NCBI RefSeq assembly: GCF_020025155.1
Contig: NZ_CP073751.1
Coordinates: 620,001 to 684,000, forward strand
DNA: 64,000 nucleotides
Source: Halopseudomonas nanhaiensis
Lineage (GTDB): Bacteria; Pseudomonadota; Gammaproteobacteria; Pseudomonadales; Pseudomonadaceae
Direction: 5' to 3'
Part shown: in pieces, positions 1 to 64,000 of the stretch
Position numbering within the stretch: the stretch's first letter is position 1
Layout: every line of letters begins with the position of its first letter
The notes under the pieces: model-generated
What the model was told of the DNA's origin: nothing
The model's input: the letters and a program-made list of their open reading frames with translations, nothing else
Databases searched by the model: none
Position numbers and translations under genes: made by a program

Positions 1-1
1 G

Positions 2-802
2 CATATCGATCAACTGTCGTGCTCGTATGGCAAACATGTGGTGCTTCGAGCTGTTTCGCTGGCACCGGTCGAGGGCGGGTCACTGGTGGCGCTACTCGGG
101 CCCAACGGTGCGGGCAAGTCGACGCTGATCCGTGCCCTCGCCGGGGTGCAACCGTCCACCGGACGCGTCGCGCTTAACGGCGAACAGGTAGGCCAGATGA
201 GCGTCGTTGACCGTCACCGAAACCTGGCTTACCTGCCGCAAACCCTGCCGCAAGCTTCTTCGCTGGTGGTGTACGAACTGCTCTTGGGATCGGCGCGCCT
301 GGCCGGGATGACTGCAGATGAGAGTGTGCGGGAGATCGAAGCCGTGTCGGCGCGACTCGACATCACGCCGCTTCTCCTTCGTCAGTTGGCGCAGCTGTCC
401 GGCGGGCAGCGGCAGATGGTTGGGCTGGCGCAGACGCTGGTCCGTCGTGCATTGCTGTTGCTTCTCGACGAGCCTACCAGTGCACTGGACTTGCGCTGGC
501 AGTTGAAGGTGCTGGAAGTGGTGAAGGAATACGTCGAGCGTGAGCAGCGTATCGCTCTGTTCGCCTGCCACGATCTGAATCTGGCGCTGCGCTTCGCCAG
601 CGATGTCGTGTTATTGGGAGGCGAGGGGCAATGCCGAACCGGCACTCCGGCTGACTTGATCACGCCCGAAGCGCTACAGCGAACCTATGGGGTGCAAGCT
701 CGGGTAGAACGCTGTTCGCAGGGTTACCCGGTGGTGCTGGCCGACGCGGCGCTGGGCGTCGATTTGCAGGCTGATGCCAGGCCTGAAGGCCCCGGGCGGT
801 AG
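2..802 (+). CDS. ABC transporter ATP-binding protein, siderophore/haem/cobalamin type (5' end outside window)
   Basis: The reading frame is open from base 2, so the start lies upstream of the window; the first internal ATG (38) is too late because the strand before Walker A begins earlier. The complete ABC cassette is visible: Walker A GPNGAGKST, Q-loop LPQ, signature LSGGQRQ, Walker B LLLLDEPTSALD and H-loop ACHDLN. The sequence style matches FepC/HmuV/BtuD-like ATPases that power FecCD-type permeases for ferric siderophores, haem or cobalamin across the inner membrane. The substrate cannot be decided here because the permease and binding protein would lie to the left. It is followed closely by the terminator of the convergent thiolase gene. 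Confidence 0.85.
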   Translation, partial: HIDQLSCSYGKHVVLRAVSLAPVEGGSLVALLGPNGAGKSTLIRALAGVQPSTGRVALNGEQVGQMSVVDRHRNLAYLPQTLPQASSLVVYELLLGSARLAGMTADESVREIEAVSARLDITPLLLRQLAQLSGGQRQMVGLAQTLVRRALLLLLDEPTSALDLRWQLKVLEVVKEYVEREQRIALFACHDLNLALRFASDVVLLGGEGQCRTGTPADLITPEALQRTYGVQARVERCSQGYPVVLADAALGVDLQADARPEGPGR

Positions 803-815
803 GGCGGCAGTCGCT

Positions 816-845
816 AAAAAAAAGGCCGCCCGGTTGGGGCGGCCC
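816..845 (-). terminator. Rho-independent terminator of the thiolase gene
   Basis: A GC-rich stem (GGCCGCC at 824-830 with GGCGGCC at 838-844) is followed on the minus strand by a run of eight T (A-run at 816-823 on the plus strand). It lies just past the thiolase stop codon and between convergent genes. Confidence 0.85.
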
Positions 846-868
846 GGATCTGTCTCAGGGAAACCTAA

Positions 869-2050
869 TCAGATCAGTTCGATCGCCACTGCCGTCGCTT
901 CGCCGCCGCCGATACACAACGATGCGACGCCGCGCTTGCCGCCGGTCTTCTGCAGCGCATTGATCAACGTGACGATGATGCGCGAACCAGTAGAGCCGAC
1001 CGGGTGGCCCTGGGCGCAGGCGCCGCCGTAAATGTTGACTTTGGCATGGTCGAGGCCGTGCTCACGCATCGCCAACATGGTGACCATGGCGAAAGCTTCG
1101 TTGATTTCGAACAGGTCGACCTCGTCCTTGCTCCAGCCGGTCTTGTCGAACAGGTTGGCCATGGCGCCGATCGGGGCGAGAGTAAACTCGCTCGGGTCCT
1201 GGCTCTGGGTAGCATGGCCGACGATACGAGCCAGCGGCTTCAGGCCGCGGCGCTCGGCTTCGGCTGCGGTCATCAGAACCACTGCGCTGGCGCCGTCGGA
1301 AATCGAACTGGCGTTGGCCGCGGTGACGGTGCCGTCCTTGCGGAATGCGGGCTTGAGCCCGGGGATCTTTTCAATATTGGCGTTGTGCGGCTGTTCGTCG
1401 TCCTTCACGACGACTTCACCCTTGCGGGTTTGCACCGTGACCGGGACGATCTCGCTTTCCAGCGAACCATTGTCGATCGCCGCCTTGGCGCGCTTGAGCG
1501 ACTCGATGGCGTAGGCGTCCATCTCTTCGCGCGTCACGCCGTTCTTGTCGGCCGTGTCCTGAGCGAAGGAGCCCATCAAACGACCGGTGCGAGCGTCTTC
1601 CAGGCCGTCGAGGAACATGTGGTCCTTGATTTCGGCGTGGCCCATGCGCATGCCGCTGCGAGCCTTTTCCATCAGGTAGGGCGCGTTGGACATGCTCTCC
1701 ATGCCGCCGGCGACCATGACCTGATTGGTGCCCGCCTTGAGCGCGTCATGCGCCAGCATCACCGCCTTCATGCCGGAGCCGCAAAGTTTGTTGATGGTGG
1801 TGCAGCCGGTCGCTGCAGGCAACCCTGCATTGAGCGATGCCTGGCGGGCAGGACCCTGCTTGAGACCTGCTGGCAGCACGCAGCCCATGATGACTTCCTG
1901 CACATCCGTCGGCGCGATGCCGGCACGCGATACTGCTTCGCGAATGGCCAGGGCACCCAGATCGACTGCCGAGACGCTCGACAGGCTGCCCTGAAAGCCA
2001 CCCATGGGGGTGCGCACGCCACTGACAATGACGATATCGTTCTGAGACAT
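869..2050 (-). CDS. Acetyl-CoA C-acetyltransferase (thiolase)
   Basis: A 393-residue biosynthetic-type thiolase, the usual length for AtoB/PhaA-like enzymes, which condense two acetyl-CoA to acetoacetyl-CoA or run the reverse cleavage in the cytoplasm. The nucleophilic cysteine is in KLCGSGMKA (Cys90), the general-base histidine in GHPVGSTGSR, and the second catalytic cysteine in SLCIGGGEA near the C-terminus. I chose the ATG at 2050 because AGGAG lies about 8 nt upstream; the frame extends 14 codons further without a good site. It is divergent from the acyl-CoA ligase gene, and the two probably share the control region at 2051-2264. That suggests a role in fatty-acid or ketone-body use (inference). 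Confidence 0.93.
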   Translation of the reverse strand: MSQNDIVIVSGVRTPMGGFQGSLSSVSAVDLGALAIREAVSRAGIAPTDVQEVIMGCVLPAGLKQGPARQASLNAGLPAATGCTTINKLCGSGMKAVMLAHDALKAGTNQVMVAGGMESMSNAPYLMEKARSGMRMGHAEIKDHMFLDGLEDARTGRLMGSFAQDTADKNGVTREEMDAYAIESLKRAKAAIDNGSLESEIVPVTVQTRKGEVVVKDDEQPHNANIEKIPGLKPAFRKDGTVTAANASSISDGASAVVLMTAAEAERRGLKPLARIVGHATQSQDPSEFTLAPIGAMANLFDKTGWSKDEVDLFEINEAFAMVTMLAMREHGLDHAKVNIYGGACAQGHPVGSTGSRIIVTLINALQKTGGKRGVASLCIGGGEATAVAIELI

Positions 2051-2140
2051 CTTGAACTCCTGCATGACCAATTGTGTATAGAAAGTCATCAAGCGACTTT
2101 ATGCGGCGAAGTATACCCTTATTAATACGAGGCGGGCCGA

Positions 2141-2198
2141 GTATGATCAGGTTCATACTTTGGAGTGATAGGTGGCTATTCGATAGCTTGGCTATAGT
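2141..2198 (+). promoter_or_regulatory. Activator-type promoter shared in sequence with the one at 4088
   Basis: The core TTCATACTTTGGA at 2152-2164 and GCTTGGCTATAGT at 2186-2198 recur upstream of the DUF1329 gene with nearly the same spacing (21 versus 20 nt). TATAGT (2193-2198) is a good -10 box, while no good -35 box is seen, as expected for an activator-dependent promoter. Here the upstream half also forms an inverted repeat GTATGA-N6-TCATAC (2141-2158). The site lies in the divergent region between the thiolase and the acyl-CoA ligase and reads towards the ligase. Confidence 0.6.
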
Positions 2199-2264
2199 GC
2201 TCCACATGGCGCGCCTCGCTGCGCGACCCGACCCCTACAATCCCAAGAAGATCAGGTCACACAT

Positions 2265-3947
2265 ATGCTCACTACCCGCGTGCTCAAGCCGACCGAGTCG
2301 GCCTATTCAACTCCGTTGCTGATCAAGAACCTGCTGTTGTCGGGTCGACGCTACGAGCGCAGCCAGGAAATCGTCTATCGCGATATCAGCCGCTACGACT
2401 ACGCCACCTTCTATCAGCGCATCTGCCGTGCGGCCAACGCGCTGACCAAGGCCGGCGTCAAGCCGGGCCAGACGGTCGCGGTGATGGACTGGGACAGTCA
2501 CCGCTATCTGGAAATGATGTTCGCCGTGCCGATGCTCGGCGCTGTTCTGCACACCATCAATATCCGCCTGTCGCCCGAACAGATTCTCTACACGATGAAT
2601 CACGCCGAAGACATCTTCGTGCTGATCAACAGCGAATTCGTGCCGATCTACAAGGCGATCGAAGGTCAGTTGACCACTGTCGAGAAGACCATCCTGCTGA
2701 CCGATGGCGATGACAAGACCGCCGATCTGCCCGGCCTGGTGGGTGAGTACGAGCAGCTGCTTGCGGCCGAACAGCCGGAGTACGAATTCGCTGATTTCGA
2801 CGAGAACTCGGTGGCCACCACCTTCTACACCACCGGTACCACGGGCAATCCGAAAGGTGTGTATTTCAGTCATCGCCAGCTGGTGCTGCATACCCTGACA
2901 CAGGCAGGCGCACTCGGCGGACTGGATACCGTCCGCATGCTCGGCAACCGCGACGTGTATATGCCGATCACGCCGATGTTCCATGTTCACGCCTGGGGCA
3001 TCCCGTACACCGCGACGCTGCTTGGCGTAAAACAGGTCTACCCGGGGCGTTACGAGCCGGAGCTGCTGGTCCAGCTGATCAAGCAGGAGAAGGTGACGTT
3101 CTCCCACTGCGTGCCGACGATTCTGCAGATGGTGCTCAACACGCCCAGTGCCAAGGGTCACGATTTCGGCGGCATGAAAGTCATCATCGGCGGCAGTGCG
3201 CTGAACCGTGGGCTGTACGAAGCGGCCAGGAAGCAGGGAATGCATCTGTCGGCGGCCTATGGCATGTCCGAAACCTGCCCGCTCATCTCCAGTGGCTACG
3301 TCAACCTCGAGCTCGAGGCTGGCAGTGAAGACGAGCGCGCGACCTACAAGATCAAGGCCGGTGTCCCGGTTCCTCTGGTCGAAGCGCGCCTGATGAATGC
3401 CAAGGGCGAATTTCTGCCACACGATGGCAAGACCCAGGGCGAGCTGGTGTTGCGCGCTCCGTGGCTGACCCAGGGCTATTTCCGCGAGCCGGAGAAGAGT
3501 GACGAGCTGTGGGAACACGGCTGGATGCACACCGGTGACGTGGCAGCTATCGACAGTATGGGCTTCATCGAAATCCGCGATCGCATCAAGGATGTGATCA
3601 AGACCGGTGGCGAGTGGATATCCTCGCTCGAGCTGGAAGATCTGATCAGCACCAGTCCGGCAGTCAAGGAAGTCGCGGTGGTTGGCGTGCCTGATCCGCA
3701 GTGGGACGAGCGCCCGTTTGCGCTGATCGTGGCGGCAGAGGGATACGAAATGGATGCGAAGACTTTGCGCGATCACCTCAAGCCGTTCGTCGACGAAGGC
3801 CGCATCAACAAGTGGGCTGTGCCGACGCAGATAGCCAGTGTTACCGAAATACCCAAAACCAGCGTCGGCAAGCTGGACAAGAAGCGTATCCGCGGCGAGA
3901 TCGCCGAGTGGCAGGAGGCTCAAGCCCCCTTTCTGTCTACGCTGTAG
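2265..3947 (+). CDS. Medium/long-chain fatty-acid--CoA ligase (AlkK-like)
   Basis: A 560-residue AMP-forming acyl-CoA synthetase. It adenylates a fatty acid with ATP and transfers it to CoA in the cytoplasm before beta-oxidation. The P-loop-like motif YTTGTTGNPKG, the adenylate-binding AAYGMSETCP, the hinge aspartate in WMHTGDVA, DRIKDVIKTGGEWIS, and a C-terminal lysine in KTSVGKLDKK are all present. The overall sequence resembles the AlkK family of Pseudomonas, which prefers medium chains; exact chain length cannot be read from sequence. It follows an activator-type promoter whose twin precedes the DUF1329 gene, so the two are probably co-regulated. The ATG at 2265 gives the normal N-terminus. 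Confidence 0.9.
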   Translation: MLTTRVLKPTESAYSTPLLIKNLLLSGRRYERSQEIVYRDISRYDYATFYQRICRAANALTKAGVKPGQTVAVMDWDSHRYLEMMFAVPMLGAVLHTINIRLSPEQILYTMNHAEDIFVLINSEFVPIYKAIEGQLTTVEKTILLTDGDDKTADLPGLVGEYEQLLAAEQPEYEFADFDENSVATTFYTTGTTGNPKGVYFSHRQLVLHTLTQAGALGGLDTVRMLGNRDVYMPITPMFHVHAWGIPYTATLLGVKQVYPGRYEPELLVQLIKQEKVTFSHCVPTILQMVLNTPSAKGHDFGGMKVIIGGSALNRGLYEAARKQGMHLSAAYGMSETCPLISSGYVNLELEAGSEDERATYKIKAGVPVPLVEARLMNAKGEFLPHDGKTQGELVLRAPWLTQGYFREPEKSDELWEHGWMHTGDVAAIDSMGFIEIRDRIKDVIKTGGEWISSLELEDLISTSPAVKEVAVVGVPDPQWDERPFALIVAAEGYEMDAKTLRDHLKPFVDEGRINKWAVPTQIASVTEIPKTSVGKLDKKRIRGEIAEWQEAQAPFLSTL

Positions 3948-4087
3948 CGCTTTCGGGCTCGACCCCGGTCGGGGTAACACTCCGGCCGGGCCTGCTTCTC
4001 CGCCTGGCGCGTCGTTGCCGTTCCACGGCTCGCTGTGATTTTGGCGGCGTGCTTTTGGCGCCGCGACATTTCTTCAGGTTGGCTCAA

Positions 4088-4133
4088 TTCATACTTTGGA
4101 CTGATCACGTCCGGCATGGCGCTTGGCTATAGT
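4088..4133 (+). promoter_or_regulatory. Activator-type promoter of the DUF1329 gene
   Basis: TTCATACTTTGGA (4088-4100) and, 20 nt further, GCTTGGCTATAGT (4121-4133) are exact copies of the two blocks at 2152-2198. The -10 box is TATAGT (4128-4133). The gene start is at 4233, leaving a leader of about 90 nt. The rest of the 285-nt spacer after the acyl-CoA ligase shows nothing else I can name. Confidence 0.6.
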
Positions 4134-4232
4134 TCGCGACCGAATCAGGGTCGTATGCGCACCGCGTGGCGGCACCTGCATCGTTCAACGCCTGGACGTC
4201 CGTCCCGGCCCCAAGCAAAGCAGAGCAAAACC

Positions 4233-5591
4233 ATGAAGCCAACCCTTCTTTCTTCGGCTGTTCTGGCATGGGCCCTGGCGGCCGGTGCAGCGAACGCAGC
4301 CGTTTCCGAGCAGCAAGCCGCTGAACTCGGCAAGAGCCTCACTCCGGTAGGGGCAGAAAAAGCCGGCAACGCCTCCGGCACGATTCCCGAGTGGACCGGC
4401 GGTCTGGCCAAGGACGCCGCACCGGTGCAGAACGGATTCATGACCAATCCGTACGCCGATGACAAGCCCGAGTTCGTCATTACTGCTGCCAATTACGAGC
4501 AGTATGCCGAGCAGCTGACTCCGGGTCAGATCGCGATGTTCAAGCGGTATCCCGACAGCTACAAGATGCCGGTGTACCCGACCCGTCGCAGCATCGTGCT
4601 GCCTGACGAAGTCAATGAAGCCACTCGCGAAAACGCGGTAAACACGCGTCTGGTGCAGGGCGGCAACGGTCTGGAGAACTACAAGCTGGCCAATGCCTTC
4701 CCGATTCCGCAGGACGGTCTGGAAGTGATCTGGAACCAGATCACCCGCTATCGCGGCCACTCGATGGAGCGCGTGCTGACTCAGGCAACGCCGCAGACCA
4801 ATGGCAACTTCACCATCGTGCGTTTCAATGAGCAGTACGTGGTGCCGCAGGCGCTGACCGACTACGACGCGGCGCGCATGGGCAATATCCTGTACTACTT
4901 CAAACAGCAGGTGACCGACCCGGGCCGTCTGGCCGGTAACGTGCTGCTGGTCCACGAGACCATCAATCAGGTCGAAACGCCGCGCATGGCCTGGATCTAC
5001 AACGCCGGTCAGCGTCGCGTCCGTCGTGCACCGCAGGTGTCCTACGATGGTCCAGGTACCGCAGCCGATGGCCTGCGTACCTCTGACAACCTCGATATGT
5101 ACAACGGCGCACCGGATCGTTACGACTGGGAGCTGGTAGGCAAGAAGGAAATCTTCATCCCGTACAACAGCTATGAGCTGGAGTCGCCGAAGTACAAGTA
5201 TGCCGACGTGATCAAGGCCGGCCACATCAATCAGGACCTGACCCGTTACGAGCTGCATCGCGTGTGGGAACTGAAGGCCAAGGTGAAGGCTGATCAGCGC
5301 CACATCTACGCCCAGCGTCACGTATTCATTGACGAGGACTCCTGGCAGGCCGCGCACATCGACCATTACGACGCTCGTGGCGAGCTGTGGCGTGTAGCCG
5401 AAGCGCACACCCTGCATCGCTACGATGCACAGGTTCCTGGCTACGCGCTGGAAACCCTGTATGACCTGGTAGCGGGGCGCTATCTGGCCATGGGCATGTA
5501 CAACGAGGAAAGCCGCGGTTACAACTACGACTACAAGGCCAACTCGAACGAGTTCACCCCGGCGGCACTGCGCCAGTCCGGCGTACGCTGA
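4233..5591 (+). CDS. DUF1329 family exported protein
   Basis: A 452-residue protein with a clear Sec signal peptide (hydrophobic run after MKPTLL, cleavage near ANA-AV). The mature part matches the DUF1329 family, outer-membrane-associated proteins related in fold to LolB-like lipoprotein carriers. In Pseudomonas they usually occur beside DUF1302 proteins and genes for esterases or acyl-CoA ligases. Here no DUF1302 gene is adjacent. I chose the ATG at 4233 because it starts the signal peptide; the frame is open further upstream but lacks coding character. It probably helps handle hydrophobic substrates at the cell surface (inference). A strong terminator follows. Confidence 0.85.
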   Translation: MKPTLLSSAVLAWALAAGAANAAVSEQQAAELGKSLTPVGAEKAGNASGTIPEWTGGLAKDAAPVQNGFMTNPYADDKPEFVITAANYEQYAEQLTPGQIAMFKRYPDSYKMPVYPTRRSIVLPDEVNEATRENAVNTRLVQGGNGLENYKLANAFPIPQDGLEVIWNQITRYRGHSMERVLTQATPQTNGNFTIVRFNEQYVVPQALTDYDAARMGNILYYFKQQVTDPGRLAGNVLLVHETINQVETPRMAWIYNAGQRRVRRAPQVSYDGPGTAADGLRTSDNLDMYNGAPDRYDWELVGKKEIFIPYNSYELESPKYKYADVIKAGHINQDLTRYELHRVWELKAKVKADQRHIYAQRHVFIDEDSWQAAHIDHYDARGELWRVAEAHTLHRYDAQVPGYALETLYDLVAGRYLAMGMYNEESRGYNYDYKANSNEFTPAALRQSGVR

Positions 5592-5604
5592 TCGAGCGTG
5601 CATG

Positions 5605-5634
5605 AACCCCGCCGGCGCATGCCGGCGGGGTTTT
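5605..5634 (+). terminator. Rho-independent terminator after the DUF1329 gene
   Basis: A 10-bp stem CCCCGCCGGC/GCCGGCGGGG (5607-5616 with 5621-5630) with a GCAT loop is followed by TTTT. It sits 13 nt past the stop codon. Confidence 0.9.
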
Positions 5635-5696
5635 GTCGTGTCTGCCTGTTACAAATCGATATAACCGAACCGCGCCGCAGTGGATAAACTGCCGGC

Positions 5697-8432
5697 ATGG
5701 CCTCCCCGATCCCGCTTCATCCGGGCAAAAGCTTCCGCCCACCGCTTCCGGCGGACCATTTGCCTCGCCCGCAGCTTGTCCAGCTTCTGCGCGATTCCGC
5801 CCGACGCAGACTGATCCTCGTTACCGCTCCGGCAGGTTTCGGCAAGAGCACGCTCGCCGCCGAGTACTGTGAGCAGTTGCCTGAGACGTGGAAATCCGTG
5901 TGGCTTGCCCTGGATCATCGCGATGCCAGCGCCAGCCAGTTCCTGCGCACGCTGATCTGCGGGTTGCAGAGCCTGTTTCCCAGGCTCGGCGAACAACAAC
6001 TGACATGGCTGGAACAGGCGCATAGTCAGCAGCTGATCGACCTTGAAGCACTTACCCAGGCACTGCTTGCCTCGCTGGACGCACGCTGCCAGGCTGCTGG
6101 TCGCCATATGCCGGATCGGGTAGTGCTAGTGCTCGACGACTACCATCTGGTTCAGGGAGCGCAGTGCGACCGCCTGTGTGCGCTGCTACTCGAGCGTCTA
6201 CCGGAGCACTTTCAACTGATGCTGACCAGCCGGCAGCGGCCGGACTGGCACCTGGCGCGCCTGAGGCTGGGCAATCAGGTGTTCGAACTCGGCGAGGAGC
6301 ATCTGCGGCTGTCCAACGAGGCCGCTGCGGACTTCCTTCGGTGTGCCGGCATTACCGAGCCTGATCCGGAATGGGCCAGGCACATTCTGCAGCGCAATGA
6401 GGGCTGGTTCGCCGGGCTGCGCCTGATGGCCATCGCCGCGGAGCAGTCCGCCGGCGTGTTCCGGCCGTTCACCCTGCCCAAGGCGCCAGGCCCGCTGATC
6501 AATGACTATCTGCTCGAAGAGGTGGTGCTGCGACAGCCGCCGGAGGTGCAGGCGTTCCTGCACGATGCGGCCTGGCTCGAGCGCTTTTGTGCGCCCTTGT
6601 GCGACAGCGTTCGAGACAGCGCCGACAGTGCGCAGATCATCGAGCATCTGGTCCGTCACCGCGTGTTTCTGGTGCCGCTCGATGCCCAGGGCCACTGGTA
6701 CCGGTTTCACCATCTTTTCTCCGAAGTGCTGCGCAACCGCGTTGCCGCAGCGGAGGCCGGACGATCTCTGCGTATTCACCGGCGGGCCTGCCAGTGGTTC
6801 GCCGGGCAGGGCTTGATCACCGAGGCCATCGAACACGCGCTGGCCGCTGAACGACCGGACGAGGCGGCGAGTCTGGTTCAGGCGTTGCCACTCGATCAGC
6901 TGCTGGCCGAGCAGCCGGTAGCCCAGCTGCTGCGCTGGAAGGCTGAGTTGCCGATCATGCTGCAGGCGAGCAGCGAGCGCCTGGTTCTGGTGCATGCCTG
7001 GACGCTCGCGCTCGCCTGGCAACTGGAAGATGCCGAGCACATGCTCGAGCGTCTAGGTGGTTTTCTGCCGCAGCCCGATGCACACCGCCAGCGGGACCTG
7101 TTCGCTCTGGCACTGACGCTCAAGGGGTATCTTGCGCGGCAGTCGGGGCAGCTGGCGCTTGCGAAGCAATGCCTGCATGAAGCGCTGACTTCGCTCGACG
7201 AGGCCGCGCCCGGCAGCCGGCTGATCGCGCTCCTGACGCTCGCCGAGATCAGTCTGGTGGAACAGCGCATGGACGATGCGCGGCAGTGGGTGCGTGATGC
7301 GGTAACCCAGGCGCAGCGAACCGGTAACCCGCTATTCGAGGCGCAGGCGCAGCTTATGCGCGCGCGCGTGCAGCAGGCACGCGGGTTGGTGGATCGGGCG
7401 CGCCGGACGGTCCACGGGCAGCGCAGCCTGTTGAACGCCGAGGAGTATCCCGACGGACTCTGCGTCCGTGCCCGGCTTGCCATGTACGAAGGCTATCTGG
7501 TGGGATTGCAGGGCGACCTGCCGCACGCGGTGGCCCTGCTCGACGCGGGTATCGGTGAGGCTCGCCGCTGTCGTGATGTGCAGGCGCTGCTGGGCTACTG
7601 CATCAAGGCCAGCCTGCTGGGGCGGCGACGCGAAACGTTGGGCGATGGCTTCGACACCCTGACCGAGGCCGAACGTTTGATGCACATGTGGGATGTCCCG
7701 CCTGTGCTGCACCTGGGCTGGCTGACGGCGCTCAAATGCGATCTGTGGATGAGTAACGGTCGGCGCGAGCTGGCAGACCAGTGGCTCCCGCGACTCCTGC
7801 AGACCTATTGCGGTGATGATTCGGCAGCGCCGCCGCCGTTTCATCATGCGCTGGCGGCGTACATCGAGCTGGTCCACGCCCGCTTGCTGTGGTTGCGCGG
7901 TGATCAGGCCGCCTGCGAGCGCACGCTGCGTGGGCTGCTGGTGAGGTTGCAGCGCGCCGGGGAAGGTCTGCAGGTGGTGATCGTCCAGGTACATCTGAGC
8001 CGGCTGCTGTTTCATGTCGGACGCGTGAGCGAGGCAAGTGCCGCCCTGCGGGCCGCCCTGAGCATTGCCGCGCCGCAGCAGATCGTCGACCCGTTCCTGC
8101 TTCTGGTACGCCAGAGCCCGCCTGATCTGGCCGTCGCGCTGGCGGAGGCGCCGACCAGTCCTGTCCGTGACCAGCTGCTGGCAATGCTGCCCTCCCTGCC
8201 GGGACCCACCGGGCAGGCCCATGCCGCGACCTTGCGCGAGCCGCTGAGCAGCCGTGAGCTCGATGTGCTGCGATGCATCGCACAGGGCTATTCCAATCAG
8301 CAGATCAGCGAAGCGTTGTTCATTTCGCTGCATACGGTGAAAAGCCACGCGCGGCGGATCAACAACAAGCTGGGTGTGGCCCGGCGCACCCAGGCGGTGG
8401 CGCAAGCCAAGGCATTGGGTCTGCTCGGCTAG
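5697..8432 (+). CDS. LuxR-family transcriptional activator of the large MalT-like (LAL) type
   Basis: A 911-residue regulator. An N-terminal STAND-type ATPase has Walker A APAGFGKST (about residues 43-51) and Walker B VLVLDDYHL (about 144-152). A long TPR-like helical sensor follows, and the last 65 residues are a LuxR HTH (LSSRELDVLRCIAQGYSN ... HTVKSHARRINNKLGV). Such proteins oligomerise on DNA when ATP and an inducer bind. Its position directly after the acyl-CoA ligase and DUF1329 genes makes it the likely activator of the twin promoters at 2152 and 4088 (inference). The ATG at 5697 follows the DUF1329 terminator by about 60 nt. The inducer is unknown; a fatty acid or ester product would fit the neighbours. 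Confidence 0.9.
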   Translation: MASPIPLHPGKSFRPPLPADHLPRPQLVQLLRDSARRRLILVTAPAGFGKSTLAAEYCEQLPETWKSVWLALDHRDASASQFLRTLICGLQSLFPRLGEQQLTWLEQAHSQQLIDLEALTQALLASLDARCQAAGRHMPDRVVLVLDDYHLVQGAQCDRLCALLLERLPEHFQLMLTSRQRPDWHLARLRLGNQVFELGEEHLRLSNEAAADFLRCAGITEPDPEWARHILQRNEGWFAGLRLMAIAAEQSAGVFRPFTLPKAPGPLINDYLLEEVVLRQPPEVQAFLHDAAWLERFCAPLCDSVRDSADSAQIIEHLVRHRVFLVPLDAQGHWYRFHHLFSEVLRNRVAAAEAGRSLRIHRRACQWFAGQGLITEAIEHALAAERPDEAASLVQALPLDQLLAEQPVAQLLRWKAELPIMLQASSERLVLVHAWTLALAWQLEDAEHMLERLGGFLPQPDAHRQRDLFALALTLKGYLARQSGQLALAKQCLHEALTSLDEAAPGSRLIALLTLAEISLVEQRMDDARQWVRDAVTQAQRTGNPLFEAQAQLMRARVQQARGLVDRARRTVHGQRSLLNAEEYPDGLCVRARLAMYEGYLVGLQGDLPHAVALLDAGIGEARRCRDVQALLGYCIKASLLGRRRETLGDGFDTLTEAERLMHMWDVPPVLHLGWLTALKCDLWMSNGRRELADQWLPRLLQTYCGDDSAAPPPFHHALAAYIELVHARLLWLRGDQAACERTLRGLLVRLQRAGEGLQVVIVQVHLSRLLFHVGRVSEASAALRAALSIAAPQQIVDPFLLLVRQSPPDLAVALAEAPTSPVRDQLLAMLPSLPGPTGQAHAATLREPLSSRELDVLRCIAQGYSNQQISEALFISLHTVKSHARRINNKLGVARRTQAVAQAKALGLLG

Positions 8433-8478
8433 CAAAATGCGCTAATCTGCGCGGGTGATGCAAACAAGGAGCCCGTGC

Positions 8479-9732
8479 ATGCCCAGTCTCAATCAACAGA
8501 TTCTCATCGCCGCCTGCCTGGGCCTGCTAATCGGCTGGCTGGTCGGCGCGATGCCGGAGGAGGCCACTGCACGCAGCTCGGTGCTGTATGCCAGCACGCT
8601 GGTGGGCAGCGTGTTCATCGGGCTGCTGAAGATGATTCTGGTGCCGTTGATCTTCACCTCGATCGTCGTCGGCGTAGCCAACCTGCAGGCCCATCATCAG
8701 GTTCATCGCGTGTGGATTACCACCCTGGTCTATTTCGTTGCCACGCTGTCGCTGGCGATGCTGGTGGCGCTGATCGCAGCGAACATCTTCAAGCCCGGAG
8801 CGGGACTGTCGTTGACGCTGTTCGAGGATGCGATGACGTCGTTCGAGGCCCGGCAGCTGACGCTACCGGAGTTCTTTCAGCACTTTTTCGCCAATCTGTT
8901 CCAGAATCCCTTCACCGCCTTCGCTAACAACAGCATCCTCTCAATCGTGGTGTTCGCCATCGTCCTCGGCATCGCACTGGTGGCCGGTGGGGCGCGCTAC
9001 GGCAATATTCTTGCGGTGTTGCAGGAGTTTCTCGAACTGCTCATGCGCATCGTCGGCTGGATCATGCGATTGGCACCGCTGGGCATTCTTGCACTGCTTA
9101 TCCGCATGGTGGCCGAGCAGGACGTCAGTCTCCTCACCGCGGTGCTGGGCTTCATCGTGCTGGTATTCGCCACCACGCTGTTCCATGGCATCGTCGTGCT
9201 TCCCGGGATTCTCTGGGTCGTCGCGCGCAAGTCGCCGCTATGGTTCTGGCGTGGTTCGCGCGAAGCGATCATCACCGCCTTCGCCACCAGCTCCAGCGCC
9301 GCGACCCTGCCCATCTCCATGCGTTGCGCGCAGGACAATCTCCAGGTACGGCCAGGCGTCGCCGGCTTCGTGCTGCCGCTTGGAGCGACCATGAACATGG
9401 ACGGCACCGCCTTGTATGAGGCGGCTGCCGCGTTGTTCGTCGCCAATCTGATGGGGATCGAACTGAGTTTCGCTCAGCAGATGGTGGTGTTCTTCACCGC
9501 GATGGTCGCGTCGACCGGTGCACCAGGGATCCCCAGCGCCGGGATGGTCACCATGGTCATGGTGCTGCAGGCGGTGGGGCTGCCGGCCGAGGCGATCGCC
9601 ATCCTTCTGCCGATCGACCGGTTGCTCGACACGGTGAGGACCGCCGTGAACGTCGAAGGCGACATCGTCGGCAGCGTCGTCGTGCATACCCTGATCGACG
9701 AATCCGAGGTGGCGGTCGCCACCCGCGCCTAG
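8479..9732 (+). CDS. Dicarboxylate/amino acid:cation symporter (DAACS family)
   Basis: A 417-residue inner-membrane carrier with about eight hydrophobic segments and re-entrant loops. The family signatures are the serine-rich hairpin ATSSSAATLPIS and the sodium/substrate motif NMDGTALYEA, followed by STGAPGIPSAG. It imports dicarboxylates or acidic/neutral amino acids with H+ or Na+; the substrate is not fixed by these motifs. I chose the ATG at 8479 because AAGGAG lies 8 nt upstream; an earlier ATG at 8455 in the same frame has no such site. It starts shortly after the LuxR gene and could be its transcriptional neighbour, followed by the M42 peptidase. Confidence 0.9.
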   Translation: MPSLNQQILIAACLGLLIGWLVGAMPEEATARSSVLYASTLVGSVFIGLLKMILVPLIFTSIVVGVANLQAHHQVHRVWITTLVYFVATLSLAMLVALIAANIFKPGAGLSLTLFEDAMTSFEARQLTLPEFFQHFFANLFQNPFTAFANNSILSIVVFAIVLGIALVAGGARYGNILAVLQEFLELLMRIVGWIMRLAPLGILALLIRMVAEQDVSLLTAVLGFIVLVFATTLFHGIVVLPGILWVVARKSPLWFWRGSREAIITAFATSSSAATLPISMRCAQDNLQVRPGVAGFVLPLGATMNMDGTALYEAAAALFVANLMGIELSFAQQMVVFFTAMVASTGAPGIPSAGMVTMVMVLQAVGLPAEAIAILLPIDRLLDTVRTAVNVEGDIVGSVVVHTLIDESEVAVATRA

Positions 9733-9814
9733 CGGAACCCGCCTTCGGCTGGAACGGTCGGAACGGGAAACGCATCTACCCGAACCGGCGTGTTCAGCCT
9801 GCGACGGAGGCGAT

Positions 9815-10888
9815 ATGGCGAATCAGGAAAACTGGGCATTACTCGAAGAACTGCTGCTGGCCAGAGGTCCTGGCGGGCAGGAAGAAGAGGTGGTCGCACT
9901 CTGCCGGCGCGAACTGGAGCCGGTCTGCGATGCGGTCTGGAGCGATCAGGCAGGCAACCTGATCGGCCGGCTGGAGGGGCGCGATCCGGATGCACCGGCC
10001 ATTCGCGTCATGGCGCACCTCGATGAAATAGCCATGGTCATAAAGCGCATCGACGAGGACGGCGGGCTTCGAGTTTTCGCCCTGGGCGGCGCGTTTCCGG
10101 CGAATTTCGGGATGTGTCCGGTCGATGTCATGGGCAATCGGGAAATCGTTCCGGGCGTGCTGTCCTTCGGCACCATGCACGGTACCTCCGCCACGCCCCA
10201 GTCCCAGCATGTGCTGAGCGGCGATGTCGGCTGGAACGATGTGCATGTCATTACCCGGCGGACCAAGGCGGAGCTGGGCGAGCTGGGTATTCGCGCAGGT
10301 ACCCGGGTAGTGCTCAGTCAGCACTGGCGAAAACCGTTTCGTGTTCACGATGCGGTCGCGGCGCATTTCCTCGATGACCGGGCGCCGATCCTCGCCGCGC
10401 TGTGTGCCGCGCGGTCGCTGCGTTCACGCCGAGAGGAGCTGGGCGGCGACGTCTATTTCGTGTTTACCAGCAGCGAGGAGGAGACCAATGCCGGTGCTCA
10501 GTATGCCGCGCGCACGCTGCCTGGTGAGGTGTGCATTGCAATCGAGGTAGGTCCGGTTGCGCAGGAGTATGACACTCATCTGAGCAACGACCCGATCGTG
10601 CTGACCGGGGATCAGAAGGGGTATTACAGCAGGTTGGTCTCCGACGCCCTGCTGCTCACCGCCGCCGACTGCGGCTACTGCCCGCAGCCGGCGCTGATGC
10701 CCGGCTTTGCGTCGGACGCAAGCGCGGTTCTGGTCTCCGGGGCGTCTGCCCAGGCAGGCTGCCTGGCAATACCGACCGAAAACACCCACGGATACGAAAT
10801 GATCACCGAGGGCGCCATCGAGGCGTGCGCCGAGACACTGGTGGCGTATCTGATCATGCCGGCGCGCAGCCTGTCCGGGGTTGATTAA
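9815..10888 (+). CDS. M42 family metallopeptidase (aminopeptidase/glutamyl-type)
   Basis: A 357-residue cytoplasmic peptidase of the M42/M20-like co-catalytic zinc group, which cuts N-terminal residues from short peptides as large self-compartmentalised oligomers. Visible metal ligands and catalytic residues: His in VMAHLDEI, the bridging Asp in FLDDRAP, the Glu pair in TSSEEETN, the acidic ligand in IEVGP, and the last His in PTENTHGYEM. GGAGG precedes the ATG at 9815. It lies 82 nt after the symporter gene; together they could serve peptide or amino acid use (inference). Confidence 0.88.
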   Translation: MANQENWALLEELLLARGPGGQEEEVVALCRRELEPVCDAVWSDQAGNLIGRLEGRDPDAPAIRVMAHLDEIAMVIKRIDEDGGLRVFALGGAFPANFGMCPVDVMGNREIVPGVLSFGTMHGTSATPQSQHVLSGDVGWNDVHVITRRTKAELGELGIRAGTRVVLSQHWRKPFRVHDAVAAHFLDDRAPILAALCAARSLRSRREELGGDVYFVFTSSEEETNAGAQYAARTLPGEVCIAIEVGPVAQEYDTHLSNDPIVLTGDQKGYYSRLVSDALLLTAADCGYCPQPALMPGFASDASAVLVSGASAQAGCLAIPTENTHGYEMITEGAIEACAETLVAYLIMPARSLSGVD

Positions 10889-10945
10889 GCGTTGGCGTGG
10901 GGCCATGCTTTCGGCTGACCCGCCAACCTCTTCCATCGGATACCC

Positions 10946-11590
10946 ATGACCGCAGTCAGCACTTCATTGATTCGTGAAACCTTCCCGGTCGGCCCGCTGG
11001 GCTGCAACTGCACCATTGTCGGCGACCCGCTGACGAAGAAAGCCATCGTGATCGATCCGGGTGGCGATCATCAGCTGATTCTGGATCGTCTGGATGCACT
11101 GGGGCTCAAGGTGGTGAGCATTATCCATACGCACGCCCACCTGGATCATTTTCTCGCCTCCGGCGAGATGAAGAAGGCCACCGGAGCGACACTGCATCTG
11201 CACAAGGACGATCAGTTTCTCTGGGACAATCTCGAGATGCAGTGCCGCCTGTTCGGTGTGCCGTATACGCCCGTACCGGCACCGGATCAGTGGCTGCAGG
11301 ACGACGAAGAGCTCGCCTGCGGATGCGGGGTCGCGCTGCACACGCCCGGCCATACGCCCGGCTCGATGAGCTTCTGGTTTCCGCAGGACCGCCTGTTGAT
11401 TGCCGGCGACACCCTCTTTCGGCGCGGCATAGGCCGTACCGACCTATGGGGTGGCGACTATCAGCAGATCGAGCGCTCGATTCGCCAGCGCCTGTATACG
11501 CTTGATGAGCAGGCGGTGGTGGTGACCGGTCACGGGCCGGATACGGTGCTGGGCGAAGAAATCCGCGAGAATCCGTTCATCCGCGCCTGA
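10946..11590 (+). CDS. MBL-fold metallo-hydrolase (glyoxalase II-like, YcbL type)
   Basis: A 214-residue metallo-beta-lactamase-fold hydrolase. The zinc motif HTHAHLDH (about residues 62-69) is complete, with HTPGHTPGS, AGDTLFRRGIGR and the final GHGPDT giving the remaining ligands. The length and the lack of a C-terminal helical domain match YcbL-like proteins rather than classical glyoxalase II. It probably hydrolyses a thioester such as S-lactoylglutathione in the cytoplasm; the physiological substrate is uncertain. Confidence 0.88.
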   Translation: MTAVSTSLIRETFPVGPLGCNCTIVGDPLTKKAIVIDPGGDHQLILDRLDALGLKVVSIIHTHAHLDHFLASGEMKKATGATLHLHKDDQFLWDNLEMQCRLFGVPYTPVPAPDQWLQDDEELACGCGVALHTPGHTPGSMSFWFPQDRLLIAGDTLFRRGIGRTDLWGGDYQQIERSIRQRLYTLDEQAVVVTGHGPDTVLGEEIRENPFIRA

Positions 11591-11682
11591 GTATTCGTCC
11601 GATTTGTGCTCTGAGACGCTACCGAAGCTGCGTTAATCAGGTAATCTTCGGCCATGCCGCACCCATGAAAGGAACGTACTAG

Positions 11683-12339
11683 ATGAAAATTCAAGGTTTG
11701 ATCGTCGCCGGCCTGTGCTCGGCTCTGCTCGCTGGCTGCACCACCAACCCGTATACCGGGCAACAGCAGGCAGGCAAGTCATCCATCTACGGCCTGGGCG
11801 GCGCTGCTGCCGGTGCCATTGTCGGGGCTGCCACCTCCAGCAAGAAGGATCGCGGCAAGGGCGCGCTGATCGGGGCCACCGTAGGCGGCGCAGCCGGAGC
11901 GGGCTATGGGTACTACGTCGATCAGCAGGAAGCTCGCCTGCGTCAGGAGCTCTCCGGTTCCGGCGTGCAGGTGGTCCGTAATGGCAACGACATCCAGCTG
12001 GTCATGCCGGGCAACATCACGTTCGCCAGCAACTCGGCAGATATCGCCAGCAGCTTCTACCCGACGCTGAATTCGCTGGTGAAGGTGTTCAAGGAATTCG
12101 ACCGCAACGGCGTGGACATCGTCGGCCACACCGACAGCACCGGCTCGCTCGAGCTGAACATGCGCCTGTCGCAGCAACGTGCTACCAGCGTGGCTTCCTA
12201 TCTCACCGGGCAGGGCGTATCCGGCGCGCGCATCAGCAGCCGTGGCGTGGGTCCCAGCCAGCCGATCGCCTCCAACGACACCCAGGAAGGCCGGTCACGC
12301 AACCGCCGTGTCGAGATCAACCTGCGGCCGATGCAGTAA
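11683..12339 (+). CDS. OmpA-family outer membrane lipoprotein (YiaD-like)
   Basis: A 218-residue protein with a lipoprotein signal and lipobox LLAGC (Cys at about 19). A glycine-zipper segment follows (GLGGAAAGAIVGAA and GATVGGAAGAGYGYY). The C-terminal OmpA peptidoglycan-binding domain includes FASNSADI, IVGHTDSTGS and SRNRRVEINL. It should be anchored by lipid in the outer membrane and bind diaminopimelate of peptidoglycan. An AAGGAACG sequence precedes the ATG at 11683. It stands alone, convergent with the acyltransferase gene. Confidence 0.92.
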   Translation: MKIQGLIVAGLCSALLAGCTTNPYTGQQQAGKSSIYGLGGAAAGAIVGAATSSKKDRGKGALIGATVGGAAGAGYGYYVDQQEARLRQELSGSGVQVVRNGNDIQLVMPGNITFASNSADIASSFYPTLNSLVKVFKEFDRNGVDIVGHTDSTGSLELNMRLSQQRATSVASYLTGQGVSGARISSRGVGPSQPIASNDTQEGRSRNRRVEINLRPMQ

Positions 12340-12352
12340 GGCGCGCCGCGTT

Positions 12353-12383
12353 CGCCACGTCGGGCTTCAGGTCCGACGTGGCG
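12353..12383. other. Strong hairpin between convergent genes
   Basis: An 11-bp perfect stem CGCCACGTCGG/CCGACGTGGCG (12353-12363 with 12373-12383) has a 9-nt loop. It overlaps the last codons of the acyltransferase on the minus strand and lies past the OmpA-like gene. There is no T-run, so it is not a classical intrinsic terminator, but it could protect or end both transcripts. Confidence 0.55.
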
Positions 12384-13275
12384 GATGCTCCCGGTGCAGC
12401 CGTTCGAGCTGTGCATCCTTTTCTTCCCACAGGCCGTTGATCCACGCCTGGAACTCGCTGCGAAACGCCTCGTCGTTCTGGTAATCCTTGCCCAGGAACT
12501 GCGCCGGTATCGGCTTCAGTTGGCAGCGCATGACCACCTTGCGAACCTTCCCGCTGAGCAGATCCCAGAAGGTAGGATTGCCATCCGGGTAATGGATGGT
12601 GATGTCCACCAGCGATCGCAGCTGTGTGCCCATTGCGTCGAGTACGAAAGCCACGCCGCCCGATTTGGGCTTGAGCAGGTAGCGGAAGGGGGACTGCTGC
12701 TGATCGTGCTTGGCCTGGGTGAAACGAGTGCCTTCCAGGAAATTGAACACCGCGACCGGTGTCGTCTTGAACTTCTCGCACGCGCGTCGTGTAGCGGCAA
12801 CGTCCTGGCCAGCCTTTTCCGGATGCCGGTCCAGATACGCTTTGGTGTAGCGTTTCATGAACGGAAAATCGAGCGCCCACCAGCAGATGCCGATGACCGG
12901 AACCCAGATCAGCTCCTGTTTGAGAAAGAACTTCAACATGGGCATGCGCCGGTTGAGGTTGTGTTGCAGTGCAAGAATATCGACCCAGCTCTGGTGGTTG
13001 CTGATGACCAGATACCAGCCATCGTATTCCAGCTGATCGCGTCCGGTGACGTCCCATTCGGTGCGTCCGGCCAGCTTCATCCAGCCGCTGTTGCAGAGAA
13101 TCCAGAATTCTGCGATGCGTATCAGCAGAACCGTGCAGCCCTTCTGCAGCGGGCGCCAGGGCAGCAGCTTGATCAAGGCCAGTGGCAGCAGCACGCTGAA
13201 GCAGAGCAGGGTGTTGAGCATCAATAATAAGGCAGACAGGCTCCCGCGAATCGCGGCGGGGAGAAAGCTCAGCAT
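12367..13275 (-). CDS. 1-acyl-sn-glycerol-3-phosphate acyltransferase-like protein (YihG type)
   Basis: A 302-residue membrane-bound acyltransferase of the PlsC/YihG group. An N-terminal hydrophobic segment (about residues 12-40) precedes the catalytic motif NHQSWVDI (an HxxxxD box) and the substrate motif FLEGTR. YihG-like enzymes acylate lysophosphatidic acid in the inner membrane and tune phospholipid acyl composition. The start at 13275 is chosen because it begins the typical N-terminus; an ATG 6 codons upstream is also possible and no strong ribosome site separates them. It reads away from pta-ackA, separated by a short spacer. Confidence 0.85.
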   Translation of the reverse strand: MLSFLPAAIRGSLSALLLMLNTLLCFSVLLPLALIKLLPWRPLQKGCTVLLIRIAEFWILCNSGWMKLAGRTEWDVTGRDQLEYDGWYLVISNHQSWVDILALQHNLNRRMPMLKFFLKQELIWVPVIGICWWALDFPFMKRYTKAYLDRHPEKAGQDVAATRRACEKFKTTPVAVFNFLEGTRFTQAKHDQQQSPFRYLLKPKSGGVAFVLDAMGTQLRSLVDITIHYPDGNPTFWDLLSGKVRKVVMRCQLKPIPAQFLGKDYQNDEAFRSEFQAWINGLWEEKDAQLERLHREHPPRRT

Positions 13276-13323
13276 GGGCGAACACTCGTTCACAGGGCCC
13301 CGGAGGCAGGGCCTGGGGCGGTT

Positions 13324-15462
13324 TTATTTGGAATTGTCGGCCTGGATTGCCGTCAGCGCGATGGTGTACACGATATCGTCGACCAGTGCGCCGCGCGACA
13401 GATCGTTCACCGGCTTGCGCAGGCCCTGCAGCATCGGACCGACACTGACCACGTTGGCGCTGCGCTGCACTGCCTTGTACGTCGTGTTGCCAGTATTGAG
13501 GTCAGGGAACACGAACACAGTGGCCTTGCCGGCCACCGGGCTGTCTGGTGCCTTTTGCAGGCCCACGCTGGCGATGGCGGCGGCATCATACTGGAGCGGC
13601 CCGTCGATCAACAATCCCGGCTCGCGCTCCCGCGCGATGCGAGTGGCCTCGCGCACCTTCTCCACGTCCGCGCCAGTGCCGGACTCCATGGTTGAATAGC
13701 TGATCATCGCCACGCGCGCAGGGATACCGAAGGATTCCGCCGAGCGCGCACTCTGGATGGCAATTTCGGCAAGCTCTTCGGCATTGGGGTCGGGGTTGAC
13801 CGCGCAGTCGCCGTAAACGAGCACCTGATCCGGTAGCAGCATGAAGAAGATCGAGGACACCAGGTTGTAGCCGGGCGCCGTCTTGATCAGCTGGAAAGCC
13901 GGCCGAATGGTATTCGCCGTGGTGTGTACCGCGCCGGAAACCAGACCATGTACCTCGTCGAGCGCCAGCATCATGGTGCCGAGCACGACGTTGTCCTCGA
14001 GTTGTTGCAGCGCCATCGGCGCGTTCAGTCCGCGGCCCTGACGCAGCGTCACCATGGGTTCGACGTAGCGTTGCCGAACGACCTCCGGGTCAAGAATCCG
14101 CAGCCCCTCGGGCAGGCTGATGTGCTGGGCACGGGCGACCGCCTCGACAGCTTCGGGTTTGGCCAGCAGCACGCAATCGGCGATGCCCCGGCGCTGGCAG
14201 ATCGCCGCCGCCTGGATCGTGCGCGGCTCGTCGCCCTCGGGTAGCACGATGCATTTTCTGGCCTTCTGCGCCCGGCGCACCAGCTCATAGCGAAACGCCG
14301 GTGGGGACATGCGTAGTTCGCGTGGCTTGCCGCAACGCTCCTGCAGCCAGGCATGGTCAATATGTGATGCGGCGTAGTCGGTGACCATCTCGGCGCGCTC
14401 GATGTCATCCACCGGAATCTCACGATTCATGCGGTCAAGCTGGGTAGCGGTGTTGAAACTGTTGGTGTTGACGGTCATGACCGGCAGACCGCTTTCCAGC
14501 GCCGGCTTGCATAGCCGCATGACGCGACTGTCAGGACTGATGCCTCCGGTGAGCAGCACCCCGGCCAGCGGCGTGCCCGCCAGCGAAGCGAGACTGCTGG
14601 CGATGAACACGTCGTCGCGATCGCCCGGCGTGACGATCAGCGTTCCCGGCCTGAGCCGCTCGATGATGTTCGGCACGGTACGCGCGCACAGTGAAATGTC
14701 AGCCACCCGCCGTGTGCGGATTTCACCTTCATTGAGAATGTGTGCGCCCAGCAGTTCGGCAACGTCGCCGGTGCGCGGGGCGTTGAGTTCGTCCTTCCAG
14801 GGAATGCAGCCGATCAGGCGGAAATCTTCGGTATCGAGCACCTTCGACTGTTGTTTCAGCGCCTGCGCATACTCCTTGAGCGTCCGTTTGAGCTTGCCCA
14901 GTTCGGTAGGCAAGCCCTGATTTTCCTCGATTCCCTCAACCTTGTTGACGATGGCCCCTAGCACCTTTGGGTCCCGCGGCCCGCCGAACGTCTGGGCATG
15001 TATTTCGATCCGGTTGGCCAGGGCCGCGATGTCGGCATCGTTGGGGTCGGGGGCAGTCACCAGGATCACGTCCGCGTCCAGGCTCTTGGCCAGGTGATTG
15101 TTGATCCGCGCCGCATAGCTGGCCTGCCGGGTGGGTACCATGCCTTCTACCACCACCACATCGGCGCCTTCGGCGGCCTGCTGGTAGCGGCTGATGATAT
15201 CTTCGAGCACCTCGTTGAGCTCGCCTCGTGCGAGGCGCTGCTCGACCTCGCTCAGGCCCAGCGGCTCTGGCGGGGTGAGGCCCAGCGTCCGGGCGATGAG
15301 CTCGCTGGAACGCTCGGGCCCCTTGTCACCGGCGTGCGGCTGGGCGATGGGCTTGAGAAAGTGCACGCGCAGACCGGTCCGCTCCAGGGCACGAATCAGG
15401 CCAAGGCTGATGGACGTCAGACCTACGCCGAATCCGGTGGGGGCGATGAAGAAAGTATGCAT
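13324..15462 (-). CDS. pta: Phosphate acetyltransferase (long type)
   Basis: A 712-residue enzyme interconverting acetyl-CoA and acetyl phosphate. It has the three-part long form: an N-terminal P-loop-like domain (MHTFFIAPTGFGVGLTS, DethB/CobQ-like), a central DRTGG domain (about residues 215-330), and the C-terminal catalytic PTA domain (VSGAVHTTANTIRP, SYSTMESGTGADVEKV). It lies 10 nt downstream of ackA on the same strand, forming the usual ackA-pta operon for acetate overflow and assimilation. Confidence 0.95.
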   Translation of the reverse strand: MHTFFIAPTGFGVGLTSISLGLIRALERTGLRVHFLKPIAQPHAGDKGPERSSELIARTLGLTPPEPLGLSEVEQRLARGELNEVLEDIISRYQQAAEGADVVVVEGMVPTRQASYAARINNHLAKSLDADVILVTAPDPNDADIAALANRIEIHAQTFGGPRDPKVLGAIVNKVEGIEENQGLPTELGKLKRTLKEYAQALKQQSKVLDTEDFRLIGCIPWKDELNAPRTGDVAELLGAHILNEGEIRTRRVADISLCARTVPNIIERLRPGTLIVTPGDRDDVFIASSLASLAGTPLAGVLLTGGISPDSRVMRLCKPALESGLPVMTVNTNSFNTATQLDRMNREIPVDDIERAEMVTDYAASHIDHAWLQERCGKPRELRMSPPAFRYELVRRAQKARKCIVLPEGDEPRTIQAAAICQRRGIADCVLLAKPEAVEAVARAQHISLPEGLRILDPEVVRQRYVEPMVTLRQGRGLNAPMALQQLEDNVVLGTMMLALDEVHGLVSGAVHTTANTIRPAFQLIKTAPGYNLVSSIFFMLLPDQVLVYGDCAVNPDPNAEELAEIAIQSARSAESFGIPARVAMISYSTMESGTGADVEKVREATRIAREREPGLLIDGPLQYDAAAIASVGLQKAPDSPVAGKATVFVFPDLNTGNTTYKAVQRSANVVSVGPMLQGLRKPVNDLSRGALVDDIVYTIALTAIQADNSK

Positions 15463-15472
15463 AAAGCTCCCG

Positions 15473-16675
15473 TTAGCTCTGAGTACGCAGGCGGTCGATC
15501 AGTCCGAGGCTTTCATCGGCAATCTGGCGCTCTTCGTCGGTAGGAATGACCAGAATTGCCGGCGAGCCGCTGCGGTGCACGGATCCGGCCTGGCCGCGGG
15601 GTAACCGGCTATTGGCGTCCGGGTCCAGGTGCAGTCCGAGGATGGCCAGATGGCGGAGTGTCAGGGCGCGAACCAGCGCGGAGTTTTCGCCAATGCCGCC
15701 GGTGAAGATCAGCCCGTCCAGCCGCGGTAGCGCAACGGCGAGCCCTGCCAGCGACCGCGCCAGCCGGTAGCAGAATACCTCGATCGCCAGTTGCGCTCCG
15801 TGGTGTCCATCCTCACGCGCCTGCTCGAGCTGGCGCATGTCGTTGGACAAACCGGACAGGCCGAGCAGGCCGCTTTCACGGTTGAGCAATTGTTCGATAC
15901 GCGGCAGATCCCAGCCCAGTGTGCGGGCGAGATGGGCATGCAGATTCGGGTCGACGTCACCACTACGGGTGCCCATCACCAGGCCCTCCAGCGGCGTCAG
16001 GCCCATGCTGGTGTCCATGCTTTTGCCATCGAGTACCGCGCAGCTCGAGCAGCCGTTGCCCAGATGGGCGCTCAGCCAGGCGCCGTGTCCCGGCTGGCGA
16101 CCGGTAAGCAGACTGGCCTGATTGGTCACGTACTGGTGGCTGGTGCCATGAAAGCCGTAGCGCCTTACCCCGTGCACGGCGTACAGCTCGTCCGGCAGCG
16201 CGTAGCGGTAGGCATGCGCAGGCATGCTCTGGTGGAACGCGGTATCGAATATCGCGACCTGCGGCACCTCGGCGAGCAGCTTCATGGCCGCGCGTATGCC
16301 GGTCAGGTTGGCCGGATTGTGCAGCGGCGCGAGCGGGGCGCTGGCGTCGATTGCAGCAATGACTTCGTCATCGATCAGCCGCGCGCCGGTGAAATGTTCA
16401 CCGCCATGGACCACCCGGTGACCAACTGCCGCCAACGGCTGCCGGGTATGCCCTTCGATCAACGGGAGTAATTGGGCCAGCGCCTGGGCGTGGTCCGCAT
16501 CGCCCAGTGGCTGATCCTGTCTGACGTCGTCGAATCGCCACTGGAGAGAGGCCTGTGGCGTGCCGAGCCGCTCGGCCAGCCCGCTGAGGAGCGGTTGGCT
16601 GGTGCCTTCTTCGCGCACCGCGAACTTGATCGAAGAGCTACCGCAGTTGATGACCAGTACCAGTCGACTCGACAT
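15473..16675 (-). CDS. ackA: Acetate kinase
   Basis: A 400-residue ASKHA-family kinase converting acetate plus ATP to acetyl phosphate. Family motifs are the N-terminal [23 protein letters not shown] with the substrate-site histidine, [19 protein letters not shown] and the ADP-binding FTGGIGENS. The ATG at 16675 is selected because it directly precedes the conserved strand and gives the normal family length; the frame is open 28 codons further upstream but those residues look non-coding. It is first in the operon with pta. Confidence 0.95.
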
Positions 16676-16812
16676 GAATTTCCCGTTGTTTGATCTATAT
16701 TGCTTATTGTCCTCGTGAGGAGGCGCCGAGTTCCCCCAGGGGACGATCCGTGCGTTCATCGCGCATTCGGCGTAGACTCACCGGTTTTTCACGACATTAC
16801 AGGTGCCAGATT

Positions 16813-17298
16813 ATGCAAGTTGCCGCCAACAAGGCCGTATCCATCGACTATACGCTGACCAACGACGCCGGCGAAGTTATCGACTCCTCTGCCGGTGGTG
16901 CGCCGCTGGTTTACCTGCATGGCGCGGGCAACATCATTCCGGGTCTGGAGCAGGCGCTGGAAGGCAAGCAGGAAGGCGATGCGCTGAAAGTGTCCGTCGA
17001 GCCCGAGAATGCCTACGGCGAATTCAGCCCCGAGCTGGTCGCGGTATTGGGTCGAAACATGTTTGAAGGTGTCGACGAACTGGAAGTCGGCATGCAGTTT
17101 CATGCTTCCGGTCCCGATGGCGGCATGCAGATCGTCACCATCACCGCGCTCGAAGGTGATGAAGTCACCGTCGACGGCAATCACCCGCTAGCCGGGCAGC
17201 GCCTGAACTTCGACGTCAAGGTGGTCGACGTGCGCGAGGCCAGCGCCGATGAGCTGGCTCATGGTCATATCCATGGTGAAGGCGGCGTCGACCACTAA
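16813..17298 (+). CDS. FKBP-type peptidyl-prolyl isomerase, SlyD-like
   Basis: A 161-residue cytoplasmic prolyl isomerase/chaperone. The FKBP core includes VSIDYTLTNDAGEVIDSS, PLVYLHGAGNIIPGLEQAL and the inserted flap domain (about residues 75-125) typical of SlyD. The C-terminal tail is short with only a few histidines (HGHIHG), unlike the long metal-binding tail of enterobacterial SlyD, so a nickel role is uncertain. The ATG at 16813 is the family start; upstream codons in frame are not conserved. A terminator follows. Confidence 0.9.
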   Translation: MQVAANKAVSIDYTLTNDAGEVIDSSAGGAPLVYLHGAGNIIPGLEQALEGKQEGDALKVSVEPENAYGEFSPELVAVLGRNMFEGVDELEVGMQFHASGPDGGMQIVTITALEGDEVTVDGNHPLAGQRLNFDVKVVDVREASADELAHGHIHGEGGVDH

Positions 17299-17350
17299 GC
17301 CGCGAAGCCGACAGCTGCGAGCTACACGCCGCCAGCTGCAAGCAACAGGT

Positions 17351-17377
17351 AAAGGCCGAGCCCACGCTCGGCTTTTA
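17351..17377 (+). terminator. Rho-independent terminator after the slyD-like gene
   Basis: Stem GCCGAGC/GCTCGGC (17355-17361 with 17366-17372), loop CCAC, followed by TTTT. The A-run before the stem lets it also work in reverse. Confidence 0.8.
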
Positions 17378-17412
17378 CGTGTAACCCCTTCATCACCCTT
17401 CGCTCTAACTTT

Positions 17413-17496
17413 CCAGCCTCCAGCCTCCAGCCTCCAGCCTCCAGCCTCCAGCCTCCAGCCTCCAGCCTCCAGCCTCCAGCCTCCAGCCTCCAACCT
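17413..17496. repeat. 7-bp tandem repeat (CCAGCCT) x 11 plus one variant unit
   Basis: Eleven perfect head-to-tail copies of CCAGCCT run from 17413 to 17489, and a twelfth unit reads CCAACCT. It lies in the 324-nt gene-free stretch between the slyD-like and tetR genes, flanked by further AGCTGC/GCTTGC-rich words that are partly inverted copies of each other. The same AGGCTGG word, on the other strand, recurs in the spacers at 41738-41800 and 60572-60660. The perfect copies suggest recent expansion by slippage. Confidence 0.95.
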
Positions 17497-17622
17497 CTTG
17501 CTTGCTGCTCGCTGCTTGCCGCTTGAAGCTGACAGCTACCCCTCTAATCCCTAATCATCACTGCAATGAATGTGTGCGCGAGAGTCTATCTGCAGAAGAT
17601 GACCAGTCGTATAGTGCCCGCC

Positions 17623-18210
17623 ATGAACACGATCCAGGATAAACGCGCGCGCATTCTTGCGGCTGGCACCGAGGCCATGTTGCTCAAGGGGTACAACGGT
17701 ACCGGGGTGCAGGAGATCACCCAGGGGGCAGGTGTGCCCAAGGGGTCGTTCTATCACTATTTCGAGAGCAAGGAAGACTTCGCCATCCAGGCGCTGCACT
17801 TCTATTACACTCCTCGGCTGGAGCGTTTCGCTCAGGCGTTGAGTGCGCCGGACGCCGGGCCCCGCGAGCGGATCCTGCGTTTCTATCGAGATCTTGTGGG
17901 CTACTTTGCCAACCAGCAAGAGCCCACGCACCAGTGCTTCATCGGCAGCCTCTGTCACGAGAAGGCCGATGAAAGCCAGCCTATTGGCTATGCAGCCAGT
18001 GCCATCCTCCAGCGGTCCAGCGCTGTACTCGCCGAATGCCTGTCTGCTGCGCAGCAGCGGGGCGAGATCGCTGGCGATCAGGATCCGATGGAGCTGGCCA
18101 CGTTTATCGGCGCTGCCTGGGAGGGTGCCTTGTTACGCATGAAGGTCGATCGCCAGGTCGGCCCGCTGCGCACCTTCATCACGCAACTCGAGCGCCTGTT
18201 GCAACCTTGA
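17623..18210 (+). CDS. TetR-family transcriptional repressor (NemR-like)
   Basis: A 195-residue TetR-type repressor. The N-terminal HTH is KRARILAAGTEAMLLKGYNG ... GVPKGSFYHYFESKED, followed by a helical ligand domain with two cysteines (CFIGSLC) that resemble the redox-sensing region of NemR-type proteins. The ATG at 17623 is preferred as it starts the conserved N-terminus; another ATG at 17599 is in frame. It sits 72 nt upstream of an Old Yellow Enzyme gene on the same strand, the nemR-nemA arrangement. It probably represses that enzyme until electrophiles such as quinones or aldehydes modify it (inference from the pairing). Confidence 0.85.
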   Translation: MNTIQDKRARILAAGTEAMLLKGYNGTGVQEITQGAGVPKGSFYHYFESKEDFAIQALHFYYTPRLERFAQALSAPDAGPRERILRFYRDLVGYFANQQEPTHQCFIGSLCHEKADESQPIGYAASAILQRSSAVLAECLSAAQQRGEIAGDQDPMELATFIGAAWEGALLRMKVDRQVGPLRTFITQLERLLQP

Positions 18211-18213
18211 ACA

Positions 18214-18234
18214 CAGACCGAGACGACCGGTCAG
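18214..18234. promoter_or_regulatory. Probable TetR/NemR-type operator upstream of the ene-reductase
   Basis: CAGACCG-N7-CGGTCAG is a near-perfect inverted repeat (6 of 7 positions per arm) directly after the tetR gene. Just downstream TTGACA (18238-18243) could be a -35 box for a separate promoter of the reductase gene; no convincing -10 box is visible. Confidence 0.45.
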
Positions 18235-18282
18235 CTTTTGACATCGCATTGAATACAAACAGATCTACAAGGAGATTTTCGC

Positions 18283-19392
18283 ATGTCCGCAGATACCCGC
18301 CCTTTATTCGAATCGTTCGAGCTGGGTCCGCTCACCCTCAATAACCGCATCGTGATGGCCCCGATGACCCGCAATTTCTCGCCGCGTGGCGTGCCGAACG
18401 AGCAAGTGGTTGAATACTACCGTCGTCGCGCGGAATCCGGCGTCGGTTTGATCATCACCGAAGGCACCACCATTGATCATCAGGCGGCCAATGGGTATCC
18501 CAATGTTCCCGCATTCCACGGCGACGAGGCGTTGGCCGGCTGGAAGAAAGTTGTCGAGGCGGTCCATGCTGTCGGCGGCAAGATCGCTCCGCAGTTGTGG
18601 CATGTTGGTAACGTGCGTCGCCTGGGCACAGAGCCGAATGGTGAAGTGCCCGGCTATGGCCCAATGGACAAGATCAAGGACGGCAACAAGCTCGTTCATG
18701 GGATGACCAAGCAGGACATCGATGACGTCGTACAGGCGTTCGCCAAGGCGGCAAAGGATGCCAAGGCGATCGGTATGGACGCCATTGAACTGCACGGCGC
18801 CCACGGTTACCTGATCGACCAGTTCTTCTGGGAAGCCAGCAACCAGCGTGATGACGAGTACGGCGGCAGCATGGAAAACCGCGGCCGTTTCGCGGTGGAG
18901 ATCGTCCGTGCCGTGCGTGCAGCCGTTGGCCCGGATTATCCGATCATCTTCCGTTTCTCACAGTGGAAACAGCAGGATTACACCGCCCGCCTCGCACCCA
19001 CGCCCGAGCTGCTCGAGCAATTTCTCAAGCCGCTGTCCGAGGCTGGCGTGGACATCTTCCATTGCTCGCAGCGCCGTTTCTGGGAGCCGGAGTTCGAGGG
19101 ATCCGAGCTGAACCTGGCGGGCTGGGCACGCAAGATCACCGGCAAGCCGACCATTACCGTCGGTAGCGTCGGACTCGACGGCGAGTTCCTCGAGTTCATG
19201 GTCAAGACCGACAAGGTTGCGCAGACGCAGAATATCGACGGCCTGCTGGAGCGTCTGGGCAAGGGCGAGTTTGATCTGGTCGCAGTGGGCCGCGCGCTGA
19301 TCGTCGATCCGCAGTGGGCCGAGAAGGTGCGCGAAGGTCGCTTTGCGGACATCCTGCCGTTCAGCCGGGAAGCGCTGAAAACCCTCGCCTGA
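18283..19392 (+). CDS. Old Yellow Enzyme family ene-reductase (NADH:flavin oxidoreductase)
   Basis: A 369-residue FMN-dependent TIM-barrel oxidoreductase that reduces activated C=C bonds of enones, maleimides or nitro compounds in the cytoplasm. The family signature ELHGAHGYLIDQFFW followed by NQRDDEYGGS and ENRGRF is complete, as are the N-terminal LNNRIVMAPMTR and the FMN-phosphate loop near VAVGRALIVDP. AAGGAG lies about 9 nt before the ATG. The preceding TetR gene suggests induction by reactive electrophiles. It is NemA-like in context but diverges enough that I leave the symbol blank. Confidence 0.9.
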   Translation: MSADTRPLFESFELGPLTLNNRIVMAPMTRNFSPRGVPNEQVVEYYRRRAESGVGLIITEGTTIDHQAANGYPNVPAFHGDEALAGWKKVVEAVHAVGGKIAPQLWHVGNVRRLGTEPNGEVPGYGPMDKIKDGNKLVHGMTKQDIDDVVQAFAKAAKDAKAIGMDAIELHGAHGYLIDQFFWEASNQRDDEYGGSMENRGRFAVEIVRAVRAAVGPDYPIIFRFSQWKQQDYTARLAPTPELLEQFLKPLSEAGVDIFHCSQRRFWEPEFEGSELNLAGWARKITGKPTITVGSVGLDGEFLEFMVKTDKVAQTQNIDGLLERLGKGEFDLVAVGRALIVDPQWAEKVREGRFADILPFSREALKTLA

Positions 19393-19410
19393 TCCACCGG
19401 ACCCTTCGCC

Positions 19411-20628
19411 CTAGGCGCGGGGTCTGCTCCCGGCAGGTGCAATGGCCGCCGCGCTCGATCGCGTTGCGGCGGCTTTTTGCAGGTACCCGGCGAAGCGCTG
19501 AATGATCCCGTCCCAGGTCAGCTGGCAGGCGCTGTGTCGTGCATGCAGGCGTACGCCGCGAAGCCCTTCCACGTCCGCCATGAGCCATTGCAGATTGTCG
19601 AGAAACTGATGTTCGTCCGCAGCGGTCGCGACGCATCCGCTGTAACGATCGCTGATGTGCTGATTGGCAGCTGCCAGGTCGAACGCATTGACCGCAAGAC
19701 CGGATGCCATCGCCTCGAGCACCACATTGCCGAAGGTTTCGGTCAGGCTGGGGAACAGGAAAATGTCCGCGCTGGCATACAGGCGTGCGAGTTCCGGTCC
19801 GGTCAGGCTGCCGGTAAAGATCGCATCGGGAAGCTGTCTCTCAAGCTTGCGACGTAGCGGACCGGCCCCGGCCATCACCAGTCGCACGCGTCCCTCGTTG
19901 TTGACGCGTTGCTCGCTCACCGCCCGCCAACTGTGCACGAGCAGATCCAGATTTTTTTCACTTGCCAGTCTACCCACATACAGCAGTACCAGATCCTGCT
20001 CGCCGGCTTGCCAGCTTCTGCGCAAGCCGGCGTCGCGGTGCCGTGGATGGAAGCGCTCGGCGTCCACGCCGCGGCCAAGCATGGCGAGGTTCTGAATGCC
20101 CAGCCGTGCCAGTTCATTCTGCTGCGTCAGGCTCGCAGTGAGTGTGAGCGTTGACTGATTGTGGAACCAGCGAAGGTACGCGCCCGCCGCGCCGCCGAAC
20201 ATGCCCAGCCCGTAGTGCTCGGTGTACTGATGGAAATTGGTGTGGAAGCCGCTTACCACAGGTATTTCAAGGCGGCGCGCGGCGCGCAAGGCTGACCAAC
20301 CCAATGGCCCTTCGGTAGCGATATAGATGGAATCGGGCCGCTGACGCGTCCACAGTTGAGTCAGGAGCCGGCGCGCGCTACGCCCCACCTGCAGCTCCGT
20401 GTAGCGGGGCAGGGGCAGGCCCAAGACTCTCTGCTCGGACAGGTGCCCGGCCTCGTCCCGACCCGGGTATTCACCCGTCTGGGCCGGACGCACCAGTTCT
20501 ACCTGATGGCCGTGTTGCAGCAGTCCTTCGCACAGTCGGCCGAGCGTGTTGGCCACTCCGTTGACTTCGGGCGGATAGGTTTCGGTGACCAGTGCGTAGC
20601 GCTGGGGGCGGGAAGAGGGTGTTTTCAT
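19411..20628 (-). CDS. Glycosyltransferase family 1/4 protein
   Basis: A 405-residue GT-B glycosyltransferase. The N-terminal acceptor domain starts with ALVTETYPPEVNGVANTLGRL, and the donor domain has LLYVGRLASEKNLDLL and the EX7E-like segment FPSLTETFGNVVLEAMASG. Proteins of this type in Pseudomonas transfer a sugar to diacylglycerol or to another lipid or polyol, for example in glycolipid formation under phosphate limitation. The acceptor cannot be deduced here. It follows cysZ on the same strand with a gap of about 50 nt. Confidence 0.85.
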   Translation of the reverse strand: MKTPSSRPQRYALVTETYPPEVNGVANTLGRLCEGLLQHGHQVELVRPAQTGEYPGRDEAGHLSEQRVLGLPLPRYTELQVGRSARRLLTQLWTRQRPDSIYIATEGPLGWSALRAARRLEIPVVSGFHTNFHQYTEHYGLGMFGGAAGAYLRWFHNQSTLTLTASLTQQNELARLGIQNLAMLGRGVDAERFHPRHRDAGLRRSWQAGEQDLVLLYVGRLASEKNLDLLVHSWRAVSEQRVNNEGRVRLVMAGAGPLRRKLERQLPDAIFTGSLTGPELARLYASADIFLFPSLTETFGNVVLEAMASGLAVNAFDLAAANQHISDRYSGCVATAADEHQFLDNLQWLMADVEGLRGVRLHARHSACQLTWDGIIQRFAGYLQKAAATRSSAAAIAPAGSRPRA

Positions 20629-20681
20629 CGGACCATTCTGCGCCCGATGGGTGATCGATTTATGACGGAATTATTGCCGAT

Positions 20682-21425
20682 TTATGGCATTGGCAGCTCG
20701 CGTTCCCGCACCCACATGATGGTCGAGCCGGCCACAGCGGCAGGCATCACCAACAGATTTACCAATGGGATCAGCATTCCGAAGTACACCGGCAAACCAA
20801 ATCCGAGCGAGAGCAGCCGGCGCCCTCGCATCCAGCGCAGCATGTCGATGAAGGTGACCTTGTCATTGTCCGCCTGGTAATCCACATACTGTACAGCCAT
20901 CATCCAGACGCCAAATGCCAGCAGCAGAGGTGAAGCGACCAGATTCACCACCGGGACCAGCGTCAACGCCAGCAGTACCAGCAATCGCGGCAGGTAATAG
21001 GCAATCTTGCGCAGCTCCCGGCCGACGCTGCGAGGCACCACCATCAGTATCTCGCCATAGGTCGTCGGCGGGCTCACCAGGCCACGCTCCTGTTCGGCGA
21101 TCTTTTCCGCCAGGAATCCATAGAACGGCGAGGCGATCAGGTTCGCCAGAACGCTGAACCCGAAGAAGAGCGTCAGGATCACCACCAGCGCGAAGAGCGG
21201 CCAGAGCAACCATTCGACGAATCCGGCCCACTCCGGGAGGCTCGGAACCAGCCGGTCCATCCAGTAATTGAACTGGCGCGCACCGAAGCCGATCAGCGCG
21301 GCGAACAGCACCAGATTCAGCAGCAAGGGTATGAGCATGAACCGGCGCAGCCCTGGCCGGCGAATGATGCGCCAGCCCTCGCGGAAGTAGTCCGGACCAC
21401 GTAACGGATTCAAAGGGGCATTCAT
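20682..21425 (-). CDS. cysZ: Sulfate transporter CysZ
   Basis: A 247-residue inner-membrane protein of the EI24/CysZ family that lets sulfate in for cysteine synthesis. The N-terminal NPLRGPDYFREGWRIIRRPG and hydrophobic segments around residues 28-50, 70-95, 140-170 and 200-230 match the family and its usual length. No other sulfate gene is adjacent. It reads away from the peroxiredoxin gene. Confidence 0.9.
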   Translation of the reverse strand: MNAPLNPLRGPDYFREGWRIIRRPGLRRFMLIPLLLNLVLFAALIGFGARQFNYWMDRLVPSLPEWAGFVEWLLWPLFALVVILTLFFGFSVLANLIASPFYGFLAEKIAEQERGLVSPPTTYGEILMVVPRSVGRELRKIAYYLPRLLVLLALTLVPVVNLVASPLLLAFGVWMMAVQYVDYQADNDKVTFIDMLRWMRGRRLLSLGFGLPVYFGMLIPLVNLLVMPAAVAGSTIMWVRERELPMP

Positions 21426-21559
21426 GTTTGTGATTCCTTGATCGAGAACAGTGATCGGCGAGCCGATAGCGGTAAACTATGCACGCAATGCACTGATTGG
21501 AATACCTAACTTGCTGGCGGTGCCCTAAGATAGCCCCGCTCGATATCACAGGAGTTTAC

Positions 21560-22159
21560 ATGAGCGTACTGGTCAACCGTCCCGCCCCCGACTTCATCGC
21601 GCCGGCGGTTCTGGCTAACGGCAGCATCGTCGAGGATTTCGATTCCTCCACGCTGCGTGGCAAGTACGTGGTGGTGTTCTTCTGGCCATTGGACTTCACC
21701 TTCGTCTGCCCGTCCGAAATCATTGCGCACAACAATCGCATGGACAAGTTCAGGGCCCTAGGCGTCGAGGTGATCGGTGTCTCGATCGACTCCCAGTACA
21801 CCCACTTCGCCTGGCGCAATACCCCGGTGGAGAAAGGCGGCATCGGGCCGGTGGACTTTGTCATGGTCGCCGATGTGAAACACGAGATCACCCGTTCTTA
21901 TGGTATCGAGCATGCCGACGGTGTGGCGCTGCGGGCCTCCTTCCTCATTGACCGTGAAGGGATTGTTCAGCATCAGGTTGTCAACAACCTGGCGCTTGGA
22001 CGCGAGGTGGACGAGATGGTCCGCCTGATCGAAGCGCTGCAGTTCACCGAAGAGCACGGCGAGGTCTGCCCCGCTGGCTGGCGGAAGGGCCAGAAGGGCA
22101 TGAAGGCTGACGCCGAGGGCGTCGCGGCCTATCTTGCCGAGAACGCCGGCCAACTATGA
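21560..22159 (+). CDS. Typical 2-Cys peroxiredoxin
   Basis: A 199-residue thiol peroxidase of the AhpC/Prx1 group that reduces H2O2 and organic hydroperoxides. The peroxidatic Cys50 is in DFTFVCPSE and the resolving Cys170 in EHGEVCPAGW, followed by a C-terminal arm. CAGGAG precedes the ATG at 21560. Thioredoxin reductase lies immediately downstream, so the electron donor is probably thioredoxin rather than AhpF (inference from the neighbour). Confidence 0.93.
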   Translation: MSVLVNRPAPDFIAPAVLANGSIVEDFDSSTLRGKYVVVFFWPLDFTFVCPSEIIAHNNRMDKFRALGVEVIGVSIDSQYTHFAWRNTPVEKGGIGPVDFVMVADVKHEITRSYGIEHADGVALRASFLIDREGIVQHQVVNNLALGREVDEMVRLIEALQFTEEHGEVCPAGWRKGQKGMKADAEGVAAYLAENAGQL

Positions 22160-22223
22160 ATTCATTTTGCGAGCGGCGTCCGGAGTTCGTCCCCTTTTCC
22201 CGGTCTGCCGCTCCTTTTCTTGA

Positions 22224-23204
<981 letters not shown>

Positions 23205-23334
23205 TCGGGAGGCTGTCGGGGCCGCTGCGCTCCGGCAGCCCCGCGTTCCCGGCACCTTCCCATGGCCGCGCGGTCCTAACGTCTGGGCGCGTCGCGCCGA
23301 TTGATCTTTCTCGATTCTTTCTTGAGGTGTCGTG

Positions 23335-23649
23335 ATGAAACCACTCTCTCTCGTCGTCCTGTGTCTGCTGGGATTCGCATCCGCAGCGTCCGCCAGCAGT
23401 TTTGTTGGTACTACCGATACGATCGGTGCCTCCCTGGCCAATACAGTCGAAGGGACCACCAACATCACTTCCTCGGCCGCCAATGACAAGGTGGTGCTCG
23501 AAGCGCGGACCGATGCTGCGTCTTTTGTCGCCAGCCGGGGTGAAGTGCGTGGCGTTCGACTGGAAGCTGCGTTGAATCACATCAGAGCCACGCAGCCCCG
23601 TCTCGAGGCCAGTGACATGCAGCTGGCCGAAGCCATTCTGGCTCTTTGA
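23335..23649 (+). CDS. DUF2388 family small exported protein
   Basis: A 104-residue protein with a signal peptide (MKPLSLVVLCLLGFASAASA) and a short mature domain matching DUF2388, a family common in Pseudomonas with unknown function. The C-terminal helix EASDMQLAEAILAL is typical. GAGGTG precedes the ATG at 23335; a GTG directly before it is in frame. Its stop overlaps the TTG start of the next gene by four bases, so the two are translationally coupled. Confidence 0.8.
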   Translation: MKPLSLVVLCLLGFASAASASSFVGTTDTIGASLANTVEGTTNITSSAANDKVVLEARTDAASFVASRGEVRGVRLEAALNHIRATQPRLEASDMQLAEAILAL

Positions 23650-25601
23650 TCAGCGCCTCGCAGGCATTGCGATTTGCTGCTGTAGCGCTGGCGTTGTGGT
23701 GGTCGGCGGTGACGCAGGTTGCCGCCACCGAGCTGATGCTGGACGACTCCCGGCTGGATGATCGCCAGCGGCGGATCTCGTTCGAGCTCATCACCCAGGT
23801 ACGCCAGCACCTCCCTCCCGGGTTTCTTTCCGCGCTTGAACGCCCTGTCGAACTTGCCTGGAGCACGCGGCTACCGCCTCAGGTGATTGGCCGCGCAGGG
23901 GTGGATGGCCGCATTCTGCTCAATCGTCGCTGGCTCAGCTCGCTGGTGGTCGGAGAGCGGGTCGATCTGTTCGCCGCGCGCAACCATGGCTCACTGCAGG
24001 CCGAGCTGCTGGCAACCATCATTCATGAGCTGGCGCACCTGTATGACCGCGCCCGGGTCGGCCCGCCAGGTCAGCAAATGATGTTGCGTCGGTGTCGTTG
24101 GCAGAAGAACAGTGTCGGAACGGTGGGGCTCGCGCGGCAGTGTCGCGGTAACGCCGAGCGCAGACACACCTTCAGCGACGACCCGCGGCTCCTCGATCTC
24201 GCCGGATGGACAGAACAGGTTGGAGGGCGCGGTGAGCGCTTTGATGCCTCCGACCAGCCCGATCGCAGCCCCGATGCCTATGAACAGACCAGCCCGGCAG
24301 AATTTGTCGCGGTGAATCTGGAGTACTTCCTTCTGGATCCGGCGTACGCGTGTCGCAGACCAGCTCTGCACGCGTATTTCGCTCGACATTTTGGCTGGGC
24401 GCCGGCTTCTTTGCCCTGTGATCAAGGCGTTGCGTTCGTTCGGGGTGGCCTGAGCGACGATCAGGCGGCCGTCGGCTCGATCGACCCGGCGCGGGTATAT
24501 GCCGTGCATTACCTGCTGGCCGAGCCCAATCGCAACTGGGCCAGCCGCTGGGGTCACAGCATGCTGCGGCTGGTGATATGCGCCCCTGGTAGAGACCCCG
24601 GGCCCGACTGCCTTCTGGATCTGGACCATCACCTGGTGTTGTCATTTCGCGCGTTCGTCAATGCTCTGCAACTGTCCAGCTGGGACGGCCTGACGGGCGA
24701 GTATCCCTCCCGGCTGTTCATCCTTCCGCTGAGCCGGGTTGTCGACGAATACACAAGGCTTGAATTGAGAGGATTGCAGTCGATTCCATTGAAGCTGGAT
24801 GCGCACCAGCGGGCCGCTCTGGTGCGACAGGCCGCTCAGCTTCACTGGAGTTACGACGGGCGCTACTACTTCATCAGCAACAACTGCGCGGTCGAGACGC
24901 TACGTTTGCTGCGTATCGGCACTGCAGATGAGCGGCTGACCGGTTTGGAAAGCGTCACCCCTGTCGGGGCGCTGCAACTGCTTGATGCGCAGGGTATGGC
25001 CGATCCGGCGGTGCTGGACGACCGTCGCGCGGCGATGCGCGCGGGCTACTATTTCGACTCCCACCGCGAGCGGCAGGAGGCGATGCTCGAGGTGCTGGAG
25101 GACGAGCTGGGCCTGCGCTTCGATCATGTCGAGCAGTGGCTGGAACACCCTGCAGACGCTCGCCGCGCGCTGATAAGCCAGGTCGGGCAGCGCGGTGCCG
25201 CCGCGCTGCTGCTGCTCGAACAGGCCGCCCATGACAGGCAGGTTTTGCTCGCTCAGCAGGCGTTGCTCTCCGACTACCTCTCCCAGGCGGAAGCGTTGCA
25301 GGAGGCCGGGATGATGATGCAGGCGCTGGTGGGTAAAAGTACGTATTTCAGTCGACCAGCGCAGGTTCTGGACAGGGGTTACGGCCTGCCACAGCCCGAG
25401 GAGATAGCCGTACTCGAGCGTGAAGCGAGCGCACGCAAGCTCGAATGGCAGGCGCTGGCAGACGAGCTGGAGAACCGGCTTCCCGATCTGCTGGCGCCGG
25501 AGCGCCGAGCCGAGCTGGAAGGCGCCCGCCGTAATCTTGCATTGATTGCTGAGAGGCTGCGTGCACTGCATCGCCAGAATGGCGGGCTGACGCTTCCCTG
25601 A
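23646..25601 (+). CDS. DUF4105 (Lnb-like) exported protein with an N-terminal HELAH motif
   Basis: A 651-residue exported protein. It starts at a TTG overlapping the DUF2388 stop (TTGA), followed by a hydrophobic signal segment (residues 8-27). An N-terminal domain carries HELAH (residues 127-131), a zinc-protease-like HExxH. The central DUF4105/Lnb domain has a conserved histidine in RWGHSMLRL (His304) and cysteine in SNNCAVETL (Cys414), which look like a Cys-His pair of a papain-like fold. The C-terminal 150 residues are charged and helical. Function is unknown. An envelope or peptidoglycan role is plausible from location only. The frame is unbroken from the overlap point. Confidence 0.8.
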   Translation: MISASQALRFAAVALALWWSAVTQVAATELMLDDSRLDDRQRRISFELITQVRQHLPPGFLSALERPVELAWSTRLPPQVIGRAGVDGRILLNRRWLSSLVVGERVDLFAARNHGSLQAELLATIIHELAHLYDRARVGPPGQQMMLRRCRWQKNSVGTVGLARQCRGNAERRHTFSDDPRLLDLAGWTEQVGGRGERFDASDQPDRSPDAYEQTSPAEFVAVNLEYFLLDPAYACRRPALHAYFARHFGWAPASLPCDQGVAFVRGGLSDDQAAVGSIDPARVYAVHYLLAEPNRNWASRWGHSMLRLVICAPGRDPGPDCLLDLDHHLVLSFRAFVNALQLSSWDGLTGEYPSRLFILPLSRVVDEYTRLELRGLQSIPLKLDAHQRAALVRQAAQLHWSYDGRYYFISNNCAVETLRLLRIGTADERLTGLESVTPVGALQLLDAQGMADPAVLDDRRAAMRAGYYFDSHRERQEAMLEVLEDELGLRFDHVEQWLEHPADARRALISQVGQRGAAALLLLEQAAHDRQVLLAQQALLSDYLSQAEALQEAGMMMQALVGKSTYFSRPAQVLDRGYGLPQPEEIAVLEREASARKLEWQALADELENRLPDLLAPERRAELEGARRNLALIAERLRALHRQNGGLTLP

Positions 25602-25873
25602 GCCGCTCCGGCAGACGTGTGTTTCCAGGATCAGTCCAGCCCGATCCTGATCTACCGCGCACCGTTATGTTCGACGCGCAGACTCAGATCACCGTGCGGA
25701 GCCAGCTTGAGCCTGAACTATATCGACGGCGCTGGATGGCGTGCGCAATCCCTGCTCGCCCGCAAAAGCGGATCGATACACGCTCGTTCTTTGCTAAGGA
25801 GGTTGGTGCGCGCGGACATACGCAGAACGTCAGACAGGGAGTCAGACTTCGGGTCATACAGGGAAGTTGAAAT

Positions 25874-25894
25874 CACCATCCCGAAAGGATGGTG
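25874..25894. other. Hairpin overlapping the left att site
   Basis: A perfect 8-bp stem CACCATCC/GGATGGTG (25874-25881 with 25887-25894) has loop CGAAA. It directly abuts the 13-bp att core. It may be the old terminator downstream of tRNA-Leu before the island inserted, although no T-run follows. Confidence 0.5.
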
Positions 25895-25907
25895 CTCGGG
25901 GGAGAAT
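25888..25907 (+). repeat. attL-like duplication of the tRNA-Leu 3' end
   Basis: The core CTCGGGGGAGAAT (25895-25907) is identical to 36086-36098 inside tRNA-Leu. The flanking GATGGTG also matches after a one-base gap (36078-36084), so the CCA end is included. The missing C would break the tRNA acceptor stem, as expected for a copy no longer under selection. Confidence 0.65.
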
Positions 25908-25962
25908 GAAACCGTTGCGTTAAGCCTATGATTATAAAGGCAATAATTGAGTTTTACTTTTT

Positions 25963-25972
25963 ATCTACTCAC
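25963..25972 (+). repeat. Arm-type repeat ATCTACTCAC, left end
   Basis: One copy of ATCTACTCAC, extended to ATCTACTCACAG, lies 56 bases inside the left att core. The same 12 bases occur inverted at the right end. It is a probable arm site for the integrase. Confidence 0.5.
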
Positions 25973-26226
25973 AGATATACGCACATTTACAAAGGGTGAG
26001 CCGACCGTCTATCGAGTTGTTTCCCCACAAGTGCCACGGCGCTGTAAGCGATTCAACCGTAATCTTTTACACCCGAAAATTCGATCAGTTCAAGCCGGCT
26101 GGATTTAGACGCAAGCCTAGCAATAATGACGTACTATCGCCGTGGAGGGCCGTTAGGCCTCTTGTCAGCTCTTGCAAACGATAACGCCTGGTTTTGGCTC
26201 AATTTCTCTTATCATAGTGTTCATCT

Positions 26227-29200
26227 ATGAATTCGACCTTCTATATTCCGCGCAAGCTTCTGAGCGGAGACGGTACATACACCGAACGATCTTTGTTAGA
26301 AGCTTCTAACTGGATCGTTGTCCTTGCTGAACCTGGCGGTGGGAAAACCGAGCTTATGGGCAGCTTGGCCCAAAAGCTGGGGGTATCTACCGTAGCTGCA
26401 AATGTGTTCGGCCATACAGGGGCGGATACAGAGCGTTGCCCGCTTGTCATCGATGCATTCGATGAGCTAGCTAAGGTCGATCAAAGTGGCATACACAAGC
26501 TTCTCGCTCACGCTAAAAAGGCCTCCCCGACGCACGTCATCATTTCGAGCCGTTCGAGCGAGTGGGGGGATGCCGCTACCATCGCATTTCAGAATTTTCT
26601 TAGTCACCCTCCATTGGTAGTTAGGTTATGCGAATTTGACGAGGCGCAGCAGAAGGCTATCTTTGATAATCATATACACGGCGAAGACTTTGATCTATTC
26701 AAGACGCAAGTTTCGCGGTTTGATTTAGAAGCTCTCCTACCAAATCCTCAGTTTCTGAAATTGTTTGCTGATGCCTATATCGAGAGTGGAAAGGAATTTG
26801 CGGACAAGCGATCTATCTTCTCGCTCGCCGTGGAGCGCTTAGCAAAAGAGGCGAACAGAAATATCGCGAGCATCACTTCGCCACTATCAACCATGCAAAA
26901 GGTTGGCTTAGCTTCGGAAGTTTTTGCCAAGCTGTTATTGTCTGGTGCTGGCGGCGTTACTACAAACGAAGCGACGGAAGACCGGCTGTATCCACTATTA
27001 GCTTCGCTATCCAGTACCCACTTAAAGCTCAATGGTATTTTAGCCACTCGGCTTTTCAAGCCTGGCGACAAAGCAGATCAACACAGCCCGGTACACAAGA
27101 TAGTCGCTGAATATTGTGGCGCTGCCTATCTTACAAGACGGGTGGCTGACCCTGCGGATTCATTGACGCTTGCCAAGTGTCTGCCTATTATCGCCCCGAA
27201 CTCTGTTGTCCGAGACGAGCTCCGGGGCCTCCTCGGCTGGATGGCGACGTTAGGAAATAAGGCTACCCAGGCATCCATAATCGAGCTAGATCCTTATGCT
27301 GTGCTCGCCAACGGGGATCCTTCTCAGCTTGAGCAGGCATCCAAACGCTTGCTTATAAGGCGCCTCAAGGAAGTCGAAGCGCAAGATCCATATTTTCGAA
27401 GGGGCGACTATCAGCGCAGATTCAGCGTTGCAGGTTTTTTCAGCGAGGACATTGTAGGTGAGATCAAGCCTGTGCTTGAGAGTGGGAGCAACGGACACTT
27501 GCGCGAATTAATGCTCGAGCTGATTAAAGGGTCGCCTGCAGTAAAAAGTCTGGAATGCGATTTGCGTCAGATACTTCTGGCGCCCGACGAAATGCCACAC
27601 ACGCGCTGGTTAGCGTGCGATTGTTTGCTCAATCGACCGGAGAGTGATCAGACCGCGGACTTGGCGGTGCTAGTCTCCGAAGCAAGCGCTGGTTCGCTGA
27701 AGGTTGCCGCCGAGATCATTGCATCTGTAGGCCCTGAAACGATTGGGCTCGCCCATATCACGAGGTTTTTGAAAGCTTGTGCAGGCCTCTACCCTAGCCG
27801 ACAGCAGCGCCGTGAACGGGTGATAGGGGGGCGTTATTTTGTAAGACGGTTAATCGCAAAATTCGAGCTGCCGCTCCTTATTCAGATTTTGAACGAATTG
27901 ACGGGCGATATAGCCTGCAAATGCGGCCTGCGATTTTACGAGTGCGATTGTCGAAGCGGCATCAGTAAGATCGTTGGCTTACTGCTAGACCGCTATTTCG
28001 AATTAGCCGCTCCTCCCTATGATTCTCAATGCGTCTGGCAGTGGTTGCGAAACCTGCGATACGACAGGCAGCAAAGCATGGACCAGAGCAATGCTGTTAA
28101 GGTGCTCCAAGAAGATCACGCATTGCGCCAAGGGATCATCGCGCAGGTATTTAGTGCGTTGACCGATCCAGACCTTATTTTTGAGACCAAGATTCGCAGC
28201 TTCGACTGGCACTCCCACTCCGGTCTAACCTTTCGTTCCGAAGACTATCAATTTCTGACTGACTTGGCCTTCGATATCGACAATCCGGCGTTGTGGGGAA
28301 GTTTCATGGCTAGGCATAACCACCACCGAAGCAACTTTGAACGGGGGGGCGACATATTCCGGCGCCGCATGCGTGAACAAGCATCAAAGAAGCCACTGTT
28401 TATGCGTGAGTGGGTCAAACATAATAGATCGGGCGCCGCAGCTCGGAAAGAAAATAGGGGGCTGTCCTTACGACGAGCTCGACGACTGACGCGCCGCGAG
28501 AAAAAGCAGGGCGACCTCTTGGCAGCAAGCAGAAAGTATATCCAAGAGAATCGAGAGCTTATCGAAAGTGGACGGCATTGGTCTTGCTTAATTCGTTGCG
28601 CAGATCTTGTGCTGGCTCTGCCGGAAGAGATTGATAACGAGTTCGGCGACAGGAATCTTGTTCACAACGCTCTGGTTAACTGCCTCGACTATATAGCCCC
28701 GTCCATCCCCGATCTCTTGAAGCTCGCCGAGCTGCGGTGTGCTTCGCTGCACCAGGTTTCGGAAAAGATTCTATACGCGGCTTGTTTGGAGATACTTCGC
28801 GAAAAGGGTAGTTTGGAAGATGTGGATGTTGGGCTTCTGCAGGCGCTGCGTACAAATATGAATATGTACTATGACGCGGTTTCGGAGGAAGAGCGGTTAT
28901 CACTGAAGGTTGAAGTAGATAGATTGATATTCCCCGATCCTCAAAGCTCCGAAAACTATTTGCGTGAATATCTTGAGCCTCAGTTAGGAAGCTCTGAATG
29001 TAATCGTTCCGCGGTTTGGTTGCTGCAAGATGATGAAGCGTTCAGTCACCTGCGCGCTTCGTTATCAATTGACTGGCTTGAAAGATTCCCGGAACTCAAG
29101 GTGCATTCGCTGGATACTCTATTCGAAATTGCTGCTCAGCATGGTAATCGTGACCATTTGAAAAGGATAATCCGCTCTCGCTGTGAGGGCCTCTTTTCGC

Positions 29201-30249
29201 ATCTTGCGTCTCCCGAAACGGATGGAAATTTTGAGGAACGGCAAAAGTTCTGGTTTCTACGGGCGTGGTACTTCCTGAGTGACGGAACCGAAGCATGCTG
29301 GGACTGGCTTAAGTCTGACCCTGATACGTTGTTTGCGCTTAGCAGACGATCTGGCCGCATGGACTACCACGATCATCCGTATTGGCCAAAACTTACCCCA
29401 CCTATGGTCGAATCGATCTTGGATGCTTTTATAGAAAAATGGCCGAAGGTAGAGCTAGCAAGCCAATGGGGGACGGATAGCCCAAAGGAAGAGATCGCGT
29501 ACCGCTTTTTGCGAGAGATCGTATGGTTGATCGAGTCAGATGATCCTCGCGAAGCGATCCCGGTCCTTGAGCGCCTTCTTGACGATCCGCGATTTGATGA
29601 TATGCATCAGGCTCTAAAGAGTATTCATACTTCGCAACTACGCAGAAGCGCATTGAGGTATTTCGAACCACCTACACCGGCCGAAATCGTCGACCGGCTG
29701 GATCATAATTCAGTAGTAACCGTGGAAGGGTTGCGTCAAACAGTGATGCAAGAGTTGGACGACCTCCAAAAGGCTGTCGATGGTGGAGAGTTCAATACTG
29801 CTAATCGCTTCTATGAAAAAGGTGACCGGCTTGGCGAAGTTCGATGTACAGAAATCATCGCGGAGCGGCTCAGCCTAAGATTGGAGCCTCAGAATATTTC
29901 AGTGACGCCGGAGCATCAGTTGAAGGATGCAAATCGGAGTGATTTCACAGTTACGAAGGTTATCGACGGCAAGCGACGGTTGTTGGTCACCGAGGTCAAA
30001 GGGCAATGGCATGCCGAGCTGTTTACCGCTGCTTCCGCCCAGCTTCATGATCGTTATGCTATTCATCCTGACGCGGAGCAACAAGGCATATTCCTTGTGA
30101 TTTGGTTCGGTGTAGATGAGAAGGTGGCGGGTCAGAAGCAGCATGGAATTGAGAGTGCAGACGAGCTAAAAAACAGTATCAAAACTGCGATGCCGCCTCA
30201 GCTGAAAGGCCTCATTGATGTATTCATTTTGGATGTATCCAAGGCTTAA
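26227..30249 (+). CDS. NACHT/STAND ATPase with C-terminal PD-(D/E)XK-like nuclease; candidate single-gene defence system
   Basis: A 1340-residue cytoplasmic protein. The N-terminal NACHT-like NTPase begins almost at once: Walker A AEPGGGKT (34-41), Walker B LVIDAFDEL (73-81), an arginine-bearing IISSRSSEW (105-113), and a winged-helix-like HKIVAEYCGAAYL (290-302). About 900 residues of helical, HEAT-like sequence follow; they include a CxC-x6-CxC cluster (Cys564, 566, 573, 575) and a very basic stretch near residues 738-770. The C-terminus has a PD-(D/E)XK-like pattern: Asp1239, then Glu1256-V-Lys1258, then QLHDRY and VIWFGV. The model is a STAND sensor that activates a fused nuclease on infection (inference). 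The order (ATPase first, nuclease last) differs from Avs proteins, which carry N-terminal effectors. It is the only cargo of the island and is AT-rich. I do not recognise a named family for the full length. Confidence 0.8.
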   Translation: MNSTFYIPRKLLSGDGTYTERSLLEASNWIVVLAEPGGGKTELMGSLAQKLGVSTVAANVFGHTGADTERCPLVIDAFDELAKVDQSGIHKLLAHAKKASPTHVIISSRSSEWGDAATIAFQNFLSHPPLVVRLCEFDEAQQKAIFDNHIHGEDFDLFKTQVSRFDLEALLPNPQFLKLFADAYIESGKEFADKRSIFSLAVERLAKEANRNIASITSPLSTMQKVGLASEVFAKLLLSGAGGVTTNEATEDRLYPLLASLSSTHLKLNGILATRLFKPGDKADQHSPVHKIVAEYCGAAYLTRRVADPADSLTLAKCLPIIAPNSVVRDELRGLLGWMATLGNKATQASIIELDPYAVLANGDPSQLEQASKRLLIRRLKEVEAQDPYFRRGDYQRRFSVAGFFSEDIVGEIKPVLESGSNGHLRELMLELIKGSPAVKSLECDLRQILLAPDEMPHTRWLACDCLLNRPESDQTADLAVLVSEASAGSLKVAAEIIASVGPETIGLAHITRFLKACAGLYPSRQQRRERVIGGRYFVRRLIAKFELPLLIQILNELTGDIACKCGLRFYECDCRSGISKIVGLLLDRYFELAAPPYDSQCVWQWLRNLRYDRQQSMDQSNAVKVLQEDHALRQGIIAQVFSALTDPDLIFETKIRSFDWHSHSGLTFRSEDYQFLTDLAFDIDNPALWGSFMARHNHHRSNFERGGDIFRRRMREQASKKPLFMREWVKHNRSGAAARKENRGLSLRRARRLTRREKKQGDLLAASRKYIQENRELIESGRHWSCLIRCADLVLALPEEIDNEFGDRNLVHNALVNCLDYIAPSIPDLLKLAELRCASLHQVSEKILYAACLEILREKGSLEDVDVGLLQALRTNMNMYYDAVSEEERLSLKVEVDRLIFPDPQSSENYLREYLEPQLGSSECNRSAVWLLQDDEAFSHLRASLSIDWLERFPELKVHSLDTLFEIAAQHGNRDHLKRIIRSRCEGLFSHLASPETDGNFEERQKFWFLRAWYFLSDGTEACWDWLKSDPDTLFALSRRSGRMDYHDHPYWPKLTPPMVESILDAFIEKWPKVELASQWGTDSPKEEIAYRFLREIVWLIESDDPREAIPVLERLLDDPRFDDMHQALKSIHTSQLRRSALRYFEPPTPAEIVDRLDHNSVVTVEGLRQTVMQELDDLQKAVDGGEFNTANRFYEKGDRLGEVRCTEIIAERLSLRLEPQNISVTPEHQLKDANRSDFTVTKVIDGKRRLLVTEVKGQWHAELFTAASAQLHDRYAIHPDAEQQGIFLVIWFGVDEKVAGQKQHGIESADELKNSIKTAMPPQLKGLIDVFILDVSKA

Positions 30250-30457
30250 TAGTTATCGTTGGCTTGGTTCACAAACATCGAACGGCGAGCGACTCACAAT
30301 GCTATAGAGACCAGTCGAGCATAATAGGTCAGTCGACTGGTGGATGCTTTGGAGGAGGGCATGTTGAAAGCTTGGGGACGAGCAAGTCGGAAACCGCCCA
30401 TCCCTCCTTCTACAAACGACCGCGAAATGGGGGGCGGGGGTCAGATCTGCTGTGCGT

Positions 30458-30832
30458 TTAGCCTGTCAGCATTCGGTCCGCCGACATTGGAGTACGGTCG
30501 TAAAGCTCGCGTGCCCTCCGGCCAATTTCACACAGACGGCTCGTAGGTGCGTGGCAAGCTCTGCAGCTCATCAAGTGTGTCATGTATAGGTCTCGCGCTT
30601 CCCGCCACTTCTGAGAAGCCGTGGCGGCTGTTACGGTGAAGCGTTCTTCATTGATGCGGTCATCATTAGCCTGAGCGCTTGCAGCACTAAGTTCGGCTAG
30701 AAGTTCGGCCTTGTGGGCGATGATGTGCTGACGCAACCCGACGGTAAGACGGTCTGCCGGCGAGACGCGTAGCTTTTCCGCGACGCGCTCCACCGTCAGG
30801 CCCGCCCGGTGCAAGCAGTCCAGGGCGGCCAT
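30458..30832 (-). CDS. Small island protein with TubC-like N-terminal docking domain
   Basis: A 124-residue protein. The first 50 residues (LHRAGLTVERVAEKLRVSPA ... IIAHKAELLAEL) match the TubC N-terminal docking-domain pattern that often appears in small proteins next to phage or island primases. The second half has a CxxC-type segment (MSCRACHA ... LCEIGRRARELYD) that could bind zinc. It starts 2 nt after the stop of the ATPase gene and so ends the replication operon. Its role is unknown; pairing with a replication protein is a guess. A spacer of about 200 nt separates it from the convergent cargo gene, and I see no clear terminator there. Confidence 0.7.
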   Translation of the reverse strand: MAALDCLHRAGLTVERVAEKLRVSPADRLTVGLRQHIIAHKAELLAELSAASAQANDDRINEERFTVTAATASQKWREARDLYMTHLMSCRACHAPTSRLCEIGRRARELYDRTPMSADRMLTG

Positions 30833-30834
30833 CT

Positions 30835-32484
30835 CTAAAATTCCTCAAAGTTCTGATCGGAGGGTGATTCCTTTCGTCCATTGCAGAACACCGACGGTAC
30901 TGAAGTCCTAGATGTCCTCATGTCTTGCTCATCGCCGGAATCTGCTAGGACATCAGGACGTGCAGGACTTGCTTTCGGCCTTTGTTTTTTAGGCACAATC
31001 TCCCATAGCACCGAGCCACCAATTTTACCTAAGCTCCGACACTCGATGCCAAGCTGACGCAGGGCTGGCGCCGCTCTGCGTAATGCATCAGCGAATCCCT
31101 TGGGCGTTCTCGGCCACGCCTCGCTAAAGGGTGGCCGATACTTTTCCATTTCCTGCATCAGCGACTTTGCTGGCGCTTGCTTCCCTGAAGGGTTTTGCTC
31201 CAACCATTCCAGTACGGCGCCAGCAACCGGCGACGCATCGATAGTTCGTGCAAGGCTTTCTTGTCGGCTCGCATTGAACTGATCCATGAAAGCGCTGGCT
31301 GGCTCGCCTACAGCTTCGGCTACTGCCATGCCAAGTAATGCGAACTCAACCAGGCGCGGCTTTTCCCCGGGCGGCAATCGCATCGAGGGCAGCAGCACCA
31401 GCGCTCTTGCAGCGATATCGAGTAACGCGCCGATTAGACGTCCGCGCTCCCCTTCGTACTGTTGCCATAGGTCCGTCACCTCTACGCGCTCCCGTACCAC
31501 GGGCATTTCGATACTCACGGTGCGGTCAATTAGGTCCTGCGCGGTCACCGCAGCAGATATCCCGTTGATCCCGACCGGACGCTTGACGTTTATGACGCTT
31601 TCGTCCGCATCGGTGAATAGCTTGCGCTTTGCGTACCCTCCGCCAGTGGCAATGGTGCATAGCGCGTCTTGAATTTGGGCCGGCAAATGACTGACGTTTT
31701 CATAGCAGACGATCCAGGATGCGCCAGCCCCCACAAAAACATCCTCTGCGCTTTTGGGTGCTGACCGTAGGTCGCAGGCGTTGGGGTCGATCAGTCGGCG
31801 CAGAGCGGCGTGGGTTGTACTTTTCGCCGTGCCCTGTTCGCCCATTAGCTCTATCAGCGGAAAGGGTGTATCGGGGCGCAGGCACTCAATCAGCCAGGCT
31901 AGGACCAGGAGACGCTGGTTCTCTGGGATGTTGACGATTCGCCAGAGCGGGGCGATTGATCCACCGGCAACGGGTGTTGGTAGCGGTTGCATCGCTTCGG
32001 GCCGGGTAAACCTTGCATCGGGTGACTCGATGATGGTCCAGCGTCCTGGCTCAATGCAGATGGCGCGGCTCTGCCCCGGCTCGGCAAGGTCCAGGAAGTA
32101 CCGTCCCGCAGATCCAGCCACCCGGATATGAACAGGAAGGCATTCCCCGTCGAATCTTCCCAGCCCGGCGACGGTCGATAGCGCCTCTCTGACAGACTGG
32201 TCGCGGGCTGATTTGCCTGTATCCCGGTAGAAGCTGGCAATCAGCCAATCGCGGAACTGGCGACCATCAATCCGGCGAACCTCCCCGGTTGATAGGTCTT
32301 GCGCAAACACGTCCTTATTGTCGTCGTGGAACAGGGCAACGCGGGCCTCCATGTAGGCAACGAGCTGCGATGCCTGGCTCTGCTTGTCGGCGTCCTGTTC
32401 CTGCTCGGGGGCGGCTGAATCATCGCTCGGCAACTCGGGATATTCGGCATCAGGAATCAACGGTGCGATGTCGGCGGCGCTCAT
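30835..32484 (-). CDS. Island replication P-loop ATPase/helicase-like protein
   Basis: A 549-residue ATPase of the kind found beside Toprim primases in satellites and integrative islands. Walker A is GEQGTAKST (about residues 215-223), and the Walker B region is WIVCYENVSHL (about 257-267). A later arginine segment (AQDLIDRTVSIEMP) fits a helicase or DNA-pumping ATPase. It probably unwinds DNA for the element's replication. The start at 32484 overlaps the primase stop as ATGA, showing translational coupling; the frame is open 29 codons further upstream, but those overlap the primase. The C-terminal 50 residues are low-complexity and polar. Confidence 0.78.
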   Translation of the reverse strand: MSAADIAPLIPDAEYPELPSDDSAAPEQEQDADKQSQASQLVAYMEARVALFHDDNKDVFAQDLSTGEVRRIDGRQFRDWLIASFYRDTGKSARDQSVREALSTVAGLGRFDGECLPVHIRVAGSAGRYFLDLAEPGQSRAICIEPGRWTIIESPDARFTRPEAMQPLPTPVAGGSIAPLWRIVNIPENQRLLVLAWLIECLRPDTPFPLIELMGEQGTAKSTTHAALRRLIDPNACDLRSAPKSAEDVFVGAGASWIVCYENVSHLPAQIQDALCTIATGGGYAKRKLFTDADESVINVKRPVGINGISAAVTAQDLIDRTVSIEMPVVRERVEVTDLWQQYEGERGRLIGALLDIAARALVLLPSMRLPPGEKPRLVEFALLGMAVAEAVGEPASAFMDQFNASRQESLARTIDASPVAGAVLEWLEQNPSGKQAPAKSLMQEMEKYRPPFSEAWPRTPKGFADALRRAAPALRQLGIECRSLGKIGGSVLWEIVPKKQRPKASPARPDVLADSGDEQDMRTSRTSVPSVFCNGRKESPSDQNFEEF

Positions 32485-33398
32485 TGTGCGGACCTCCAGT
32501 TGGCAAGGTCGTTGAAGTCGGTCAGGTCCAGCGGTTCGGCCCCTGCCCAGGGTGGTAAGATCAGGCCACAACCAAGCGCGGCGGCGGCTTGGGTTGCTGC
32601 GGTACGTCCGGGGTTGCCTGCGGTCTGGCGGTCATCATCCCCCGCGACAATCAATTTGCTGTCCGGGTATTGCCGCTGTAGCTCTCGGCCTACTGCCAGA
32701 AGGTTGCCCGCATTCATGGCGCAGGCCACGGTGGCCCCGGTTTCAGCGTGGATCGTTGCGCCAGTTGCCCAGCCTTCGCAAAGGTAAAGCGGTTGGCCTG
32801 GCTCTAATGTGCCTAAGGGCGAATAGCAGCCCTTTACCCGGCCACCGGGCAGGAATCGCTTTGTCCCGTCTATACCGATGCGTTGAAGATTGGCTAGCTG
32901 ACCGTTGCTGTATAGCGGTACAAACAGAACCCCGTCACGCTGACGCAGGCGATACGCTGCGACGCGCTTTTGGATCAGATAAGGGTGATGTGGATCAGCG
33001 GGCAGTGATGCGTCCCAAAGGCGGCTGGTATGGATTGCTGCGGCCAGGTGTCGCCTTGCTAGGTCGGCCTCTCGCTGGAGTCTTGCCCGCTCGGATCGCT
33101 GACGCAAAAGCTCCGCCTCTAACGGGTCGGCGAGGTTTCGATTGCTCCAGGTGTGCGTAGTGCCAGCTCTCCAGCTCCCGAACTTACCAGACGGGATGCC
33201 TTCCGGGTAAAGGACGTACCAGCCATTACGGCGGCCGGGCTTGTCGCCGGGTACGTCGAAACGGTGGATTGCGCCGTCTGCCTTCGGAATCAAGTCCAGC
33301 TGCCCGAACACTTCCTGCAACGCCTCATGGAAAGCTAGCACTGCCGAATTTTGGCAAGCCGATCCCGCCAACGCCTTCGCGCTGTTTTGAAATCTCAT
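32481..33398 (-). CDS. Toprim-domain primase of phage/plasmid type
   Basis: A 305-residue primase-like protein. An N-terminal region with GDKPGRRNGWYVLY (resembling the DUF5906/zinc-ribbon substitute of short primases) precedes a Toprim domain with its glutamate in LYLCEGWATG (Glu208) and the acidic cluster VAGDDDRQTAG (Asp254-256). It should make RNA primers for the excised element. AGAGGG precedes the ATG at 33398. The gene overlaps the downstream ATPase gene by four bases. It lacks a fused helicase, unlike the P4 alpha protein, so the function appears split over two genes. Confidence 0.8.
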   Translation of the reverse strand: MRFQNSAKALAGSACQNSAVLAFHEALQEVFGQLDLIPKADGAIHRFDVPGDKPGRRNGWYVLYPEGIPSGKFGSWRAGTTHTWSNRNLADPLEAELLRQRSERARLQREADLARRHLAAAIHTSRLWDASLPADPHHPYLIQKRVAAYRLRQRDGVLFVPLYSNGQLANLQRIGIDGTKRFLPGGRVKGCYSPLGTLEPGQPLYLCEGWATGATIHAETGATVACAMNAGNLLAVGRELQRQYPDSKLIVAGDDDRQTAGNPGRTAATQAAAALGCGLILPPWAGAEPLDLTDFNDLANWRSAQ

Positions 33399-33415
33399 CG
33401 TTTATGCCCTCTGTA

Positions 33416-33601
33416 TCAGCAGTGCGCTAGCACTAGTTGCGTCGTCATCGGTAGGAAGGGGTTGGCGTCGTTTGCTTTGTCGGGAAGCCAAGCATGCGCA
33501 ACGCTAACCCCGGCGTTGGTATGCGTTGCGGCATACTTGATATTATGGGAGTGCGTTTCATCGGGGCTGGCCTGTTGGTCGGCCTTTTCTTTGTTTGTCA
33601 T
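33416..33601 (-). CDS. Small hypothetical protein between alpA and primase
   Basis: A 61-residue frame that begins with an ATG directly after the AlpA stop (TAAATG), with GGGGAG about 11 nt upstream, and ends 17 nt before the primase start. It is polar, without a recognisable domain or membrane segment. The tight packing argues for translation. Composition alone does not prove it is a gene. Confidence 0.4.
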   Translation of the reverse strand: MTNKEKADQQASPDETHSHNIKYAATHTNAGVSVAHAWLPDKANDANPFLPMTTQLVLAHC

Positions 33602-33814
33602 TTATGCAACGTCTCCCCGCTGACCGGCCAGCTTGTCACACCAGGCCAGGATTTCAGATTCAACCCATGCCACAGACTTGGGGCCGAGCGTGACTTGGGC
33701 TGGAAATGTACCGGCGGCAATGCGCCTGTAAATCTCGGAGGTGGAAAGGCTAGTGTATGCCTTCACTTCGGTGAGCTTGATGAAGCGCCGGGTAGGTGTG
33801 GTTTGCATGGCCAT
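33602..33814 (-). CDS. AlpA-family helix-turn-helix regulator
   Basis: A 70-residue excisionase-like DNA-binding protein. The core RFIKLTEVKAYTSLSTSEIYRRIAAGTFPAQVTLGPKSVAWVESEI (split as RFIKLTEV..., STSEIYRRI and WVESEILAWC) follows the AlpA/MerR-like winged-helix pattern with the typical length. GAGGAGA lies 8 nt before the ATG. In P4-like elements AlpA-type proteins switch on the integrase or help excision. It heads the replication operon here. Confidence 0.85.
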   Translation of the reverse strand: MAMQTTPTRRFIKLTEVKAYTSLSTSEIYRRIAAGTFPAQVTLGPKSVAWVESEILAWCDKLAGQRGDVA

Positions 33815-33866
33815 CGTGTGCGTCTCCTCGGACGGTTTGGGTAACGATGGGCATAGGTTGAAGGGA

Positions 33867-33920
33867 GGCGACGGTTCCGTCGCCGGGTAAAAGCAACCTT
33901 AGTTAGCTGCGCTTTTACCC
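33867..33920. promoter_or_regulatory. Two adjacent inverted repeats upstream of alpA
   Basis: GGCGACGG-TT-CCGTCGCC (33867-33884) is followed directly by GGGTAAAAGC-N16-GCTTTTACCC (33885-33920). They fill the gap between the 223-residue gene and alpA, and the second overlaps that gene's stop codon. They could be operator sites or a transcript end; no T-run supports an intrinsic terminator. Confidence 0.5.
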
Positions 33921-34586
33921 CCCCAACTCTCTGCGTTGCTTTGCGACGGAGCTGACAATTCGCTCGGCTTCTCTGATGTCCTCAATCGTATGAATATGCG
34001 ATGCCGACAGGAGGCCACAAGCGTCCCTGATGGCTTGGCGTTTGACGCCGCGTTTGGAAGGCTCAGGGTGATGCTCTAATAGGTATGTAATTATGTCCGC
34101 CAACAGCTCGCGTCTATCCCAGCCTGGCTTTCTGCCGGTTATCCATTTTCGTCCCGCAAGTTCTCGCTGCGCGCGGGTAAGGGCCGCAAGTATGCGATGG
34201 CCCGACTGATTATGCTCCCGTACGAGGTCTTCGAACGCGCAACTCCATGCGGAGTGAGTGATCTGGTCCAGCTCCGCGACAAGCCCCGGGGGAAGGTGGT
34301 TGAGCATCAGCTCGGCTTGTTCCTGCTTTTTTATCGTTTCGTCTGCCAGCGCTAGCTCTTCAGCAGGTGACGGGGAAGCATCAGCCATGGCCCGCTGGCC
34401 TTTATATCTACCGAGTTGCAACCCAAGCCATTCTGGGAGGTCATCGCCATACTTGTCGGTCAGGGCGGTGGCCAGCTTGTTTGCTTCTGGAGAGAGATGC
34501 GTATCAAGGGGGCCGGAGTTACGCCAATCAAGGCTAGTCCTCTCGCGGACTGGAAGAGCCTTAGTTCGGTTACCTTTTATAGCCAT
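33915..34586 (-). CDS. Hypothetical island protein
   Basis: A 223-residue soluble, charged, mostly helical protein I do not recognise. The N-terminus is basic (MAIKGNRTKALPVRERTSLDW). The middle has an acidic ELALADETIKKQEQAEL helix. The C-terminal part (GWDRRELLADIITYLLEHHPEPSKRGVKRQAIRDACG, as separate helices) could bind nucleic acid. I chose the ATG at 34586 because GGAGGA lies 6 nt upstream; the frame is open another 11 codons. It lies between the integrase and alpA in the same orientation. Confidence 0.65.
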   Translation of the reverse strand: MAIKGNRTKALPVRERTSLDWRNSGPLDTHLSPEANKLATALTDKYGDDLPEWLGLQLGRYKGQRAMADASPSPAEELALADETIKKQEQAELMLNHLPPGLVAELDQITHSAWSCAFEDLVREHNQSGHRILAALTRAQRELAGRKWITGRKPGWDRRELLADIITYLLEHHPEPSKRGVKRQAIRDACGLLSASHIHTIEDIREAERIVSSVAKQRRELGG

Positions 34587-34654
34587 GGGATTTCCTCCAA
34601 ATCTTCTACGTTGGCCCACCTAGTCTTGGTTCCCTCCAAATCAGTCGGACTGCT

Positions 34655-35869
34655 TTAACCGTGAGCTCTCTGTTTGATGGTCACGATGTTGTTACGCTCA
34701 CACGCTGCGTCTATCGAATCCGCCCAGGCTTGCATCATCCCCCGACGTTGCTCCAGATAGTTGGCATGGTTGTAGGTGTCCCTGATGCCGTCGCTGTCAC
34801 CATGAGCAAGCTGGCGCTCGATCCAGTCTCGGTTGAAGCCTAGACCGTTTAGCTCGGTGCTCAATAGATGTCGGAATCCGTGGCCGGTCTGCCGGCCTTC
34901 ATACCCCATCACCCTTAGTGCCTTGTTGATGGTGTTCTCGCTCATGGGTCTGGAGCTGTCATTCTGGCCCGGGAAGACCAGCCGATAGGCGCCAGTGATC
35001 TCCTTGAGCTCGCGCAGGATCGCAACCGCCTGCGCAGGTAGTGGCACCACATGCGAACGTCGAGCCTTCATGCGCTCCTTTGGAATAGTCCAGGTGGCGG
35101 CGTCAAGATCGAACTCAGCCCAAGGTGCGGCGCGAAGCTCGCCGGGGCGAACGGCGGTCAGTAGTAACAAGCGAATGGCTAAGCGGGTCAGCGTGTTCAG
35201 CCGGGTCGTGTCGATCCTGGCCAGCAACTCAGGCAGTTCGGAAAACGAGACGTTCGGATGGTGACGTCTGTCTTTCGGCGGGGCGGCTACGACGTCCAGG
35301 TCAGTGGCTGGGTTGGCTTCCACTACGCCAGATGCAAGTCCGAATCTAAATATCTGGTGCAACCACTGGCGAACCTTCCTTGCTACGTTCAGTGCGCCCC
35401 TGGCTTCTACCGTGCGTACCAGTTCTACTAGCTCGGGCCGAGTTACCGCTCTCACCTGACGGGAGCCTATGGTGGGTAGCAGATCTCGTTCGAGATAGTG
35501 TAGGGCTTTGGATCGCGTACTTTCCGCCCAGCGAGGAGCGTTGTATTCAAACCATTCGCGAGCCAGTACCTCAAAGGTGATTCCTTCGAGCTTGTTGGCA
35601 ATTTTCGTGGCTTTCTTCTGCTCACTGGGGTCTATGCCCTCGCTGAGCGTCTGTCGAGCCGCGTCACGTCTTTGGCGTGCCTTTAGGAGCGTCACTGCCG
35701 GGTAAGCCCCCAGCGCCATCATCTTCGCCTTACCGGCAAAGCGATAGCGGTAGCGCCATAGCTTCGATCCTGACGGGGTCACTTCGAGGCACAAACCGTT
35801 GGCGTCGGCTAGGCGATAAATCTTCGTCTTCGGCTTCGCCGTGCGAATGGCGCTGTCGGTTAAGGCCAA
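34655..35869 (-). CDS. P4-type tyrosine recombinase integrase
   Basis: A site-specific recombinase of about 404 residues. The N-terminal DUF4102 arm-binding domain (LALTDSAIRTAKPKTKIYRLAD) precedes a core-binding domain and the catalytic domain. Numbered from the upstream ATG, the catalytic residues are Arg250 (TAVRPGELR), His339-x-x-Arg342 (GHGFRH), His365 (QLAHG) and the nucleophile Tyr375 (RDTYNHA). I prefer the TTG at 35869 as start: it gives the family's usual MALTD-like beginning and has AGGGGG about 6 nt upstream. An ATG at 35896 is the alternative. It lies next to tRNA-Leu, its target site, and probably binds the ATCTACTCAC repeats. Confidence 0.92.
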   Translation of the reverse strand: MALTDSAIRTAKPKTKIYRLADANGLCLEVTPSGSKLWRYRYRFAGKAKMMALGAYPAVTLLKARQRRDAARQTLSEGIDPSEQKKATKIANKLEGITFEVLAREWFEYNAPRWAESTRSKALHYLERDLLPTIGSRQVRAVTRPELVELVRTVEARGALNVARKVRQWLHQIFRFGLASGVVEANPATDLDVVAAPPKDRRHHPNVSFSELPELLARIDTTRLNTLTRLAIRLLLLTAVRPGELRAAPWAEFDLDAATWTIPKERMKARRSHVVPLPAQAVAILRELKEITGAYRLVFPGQNDSSRPMSENTINKALRVMGYEGRQTGHGFRHLLSTELNGLGFNRDWIERQLAHGDSDGIRDTYNHANYLEQRRGMMQAWADSIDAACERNNIVTIKQRAHG

Positions 35870-35917
35870 ATCCGAGCCCCCTGTAAGGTGCGCCATCCGT
35901 AATCATCAGAGACGGCT

Positions 35918-35927
35918 GTGAGTAGAT
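35918..35927 (-). repeat. Arm-type repeat, right end, inverted copy
   Basis: GTGAGTAGAT is the reverse complement of ATCTACTCAC; the match to the left copy extends to 12 bases (ATCTACTCACAG). It lies upstream of the integrase gene, 159 bases inside the right att core. Confidence 0.5.
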
Positions 35928-35955
35928 TTTTTGACCGAACCGGCCATACTCACAA

Positions 35956-35965
35956 ATCTACTCAC
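35956..35965 (+). repeat. Arm-type repeat, right end, direct copy
   Basis: A further ATCTACTCAC in direct orientation is preceded by a half copy (ACTCAC at 35948-35953). With 35918-35927 it forms an inverted pair in the integrase promoter region, so binding there could also repress the integrase gene. Confidence 0.5.
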
Positions 35966-36009
35966 TATGGTTTGGGCTTGCAAGGGAGGTGTCGGGAACA
36001 GTAGGCAAT

Positions 36010-36030
36010 AAAAAACCCGCACGGGGCGGG
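36010..36030 (-). terminator. Terminator downstream of tRNA-Leu
   Basis: On the minus strand CCCGC-N5-GCGGG is followed by six T (A-run at 36010-36015). It lies 50 nt past the tRNA 3' end. It is inside the island, so the element appears to supply a new terminator for the tRNA it entered. Confidence 0.6.
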
Positions 36031-36077
36031 CTTCTTAGGGTGTTTTGGGGTCTTGCTGATACCACCTGAAAACTTCA

Positions 36078-36098
36078 GATGGTGCCTCGGGGGAGAAT
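36078..36098 (+). repeat. attR core inside tRNA-Leu
   Basis: GATGGTGC plus CTCGGGGGAGAAT covers the CCA end, the acceptor strand and the beginning of the T-arm of tRNA-Leu. It is the intact partner of the copy at 25888-25907. Confidence 0.65.
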
Positions 36099-36166
36099 CG
36101 AACTCCCACTCTGTCACCAGAAACGGATTTTGAATCCGCCGCGTCTACCAATTCCGCCACCGAGGC
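36080..36166 (-). tRNA. tRNA-Leu (anticodon CAA)
   Basis: An 87-nt tRNA with encoded CCA. The acceptor arms GCCTCGG and CCGAGGC pair over seven bases. The anticodon stem GCGGA/TCCGT encloses the loop TTCAAAA, giving anticodon CAA (reads UUG). A long variable arm of class II type (around TTTCTGGTGACAGAG) and the T-loop GTTCGATTC are present. It lies just upstream of queA on the opposite strand and serves as the island's insertion site. Confidence 0.97.
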
Positions 36167-36292
36167 TTTGCGCTTTTGCCAAGCCGGCGCGGAGTATACG
36201 AATCCGTCCCTGCTGCGGTCAATGCATTCGTAGAGACCTTCGATCATTTGGGCTACCATATGCGGCTTTTCATCCAGGCGGTACCCATCCCC

Positions 36293-38466
<2,174 letters not shown>

Positions 38467-38520
38467 AAAGCGTCACGGAAGCCCAATTTCGTCTTGCGAA
38501 TCATAAAACAGGAGTAACAC

Positions 38521-38856
38521 ATGAGCTTTTTCATCCCGGCCGCCGTGGCACAGACCGCCGAAGGTGCAGCTGCGCCCATGGGCGGTGGTTTCGAGTGGAT
38601 TTTTCTGATCGGTTTTCTGGTCATCTTCTATCTGATGATCTGGCGTCCGCAGGCCAAGCGCGCCAAGGAACACAAGAACCTGATCGGCGGGCTGAGTGCT
38701 GGTGATGAGGTGGTAACCGGCGGCGGCATCCTTGGCAAGGTCAAGAAGGTCACCGACGAGTTCGTCGTGCTCGAAGTGTCCGACGGCCAGGAGCTGAAGT
38801 TCCAGAAGGGCGCCATCGTCGCCTCGTTGCCCAAGGGCACGCTGAAAGCGATCTGA
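38521..38856 (+). CDS. yajC: Preprotein translocase subunit YajC
   Basis: A 111-residue protein with one N-terminal membrane segment (about residues 20-42) ending in YLMIWRPQAKRAKEH, and a cytoplasmic domain with GDEVVTGGGILGKV, the family signature. It associates with SecDF in the inner membrane. AGGAG precedes the ATG. Gene order tgt-yajC-secD-secF is conserved. Confidence 0.95.
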   Translation: MSFFIPAAVAQTAEGAAAPMGGGFEWIFLIGFLVIFYLMIWRPQAKRAKEHKNLIGGLSAGDEVVTGGGILGKVKKVTDEFVVLEVSDGQELKFQKGAIVASLPKGTLKAI

Positions 38857-38920
38857 TCTCTCCGATAATCACCGTTTCCGGGCGCCCTTGCAGGCGCCCG
38901 GATTGTTAGCGGGCTACCCA

Positions 38921-40792
38921 ATGCTCAATCGTTACCCCCTGTGGAAATACCTGCTGATCGTCGTTGTACTGGCGCTCGGTGTGATCTACGCACTCCCCAA
39001 TTTGTATCCTGACGATCCGGCCATCCAGATTTCCGGAGCCAGCTCGACGCAGGTCATGGACGAGGCCGACCTGCAGCGCGCTAGCAGTGCGTTGGCTGGT
39101 GCCGGCATCGAGGTCAAGGGCACCGAAGTCGGTAACAACGGCCGCTCCGGCCTGATCCGATTGACGCGCCAGAGCCAGCAGCTTCCGGCGCAGGATGTCA
39201 TCCGCCGTGAACTCGGGCAGGACTACGTCGTCGCACAGAACCTCGCGCCGACAACGCCTGACTGGCTGCGTAGCATCGGCGCCGGGCCCATGAAGCTCGG
39301 TCTTGACCTCTCCGGCGGCGTACATTTTCTGCTCGAGGTGGACCTTGAGCGAGCGATCAGCAATCGCGTCAACGTCTATGAAAGCGAATTGCGCAGCCTG
39401 CTGCGGGGCGAGCGGGTGCGTTATCGCAGCATGCCCAGTCAGGGCAACACGCTGCAGTTCGGTTTCGAGTCGGAAGACGAGCTGAATCAGGCGCGTCGTG
39501 TCATCAGCGCCCAGTACAATCAGTTCCAGCTTGGCGAAGCCACCCGCGAAGGTCTGCAGATCCTCCGTCTCACCCTGACCGACGCCGAGATGGCTGAAAT
39601 CCGGGAGTACTCGGTCCGGCAGAACCTGACTACGGTGCGCAACCGGGTCAACGAGTTGGGCGTTGCCGAGCCGCTGGTTCAGCGCCAGGGTGCCAACCGC
39701 ATCGTGGTGGAGTTGCCTGGCGTGCAGGACACCGCCGAAGCCAAGCGTATCCTCGGCAAAACCGCAAACCTCGAGTTCCGGCTGGCTGCCGAGCAGAACG
39801 CGCCGCGTGCCACTACCGAGAGTTTCGAGTTTCGCGGCGGCGAAGGCCGCCCGCCGGCTGACGTCGAACGCAGTATCATTCTGACCGGTGATCAGGTCAC
39901 CGATGCGCAATCCAACTTCGACGAGAACGGTCGTCCGCAGGTGAACATTCGCCTGGACGGGCACGGCGGCGAATTGATGACCCGTGCTACGCGGAACAAC
40001 ATTGGGCGTGGCATGGCGGTACTGTTCATCGAGCAGCGCCAGATCAGTCGTGAGGTCGAGCAGGAAGTCGATGGTCAGATGCAGATCGTCGAAGTCCCTG
40101 GTTTCGTCGAAGAGAAGTCGATCATCAGCCTCGCCACCATCCAGAGCACCCTGGGCAACCAGTTTCGCATTACCGGCCTGGATTCTCCGGCCGAAGCATC
40201 CGAGCTGGCGCTGCTCCTGCGCGCCGGTGGCCTCGCGGCGCCGATGTATTTCGTAGAAGAGCGCACCATCGGTCCGAGCCTCGGCGCGGAAAACATCGCC
40301 AAAGGCGTAACGGCCACGCAGGTCGGCTTCCTGCTGGTGCTGGTGTTCATGCTGATCGTGTACAAGGCATTCGGCGTGATCGCCGGTATCGCACTGTCGT
40401 TGAACCTGGTGCTGCTGCTGGCGCTGATGTCCCTGCTGGGCGCAACTCTGACGCTGCCGGGTATCGCCGGTATCGTTCTGACCCTGGGCATGGCAGTGGA
40501 TGCGAACGTGCTGATCTTCTCCCGCGTAAAGGAAGAAATCGCGTCAGGGGTGTCGGTGCAACGGGCCCTTCATGAAGGCTTCGACAAGGCGTTTTCAGCG
40601 ATTCTCGACGGTAACCTGACAACCTTGCTGGTGGGGGTGATCCTCTTCGCAATGGGTTCGGGTCCGATCAAGGGCTTCGCCGTAACCCTGTCGCTGGGGA
40701 TCATTACGTCAATGTTCAGCGCCATCATGGTCTCCCGGGCCATGGTGAACCTCACCGTCGGTGGGCGCGATATCAAGAAGCTGTGGCTGTGA
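38921..40792 (+). CDS. secD: Protein translocase subunit SecD
   Basis: A 623-residue RND-like inner-membrane protein that pulls exported proteins across using the proton gradient. It has an N-terminal membrane segment (MLNRYPLWKYLLIVVVLALG), a large periplasmic P1 domain including GLDLSGGVHFLLEVD, and five C-terminal membrane segments with the motif GMAVDANVLIFSRVKEE. The ATG at 38921 starts the first membrane helix. It is followed 10 nt later by secF. Confidence 0.96.
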   Translation: MLNRYPLWKYLLIVVVLALGVIYALPNLYPDDPAIQISGASSTQVMDEADLQRASSALAGAGIEVKGTEVGNNGRSGLIRLTRQSQQLPAQDVIRRELGQDYVVAQNLAPTTPDWLRSIGAGPMKLGLDLSGGVHFLLEVDLERAISNRVNVYESELRSLLRGERVRYRSMPSQGNTLQFGFESEDELNQARRVISAQYNQFQLGEATREGLQILRLTLTDAEMAEIREYSVRQNLTTVRNRVNELGVAEPLVQRQGANRIVVELPGVQDTAEAKRILGKTANLEFRLAAEQNAPRATTESFEFRGGEGRPPADVERSIILTGDQVTDAQSNFDENGRPQVNIRLDGHGGELMTRATRNNIGRGMAVLFIEQRQISREVEQEVDGQMQIVEVPGFVEEKSIISLATIQSTLGNQFRITGLDSPAEASELALLLRAGGLAAPMYFVEERTIGPSLGAENIAKGVTATQVGFLLVLVFMLIVYKAFGVIAGIALSLNLVLLLALMSLLGATLTLPGIAGIVLTLGMAVDANVLIFSRVKEEIASGVSVQRALHEGFDKAFSAILDGNLTTLLVGVILFAMGSGPIKGFAVTLSLGIITSMFSAIMVSRAMVNLTVGGRDIKKLWL

Positions 40793-40802
40793 GGGCTGAA
40801 CC

Positions 40803-41717
40803 ATGATCGTCAAGAACACCATCAATTTCATGGGGCTGCGCAAGTTCTTCTACGCAGTCGCCGTGGTGCTTTTCATTGGCTCCATCGTCAGTCTGGCGAT
40901 CAAGCAACTCAATCTGGGTCTGGATTTCACTGGCGGCGCGCTGGTCGAGCTCAACTATGAGGAAGCCGCCGATCTGGAGTCTATTCGTCAGACCTTGCAG
41001 CAAGCCGGCTGGGACGACGCGGTGGTGCAGAACTTTGGTGCGTCGACCGACGTGCTGATTCGTCTGGCCAGCGACGACCCCGACCTCGGCAGCGAGATCG
41101 CTCGCCTGATCCAGCGTGAAGACGCCGGGGAGGTCACGGTCAAGCGGGTCGAGTTCATCGGGCCGCAGGTCGGCGAAGAGTTGCGTGATCAGGGTGGTCT
41201 GGGGCTGCTGCTGGCGATGGGCGGGATCCTGCTCTACGTCTCGCTGCGGTTCCAGATGAAATTCGCCGTCGCCGCCATCGTGGCGCTGGTGCACGACGTG
41301 ATCTTCACGCTTGGATTCTTTGCGTTCTTTGGCCTGTCGTTCGATCTGACCGTGCTGGCAGCGCTGCTGGCGGTGATCGGTTACTCGCTGAACGACACCA
41401 TTGTGGTGTTCGACCGGGTGAGGGAGAACCTGCGCGTCATGCGCAAGACCGATCTGGTCGAAATCATCAACGTGTCGACCACGCAGACACTCGGCCGGAC
41501 CTTGGCAACATCATTGTCCACGGTGCTGGTGCTGCTTGCGCTGTTCTGGTTCGGCGGCGAGAACATCCACGGCTTTGCCACCGCGCTGCTGATCGGCGTC
41601 GGTATCGGCACCTATTCGTCGATCTACGTGGCGAACGGCCTGCTCGTGACCATGAAGCTCACTCGCGAGGATCTGATTCCGCCGCAGGTGGAGGAAGCGG
41701 TGGACGAGCGGCCGTAA
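40803..41717 (+). CDS. secF: Protein translocase subunit SecF
   Basis: A 304-residue partner of SecD with six membrane segments. Conserved features are LGLDFTGGALVEL, the sequence GYSLNDTIVVFDRVREN and TSLSTVLVLLALFWFGG. It completes the tgt-yajC-secDF transcription unit, whose end is the bidirectional terminator at 41802. Confidence 0.96.
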   Translation: MIVKNTINFMGLRKFFYAVAVVLFIGSIVSLAIKQLNLGLDFTGGALVELNYEEAADLESIRQTLQQAGWDDAVVQNFGASTDVLIRLASDDPDLGSEIARLIQREDAGEVTVKRVEFIGPQVGEELRDQGGLGLLLAMGGILLYVSLRFQMKFAVAAIVALVHDVIFTLGFFAFFGLSFDLTVLAALLAVIGYSLNDTIVVFDRVRENLRVMRKTDLVEIINVSTTQTLGRTLATSLSTVLVLLALFWFGGENIHGFATALLIGVGIGTYSSIYVANGLLVTMKLTREDLIPPQVEEAVDERP

Positions 41718-41737
41718 GACCCGACCCGCCATCGCAG

Positions 41738-41800
41738 GAGGCTCGAGGCTGAAGGCTGAAAGAATCGATGCGTATTTCAGTCTTCAGCCTTCCAGCCTCA
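41738..41800. repeat. Imperfect long hairpin of AGGCTGAA words
   Basis: GAGGCT-CG-AGGCTGAAGGCTGAAA at 41738-41761 pairs imperfectly with TTTCAGTCTTCAGCCTTCCAGCCTC at 41775-41799. It belongs to the same word family as the 17413 array and the 60572 hairpin, and directly precedes the secF/suhB terminator. Confidence 0.6.
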
Positions 41801-41801
41801 C

Positions 41802-41830
41802 AAAAAAGCCCCGCTCTGCGGGGCTTTTTG
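41802..41830. terminator. Bidirectional terminator between secF and suhB
   Basis: AAGCCCCGC/GCGGGGCTT (41806-41814 with 41818-41826) has A-run and T-run on its two sides, so it can stop both convergent transcripts. Confidence 0.92.
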
Positions 41831-41845
41831 TTCGATACGAAGGCT

Positions 41846-42661
41846 TTATCGCTTCATCGCCGGCGTCAGGTGCGGCTGTATCGCGGTAAGTACCGCCTTG
41901 AAGCACTTCGGGTTGCCGGCAACGATATGGCCCTTTTCCAGGTACTGGTGGCCGCCGGTGAAGTCGCTGACCAGTCCGCCCGCTTCCTGGATCAGCAGCG
42001 TGCCTGCCGCCATATCCCATTCAGCAAGACCCGACTCCCAGAACGCATCGAAGCGGCCGGCCGCGACGTAGGCCAGGTCCAGGCTGGCGGCGCCGGCGCG
42101 GCGTATGCCTGCAGTCTGGCCTACCAACGCGCGGAACATGCCCAGATAGTTGTCCAGACCGTCCAGTTGATCATCGCGGAACGGGAAGCCCGTTCCCAAC
42201 ACCGCGCCTTCCAGGCTCTTGCGCGGACTGACACGAAGACGCTTGCCGTTGAGGGCGGCGCCGCGACCACGACTCGCGGTGAATTCCTCCTGGCGAATCG
42301 GATCGAGTACGACCGCATGTTCGATGCGACCCTTGATACGGCAGGCGATGCTCACTGCATAATGGGGCATACCGTGGATGAAGTTGGTGGTGCCATCCAG
42401 CGGGTCGATGATCCATACCACATCTGCGCCTTCACCGCGGCCTGGCTGGAAGCCGGACTCCTCGGCGTGGATGCCGTGATCGGGATAGGCCTTGCGCAGC
42501 TGTTGAACGATCGTCTGCTCGGCGGCACGGTCTACCTCGGTGACGTAGTCCTTTGCGTCCTTTTCATTGATGGTCAGAACATCGAGGCGGTCTGTGGAGC
42601 GATAGATCAGTTCTCCAGCGCTGCGCGCGGCGCGCAGGGCGATGTTCAACATGGGCTGCAT
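41846..42661 (-). CDS. suhB: Inositol monophosphatase family protein SuhB
   Basis: A 271-residue Mg-dependent phosphatase; in enterobacteria SuhB also joins rRNA antitermination complexes. Metal-binding motifs are the Glu in HAEESG, WIIDPLDGTTNFIHG and WDMAAGTLLIQEAGG. The ATG at 42661 begins the family N-terminus MQPMLNIALRAAR; the frame stays open far upstream without coding character. It is divergent from trmJ with a 121-nt shared promoter region. Confidence 0.95.
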   Translation of the reverse strand: MQPMLNIALRAARSAGELIYRSTDRLDVLTINEKDAKDYVTEVDRAAEQTIVQQLRKAYPDHGIHAEESGFQPGRGEGADVVWIIDPLDGTTNFIHGMPHYAVSIACRIKGRIEHAVVLDPIRQEEFTASRGRGAALNGKRLRVSPRKSLEGAVLGTGFPFRDDQLDGLDNYLGMFRALVGQTAGIRRAGAASLDLAYVAAGRFDAFWESGLAEWDMAAGTLLIQEAGGLVSDFTGGHQYLEKGHIVAGNPKCFKAVLTAIQPHLTPAMKR

Positions 42662-42782
42662 TGCGGAAATCTCTGTAAAGGAACACGAAAAGCCGGAAAT
42701 TGTAGCAGACATGCTGTCCGACTTGTATGCGTCATGGTCATTGCGCGCTGGCTTTTGTAAGATGCACGGTTCTTTCACACCC

Positions 42783-43577
42783 ATGGCCGAGGGTACGCTG
42801 TTGGACAGAGTTCGCGTGGTATTGGTGAACACCAGTCATCCGGGGAATATCGGCGGCGCCGCCCGGGCGATGAAAAACATGGGGATTTGCGAGCTGGTAC
42901 TTGTCGACCCCGAGCGCTTCCCGGACCCCGATGCCCGCGCGCGCGCGTCTGGCGCCGACGATGTGCTCGAAGGCGCGCGCATCGTCGCGACGCTGGAAGA
43001 GGCGATCAGCGACTGTGTACTGGTGCTCGGAACCAGTGCGCGTGATCGTCGAATCCCCTGGCCGGTGGTCGACCCGAGAGAGGCCGCAACACTGGTGCTC
43101 GATCAGCTTGACGAGGTGTCCGATGCGACCGTTGCCCTGGTTTTCGGTCGTGAAGACTCCGGGCTTACGACCGACGAGCTGCAGCGCTGCCAGTACCATG
43201 TGCATATTCCGTCCAATCCGGATTTCAGCTCGTTGAACCTGGCAGCCGCAGTTCAGGTGCTGTGCTACGAGCTTCGCATGCTCGAGTTGCAGCGCGCCGG
43301 CCAGCCGACCAAGATGAAGAAGACCGAGACCACCTCCATCCAGAACGAGATTCCGGCGACGGCGGAAGAGATGGAGCGCTTTTATGCACATCTTGAGCAG
43401 GTTCTGGTTGAAATCGGCTTCCACGACCCTCAGAAACCCAGGCAGTTGATACCCCGTCTGCGCCGGCTCTATGGGCGCATTCGCCCGAACCAGGTGGAAA
43501 TGAACATTCTGCGCGGTATCCTGACCGAAACCCAGAAGGCCATCGGCGTCCAGGCGTCCGGTGAGCGGAGACGTTAA
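42783..43577 (+). CDS. trmJ: tRNA (cytidine/uridine-2'-O-)-methyltransferase TrmJ
   Basis: A 264-residue SPOUT methyltransferase that methylates the ribose of position 32 in tRNAs. The SPOUT core is shown by [21 protein letters not shown] at the N-terminus, [10 protein letters not shown], and the knotted SAM site [19 protein letters not shown]. The start at 42783 is chosen because the conserved region begins soon after. It is followed within a few bases by cysE. Confidence 0.94.
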
Positions 43578-43581
43578 ACAA

Positions 43582-44406
43582 ATGTTCCAGCGCATGAAGG
43601 AAGACATCGCCAGTGTGTTTCACCGGGATCCGGCCGCCCGAAACACGCTCGAGGTGCTGTTCTGCTATCCGGGGTTGCATGCCATCTGGATCCACCGGCT
43701 GAGCCACTGGCTGTGGCTGCACGAAGCGCGGCTGCTGGCGCGCATGCTGTCGAATTTTGCGCGCTGGATGACGGGCATCGAGATCCATCCCGGCGTGAAG
43801 TTGGGGCGACGCTTCTTCATCGATCACGGCATGGGTGTAGTGATCGGCGAGACCGCCGAGATCGGCGACGACGTCACCATCTACCAGGGCGTGACGCTTG
43901 GCGGGACGAGCTGGGGCAAGGGCAAGCGCCATCCGACTCTGGAGCATGGCGTTGTCGTCGGCGCCGGGGCCAAGGTGCTGGGCCCCTTCACGGTGGGTGC
44001 CGGGGCCAAGATCGGTTCGAATGCGGTCGTCACCAAGCCGGTTCCTGCCGGGGCAACGGCCGTGGGCATTCCTGGTCGGATCATCGTCAAGGAGGCTGTG
44101 GGCGAACAGGGTGAGCAGACCGTGCGGCGCCAGGCAATGGCCGAGAAGCTCGGCTTCGACGCCTATGGCGTGACCAGCGATATGCCTGACCCCGTGGCGC
44201 GGGCGATCGAGCGCATGCTTGATCACATGCACGCGGTCGACAAGCGGATGGAGGGCATGTGCAATGCCCTGAGCGAACTCGGCAGCGATTACTGTGCCAA
44301 GGACCTGCCCCGGTTGGACGATCACGACTTCGACATGCTCAAGAGCGATGCAGCCCCGGCTGAAGATCTCACTGCACCGGTCGACGACACGCAGGCCAAG
44401 CACTGA
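43582..44406 (+). CDS. cysE: Serine O-acetyltransferase
   Basis: A 274-residue left-handed beta-helix acetyltransferase that makes O-acetylserine, the first step of cysteine synthesis. The sequence [20 protein letters not shown] and hexapeptide repeats through [23 protein letters not shown] are typical, as is TLGGTSW. The ATG at 43582 begins the family start [13 protein letters not shown] lies 12 nt upstream. The C-terminus is extended by about 60 residues. Its stop overlaps the iscS start by one base, where other pseudomonads have iscR. Confidence 0.95.
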
Positions 44407-45560
44407 TGAGATTGCCCATCTATCTCGACTACGCCGCCACCACACCGGTTGACCCCCGGGTCGCCGAAAAGATGATGGGGTGCCTGACGCTGGACGGTAA
44501 TTTCGCCAACCCTGCCTCGCGCTCTCACATCTATGGCTGGAAGGCGGAAGAGGCGGTAGAAGCAGCGCGCCGACAGGTGGCCGACCTGGTCGGCGCCGAC
44601 CCGCGGGAAATTGTCTGGACCTCCGGCGCGACCGAATCCAACAATCTGGCGATCAAGGGCGCTGCGCATGCGCTCGCCAGCCGCGGTCGCCATCTGGTGA
44701 CCTCGCGTATCGAGCACAAGGCTGTGCTCGATAGTTGCCGGCAACTGGAGCGCGAAGGGTTCGAGGTCACCTATCTCGATCCCGGCCCGGACGGCATCGT
44801 CACGCCGGAGGCGCTTCGCGATGCGTTGCGCGAAGACACCGTTGTCGTCACCCTGATGCATGTGAACAACGAAATAGGTACGGTGCATGATCTCGCCGCG
44901 CTGGGCGCAGTGGTGCGCGAGCACGGGGCGCTGTTTCATGTCGACGCAGCGCAGTCCACCGGCAAGCTCGGCATCGATCTGCAGGCACTGCAGGTCGACA
45001 TGATGTCCTTCAGTGCACACAAGACCTACGGCCCCAAGGGCGTGGGCGCGCTGTATGTGCGGCGCACGCTGGACGTTCGTCCTCAGGCGCTCATCCACGG
45101 TGGCGGTCACGAGCGAGGCATGCGGTCAGGCACGCTGCCCACGCACCAGATCGTCGGAATGGGGGAGGCCTTTGCCCTGGCCGGTACCTCGATGCATGAC
45201 GAATGCGATCGGATTGCCGGGTTGAATCGGCGATTCATGGAGGGGCTGCGGATGCTGGAAGGCGTCGAGCTCAACGGCAGCGCGACGGAGCGGGTTCCGC
45301 ACAATCTCAATCTGGCCTTTGCCGGTGTAGATGGCGAGCTGTTGCTGCTGTCGCTCAAGGATCTGGCACTGTCAACAGGTTCGGCCTGCACCTCGGCAGC
45401 TGTAGAGCCCTCTTATGTGCTGCGCGGGATCGGTCTGTCCGACGAGCGGGCCCACGGTTCGCTACGCATCTCGCTCGGGCGTTTCACGTCTGCCGACGAA
45501 GTGGACGAGGCAGCCTGCATTCTCTGTGACGTGGTCGGACGTCTGCGGCAGAAATCCTGA
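44406..45560 (+). CDS. iscS: Cysteine desulfurase IscS, C-terminally short
   Basis: A 384-residue PLP enzyme that takes sulfur from cysteine as a persulfide. The N-terminus [21 protein letters not shown], the PLP lysine in [12 protein letters not shown], and the persulfide loop [18 protein letters not shown] show it is IscS rather than SufS. The family is normally about 404 residues; this copy stops at VVGRLRQKS and lacks the roughly 20-residue tail that docks the IscU scaffold in E. coli. It starts on the last base of cysE, and ndk follows. No iscR, iscU, iscA, hscBA or fdx is present. It may now serve mainly tRNA thiolation, with Fe-S assembly elsewhere (inference). Confidence 0.93.
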
Positions 45561-45593
45561 TCGCGCCCCCGATCGCCCTCGATGTCAGGGCTG

Positions 45594-45632
45594 TTACGCA
45601 TTTGTAGTCAACCTGCGTATAATCCGCAGGTT
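45594..45632 (+). promoter_or_regulatory. ndk promoter with a dyad around the -10 box
   Basis: TATAAT (45618-45623) is a perfect -10 box, and TTACGC (45594-45599), 18 nt before it, is a weak -35. The -10 is enclosed by a perfect inverted repeat AACCTGCG/CGCAGGTT (45610-45617 with 45625-45632). This looks like an operator for an unknown regulator. The ndk ATG is 51 nt further. Confidence 0.6.
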
Positions 45633-45683
45633 AACAATCTCTTGTAACCTTCTATCCTGTCTAATAACTGTCTGGAGAGTTTT

Positions 45684-46115
45684 ATGGCTGTTGAACGCAC
45701 ATTGTCCATCATCAAGCCCGATGCCGTTGCCAAGAATGTCATCGGTCAGATCGTCAGCCGCTTCGAGCAGGCTGGTCTGCGCGTTATCGCGGCGAAGATG
45801 GTCCAGCTGTCCCAGTCGGATGCCGAAGGCTTCTACGCCGAGCACAAGGAGCGTCCGTTCTTCAAGGATCTGGTTGCGTTCATGACGTCCGGCCCGGTTG
45901 TCGTTCAGGTGCTCGAAGGTGAGGGCGCGGTACTGAAGAATCGTGATCTGATGGGCGCGACCAACCCGAAGGAAGCAGCATCGGGCACCATCCGCGCGGA
46001 TTTCGCCGAGTCGATCGATGCCAATGCCGTACATGGCTCTGATTCCACTACCTCGGCTGCCCGCGAAGTAGCGTATTTCTTCGCCGAAACCGAACTCTGC
46101 CCGCGTACTCGCTAA
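45684..46115 (+). CDS. ndk: Nucleoside diphosphate kinase
   Basis: A 143-residue enzyme moving the gamma phosphate between nucleoside triphosphates and diphosphates. [12 protein letters not shown] starts the fold, and the phosphohistidine lies in [12 protein letters not shown] precedes the ATG. In related genomes ndk ends the isc region; here it directly follows iscS. Confidence 0.97.
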
Positions 46116-46148
46116 GGCCGGGCCTGACTCTGGAGTGATGTCATCCTC

Positions 46149-47306
46149 ATGACCGATACCGTTGCCAAGACCAATCTGCTGGGTCTGACTCAGCCGAAAA
46201 TGGAGGCTTTCTTCGAACAGATCGGAGAGAAGCGTTTCCGTGCCGGTCAGGTGATGAAATGGATCCATCACTTCGGCGTTTCCGATTTCGACGAGATGAC
46301 CAATCTCGGCAAGGCACTGCGCGAGAAGCTCAAGGCTCAAGCCGAGATCCGTGGTCCGGAAATCGTCAGTGAAGATATTTCCAAGGACGGCACGCGCAAG
46401 TGGGTGGTGCGTGTCGCCTCGGGTAGTTGTGTCGAGACGGTGTACATTCCACAGAATGGTCGCGGCACCCTGTGCGTGTCGTCCCAGGCCGGATGCGCGC
46501 TGGACTGCAGTTTTTGCTCGACAGGCAAACAAGGTTTCAACAGCGATCTCACCGTGGCCGAGATCATCGGCCAGGTGTGGGTCGCCAACAAGTCCTTCGG
46601 GACCGTGCCGGCCAAGGTTGATAGAGCGATCACCAACGTGGTGATGATGGGCATGGGTGAGCCGCTGCTGAATTTCGATAACGTCGTCGATTCCATGAAT
46701 CTGATGATGGACGATCTGGGCTACGGCATTTCCAAGCGCAAGGTCACGCTGTCGACATCGGGCGTGGTGCCGATGATCGACAAGCTCGCAGCCGTCACGG
46801 ACGTTGCGCTGGCGCTCTCCCTGCATGCTCCGAATGATGCGTTGCGCAACGAGCTGGTGCCGATCAACCGCAAGTATCCGCTGAAGATGCTGCTGGCATC
46901 CTGCAACGCGTATATCGCCGGGCTGGGCGAAAAGCGGTATCTGACTATCGAGTACACGCTGCTCAAGGATGTGAACGATCAGCCCGAGCATGCTGAACAG
47001 CTGATTGAGCTGCTGCGCGAAACACCCTGCAAGATAAATCTGATTCCGTTCAACCCGTTCCCACACTCGGGTTACGAGCGACCGAGCAATAATGCGATTC
47101 GGCGCTTCCAGGACATGTTGCATCGGGCGGGTTACAACGTGACCGTGCGCACCACCCGCGGTGAGGATATCGATGCCGCCTGCGGGCAGTTGGTCGGACA
47201 GGTCGCCGACCGCACGCGGCGCAGTGAACGCTATATCGCGGTGCGTCAACTTGCGGCTGACGGCGCACCTGCCGTGGCGCAGTCTGCATCCAGTCGCCAG
47301 GTCTGA
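46149..47306 (+). CDS. rlmN: 23S rRNA (A2503-C2)/tRNA (A37-C2) methyltransferase RlmN
   Basis: A 385-residue radical SAM methyltransferase. The CxxxCxxC cluster is CALDCSFC within [19 protein letters not shown], with the upstream Cys region SCVETVYIP and the downstream methyl-carrying Cys in [14 protein letters not shown]. It methylates adenine 2503 of 23S rRNA and A37 in some tRNAs. The order ndk-rlmN-pilF is standard for pseudomonads. Confidence 0.96.
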
Positions 47307-47321
47307 TGGGATGATACGGAC

Positions 47322-48083
47322 ATGATCAAACCAATGCTTGCGGTAGGGATGCTCAGCCTGGTGTTGACGGGTTGCATGACTACCACCACCGGTGAGAAGC
47401 CGCGCAAGACGGATCCGAACGCCGCGCGAGACTCGTATATCCAGCTGGGCATCGGGTATCTGCAGGAAGGCGAGACCGAGCGCGCCAAGGCGCCGCTTAG
47501 CGAAGCGCTGAAGCTGGATCCGCGTTCCTCGGCTGCGCATACCGCGTTGGCACTGGTATTTCAGCAGGAAGGCGAAGACACGTCGGCCGAGCAGCATTTC
47601 CGTGCGGCTCTGGCAGCCGAGCCCGACAGTGCTCGCATCCTGAATAACTACGGAGCGTTTCTGCTTGCCCAGGAACGTTACAACGAAGCGTTACAGCAGT
47701 TCGAGAAAGCCTCGCGCGACACCCTGTACCGGGAGCGCTCGCGGGTATTCGAGAATCTTGGTCTGACGCATTCTCGGATGGACAATACCGAAGCTGCCAA
47801 GGCAAGCTTCGAGCGAGCGCTCAGGCTGAACAGCCGCCAGCCGCTGGCGTTGCTGGAGCTGGCCAAGATCGAGTTTCAGCAGCAGCATTACGTACCTGCC
47901 TGGGAATACTATCGCCGCTTTACCCAGTTGTCGGGCCAGACCGCTTCCAGCCTGTGGCTGGGTGTGCAGTTGGCCCGTCGGTTCGAAGACCACAACCGGG
48001 CTGCGAGCTATGCATTGCAACTGCGCCGCCTCTATCCTGCAAGTCCCGAGGCCAGGGCGCTCAAAGCGTCGGAGTCATCATGA
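47322..48083 (+). CDS. pilF: Type IV pilus biogenesis/stability lipoprotein PilF (PilW)
   Basis: A 253-residue outer-membrane lipoprotein. The lipobox is LTGC (Cys near residue 19), followed by six TPR-like repeats (IQLGIGYLQEGETERAKAPL, SSAAHTALALVFQQEGE and others). PilF is the pilotin that puts the PilQ secretin into the outer membrane. No other pilus gene lies near, as is normal. The stop overlaps the rodZ start as ATGA. Confidence 0.93.
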   Translation: MIKPMLAVGMLSLVLTGCMTTTTGEKPRKTDPNAARDSYIQLGIGYLQEGETERAKAPLSEALKLDPRSSAAHTALALVFQQEGEDTSAEQHFRAALAAEPDSARILNNYGAFLLAQERYNEALQQFEKASRDTLYRERSRVFENLGLTHSRMDNTEAAKASFERALRLNSRQPLALLELAKIEFQQQHYVPAWEYYRRFTQLSGQTASSLWLGVQLARRFEDHNRAASYALQLRRLYPASPEARALKASESS

Positions 48084-49051
48084 ACTCAGAACACATTGAT
48101 TCGGCAGCGGGCGTCAACGACGCGCTGCGTTTCGCCAACCCGGGTGAGGCCCTGCGCAACGCGCGGGTGGAGTGCGGCCTGACCGCCGCTCAGGTAGCCG
48201 AGGCGTTACGGCTCACGCCCAGAACCCTGGATCACATCGAGACCGGGCAGTTCGACCGGCTTCCCGGCGACACCTTCGCCCGCGGGTACATTCGCGCCTA
48301 TGCGCGACTGCTCAAGCTCGATCCCACTGAATACGTGCTGGCCTATGACCGTCAGATGGGGATTCAGGAGCGTGAACGTCCTGTCAACGGCATCAGCAAG
48401 GTAGCGCCTCAGCCCCAGTCCAGCCGTCTGTGGGTACGGGGCACCTCTGCTGCCATGATGCTGGCCGTCATCGGCTGTGGGGTATGGTGGTTCAGCGCCG
48501 AGCAGCGTTCCGAGCCTGCGACCGTCGCCACCAGCGCCGACGATCTGCTCGAGGATGTCCAGATCGACTCCCTCCCGCCACCGGTGCCGATTCCGGGCAT
48601 CCAGCGCGCCAACCTGGCGTTGGTGGACGAGCCCGTCGTACCCGCTGAAAGGGTCAGCTTCAGCGAAGCTGCGCCGGTGGCGGATGCCGCCGTGCAGGAC
48701 CAGCCCGTCAGTGCTGCCGCAGTCGAACCGCCTTCATCACCAGTTGCCACGCCGAGTGCCGACCCGGCGCCCGCCGCAGTGGCGACCACGGCAAGTGTCG
48801 ATGGCAGGACGCTGCAGATGAGCTTCAGTGACAATTGCTGGGTGCAGATCAGTACGCTGGAAGGCAAGGTCGTACACAGCGGTTTGATGCAGGCAGGACA
48901 GAGCATTGCAATTCCGCAGGACGGTCCGCTTCAGGTGGTCATCGGCGCAGTTGAAGCGGTGCAGTCGATCCAGCTCGCCGGCGCGCCGGTGCAGCTCCCG
49001 AGCAACAAGCAGTCCGGCGTGGTGCGTCTGCGTCTGGACGAGCGGGGTTGA
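48080..49051 (+). CDS. rodZ: RodZ-like helix-turn-helix membrane protein
   Basis: A 323-residue bitopic protein. The N-terminal HTH ([22 protein letters not shown]) is followed by a basic region, one membrane segment (about residues 118-138, [16 protein letters not shown]), a Pro/Ala-rich periplasmic linker, and a C-terminal DUF4115 domain ([14 protein letters not shown]). RodZ links MreB to the cell-wall elongation complex. The start at 48080 overlaps the pilF stop by four bases, and its own stop overlaps the ispG start. Confidence 0.9.
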
Positions 49052-50166
49052 TGATGCACCAGTCTTCGCCGGTAAAGCGTCGGGTATCACGTCAGATCAA
49101 GGTCGGCTCGGTTCTGGTCGGCGGCGATGCGCCGATCTCTGTTCAGAGCATGACCAACACCGAGACCTGCGATGTGGCCGCTACCGTGGCCCAGATCCAG
49201 CGCCTGGAAGCGGCCGGAGCGGACATCGTACGTGTATCGGTCCCCAGCATGGAAGCGGCGGAGGCGTTCGGCAAGATCCGTCAGCAGACGTCCATGGCGC
49301 TGGTGGCGGACATTCACTTTGATTACAAGATTGCTCTGCGGGTTGCCGAGCTTGGCGTCGACTGCCTGCGCATCAATCCAGGCAATATCGGCCGCGAAGA
49401 CCGCGTTCGCGCTGTCGTCGACGCGGCGCGGCATCATGGCATTCCGATCCGCATCGGCGTCAATGCCGGTTCGCTGGAAAAGGATCTGCAGAAAAAATAC
49501 GGCGAGCCGACGCCCGAGGCGCTGGTGGAGTCCGCGTTGCGCAATGTCGAGCACCTCGACCGTCTTGATTTCCAGGATTTCAAGGTCAGCGTGAAGGCCT
49601 CCGACGTTTTCATGGCAGTCGGTGCCTACCGTCTGCTGGCCAGCCAGATTGTCCAGCCGTTGCATCTGGGCATCACCGAAGCGGGCGGGCTACGCTCGGG
49701 TACGGTCAAGTCGGCAGTCGGCCTGGGCATGTTGCTGGCCGAAGGGATCGGCGACACCATCCGCATCTCTCTGGCCGCTGACCCGGTGGAAGAGATCAAG
49801 GTCGGTTTCGATATTCTGAAGTCGTTGAGGCTGCGTTCTCGGGGTATCAACTTCATCGCCTGCCCGAGTTGTTCACGGCAGAACTTCGACGTGGTCAAGA
49901 CCATGAACGAGCTGGAGTCGCGTCTGGATGACGTCCTCGTTCCGCTTGATGTTGCGGTGATCGGCTGCGTCGTAAACGGGCCGGGCGAAGCCAGAGAGGC
50001 TGATATCGGTCTGACTGGCGGAACGCCCAACAACCTCGTGTACGTCGATGGCGCCCCGGATCAGAAAGTCGACAACGACAATCTGGTGGACCGCCTGGAG
50101 CAGATGATTCGTGAGAAAGTGGCCGCAAAGCTGGCGCTGGACGCCAACACGATTGCCCGCGGCTGA
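49051..50166 (+). CDS. ispG: 4-hydroxy-3-methylbut-2-enyl-diphosphate synthase
   Basis: A 371-residue 4Fe-4S enzyme of the MEP isoprenoid pathway. The N-terminal TIM barrel ([22 protein letters not shown]) and the C-terminal cluster domain with [10 protein letters not shown] and a third Cys in [12 protein letters not shown] are clear. The start is one of two successive ATGs (49051, 49054) overlapping the rodZ stop. Confidence 0.96.
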
Positions 50167-50180
50167 TTAAGGAAAGTATC

Positions 50181-51458
50181 TTGAAGACCCTCCAAGCCGT
50201 ACGCGGCATGAACGATATCCTGCCCGCAGACAGCGCCCTCTGGCAGTACCTCGAACGCACGGTGGCCGAGCTGCTGGGCAGTTACGGCTACCAGCAGATT
50301 CGCCTGCCGATCGTCGAACCTACCGAGCTGTTCAAGCGTTCGATTGGCGAAGTCACCGACATCGTCGAAAAGGAGATGTATACCTTTGCCGATCGTAACG
50401 GCGATTCGCTGACCCTGCGCCCGGAAGGAACTGCCGGGTGCGTTCGGGCGATGCTCGAACACGGTTTGCTCGGCGGTGGCCTGAGCCACAAGGTCTGGTA
50501 CACAGGCCCGATGTTTCGCCATGAAAGGCCGCAGAAGGGGCGTTACCGCCAGTTTCATCAGATCGGCGTGGAAACCTTCAACCTCACCGGTCCGGATATC
50601 GACGCAGAGTTGATCATTCTCAGCTGGCGGCTGTGGAAGAAGCTTGGACTCGACCAGGCCGTTACCCTTGAGCTCAACAGCCTGGGTACCAGCGCGGACC
50701 GCTCGCGCTACCGCGATGATCTGGTCAGCTATTTGCGGGAGCGTTTTGACAGCCTGGACGAGGACAGCCAGAGGCGTCTCGACAGCAATCCGTTGCGCGT
50801 GCTGGACAGCAAGAATCCTGACACGCAGGCGCTGCTGGTCGATGCACCAAAGCTCGCGGATTATCTGGATGAGCAGGCGCGCGCGCATTTCGAGGGATTG
50901 CGCGCGCTGCTCGACGCTGCCGGCGTGCCTTACGTTATCAATCCGCGCCTGGTACGGGGGCTGGATTACTATGGCCTGACGGTATTCGAGTGGGTCACCG
51001 ATCGTCTGGGCGCTCAGGGTACCGTTTGCGCAGGCGGACGCTACGACGGGCTGGTGGAGCAGCTTGGGGGCAAGCCGGCTCCGGCAGTGGGTTTCGCCAT
51101 GGGCATGGAACGGTTGTTGCTGCTCATCGAAACGCTGGAACAGGTTCCAGAGGCCCTTGCCCGCCAGGTCGATGTGTATCTTGTCACGCTGGGCGAGTCA
51201 GCGGCTACCGCGGGATTCCGTCTTGCCGAGCAGCTGCGCGATGCCTTGCCTGGGCTGCGACTGGTAGTGCATTGTGGCGGCGGCAGCTTCAAGAGTCAGT
51301 TCAAGAAGGCTGACAAGTCGGGCGCACTTTACGCGCTCATCCTCGGAGAAAACGAGGCTGCCGAGGGCAAGGTGGGGCTCAAACCCCTACGCGCCGAAGG
51401 CGAACAGGAAAATCTCGGCTGGACAGACGTTCCGGCGCGACTGGCAGAATTGATTTAG
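50181..51458 (+). CDS. hisS: Histidine--tRNA ligase
   Basis: A 425-residue class II aminoacyl-tRNA synthetase. Motif 2 is [20 protein letters not shown]-like ([11 protein letters not shown]), the histidine-binding loops are [13 protein letters not shown] and GGRYDGL, and an anticodon-binding domain closes the protein. The start is a TTG at 50181 with AAGGA 7 nt upstream; it gives the family N-terminus [14 protein letters not shown], and no ATG fits. Confidence 0.96.
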
Positions 51459-51496
51459 CGATTCCAGGCGCCTCACGGCGCAGCAAGGAGTGTTAG

Positions 51497-52135
51497 GTGG
51501 ACCGGACAGAAGAAGAACAGATCGAACATATCAAGGATATGTGGCGTCGCCACGGGATGCCGATCCTCCTGGGTGCTGGCCTGGCTCTGGTGGCAGTAGT
51601 CGGCTGGAAGGCCTGGGTGAATCACCAGGAATCCCAGGCTGCGAGCGCTTCGAGTGCCTACCAGACCATGCTCGAGACGATTCTCACGGCTGAAAACGAA
51701 GCAGCCAAGACGCGCGCGGCGGAGCTTGCCCAGCAGTTGCGAGAAGACTACGGCAGCACGCGGTATGCCGAATTCGCAGGTCTGATGCAGGCCCGCCTGG
51801 CCGTCGAGGCCGGCGACTTTGCAGGTGCCGAAACCGTGCTGAATGACGTCATTGGGTCCACTGACGATGCGGCACTCGCCGAGATCGCACGTCAGCGTCT
51901 GGCCCGAGTACTGGCTCAGCAGGATCGCGCCGACGAGGCGCTGAAGCTGTTCGACGCAGAAGTGACCGGTCTGCTGCGTGCGGGGCGAGAAGAAGTACGC
52001 GGTGATCTGCTGGTCACGCTTGGTCGCGACGATGAAGCGCGCGAAGCCTATCAGGCCGCCATAGAGGCGACCGAAGACCCGCGCAATCGTCCGCAATTGC
52101 AGTTGAAGCTCGATGACCTGGCGGAGGAAGCCTAG
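51497..52135 (+). CDS. YfgM-like tetratricopeptide inner-membrane protein
   Basis: A 212-residue protein with an N-terminal cytoplasmic stretch (TEEEQIEHIKDMWRRHG), one membrane helix (about residues 22-42) and a periplasmic TPR-like domain. YfgM-type proteins work with SecYEG and periplasmic chaperones such as PpiD. The start is a GTG at 51497 with AAGGAG 6 nt upstream. Its stop overlaps the bamB start by one base. The order hisS-yfgM-bamB-der is conserved. Confidence 0.88.
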   Translation: MDRTEEEQIEHIKDMWRRHGMPILLGAGLALVAVVGWKAWVNHQESQAASASSAYQTMLETILTAENEAAKTRAAELAQQLREDYGSTRYAEFAGLMQARLAVEAGDFAGAETVLNDVIGSTDDAALAEIARQRLARVLAQQDRADEALKLFDAEVTGLLRAGREEVRGDLLVTLGRDDEAREAYQAAIEATEDPRNRPQLQLKLDDLAEEA

Positions 52136-53280
52136 TGAAGCGGATGTCCCGATTGTTCGTTGTCGGCCTGGCCGCTGCGGTTCTGGCCGGCTGCGGCTCG
52201 TCGAGCAAGAACGAGCTGCCGCCAGCGGAGCTTGAAAAATTCGACGCGGAGGTCGAACTCGACCGTGTGTGGAAGCGCAACATCGGCGTTGGCCAGGGCA
52301 AGTTGTACAACACGCTGGTCCCGGCGCTGGATGGGCTGCGTCTGTACGCCGCCGACGCCCGCGGTCGAGTCGTTGCCATGGATCGCGACGACGGTTCGGT
52401 TGCCTGGCAGGTCAAGCTCAAGGAACCGCTGGCCGGTGCAGTGGGCACCGGGGGCGGACGCGTGCTGGTCGGAACGCTGGATGGTGAAGTCATCGCTCTG
52501 GACGAGGAAGACGGCAGCGAGATGTGGCGCGCCACGGTGTCCAGCGAGGTGCTGGCGCCACCGCAGTCAAATGGTGACGTGGTCGTTGTTCAGACGCAGG
52601 ACGACAAGCTGTTTGCCCTCGATATCAGCTCTGGCGAGCGGCGCTGGTTGTACGAGTCGACCCAGCCGGTGCTGACCGTTCGCGGCCACAGTACGCCGGT
52701 AGTCGATCTGCGTCAGGTGTACGCCGGGCTGTCCAGTGGACGTCTGGTGTCACTGGCCGCCGAGAACGGCATTCCGGTATGGGAACAGGCTATCGCGCAG
52801 CCCAAGGGTCGCTCCGAACTGGAGCGGATGGTCGATATCGATGGCGACCTGGTCCTGGACGACGGCACCCTGTACGCCGCCTCCTTCCAGGGCAATCTGG
52901 CTGCGCTGGATGCGGAGTCCGGCACGCTGCGCTGGCAACACAAGGCTTCCAGTCATGGCGGGCCGGCGGTGGGCTTCGGCAGTGTTTACATCGCCCACGC
53001 CGATGGTGTGGTGGAAGCGATCGACCAGGGGCGCGCTAGCAGCCTGTGGCGCAACGAGGATCTCCAGCGTCGCCGTCTGACGGCGCCGGTCACCTTCAGC
53101 AGTTATGTTGCCGTGGCAGATTTCGAAGGATACGTACACCTGCTGGCACAGACCGATGGTCGTCTGGTCGGCCGGGTACGCGTCGATCGCAAGGGCGTGC
53201 GTGTTGCCCCGATCGTCGTCGGCGATACTCTCTATGTGTTCGGTAACAGCGGCGACCTGGTGGCGCTGAAACTGGACTGA
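52135..53280 (+). CDS. bamB: Outer membrane protein assembly factor BamB
   Basis: A 381-residue lipoprotein of the BAM complex. The lipobox is VLAGC (Cys near residue 20), followed by an eight-bladed PQQ-type beta-propeller with repeats such as GRVVAMDRDDGSVAWQVKL and GEVIALDEEDGSEMWRATV. It starts at a GTG overlapping the previous stop; an ATG three codons later is possible. A terminator follows. Confidence 0.94.
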   Translation: MKRMSRLFVVGLAAAVLAGCGSSSKNELPPAELEKFDAEVELDRVWKRNIGVGQGKLYNTLVPALDGLRLYAADARGRVVAMDRDDGSVAWQVKLKEPLAGAVGTGGGRVLVGTLDGEVIALDEEDGSEMWRATVSSEVLAPPQSNGDVVVVQTQDDKLFALDISSGERRWLYESTQPVLTVRGHSTPVVDLRQVYAGLSSGRLVSLAAENGIPVWEQAIAQPKGRSELERMVDIDGDLVLDDGTLYAASFQGNLAALDAESGTLRWQHKASSHGGPAVGFGSVYIAHADGVVEAIDQGRASSLWRNEDLQRRRLTAPVTFSSYVAVADFEGYVHLLAQTDGRLVGRVRVDRKGVRVAPIVVGDTLYVFGNSGDLVALKLD

Positions 53281-53304
53281 TCGCGAAACAGGTTATACTT
53301 TCCC

Positions 53305-53340
53305 GGCCGCTGCGCATTGGTGCAGCGGCCGTTTTGTTTT
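53305..53340 (+). terminator. Rho-independent terminator between bamB and der
   Basis: Stem GGCCGCTGC/GCAGCGGCC (53305-53313 with 53322-53330), followed by GTTTTGTTTT. A TATACT box just before it (about 53294) could belong to a der promoter whose transcript would then pass this hairpin, so attenuation is possible. Confidence 0.85.
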
Positions 53341-53368
53341 CAGGCACTTTTAGGTGCGCGGAGTAATC

Positions 53369-54811
53369 ATGGTTCCTGTCATTGCCCTGGTGGGGCGGCC
53401 GAATGTCGGCAAGTCCACGTTATTCAATCGTCTGACCAAAAGTCGTGACGCAATCGTGGCGGACGTCGCCGGGTTGACCCGTGACCGTCAGTACGGTGAG
53501 GCGCAGTGGCAGGGTCGGACCTATATCGTTGTCGATACCGGCGGTATCAGCGGCGACGAGCAGGGCCTGGACATGATCATGGCGGGGCAGTCGCTGCAGG
53601 CCATCGAAGAGGCCGATGCCGTGTTGTTCATGGTGGACGCGCGCGCCGGCCGCACCCCGGGCGACGAGCTGATCGCCGAACATTTGCGCAAGCGCGACAA
53701 GCGGACCTTTCTGATTGCCAACAAGCTCGACGGCGCCGACCAGGATTCCATCATGGGCGAGTTCGCCCAACTGGGCCTTGGTGACCCGCTGGGTATTGCC
53801 GCTGCGCACGGTCGCAACATCAATCCGATGCTCGAAGTCGTACTCGGCGAAGAGGGCGTTACCAGTCCGGACCTGGACGAGAACGGCGAGCCGGTCGAGC
53901 GGCTGGTGGTCGAGCCGATCGGTACCAAGATCGCGGTCATTGGTCGACCCAACGTCGGCAAGTCGACACTGGTCAATCGCATGCTCGGAGAGGATCGGGT
54001 GGTGGTCTTCGACCAGGCGGGCACCACGCGCGACAGTATCTACATCCCCTACGAGCGGCACGACAAGCCCTATACGCTGATCGACACCGCAGGTGTGCGC
54101 CGGCGCGGGAAGGTGTTCGAGGCGATCGAAAAGTTCTCCGTGATCAAGACACTGCAGGCGATTCAGGACGCCAACGTGGTGATCTTCGTGGTCGATGCGC
54201 GCGAGGGTATCGTCGAGCAGGATCTGCATCTGCTCGGCTTTGTGCTTGAGGCCGGCCGCGCGCTGGTCATCGCCATCAACAAGTGGGACGGGATGGAGGA
54301 TCGCGAGAAGGAATTCGTCAAGACCGAGCTACAACGGCGCCTGATCTTCGCTCAGTTTGCTGATCAGCACTTCATTTCCGCTCTGCATGGCAGCGGCGTC
54401 GGCCTGCTGTACAAGTCGGTAGACAAGGCCTTTGAAAGCGCGATGACCAAGATCCCGACGCGCCGGATGACCGAAATTCTTGAAGCGGCAGTGGCCGAAC
54501 ATCAGCCGCCTCTGGTCAACGGACGGCGGATCAAATTGCGCTACGCGCACCTGGGTGGCTCCAACCCGCCGATCATCGTGGTGCACGGCAATCAGGTCGA
54601 CTCCGTCCCGCGTTCGTATACCCGTTATCTGGAAAACACCTTTCGCAAGGTGCTGAAGATCACCGGTACGCCGATTCGCATCGAATACAAGAGCGGTGAT
54701 AATCCGTTCGCCGAACGCAAGAACAAGCTCACCGAGCGTCAGGTCAACAAGAAGCGCCGTCTGATGTCGCATCACAAGAAGGCGGAGAAGAAGCGCAAGG
54801 ACAAGCGCTGA
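53369..54811 (+). CDS. der: Ribosome biogenesis GTPase Der (EngA)
   Basis: A 480-residue protein with two tandem GTPase domains. The first has GRPNVGKST at about residues 8-16 and NKLD; the second has GRPNVGKST at about 193-201 and NKWD. A C-terminal KH-like domain follows, with a very basic tail ([20 protein letters not shown]). It acts in 50S subunit maturation. GCGGAG precedes the ATG at 53369. Confidence 0.96.
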
Positions 54812-54835
54812 GTTCAGTTCTGACTTGGTTCTGAC

Positions 54836-54867
54836 AAAAAAACCGGCGCACTGGCGCCGGTTTTTTT
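54836..54867. terminator. Bidirectional terminator between der and leuA
   Basis: ACCGGCGC/GCGCCGGT (54842-54849 with 54854-54861) has seven A before and seven T after, so it serves both convergent genes. Confidence 0.92.
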
Positions 54868-54883
54868 ACCGGTGCCGGAGGAT

Positions 54884-56554
54884 TCAGGCCGCCTGTTGCC
54901 CCGCCTGGCGTGCCGCCCGATTCAGCGCGCTGAACAATGCCCGGAACGACGCGGTGGTCAGGTTCTCGTCGATCCCGACGCCATACAGCGGCCGGGCACC
55001 TTCCACGCGAATCTCGATATAGGCAGCGGCTTTGGCATTGGTCCCGGAGCCGATCGAATGTTCGTGGTAATCCATGATTTCCACGGCGCCTGGCAAGCCT
55101 GCCACCAGTGCTTCCAATGGTCCCTTGCCGAGCCCACGCCAGTGCTGGGTTTCACCGTTGACCAGCACTTCGACATCGACGGCGCTGGTACCATTTTCTT
55201 CCTGCAGGCGATGGCGAATCAGCGCATATGGACTGGCTGCCTGGAGGTATTCACGATCGAGCAGCTGGTGAATCTGGCTGGCGGTCATTTCCAGGCCAAG
55301 ACGATCCGTCTCGCCCTGGACCACCTGGCTGAATTCGATCTGCATGCGCCGCGGCAGGCTGATGCCGTACTCGGTTTCAAGCAGATAGGTGATGCCACCC
55401 TTGCCGGACTGACTGTTGACGCGGATGACGGCCTCGTAGCTACGGCCGATATCAGCCGGATCAATCGGCAGATACGGGACTTCCCAGAGGGCGTCCGGCT
55501 TCTGCTGAACGAAGCCCTTGCGGATGGCGTCCTGGTGCGAGCCGGAAAAGGCGGTGTGCACCAGGTCGCCCACGTAGGGATGACGCGGGTGTACCGGTAA
55601 CTGATTGCACTCTTCCACCACCTTGCGCACAGCATCGATGTCGGAGAAGTCCAGCTGCGGATGGATGCCCTGCGTGTAAAGGTTCAGTGCAAGGGTCACC
55701 AGGTCCACGTTGCCGGTGCGCTCGCCGTTGCCGAACAGGCAGCCTTCGACACGGTCGGCACCGGCCAGCAGGCCGAGCTCGGTTGCTGCGACGCCGGTGC
55801 CGCGATCGTTGTGCGTGTGCAGGCTCACCAGCACGCTGTCTCGACGGCTGACGTGACGGCAGAACCATTCGATCTGGTCTGCGTAGTGGTTGGGCGTAGC
55901 CACCTCCACCGTTGCGGGCAGGTTGAGAATCACCTTGTTGTCCGGTGTGGGTTGCCACACATCCAGCACGGCATCGCACACCTGCACGGCGAAGTCGAGT
56001 TCGGTCGATGTGAAGATTTCCGGCGAGTACTGGAATGTCCAGTCGGTTTCAGGCTGCCGCGCCGCCAGCTCGCGAATCAGGCTCGCCGCGTTGACGGCAA
56101 TGTCGATGACACCCTGCTTGTCCTGATTGAACACGATCCGGCGAAAGCTCGGCGCGGTAGCGTTGTAGACGTGGACGATCGCGCGCCTGGCTCCGCGCAG
56201 GGACTCGAAAGTACGCTCGATCAGATCCGCGCGCGCCTGCGTCAGCACCTGAATGGTTACGTCATCGGGAATGTGGCCATCTTCGATGAGCGTGCGCACG
56301 AAGTCGAAGTCCATCTGCGAGGCGGAGGGAAAAGCCACTTCGATCTGCTTCACTCCAACCTGCACCAATGTCTGGAAGAACCGCAGCTTTTTCGCAGGAT
56401 CCATCGGTTCGATCAAGGACTGGTTGCCGTCACGCAGGTCCGAGCTGCACCATATCGGCACCTCGGTGAGGGTGCGCGATGGCCATTGCCGGTCAGGGAT
56501 ATCAACGGGCTGGAACGGGCGGTATTTGCTGGAGGGATCTTTGAGCATGCTCAT
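54884..56554 (-). CDS. leuA: 2-isopropylmalate synthase (long form)
   Basis: A 556-residue enzyme making 2-isopropylmalate from 2-oxoisovalerate and acetyl-CoA, the committed step to leucine. The catalytic TIM barrel begins with [18 protein letters not shown] (metal-binding DxRDGxQ) and includes [13 protein letters not shown] with the His-x-His metal ligands. The C-terminal LeuA regulatory domain, which senses leucine, is complete (about residues 430-550). The length is that of the type found in pseudomonads and actinobacteria. It is a single gene; leuBCD are not adjacent. Confidence 0.96.
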
Positions 56555-56607
56555 GAGGTGCTTTCCGGTGCGGCGTCTTGTGAACGCAAAAAAGTGTGGA
56601 TGCCGCT

Positions 56608-56636
56608 ACACTATCGGTCGCAGGAAAACCTTGCAA
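56608..56636 (-). promoter_or_regulatory. Probable leuA promoter
   Basis: On the minus strand TTGCAA (56631-56636) and TAGTGT (56608-56613) are spaced by 17 nt, fitting -35 and -10 boxes. The leuA ATG is 54 nt further. I see no leader peptide with leucine codons. Confidence 0.45.
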
Positions 56637-56746
56637 GAAGATCGAAAAATTTGCAATAAACACGCGCTGATGCCCGGCGTACTTTACTTGTATGTCCAGA
56701 AAGCGCTGGTTGTTGGGTAGTAATTGCTCAGCGGGAAGCGCCTCGA

Positions 56747-57571
56747 TTACTTGAACGTACCTATGAAGATCGCCGGATCGACCCGCGCGTCGTTCAGACT
56801 GACATTCCAGTGCAGGTGCGGGCCAGTGGCTCGGCCCGTAGCGCCAACCTTGCCTAGATGCCCACCGCGAACGACTTCGTCACCCACCTTCACGTCAATG
56901 GCCGAGAGATGGCAGAACATGCTGATGAGACCCTGGCCATGGTCGACAAACACCGTCTTGCCGTTGAAGAAATAATCACCGACCAATATCACACGTCCGG
57001 CAGCCGGGGCCTTGATCGGCGTCCCGGTTGGCACGGCGAAATCCAGCCCGGAGTGCGGGTTGCGTTCTTCACCGTTGAAAAAGCGGCGTAGCCCGAAGGC
57101 GCTGGACAGACGTCCGTCGACAGGTCGGTCGAACAGCAGATTGCTTGGTTGCCTGGCGCTGAACTGGCGGTACGCTTCCAGTTGCTCCTCAAGCTCACGT
57201 TGTATGCGCTTTAGCCGCGCCGCATCCGGGTTGACCTGTTGCTGATTACGCAGGGTGATGTGCTGCGACGCATATTCGCGCGGCTGGACGGTGAAATTCA
57301 GGCGCTCGCCAGTGTCGCTCTCGATGTGTTCGGTTCCGGGCTTCACCGTCAGAGGGATGCCGACGATGGCGATCCAGCGCTTATCGTCTTCGCGAACCGT
57401 CAGAACCGGCTTGCCCTGATAGCGGACTCTGGCTGGGGTGTCGGCCTCCGCTAGCGGTACGACGGCCACGCCGCCTGGTACCGGCTTGTTCAATAGCCGG
57501 GTGATGAAACCTTCGGCACAGACCGGAAGGGAAAGACAGGCAAACAGAGCGGCAATCAACAGACGATTCAT
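56747..57571 (-). CDS. M23 family metallopeptidase (LytM-type)
   Basis: A 274-residue exported protein with a signal peptide (MNRLLIAALFACLSLPVCA). A beta-rich N-terminal region precedes a LytM/M23 peptidase domain. The zinc ligands are in NPHSGLDFAVPTGTP (HxxxD) and in the final HLHW. It probably cuts peptidoglycan cross-links or activates amidases in the periplasm. It lies 6 nt downstream of xseA on the same strand and is likely co-transcribed. Confidence 0.9.
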   Translation of the reverse strand: MNRLLIAALFACLSLPVCAEGFITRLLNKPVPGGVAVVPLAEADTPARVRYQGKPVLTVREDDKRWIAIVGIPLTVKPGTEHIESDTGERLNFTVQPREYASQHITLRNQQQVNPDAARLKRIQRELEEQLEAYRQFSARQPSNLLFDRPVDGRLSSAFGLRRFFNGEERNPHSGLDFAVPTGTPIKAPAAGRVILVGDYFFNGKTVFVDHGQGLISMFCHLSAIDVKVGDEVVRGGHLGKVGATGRATGPHLHWNVSLNDARVDPAIFIGTFK

Positions 57572-57577
57572 AAGGAC

Positions 57578-58960
57578 TCAGTCGAGCAGGGAAAGGGTGT
57601 GCGGTTCGTCCGGGTCGTTCTCTACACGCACCGTCAGGCGCCCATCGCTCAGGCGCGCTTCGAGACGCTGTCCGACCTGCACGTCGGCATGACTGCGAAT
57701 CGCGTGGCCGCGCTGATCGAGCAGGATGCTGTAGCCGCGGCCGAGCGTGGCCAGCGGGCTGACCAGATGGAGCGTCTGCGCTGTGTTGTCGAATTGGCGC
57801 CTGGTCTGCGTCAGCCGCTGGGCAATGGCCCGCGGCAGTCTGGCGGCGAGCGGATCGAAGCGTTGCCGGAGCAGGGTAATGCGGTGGCCGGGGTGCCTCG
57901 CCTGAAGCCGCGCGCTCACACGCGCAAGGCGCTGCTCCAGTTGGGCGAAACGGTGCGTCTGGGCACGTTTCAGCCGCAACTCCAGGTCGTCCAACCGTTG
58001 CGCCTGCTGGGCGAGCCGCTCGCCGGGGTGACGCAGCCGCTTGCGCAGGCTGTCGATCAGGGTCTGCTCACGCTTCAGTCGCTCACGCATGCAGTGTTGC
58101 AGCTGGCGCTGCGCGCGTTCGACCTGCAACAGCATGGTGCGCTGGTCCGGGCTCAACAGTTCTGCGGCCGCCGACGGGGTAGGAGCCCGGACGTCCGCAG
58201 CGAAGTCACTGATCGAAACGTCGGTTTCATGGCCGACGGCGCACACGGTGGGTGTTATGCAAGCTGCGAGCGCACGGACGACGATTTCTTCATTGAAGGG
58301 CCAGAGATCCTCGAGGGAGCCGCCGCCGCGGGCCATGATCAGCGCGTCAAAACCGGCCCGGTCGGCGAGCTCCAGCGCGCGTACGATTTGAGGTGCCGCA
58401 TCACGACCCTGGACCGGGGTCGGCACGATGACCAGCTCGACGAACGGAGCGCGCCGCTGAAACACGCTGATGATGTCCCGCACGGCTGCGCCGCTGGGGG
58501 ACGTCACCACGCCGATACGCCGCGGGTGGCCGGGCAACGCCCGCTTGCGCTCGCTGGCGAAGAGTCCTTCTTCCTTTAGTCTGGCCTTCAGCGCTTCGAA
58601 CGCCTGCCGCAAAGCGCCGTCGCCGGCGGGCTCCAGACTGTCGACGATCATCTGATAGTCGCCGCGGCCTTCGTAGAGACTGACCTTGCCCCGGGCACGC
58701 ACCAGCTGACCGTCGCGAAGATCAAGACGCACGCGCTGGGCGTGCTGCCGGAACAACGCACAGCGAACCTGAGCCTTGTCGTCCTTGAGGGTGAAGTACA
58801 GGTGTCCGGAGGAGGGCCGCGACAGGTTCGACAGCTCGCCCTCGACCCACAGCCGAGGAAACACGTCTTCCAGCAGCGATCGCGCACGCGCGTTGAGCTG
58901 GCTTACGGTGAGCACTTCACGTTCGGCGCCCAGGCGCTGAAATATCGCATCGTCATTCAT
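57578..58960 (-). CDS. xseA: Exodeoxyribonuclease VII large subunit
   Basis: A 460-residue nuclease subunit. The N-terminal OB-fold (LSNLSRPSSGHLYFTLKDD) binds DNA, the central catalytic region contains GVVTSPSGAAVRDI, RGGGSLEDLWPFN and GHETDVSISDFAADVRAPTPS, and a long coiled-coil C-terminus follows. The small subunit xseB is not adjacent. It is divergent from guaB. Confidence 0.96.
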   Translation of the reverse strand: MNDDAIFQRLGAEREVLTVSQLNARARSLLEDVFPRLWVEGELSNLSRPSSGHLYFTLKDDKAQVRCALFRQHAQRVRLDLRDGQLVRARGKVSLYEGRGDYQMIVDSLEPAGDGALRQAFEALKARLKEEGLFASERKRALPGHPRRIGVVTSPSGAAVRDIISVFQRRAPFVELVIVPTPVQGRDAAPQIVRALELADRAGFDALIMARGGGSLEDLWPFNEEIVVRALAACITPTVCAVGHETDVSISDFAADVRAPTPSAAAELLSPDQRTMLLQVERAQRQLQHCMRERLKREQTLIDSLRKRLRHPGERLAQQAQRLDDLELRLKRAQTHRFAQLEQRLARVSARLQARHPGHRITLLRQRFDPLAARLPRAIAQRLTQTRRQFDNTAQTLHLVSPLATLGRGYSILLDQRGHAIRSHADVQVGQRLEARLSDGRLTVRVENDPDEPHTLSLLD

Positions 58961-58991
58961 CCTGCCATGTTAGCCTCAAGCCCCGGCGTAG

Positions 58992-60560
<1,569 letters not shown>

Positions 60561-60571
60561 AACTCATTCGC

Positions 60572-60660
60572 TGTAGGCTCAAGGCTATAGGCTGGGCGGT
60601 CTGCTCCCGGTGTTTACGGAGTGGATCTCTCAGCGGTCAGCCGCCAGCCTTTAGCCCTAT
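60572..60660. repeat. Imperfect AGGCTGG-word hairpin between guaB and guaA
   Basis: GTAGGCTCAAGGCTATAGGC followed by TGGGCGG is matched, inverted, by CCGCCAGCCTTTAGCCCTAT at 60641-60660. It uses the same AGGCTGG word as the array at 17413 and the hairpin at 41738. It separates two genes normally in one operon and could set their mRNA ratio. Confidence 0.5.
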
Positions 60661-60678
60661 CTAGCCAAAGGAAGATCG

Positions 60679-62256
60679 ATGTCTCAGGACATTCATGCCC
60701 ACCGGATCCTGATTCTGGATTTCGGCTCGCAGTACACCCAGCTGATCGCCCGCCGCATTCGCGAGATCGGCGTCTACTGCGAGATTCATCCCTGGGATAT
60801 GGACCAGGCGGCCATTACCGAGTACGCGCCCCGCGGCATCGTCCTGGCTGGCGGTCCTGAATCGGTACCGCTGCCTGGCTCCCCGCGCGCGCCGGAGATC
60901 GTCTTCAGTCTTGGTGTCCCGGTGCTGGGTATCTGCTACGGCATGCAAACCATGGCCGATCAGCTCGGCGGCAAGGTCGAAGGTTCACCCGAGCAGGAGT
61001 TCGGCTACGCCCGCGTCGACATAGTCGGCAAGAGCGACTTTCTCTCCGGCATCGAAGACCACATCGACGATGACGGGCTTCTCAGTCTCGACGTCTGGAT
61101 GAGCCATGGTGACAAGGTCATCAGCCTGCCCGACGGATTTCATATCATCGCCAGCACCCCGAGTTGCCCGATTGCAGCGATGGGTGACGAGTCGCGGCAT
61201 TTCTATGGCGTACAGTTCCATCCGGAGGTGACCCATACGCGCCAGGGCGGTCGCATCCTGTCGCGCTTCCTGCTGGAGATCTGTGGCTGTGAGGCACTCT
61301 GGACGCCGTCCAATATCGTTGATGATGCCATCGCCACCGTGCGCGCCCAGGTGGGTGACGCCAAGGTGCTGCTGGGTCTGTCCGGTGGAGTCGACTCATC
61401 GGTGGTTGCCGCGTTGCTGCACAAGGCCATCGGGGATCAGTTGACCTGCGTATTCGTCGACAATGGTTTGCTGCGCCTGCATGAGGGTGAGCAGGTGATG
61501 GCGATGTTTGCCGAGAACATGGGTGTCAAGGTGATCCGGGCCAACGCCGAGGAGAAGTTCCTGTCCCGGTTGCTGGGCGTCACCGACCCGGAAGAGAAGC
61601 GCAAGATCATCGGCCGTACCTTCATCGAAGTGTTCGACGAAGAAGCGACGCGTTTGCAGGGCATCAAGTATCTGGCACAGGGCACCATCTACCCGGATGT
61701 CATCGAGTCCGCCGGGGCAAAGACCGGCAAGGCGCATGTGATCAAGTCGCACCATAATGTCGGCGGCCTGCCGGACGACATGGCGTTCGAGCTCGTCGAG
61801 CCATTGCGCGAGCTGTTCAAGGACGAGGTGCGCAAGATTGGACTCGAGCTGGGCCTTCCCTACGATATGGTCTATCGGCATCCGTTCCCGGGGCCAGGGC
61901 TGGGGGTACGCATCCTGGCTGAAGTGCGCAAGGAATATGCGGAGATCCTGCGCCGCGCCGATTACATCTTCATCGAGGAATTGCGCAGGGCCGACCTATA
62001 CCACAAGACCAGCCAGGCATTCGCTGTATTCCTGCCGGTGCGGTCGGTCGGAGTGGTGGGTGATGGCCGCCGCTACGAGTGGGTCATTGCGTTGCGCGCA
62101 GTCGAGACGATCGACTTCATGACGGCACGCTGGGCTCATCTCCCGTACGAGTTTCTCGAGAAGGTTTCCAATCGCATCATCAACGAGATCAGCGGTGTAT
62201 CTCGGGTGACTTACGATATTTCCAGCAAGCCGCCGGCGACCATCGAATGGGAATGA
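60679..62256 (+). CDS. guaA: GMP synthase (glutamine-hydrolysing)
   Basis: A 525-residue enzyme aminating XMP to GMP. The N-terminal glutamine amidotransferase has its nucleophile in GICYGMQT and histidine in QFHPEVTH; the ATP pyrophosphatase loop is [10 protein letters not shown]; the C-terminal dimerisation domain ends with [17 protein letters not shown] precedes the ATG. Confidence 0.97.
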
Positions 62257-62272
62257 GCGTGCGCGTTTGATG

Positions 62273-62300
62273 AAAAACCCGCCGTAAGGCGGGTTTTTTT
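62273..62300. terminator. Bidirectional terminator after guaA
   Basis: CCCGCC-GTAA-GGCGGG with five A before and seven T after. It lies between guaA and the convergent lipoprotein gene. Confidence 0.92.
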
Positions 62301-62925
62301 ATTGCTGCTCGCGCGCGCTTCGCAACCGCTCGCGCGTCCATGGAATGAGCTCGGCTTCCAGCTGCGCTGTCGCGCGTCCGAAGGCCTGGACCACCGCAGG
62401 AACCTGCGTGTTCTCCAGCTCTTCTTCAATCAGAAACGTCCGGCTGGCAAGCATGCGCCGCTCAGTGGGATCGATCAGGCGGGTGTCGAGCTCGATGATC
62501 GCCCTGGGTGGGCCATCCATGTAACTCACCTGGAATCGCCGTAGATCGCTGCTCAGATGGTAATCCGCGTGGAGCGAATGGTCGTCGGTACTGACCTGTG
62601 CCAGGACCCCGCTGCGGCTGAAGGCCCGGGTCAGGCGTTCGCGCAGCATCGCCGGCGCCGGGTCGGACCAGCGCACCCCCTTGTAGGCACTGATCTCGTC
62701 GCCTTCCGGGTTTACCAGGATCCGCGGCCCGCTGACGGCGATGCCCGCGTGGGGAGTGTTGATGCGCAGAGAGCTGGAATCCGGCTGCTGCTGCAGCGGC
62801 TCCATTCGAGGCGCAGGCAACTGATAGACGGTGACCGGCTCGGTCTCCGGAAGCACGGTACAGGCTGCAAGCAGACCGATGCTCGCGCAAAGCGCCACGC
62901 TTCGCATACCCCGGGTGATGATCAT
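62299..62925 (-). CDS. ABC-type transport auxiliary lipoprotein (PqiC-like)
   Basis: A 208-residue lipoprotein. The signal ends in LLAAC (lipobox, Cys near residue 22), followed by the family pattern YQLPAPR, VSGPRILVNPEGDEISAYKGVRWSDPAPAML (split over two strands) and a late helix. Members work with MCE-type lipid transporters between the membranes. Its start overlaps the stop of the MlaD-like gene by four bases. Confidence 0.85.
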   Translation of the reverse strand: MIITRGMRSVALCASIGLLAACTVLPETEPVTVYQLPAPRMEPLQQQPDSSSLRINTPHAGIAVSGPRILVNPEGDEISAYKGVRWSDPAPAMLRERLTRAFSRSGVLAQVSTDDHSLHADYHLSSDLRRFQVSYMDGPPRAIIELDTRLIDPTERRMLASRTFLIEEELENTQVPAVVQAFGRATAQLEAELIPWTRERLRSAREQQ

Positions 62926-63860
62926 GGTTCGAACTCCTCAAGCGAATCGCGGCCGAGCAGGAAGCGGGTAGGGTTGTCCTCGATGCGCCGCGTTATCGAG
63001 CGCAGGGAAGAAAGACTGCCGCGCAGTTCGTTGATAGCCGGCTCCAGTTGTCCCAATCCCTGCATGCCACTGGAAAACGCTTCGCGGTTCTGGTTCAGCA
63101 TGTCCTCGAGCGTTGAAGTTGTCCTGGCAATGGACGCGAGCGCCTCTTCGGCGCCATCCAGCGTACGCATGCCCTGCTCATTGAGCAGCTGGTCCGCACT
63201 CGCCATCATCTGGCTGGTCTGCTCCAGGGTCTGGTTAGCCTGCCGGCTGACCTGTGTCAGCTCTTCGATGAGTCCGCCGACATTCTCGCTCTGGGCCGAC
63301 ATGTTCTGCGCGGCGCCATCGATGGACTCGAGCATGGAGCTGATGCGATTGACGTTCTCCTCGGACACAATGGAACGCGCTGCCGCCACCAGCTGGTTGA
63401 CGTTGGTCACCAGATCCTCGCCGTTGGCGAGCAGCGTGGAAATCGGCGACGGTGATGCGACGATCACCGGCAGCCGGCCTTCGTCACTGCGCAGCGGCGG
63501 ACTTTCCGGCGTGCCGTGGCTCAGTTCGATGACCGAGGTGCCGGTTATGCCGGTGAACGATAGCCTGGCGCGGGTATCTTCCTTGATCGGCACGCTCGAC
63601 TCGATGCGCACGGTGGCCAGTACCCGACGCGGGTCTTCCGGATCCAGTCCGAGCTCGGTGATGTCGCCAACGCGGATGCCGCTGTATTGCACCGTGCTGC
63701 CGCGAGAGAGACCGGTCACGGCCTCGTTGAAAACCACGACGTACTCGTCGTATTCGCTGCTGGTCGCGGTATTGCCGAGCCAGATGGCGAAGACCACTGC
63801 GGCACCCGCTGCGAGCAGGGTGAACAGCCCGATCAGAACGTGATGTGCTCGGGTTTCCAT
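62922..63860 (-). CDS. MlaD/MCE family lipid transport protein
   Basis: A 312-residue protein with one N-terminal membrane helix (VLIGLFTLLAAGAAVVFAIWL) and one MCE domain (about residues 38-115; GLSRGSTVQYSGIRVGDI), followed by a long helical region with many Gln and Ser. It would form a hexameric channel or shuttle for phospholipid movement across the periplasm. The ATG at 63860 starts METRAHHVLIG; an ATG three codons earlier overlaps the upstream stop. The ATPase gene lies 2 nt upstream. Confidence 0.88.
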   Translation of the reverse strand: METRAHHVLIGLFTLLAAGAAVVFAIWLGNTATSSEYDEYVVVFNEAVTGLSRGSTVQYSGIRVGDITELGLDPEDPRRVLATVRIESSVPIKEDTRARLSFTGITGTSVIELSHGTPESPPLRSDEGRLPVIVASPSPISTLLANGEDLVTNVNQLVAAARSIVSEENVNRISSMLESIDGAAQNMSAQSENVGGLIEELTQVSRQANQTLEQTSQMMASADQLLNEQGMRTLDGAEEALASIARTTSTLEDMLNQNREAFSSGMQGLGQLEPAINELRGSLSSLRSITRRIEDNPTRFLLGRDSLEEFEP

Positions 63861-63862
63861 GA

Positions 63863-64000
63863 TCAGCATTGCTCCGGCTGGTGGTATGAATTGACGGCTG
63901 TCGCTGCGGCGCGTCCGCGCGGACCGTGAAAATACTCCTGAATCCAGGCATTGTCGGTGGCGGCAACGCGCTCGAGGCTGTCGGCGACCAGCACGCGACG
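63863..64000 (-). CDS. ABC transporter ATP-binding protein of the MCE system (3' end only)
   Basis: The last 45 codons of a gene whose start lies outside the window, read on the minus strand to a TGA at 63863. The tail (VLVADSLERVAATDNAWIQEYFHG followed by PRGRAA, split) is typical of MlaF-like ATPases that end with a DNPWI.EYF.GPRGR segment. It belongs to the same operon as the MlaD-like and lipoprotein genes. Confidence 0.8.
   Translation of the reverse strand, partial: RRVLVADSLERVAATDNAWIQEYFHGPRGRAAATAVNSYHQPEQC

Follow-up and report, generated by a model that had tools for sequence, protein, structure and literature searches.

An EruA-family NACHT protein with a predicted C-terminal nuclease on a tRNA-borne island of Halopseudomonas nanhaiensis

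According to PMC12169576, bacterial NACHT proteins carry an effector at the N-terminus, a central NACHT module and a sensor at the C-terminus. Clade 6 (bNACHT25 and bNACHT32) is described as joining a NACHT switch to an N-terminal PD-(D/E)XK nuclease, and the PD-(D/E)XK site of bNACHT25 as being needed for defence, with degradation of DNA on infection (PMC12169576). Here we describe a single protein, encoded in a 64,000-nucleotide stretch of the Halopseudomonas nanhaiensis genome (the window), that likewise appears to combine a NACHT switch with a PD-(D/E)XK nuclease, but in which the nuclease lies at the C-terminus rather than, as in bNACHT25/32, at the N-terminus.

Family membership of the window protein

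The gene lies at 26227..30249 on the forward strand, stop codon included; it opens with ATG, runs for 1340 codons and is a genuine gene. M1 is invariant in one alignment of relatives (A1, 48 rows) and kept in at least 90% of another (A4, 50 rows). Of 46 relatives, 40 also have one uninterrupted near-full-length open reading frame. The frame reported in the first-pass annotation was borne out.

An NCBIfam search with the protein returned NF058535, "NACHT domain-containing antiphage protein EruA", scoring 1415 bits where the cut-off is 1000 (the genome search gave 1414.7 bits), with residues 14-1338 aligned to positions 11-1318 of a 1318-position profile. By this sequence score, the sole criterion tested, the protein belongs to the EruA family. 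It had been put forward as a candidate new antiphage protein, and that claim falls, because an EruA antiphage equivalog is already in NCBIfam and the protein is well over its curated cut-off. As the experimental basis of the naming was not found in the literature searched (no EruA or HyoA antiphage paper appeared among the matches listed), we take the word "antiphage" as NCBI's curated name together with context. The name EruA is reportedly also in use for a SlyA-type regulator of E. coli (PMC12839154). HyoA (NF058534) is a related family, to which the window protein does not belong: it scores 57.4 bits against a cut-off of 1200 and was unlisted for HyoA in the NCBIfam search. One relative, L084, reaches 1602 bits with the HyoA model and 165 with that of EruA, and in this row, the only HyoA row tested, the nuclease residues are common to both families.

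With the Pfam NACHT profile, the protein scored a sub-threshold 20.8 bits (threshold 26.7), and a NACHT search of the whole genome returned nothing from the genome of the window at the search threshold. PADLOC 2023 gave no family match at E values up to 10, so membership of Avs was rejected; Avs3, Avs4 and Avs5 matched the protein more weakly than did the animal inflammasome sensors NLRC4 and NLRP3, and the effector order of Avs differs from the effector-last order seen here. Of three sequence searches of the PDB, one was empty, another gave two irrelevant matches, and the third gave 21 weak matches, mainly to AAA-type ATPases, with one to NLRP2 at 0.3.

NACHT array, helical region and C-terminal domain

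Conservation was read from an alignment of 58 rows, i.e., the window protein and 57 relatives, comprising near-full-length open reading frames and one C-terminal fragment (L075). Relatives with interrupted or incomplete frames (L023, L045, L054, L056, L059, L066, L068 and L073) were left out, as were L069, which comes from the same species as L050, and genome matches that were weak or partial (L078-L080, L082, L083 and L085-L094). Fold searches covered residues 1-439 and 1163-1340, and barely touched the helical middle.

Residues 1-416 (26227..27474, forward strand) make up a predicted NLR-type NACHT array with NTPase, helical and winged-helix parts. Walker A (AEPGGGKT, residues 34-41, 26326..26349), Walker B (LVIDAFDEL, residues 73-81, 26443..26469) and the winged-helix HxxxxEY motif (residues 290-296, 27094..27114; H290, E295 and Y296), all on the forward strand, lie where the first-pass annotation had placed them. 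K40, D76, D79, E80, R109, H290 and E295 occur without exception in the 57 rows covering these positions. A Walker A motif, a DxxDE Walker B, a winged helix with a conserved His and a predicted NLR fold are thus all found in this part, and the earlier call of a NACHT domain is supported by both fold and motifs.

At the opposite end, residues ~1163-1340 (29713..30246, forward strand) form a predicted PD-(D/E)XK nuclease domain. The catalytic-type residues D1239, E1256 and K1258 (29941..30000, forward strand) occupy the expected core positions in the predicted model, strand 2 carrying the D and strand 3 the ExK. They are found in 58 of 58 rows, as are E1204, E1229, R1237, Q1272, Y1277 and W1293. 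These residues, together with QLHDRY (1272-1277) and VIWFG (1291-1295), are again at the positions first reported. In a fold search with the model, the closest folds were type II restriction enzymes, so that the structural check upheld a nuclease at this end; conservation and the model support a BamHI-like PD-(D/E)XK domain whose active-site signature is intact. This protein departs from the standard order of effector, NACHT and sensor. Its NACHT alignment starts at residue 1, which leaves no space for an effector at the N-terminus, and the effector-last order originally proposed agrees with a predicted NACHT fold that opens the protein and a nuclease that ends it.

Between the array and the nuclease the model has a helical region of about 725 residues (417-1143; 27475..29655, forward strand), which is probably the sensor. 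The helical middle noted at the outset is seen in the model, where residues ~291-1143 are helical. Here the protein differs from NLRC4 and NLRP3: after the array it is predicted to be helical without leucine-rich-repeat strands, and the nuclease comes at the end. Within this region is a CxC-x6-CxC motif (residues 564-575; 27916..27951, forward strand), a possible metal site, each Cys of which is kept in 49 or 50 of the 58 rows. The motif is not covered by the L075 fragment, and is missing from the eight full-length rows that are most distant (L062-L065, L067, L077, L081 and L084). Unlike the window protein, L062 (1296 bits) and L077 (1318 bits) are over the EruA cut-off without it.

Genomic setting and distribution

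The gene sits on an island next to an intact tRNA-Leu(CAA) gene, the integration target (36080..36166, reverse strand; found with ARAGORN). At the left end of the island is a degenerate att copy of the tRNA 3' end (25888..25910), whose local alignment scored 36, whereas 300 single-base shuffles of the left region gave 25 at most. Reading from the tRNA, the island carries a tyrosine integrase (34655..35896, reverse strand; PF00589, 7.2e-23; PF13356, 1.1e-27), a 234-residue open reading frame, an AlpA-type regulator of 70 residues (33602..33814, reverse strand; PF05930, 1.9e-18), a primase-like Toprim protein (32481..33398, reverse strand; PF13362, 6.1e-10; phrog_2249 DNA primase, 2.9e-61), frames of 578 and 124 residues, and then EruA, which runs opposite to the other island genes. 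The 578-residue frame (30835..32571, reverse strand) had no Pfam, NCBIfam or PHROG match; a P-loop-like GEQGTAKST in its sequence suggests a possible replication ATPase. The 124-residue frame had a sub-threshold match to TubC_N. The G+C content of EruA is ~50%, against ~61% in the flanks.

In one congener (G011) the empty site was read directly: the match to an Lnb-type protein stops 51 bases short of the same tRNA, and the interval is empty. The gap from the Lnb-type gene to the tRNA is at most about 110 bases in 10 of the 36 other congeners (G011 included), and in the other 26 that gene lies somewhere else, gives a weak match or is missing. The integrase adjoining the tRNA, the att copy and the empty sites in congeners all support the tRNA-borne island of the first-pass annotation. 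Its description of EruA as the sole cargo holds for recognisable cargo, but not for the three frames of 124, 234 and 578 residues, which had no family match over a cut-off.

The family is sparse. Over the EruA cut-off there was one hit in 58 related genomes (that of the window itself, with none in the 36 other congeners) and three in 369 genomes of the class, the window's own included. One genome of the class, G258, encodes a protein identical to that of L018. A scan of genome contigs gave the 46 relatives mentioned above; besides the 40 uninterrupted ones there were four interrupted (L023, L045, L052 and L056) and two contig-end fragments (L054 and L059). One relative counted as near full length, L038, is cut off at residue 1332 by the end of its contig. 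Relatives were found in 29 of 72,556 plasmid records, five covering at least 80%, and some are on conjugative plasmids; at least seven loci are on viral contigs, and a single one of 50,697 phage records matched, an unannotated scaffold covering 49%. Searches of complete E. coli genomes with the DNA of three relatives (L015, L029 and L051) gave no match. The distribution is therefore patchy, on islands, plasmids and viral contigs, and not that of a universal housekeeping gene.

A tRNA or tmRNA lies in the flanks of 10 of the 46 genome loci, which, judged informally, is close to ordinary tRNA density, and tRNA islands were rejected as the typical home of the family. A relative of the window integrase is within reach of the flanks in 4 of the 46; both features occur together in L029, L035 and L051, the last sharing the tRNA-Leu(CAA) target. 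In a quick tree, the window protein belongs to a supported group of 27 rows (Pseudomonadota 19, Cyanobacteriota 2, Thermodesulfobacteriota 2, Kiritimatiellota 1, ungrouped 3), phylum labels being those of record titles, and bins can hold foreign contigs. The five rows of the other three phyla cluster together (support 85, below the starred level), so that the tree needs few changes of phylum; the mixture fits horizontal spread without proving it.

Candidate mechanism and what may be sensed

We consider that EruA is an NLR-like antiphage protein that is encoded by one gene and has the effector at its far end, and in which a switch, a helical region and a nuclease are carried together on a tRNA island; we put the probability of this at about 80%. 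Its parts, their conservation and their predicted folds are supported by the alignment and the model. The NACHT array of NLRs is a nucleotide-gated assembly switch, and that of EruA, in keeping with its predicted fold, may be one too. The helical region (residues 417-1143) would keep the switch off until it bound something made by the phage or a host protein that the phage had disturbed; nucleotide exchange would then lead to assembly, and the clustered C-terminal domains would cleave DNA and halt the infection, probably at the expense of the cell. That sensing releases a DNA-cleaving domain seems the most likely mechanism, and the outcome may be abortive infection by DNA degradation; the nearest tested analogue is bNACHT25. 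The first-pass annotation was thus partly supported: what it observed is confirmed, and its reading as defence was right in kind, although the claim of novelty was wrong.

The last step could instead be direct restriction of phage DNA by a switch-gated restriction enzyme that spares the cell, and the nearest folds are indeed type II restriction enzymes. We think this unlikely, though its odds overlap with those of the preferred reading because the anatomy is common to both and only the last step differs. No recurrent modification partner adjoins EruA among the matches listed, and a nuclease without a partner better fits triggered, indiscriminate cutting such as PMC12169576 describes for bNACHT25. 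Nor was there an obligate partner gene of any kind: among the matches listed, no Pfam family occurred in more than 5 of 150 adjacent open reading frames. The neighbour matches listed included type I restriction (3), Avs2 (2) and MADS (2), which are raw, uncontrolled counts and not a claim of enrichment; they came from mechanically called frames of at least 100 residues at 40 loci, with 25 of 256 and 25 of 146 families listed. A count of two may represent one case, because two Morganella morganii loci (L044 and L058) have near-identical layouts.

It is a good deal more doubtful that EruA uses the same sensor and nuclease to guard the element that carries it, and not the host, against plasmids, satellites or phages competing within the same cell. 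The integrase, AlpA and primase of the island, and the relatives on conjugative plasmids and viral contigs, would suit such a role, but a related integrase was within flank reach at just those four genome loci, and the curated family name reads antiphage. Some STAND proteins are regulators, and four of the 46 relatives are interrupted; a regulator, or a gene that takes no part in defence, is nevertheless very improbable given that the window copy is intact, that the nuclease and switch residues are invariant in all near-full-length rows covering them, and that the family is sporadic and mobile.

Under the preferred reading of EruA as an antiphage protein, part of the helical region may indicate what is sensed. 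Residues ~762-1142 (28510..29652, forward strand) match proteins that stand alone elsewhere (hhalign 99.3%, E 3.5e-20, 357 columns), compared with 0.1-0.5% for three other parts of EruA. Six examples are stop-to-stop open frames of 381 to 590 residues without NACHT or nuclease. Two were scanned; they matched the NCBIfam EruA profile at 1.3e-51 and 1.1e-35, and had no Pfam match. The stand-alone proteins come from other genomes of the window's class. In one genus the neighbours of the gene are conserved between two genomes (G100 and G241) and kept in part in a third (G606, where the match is cut by a contig end), so the gene looks like a resident one; a fourth genome of that genus (G348) had no stand-alone match. 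Plant NLRs sense attack through integrated decoys. The homology with the stand-alone protein raises a long-shot idea, that EruA is an NLR with an integrated host-like domain, sensing phage by means of a cell protein of which it contains its own copy; the protein copied could be one that phages attack or remodel, and sensing could then fire the C-terminal restriction-type nuclease.

EruA apparently joins an inflammasome-type switch to a restriction-type nuclease beyond the sensor, the reverse of the tripartite order given for bacterial NACHT proteins in PMC12169576. If its stand-alone relatives represent the ancestral or guarded protein, they would offer a direct way of finding out what EruA senses; for bacterial NLRs, this is the difficult question.

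Cysteine motif and interrupted genes

Within the helical region of EruA, the NACHT-nuclease protein of the island, the alignment of the window protein with 57 relatives revealed a CxC-x6-CxC motif (27916-27951), which is possibly a metal site. Each of its cysteines is present in 49 or 50 of the 58 rows, and all are missing from the eight most distant full-length rows. Among the 46 relatives found by scanning genome contigs, four are interrupted (loci L023, L045, L052 and L056); the arrangement of their ORFs points to frame breaks or insertions as the cause.

Related proteins

Stand-alone proteins homologous to EruA residues ~762-1142 occur at six loci: L083 (1474-2712), L085, L086, L087, L088 (1501-2631, minus strand) and L089. 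Their open frames span 381-590 residues and contain neither NACHT nor nuclease, and the neighbours of the gene are conserved within one genus. NCBIfam also names a related family of NACHT antiphage proteins, HyoA (NF058534), to which the proteins at L084 and L119-L122 belong; in a profile search, 4 of 200 genomes of the phylum exceeded its cut-off.

The island and its tRNA target

Three island ORFs, of 124 aa (30458-30832), 578 aa (30835-32571) and 234 aa (33915-34619), gave no above-cut-off family match in Pfam, NCBIfam or PHROG. A distant EruA (41% identity) is encoded in Erwinia rhapontici (L051, 17396-18908), with a related integrase and a tRNA-Leu(CAA) nearby, i.e., the same tRNA target as that of the window island.
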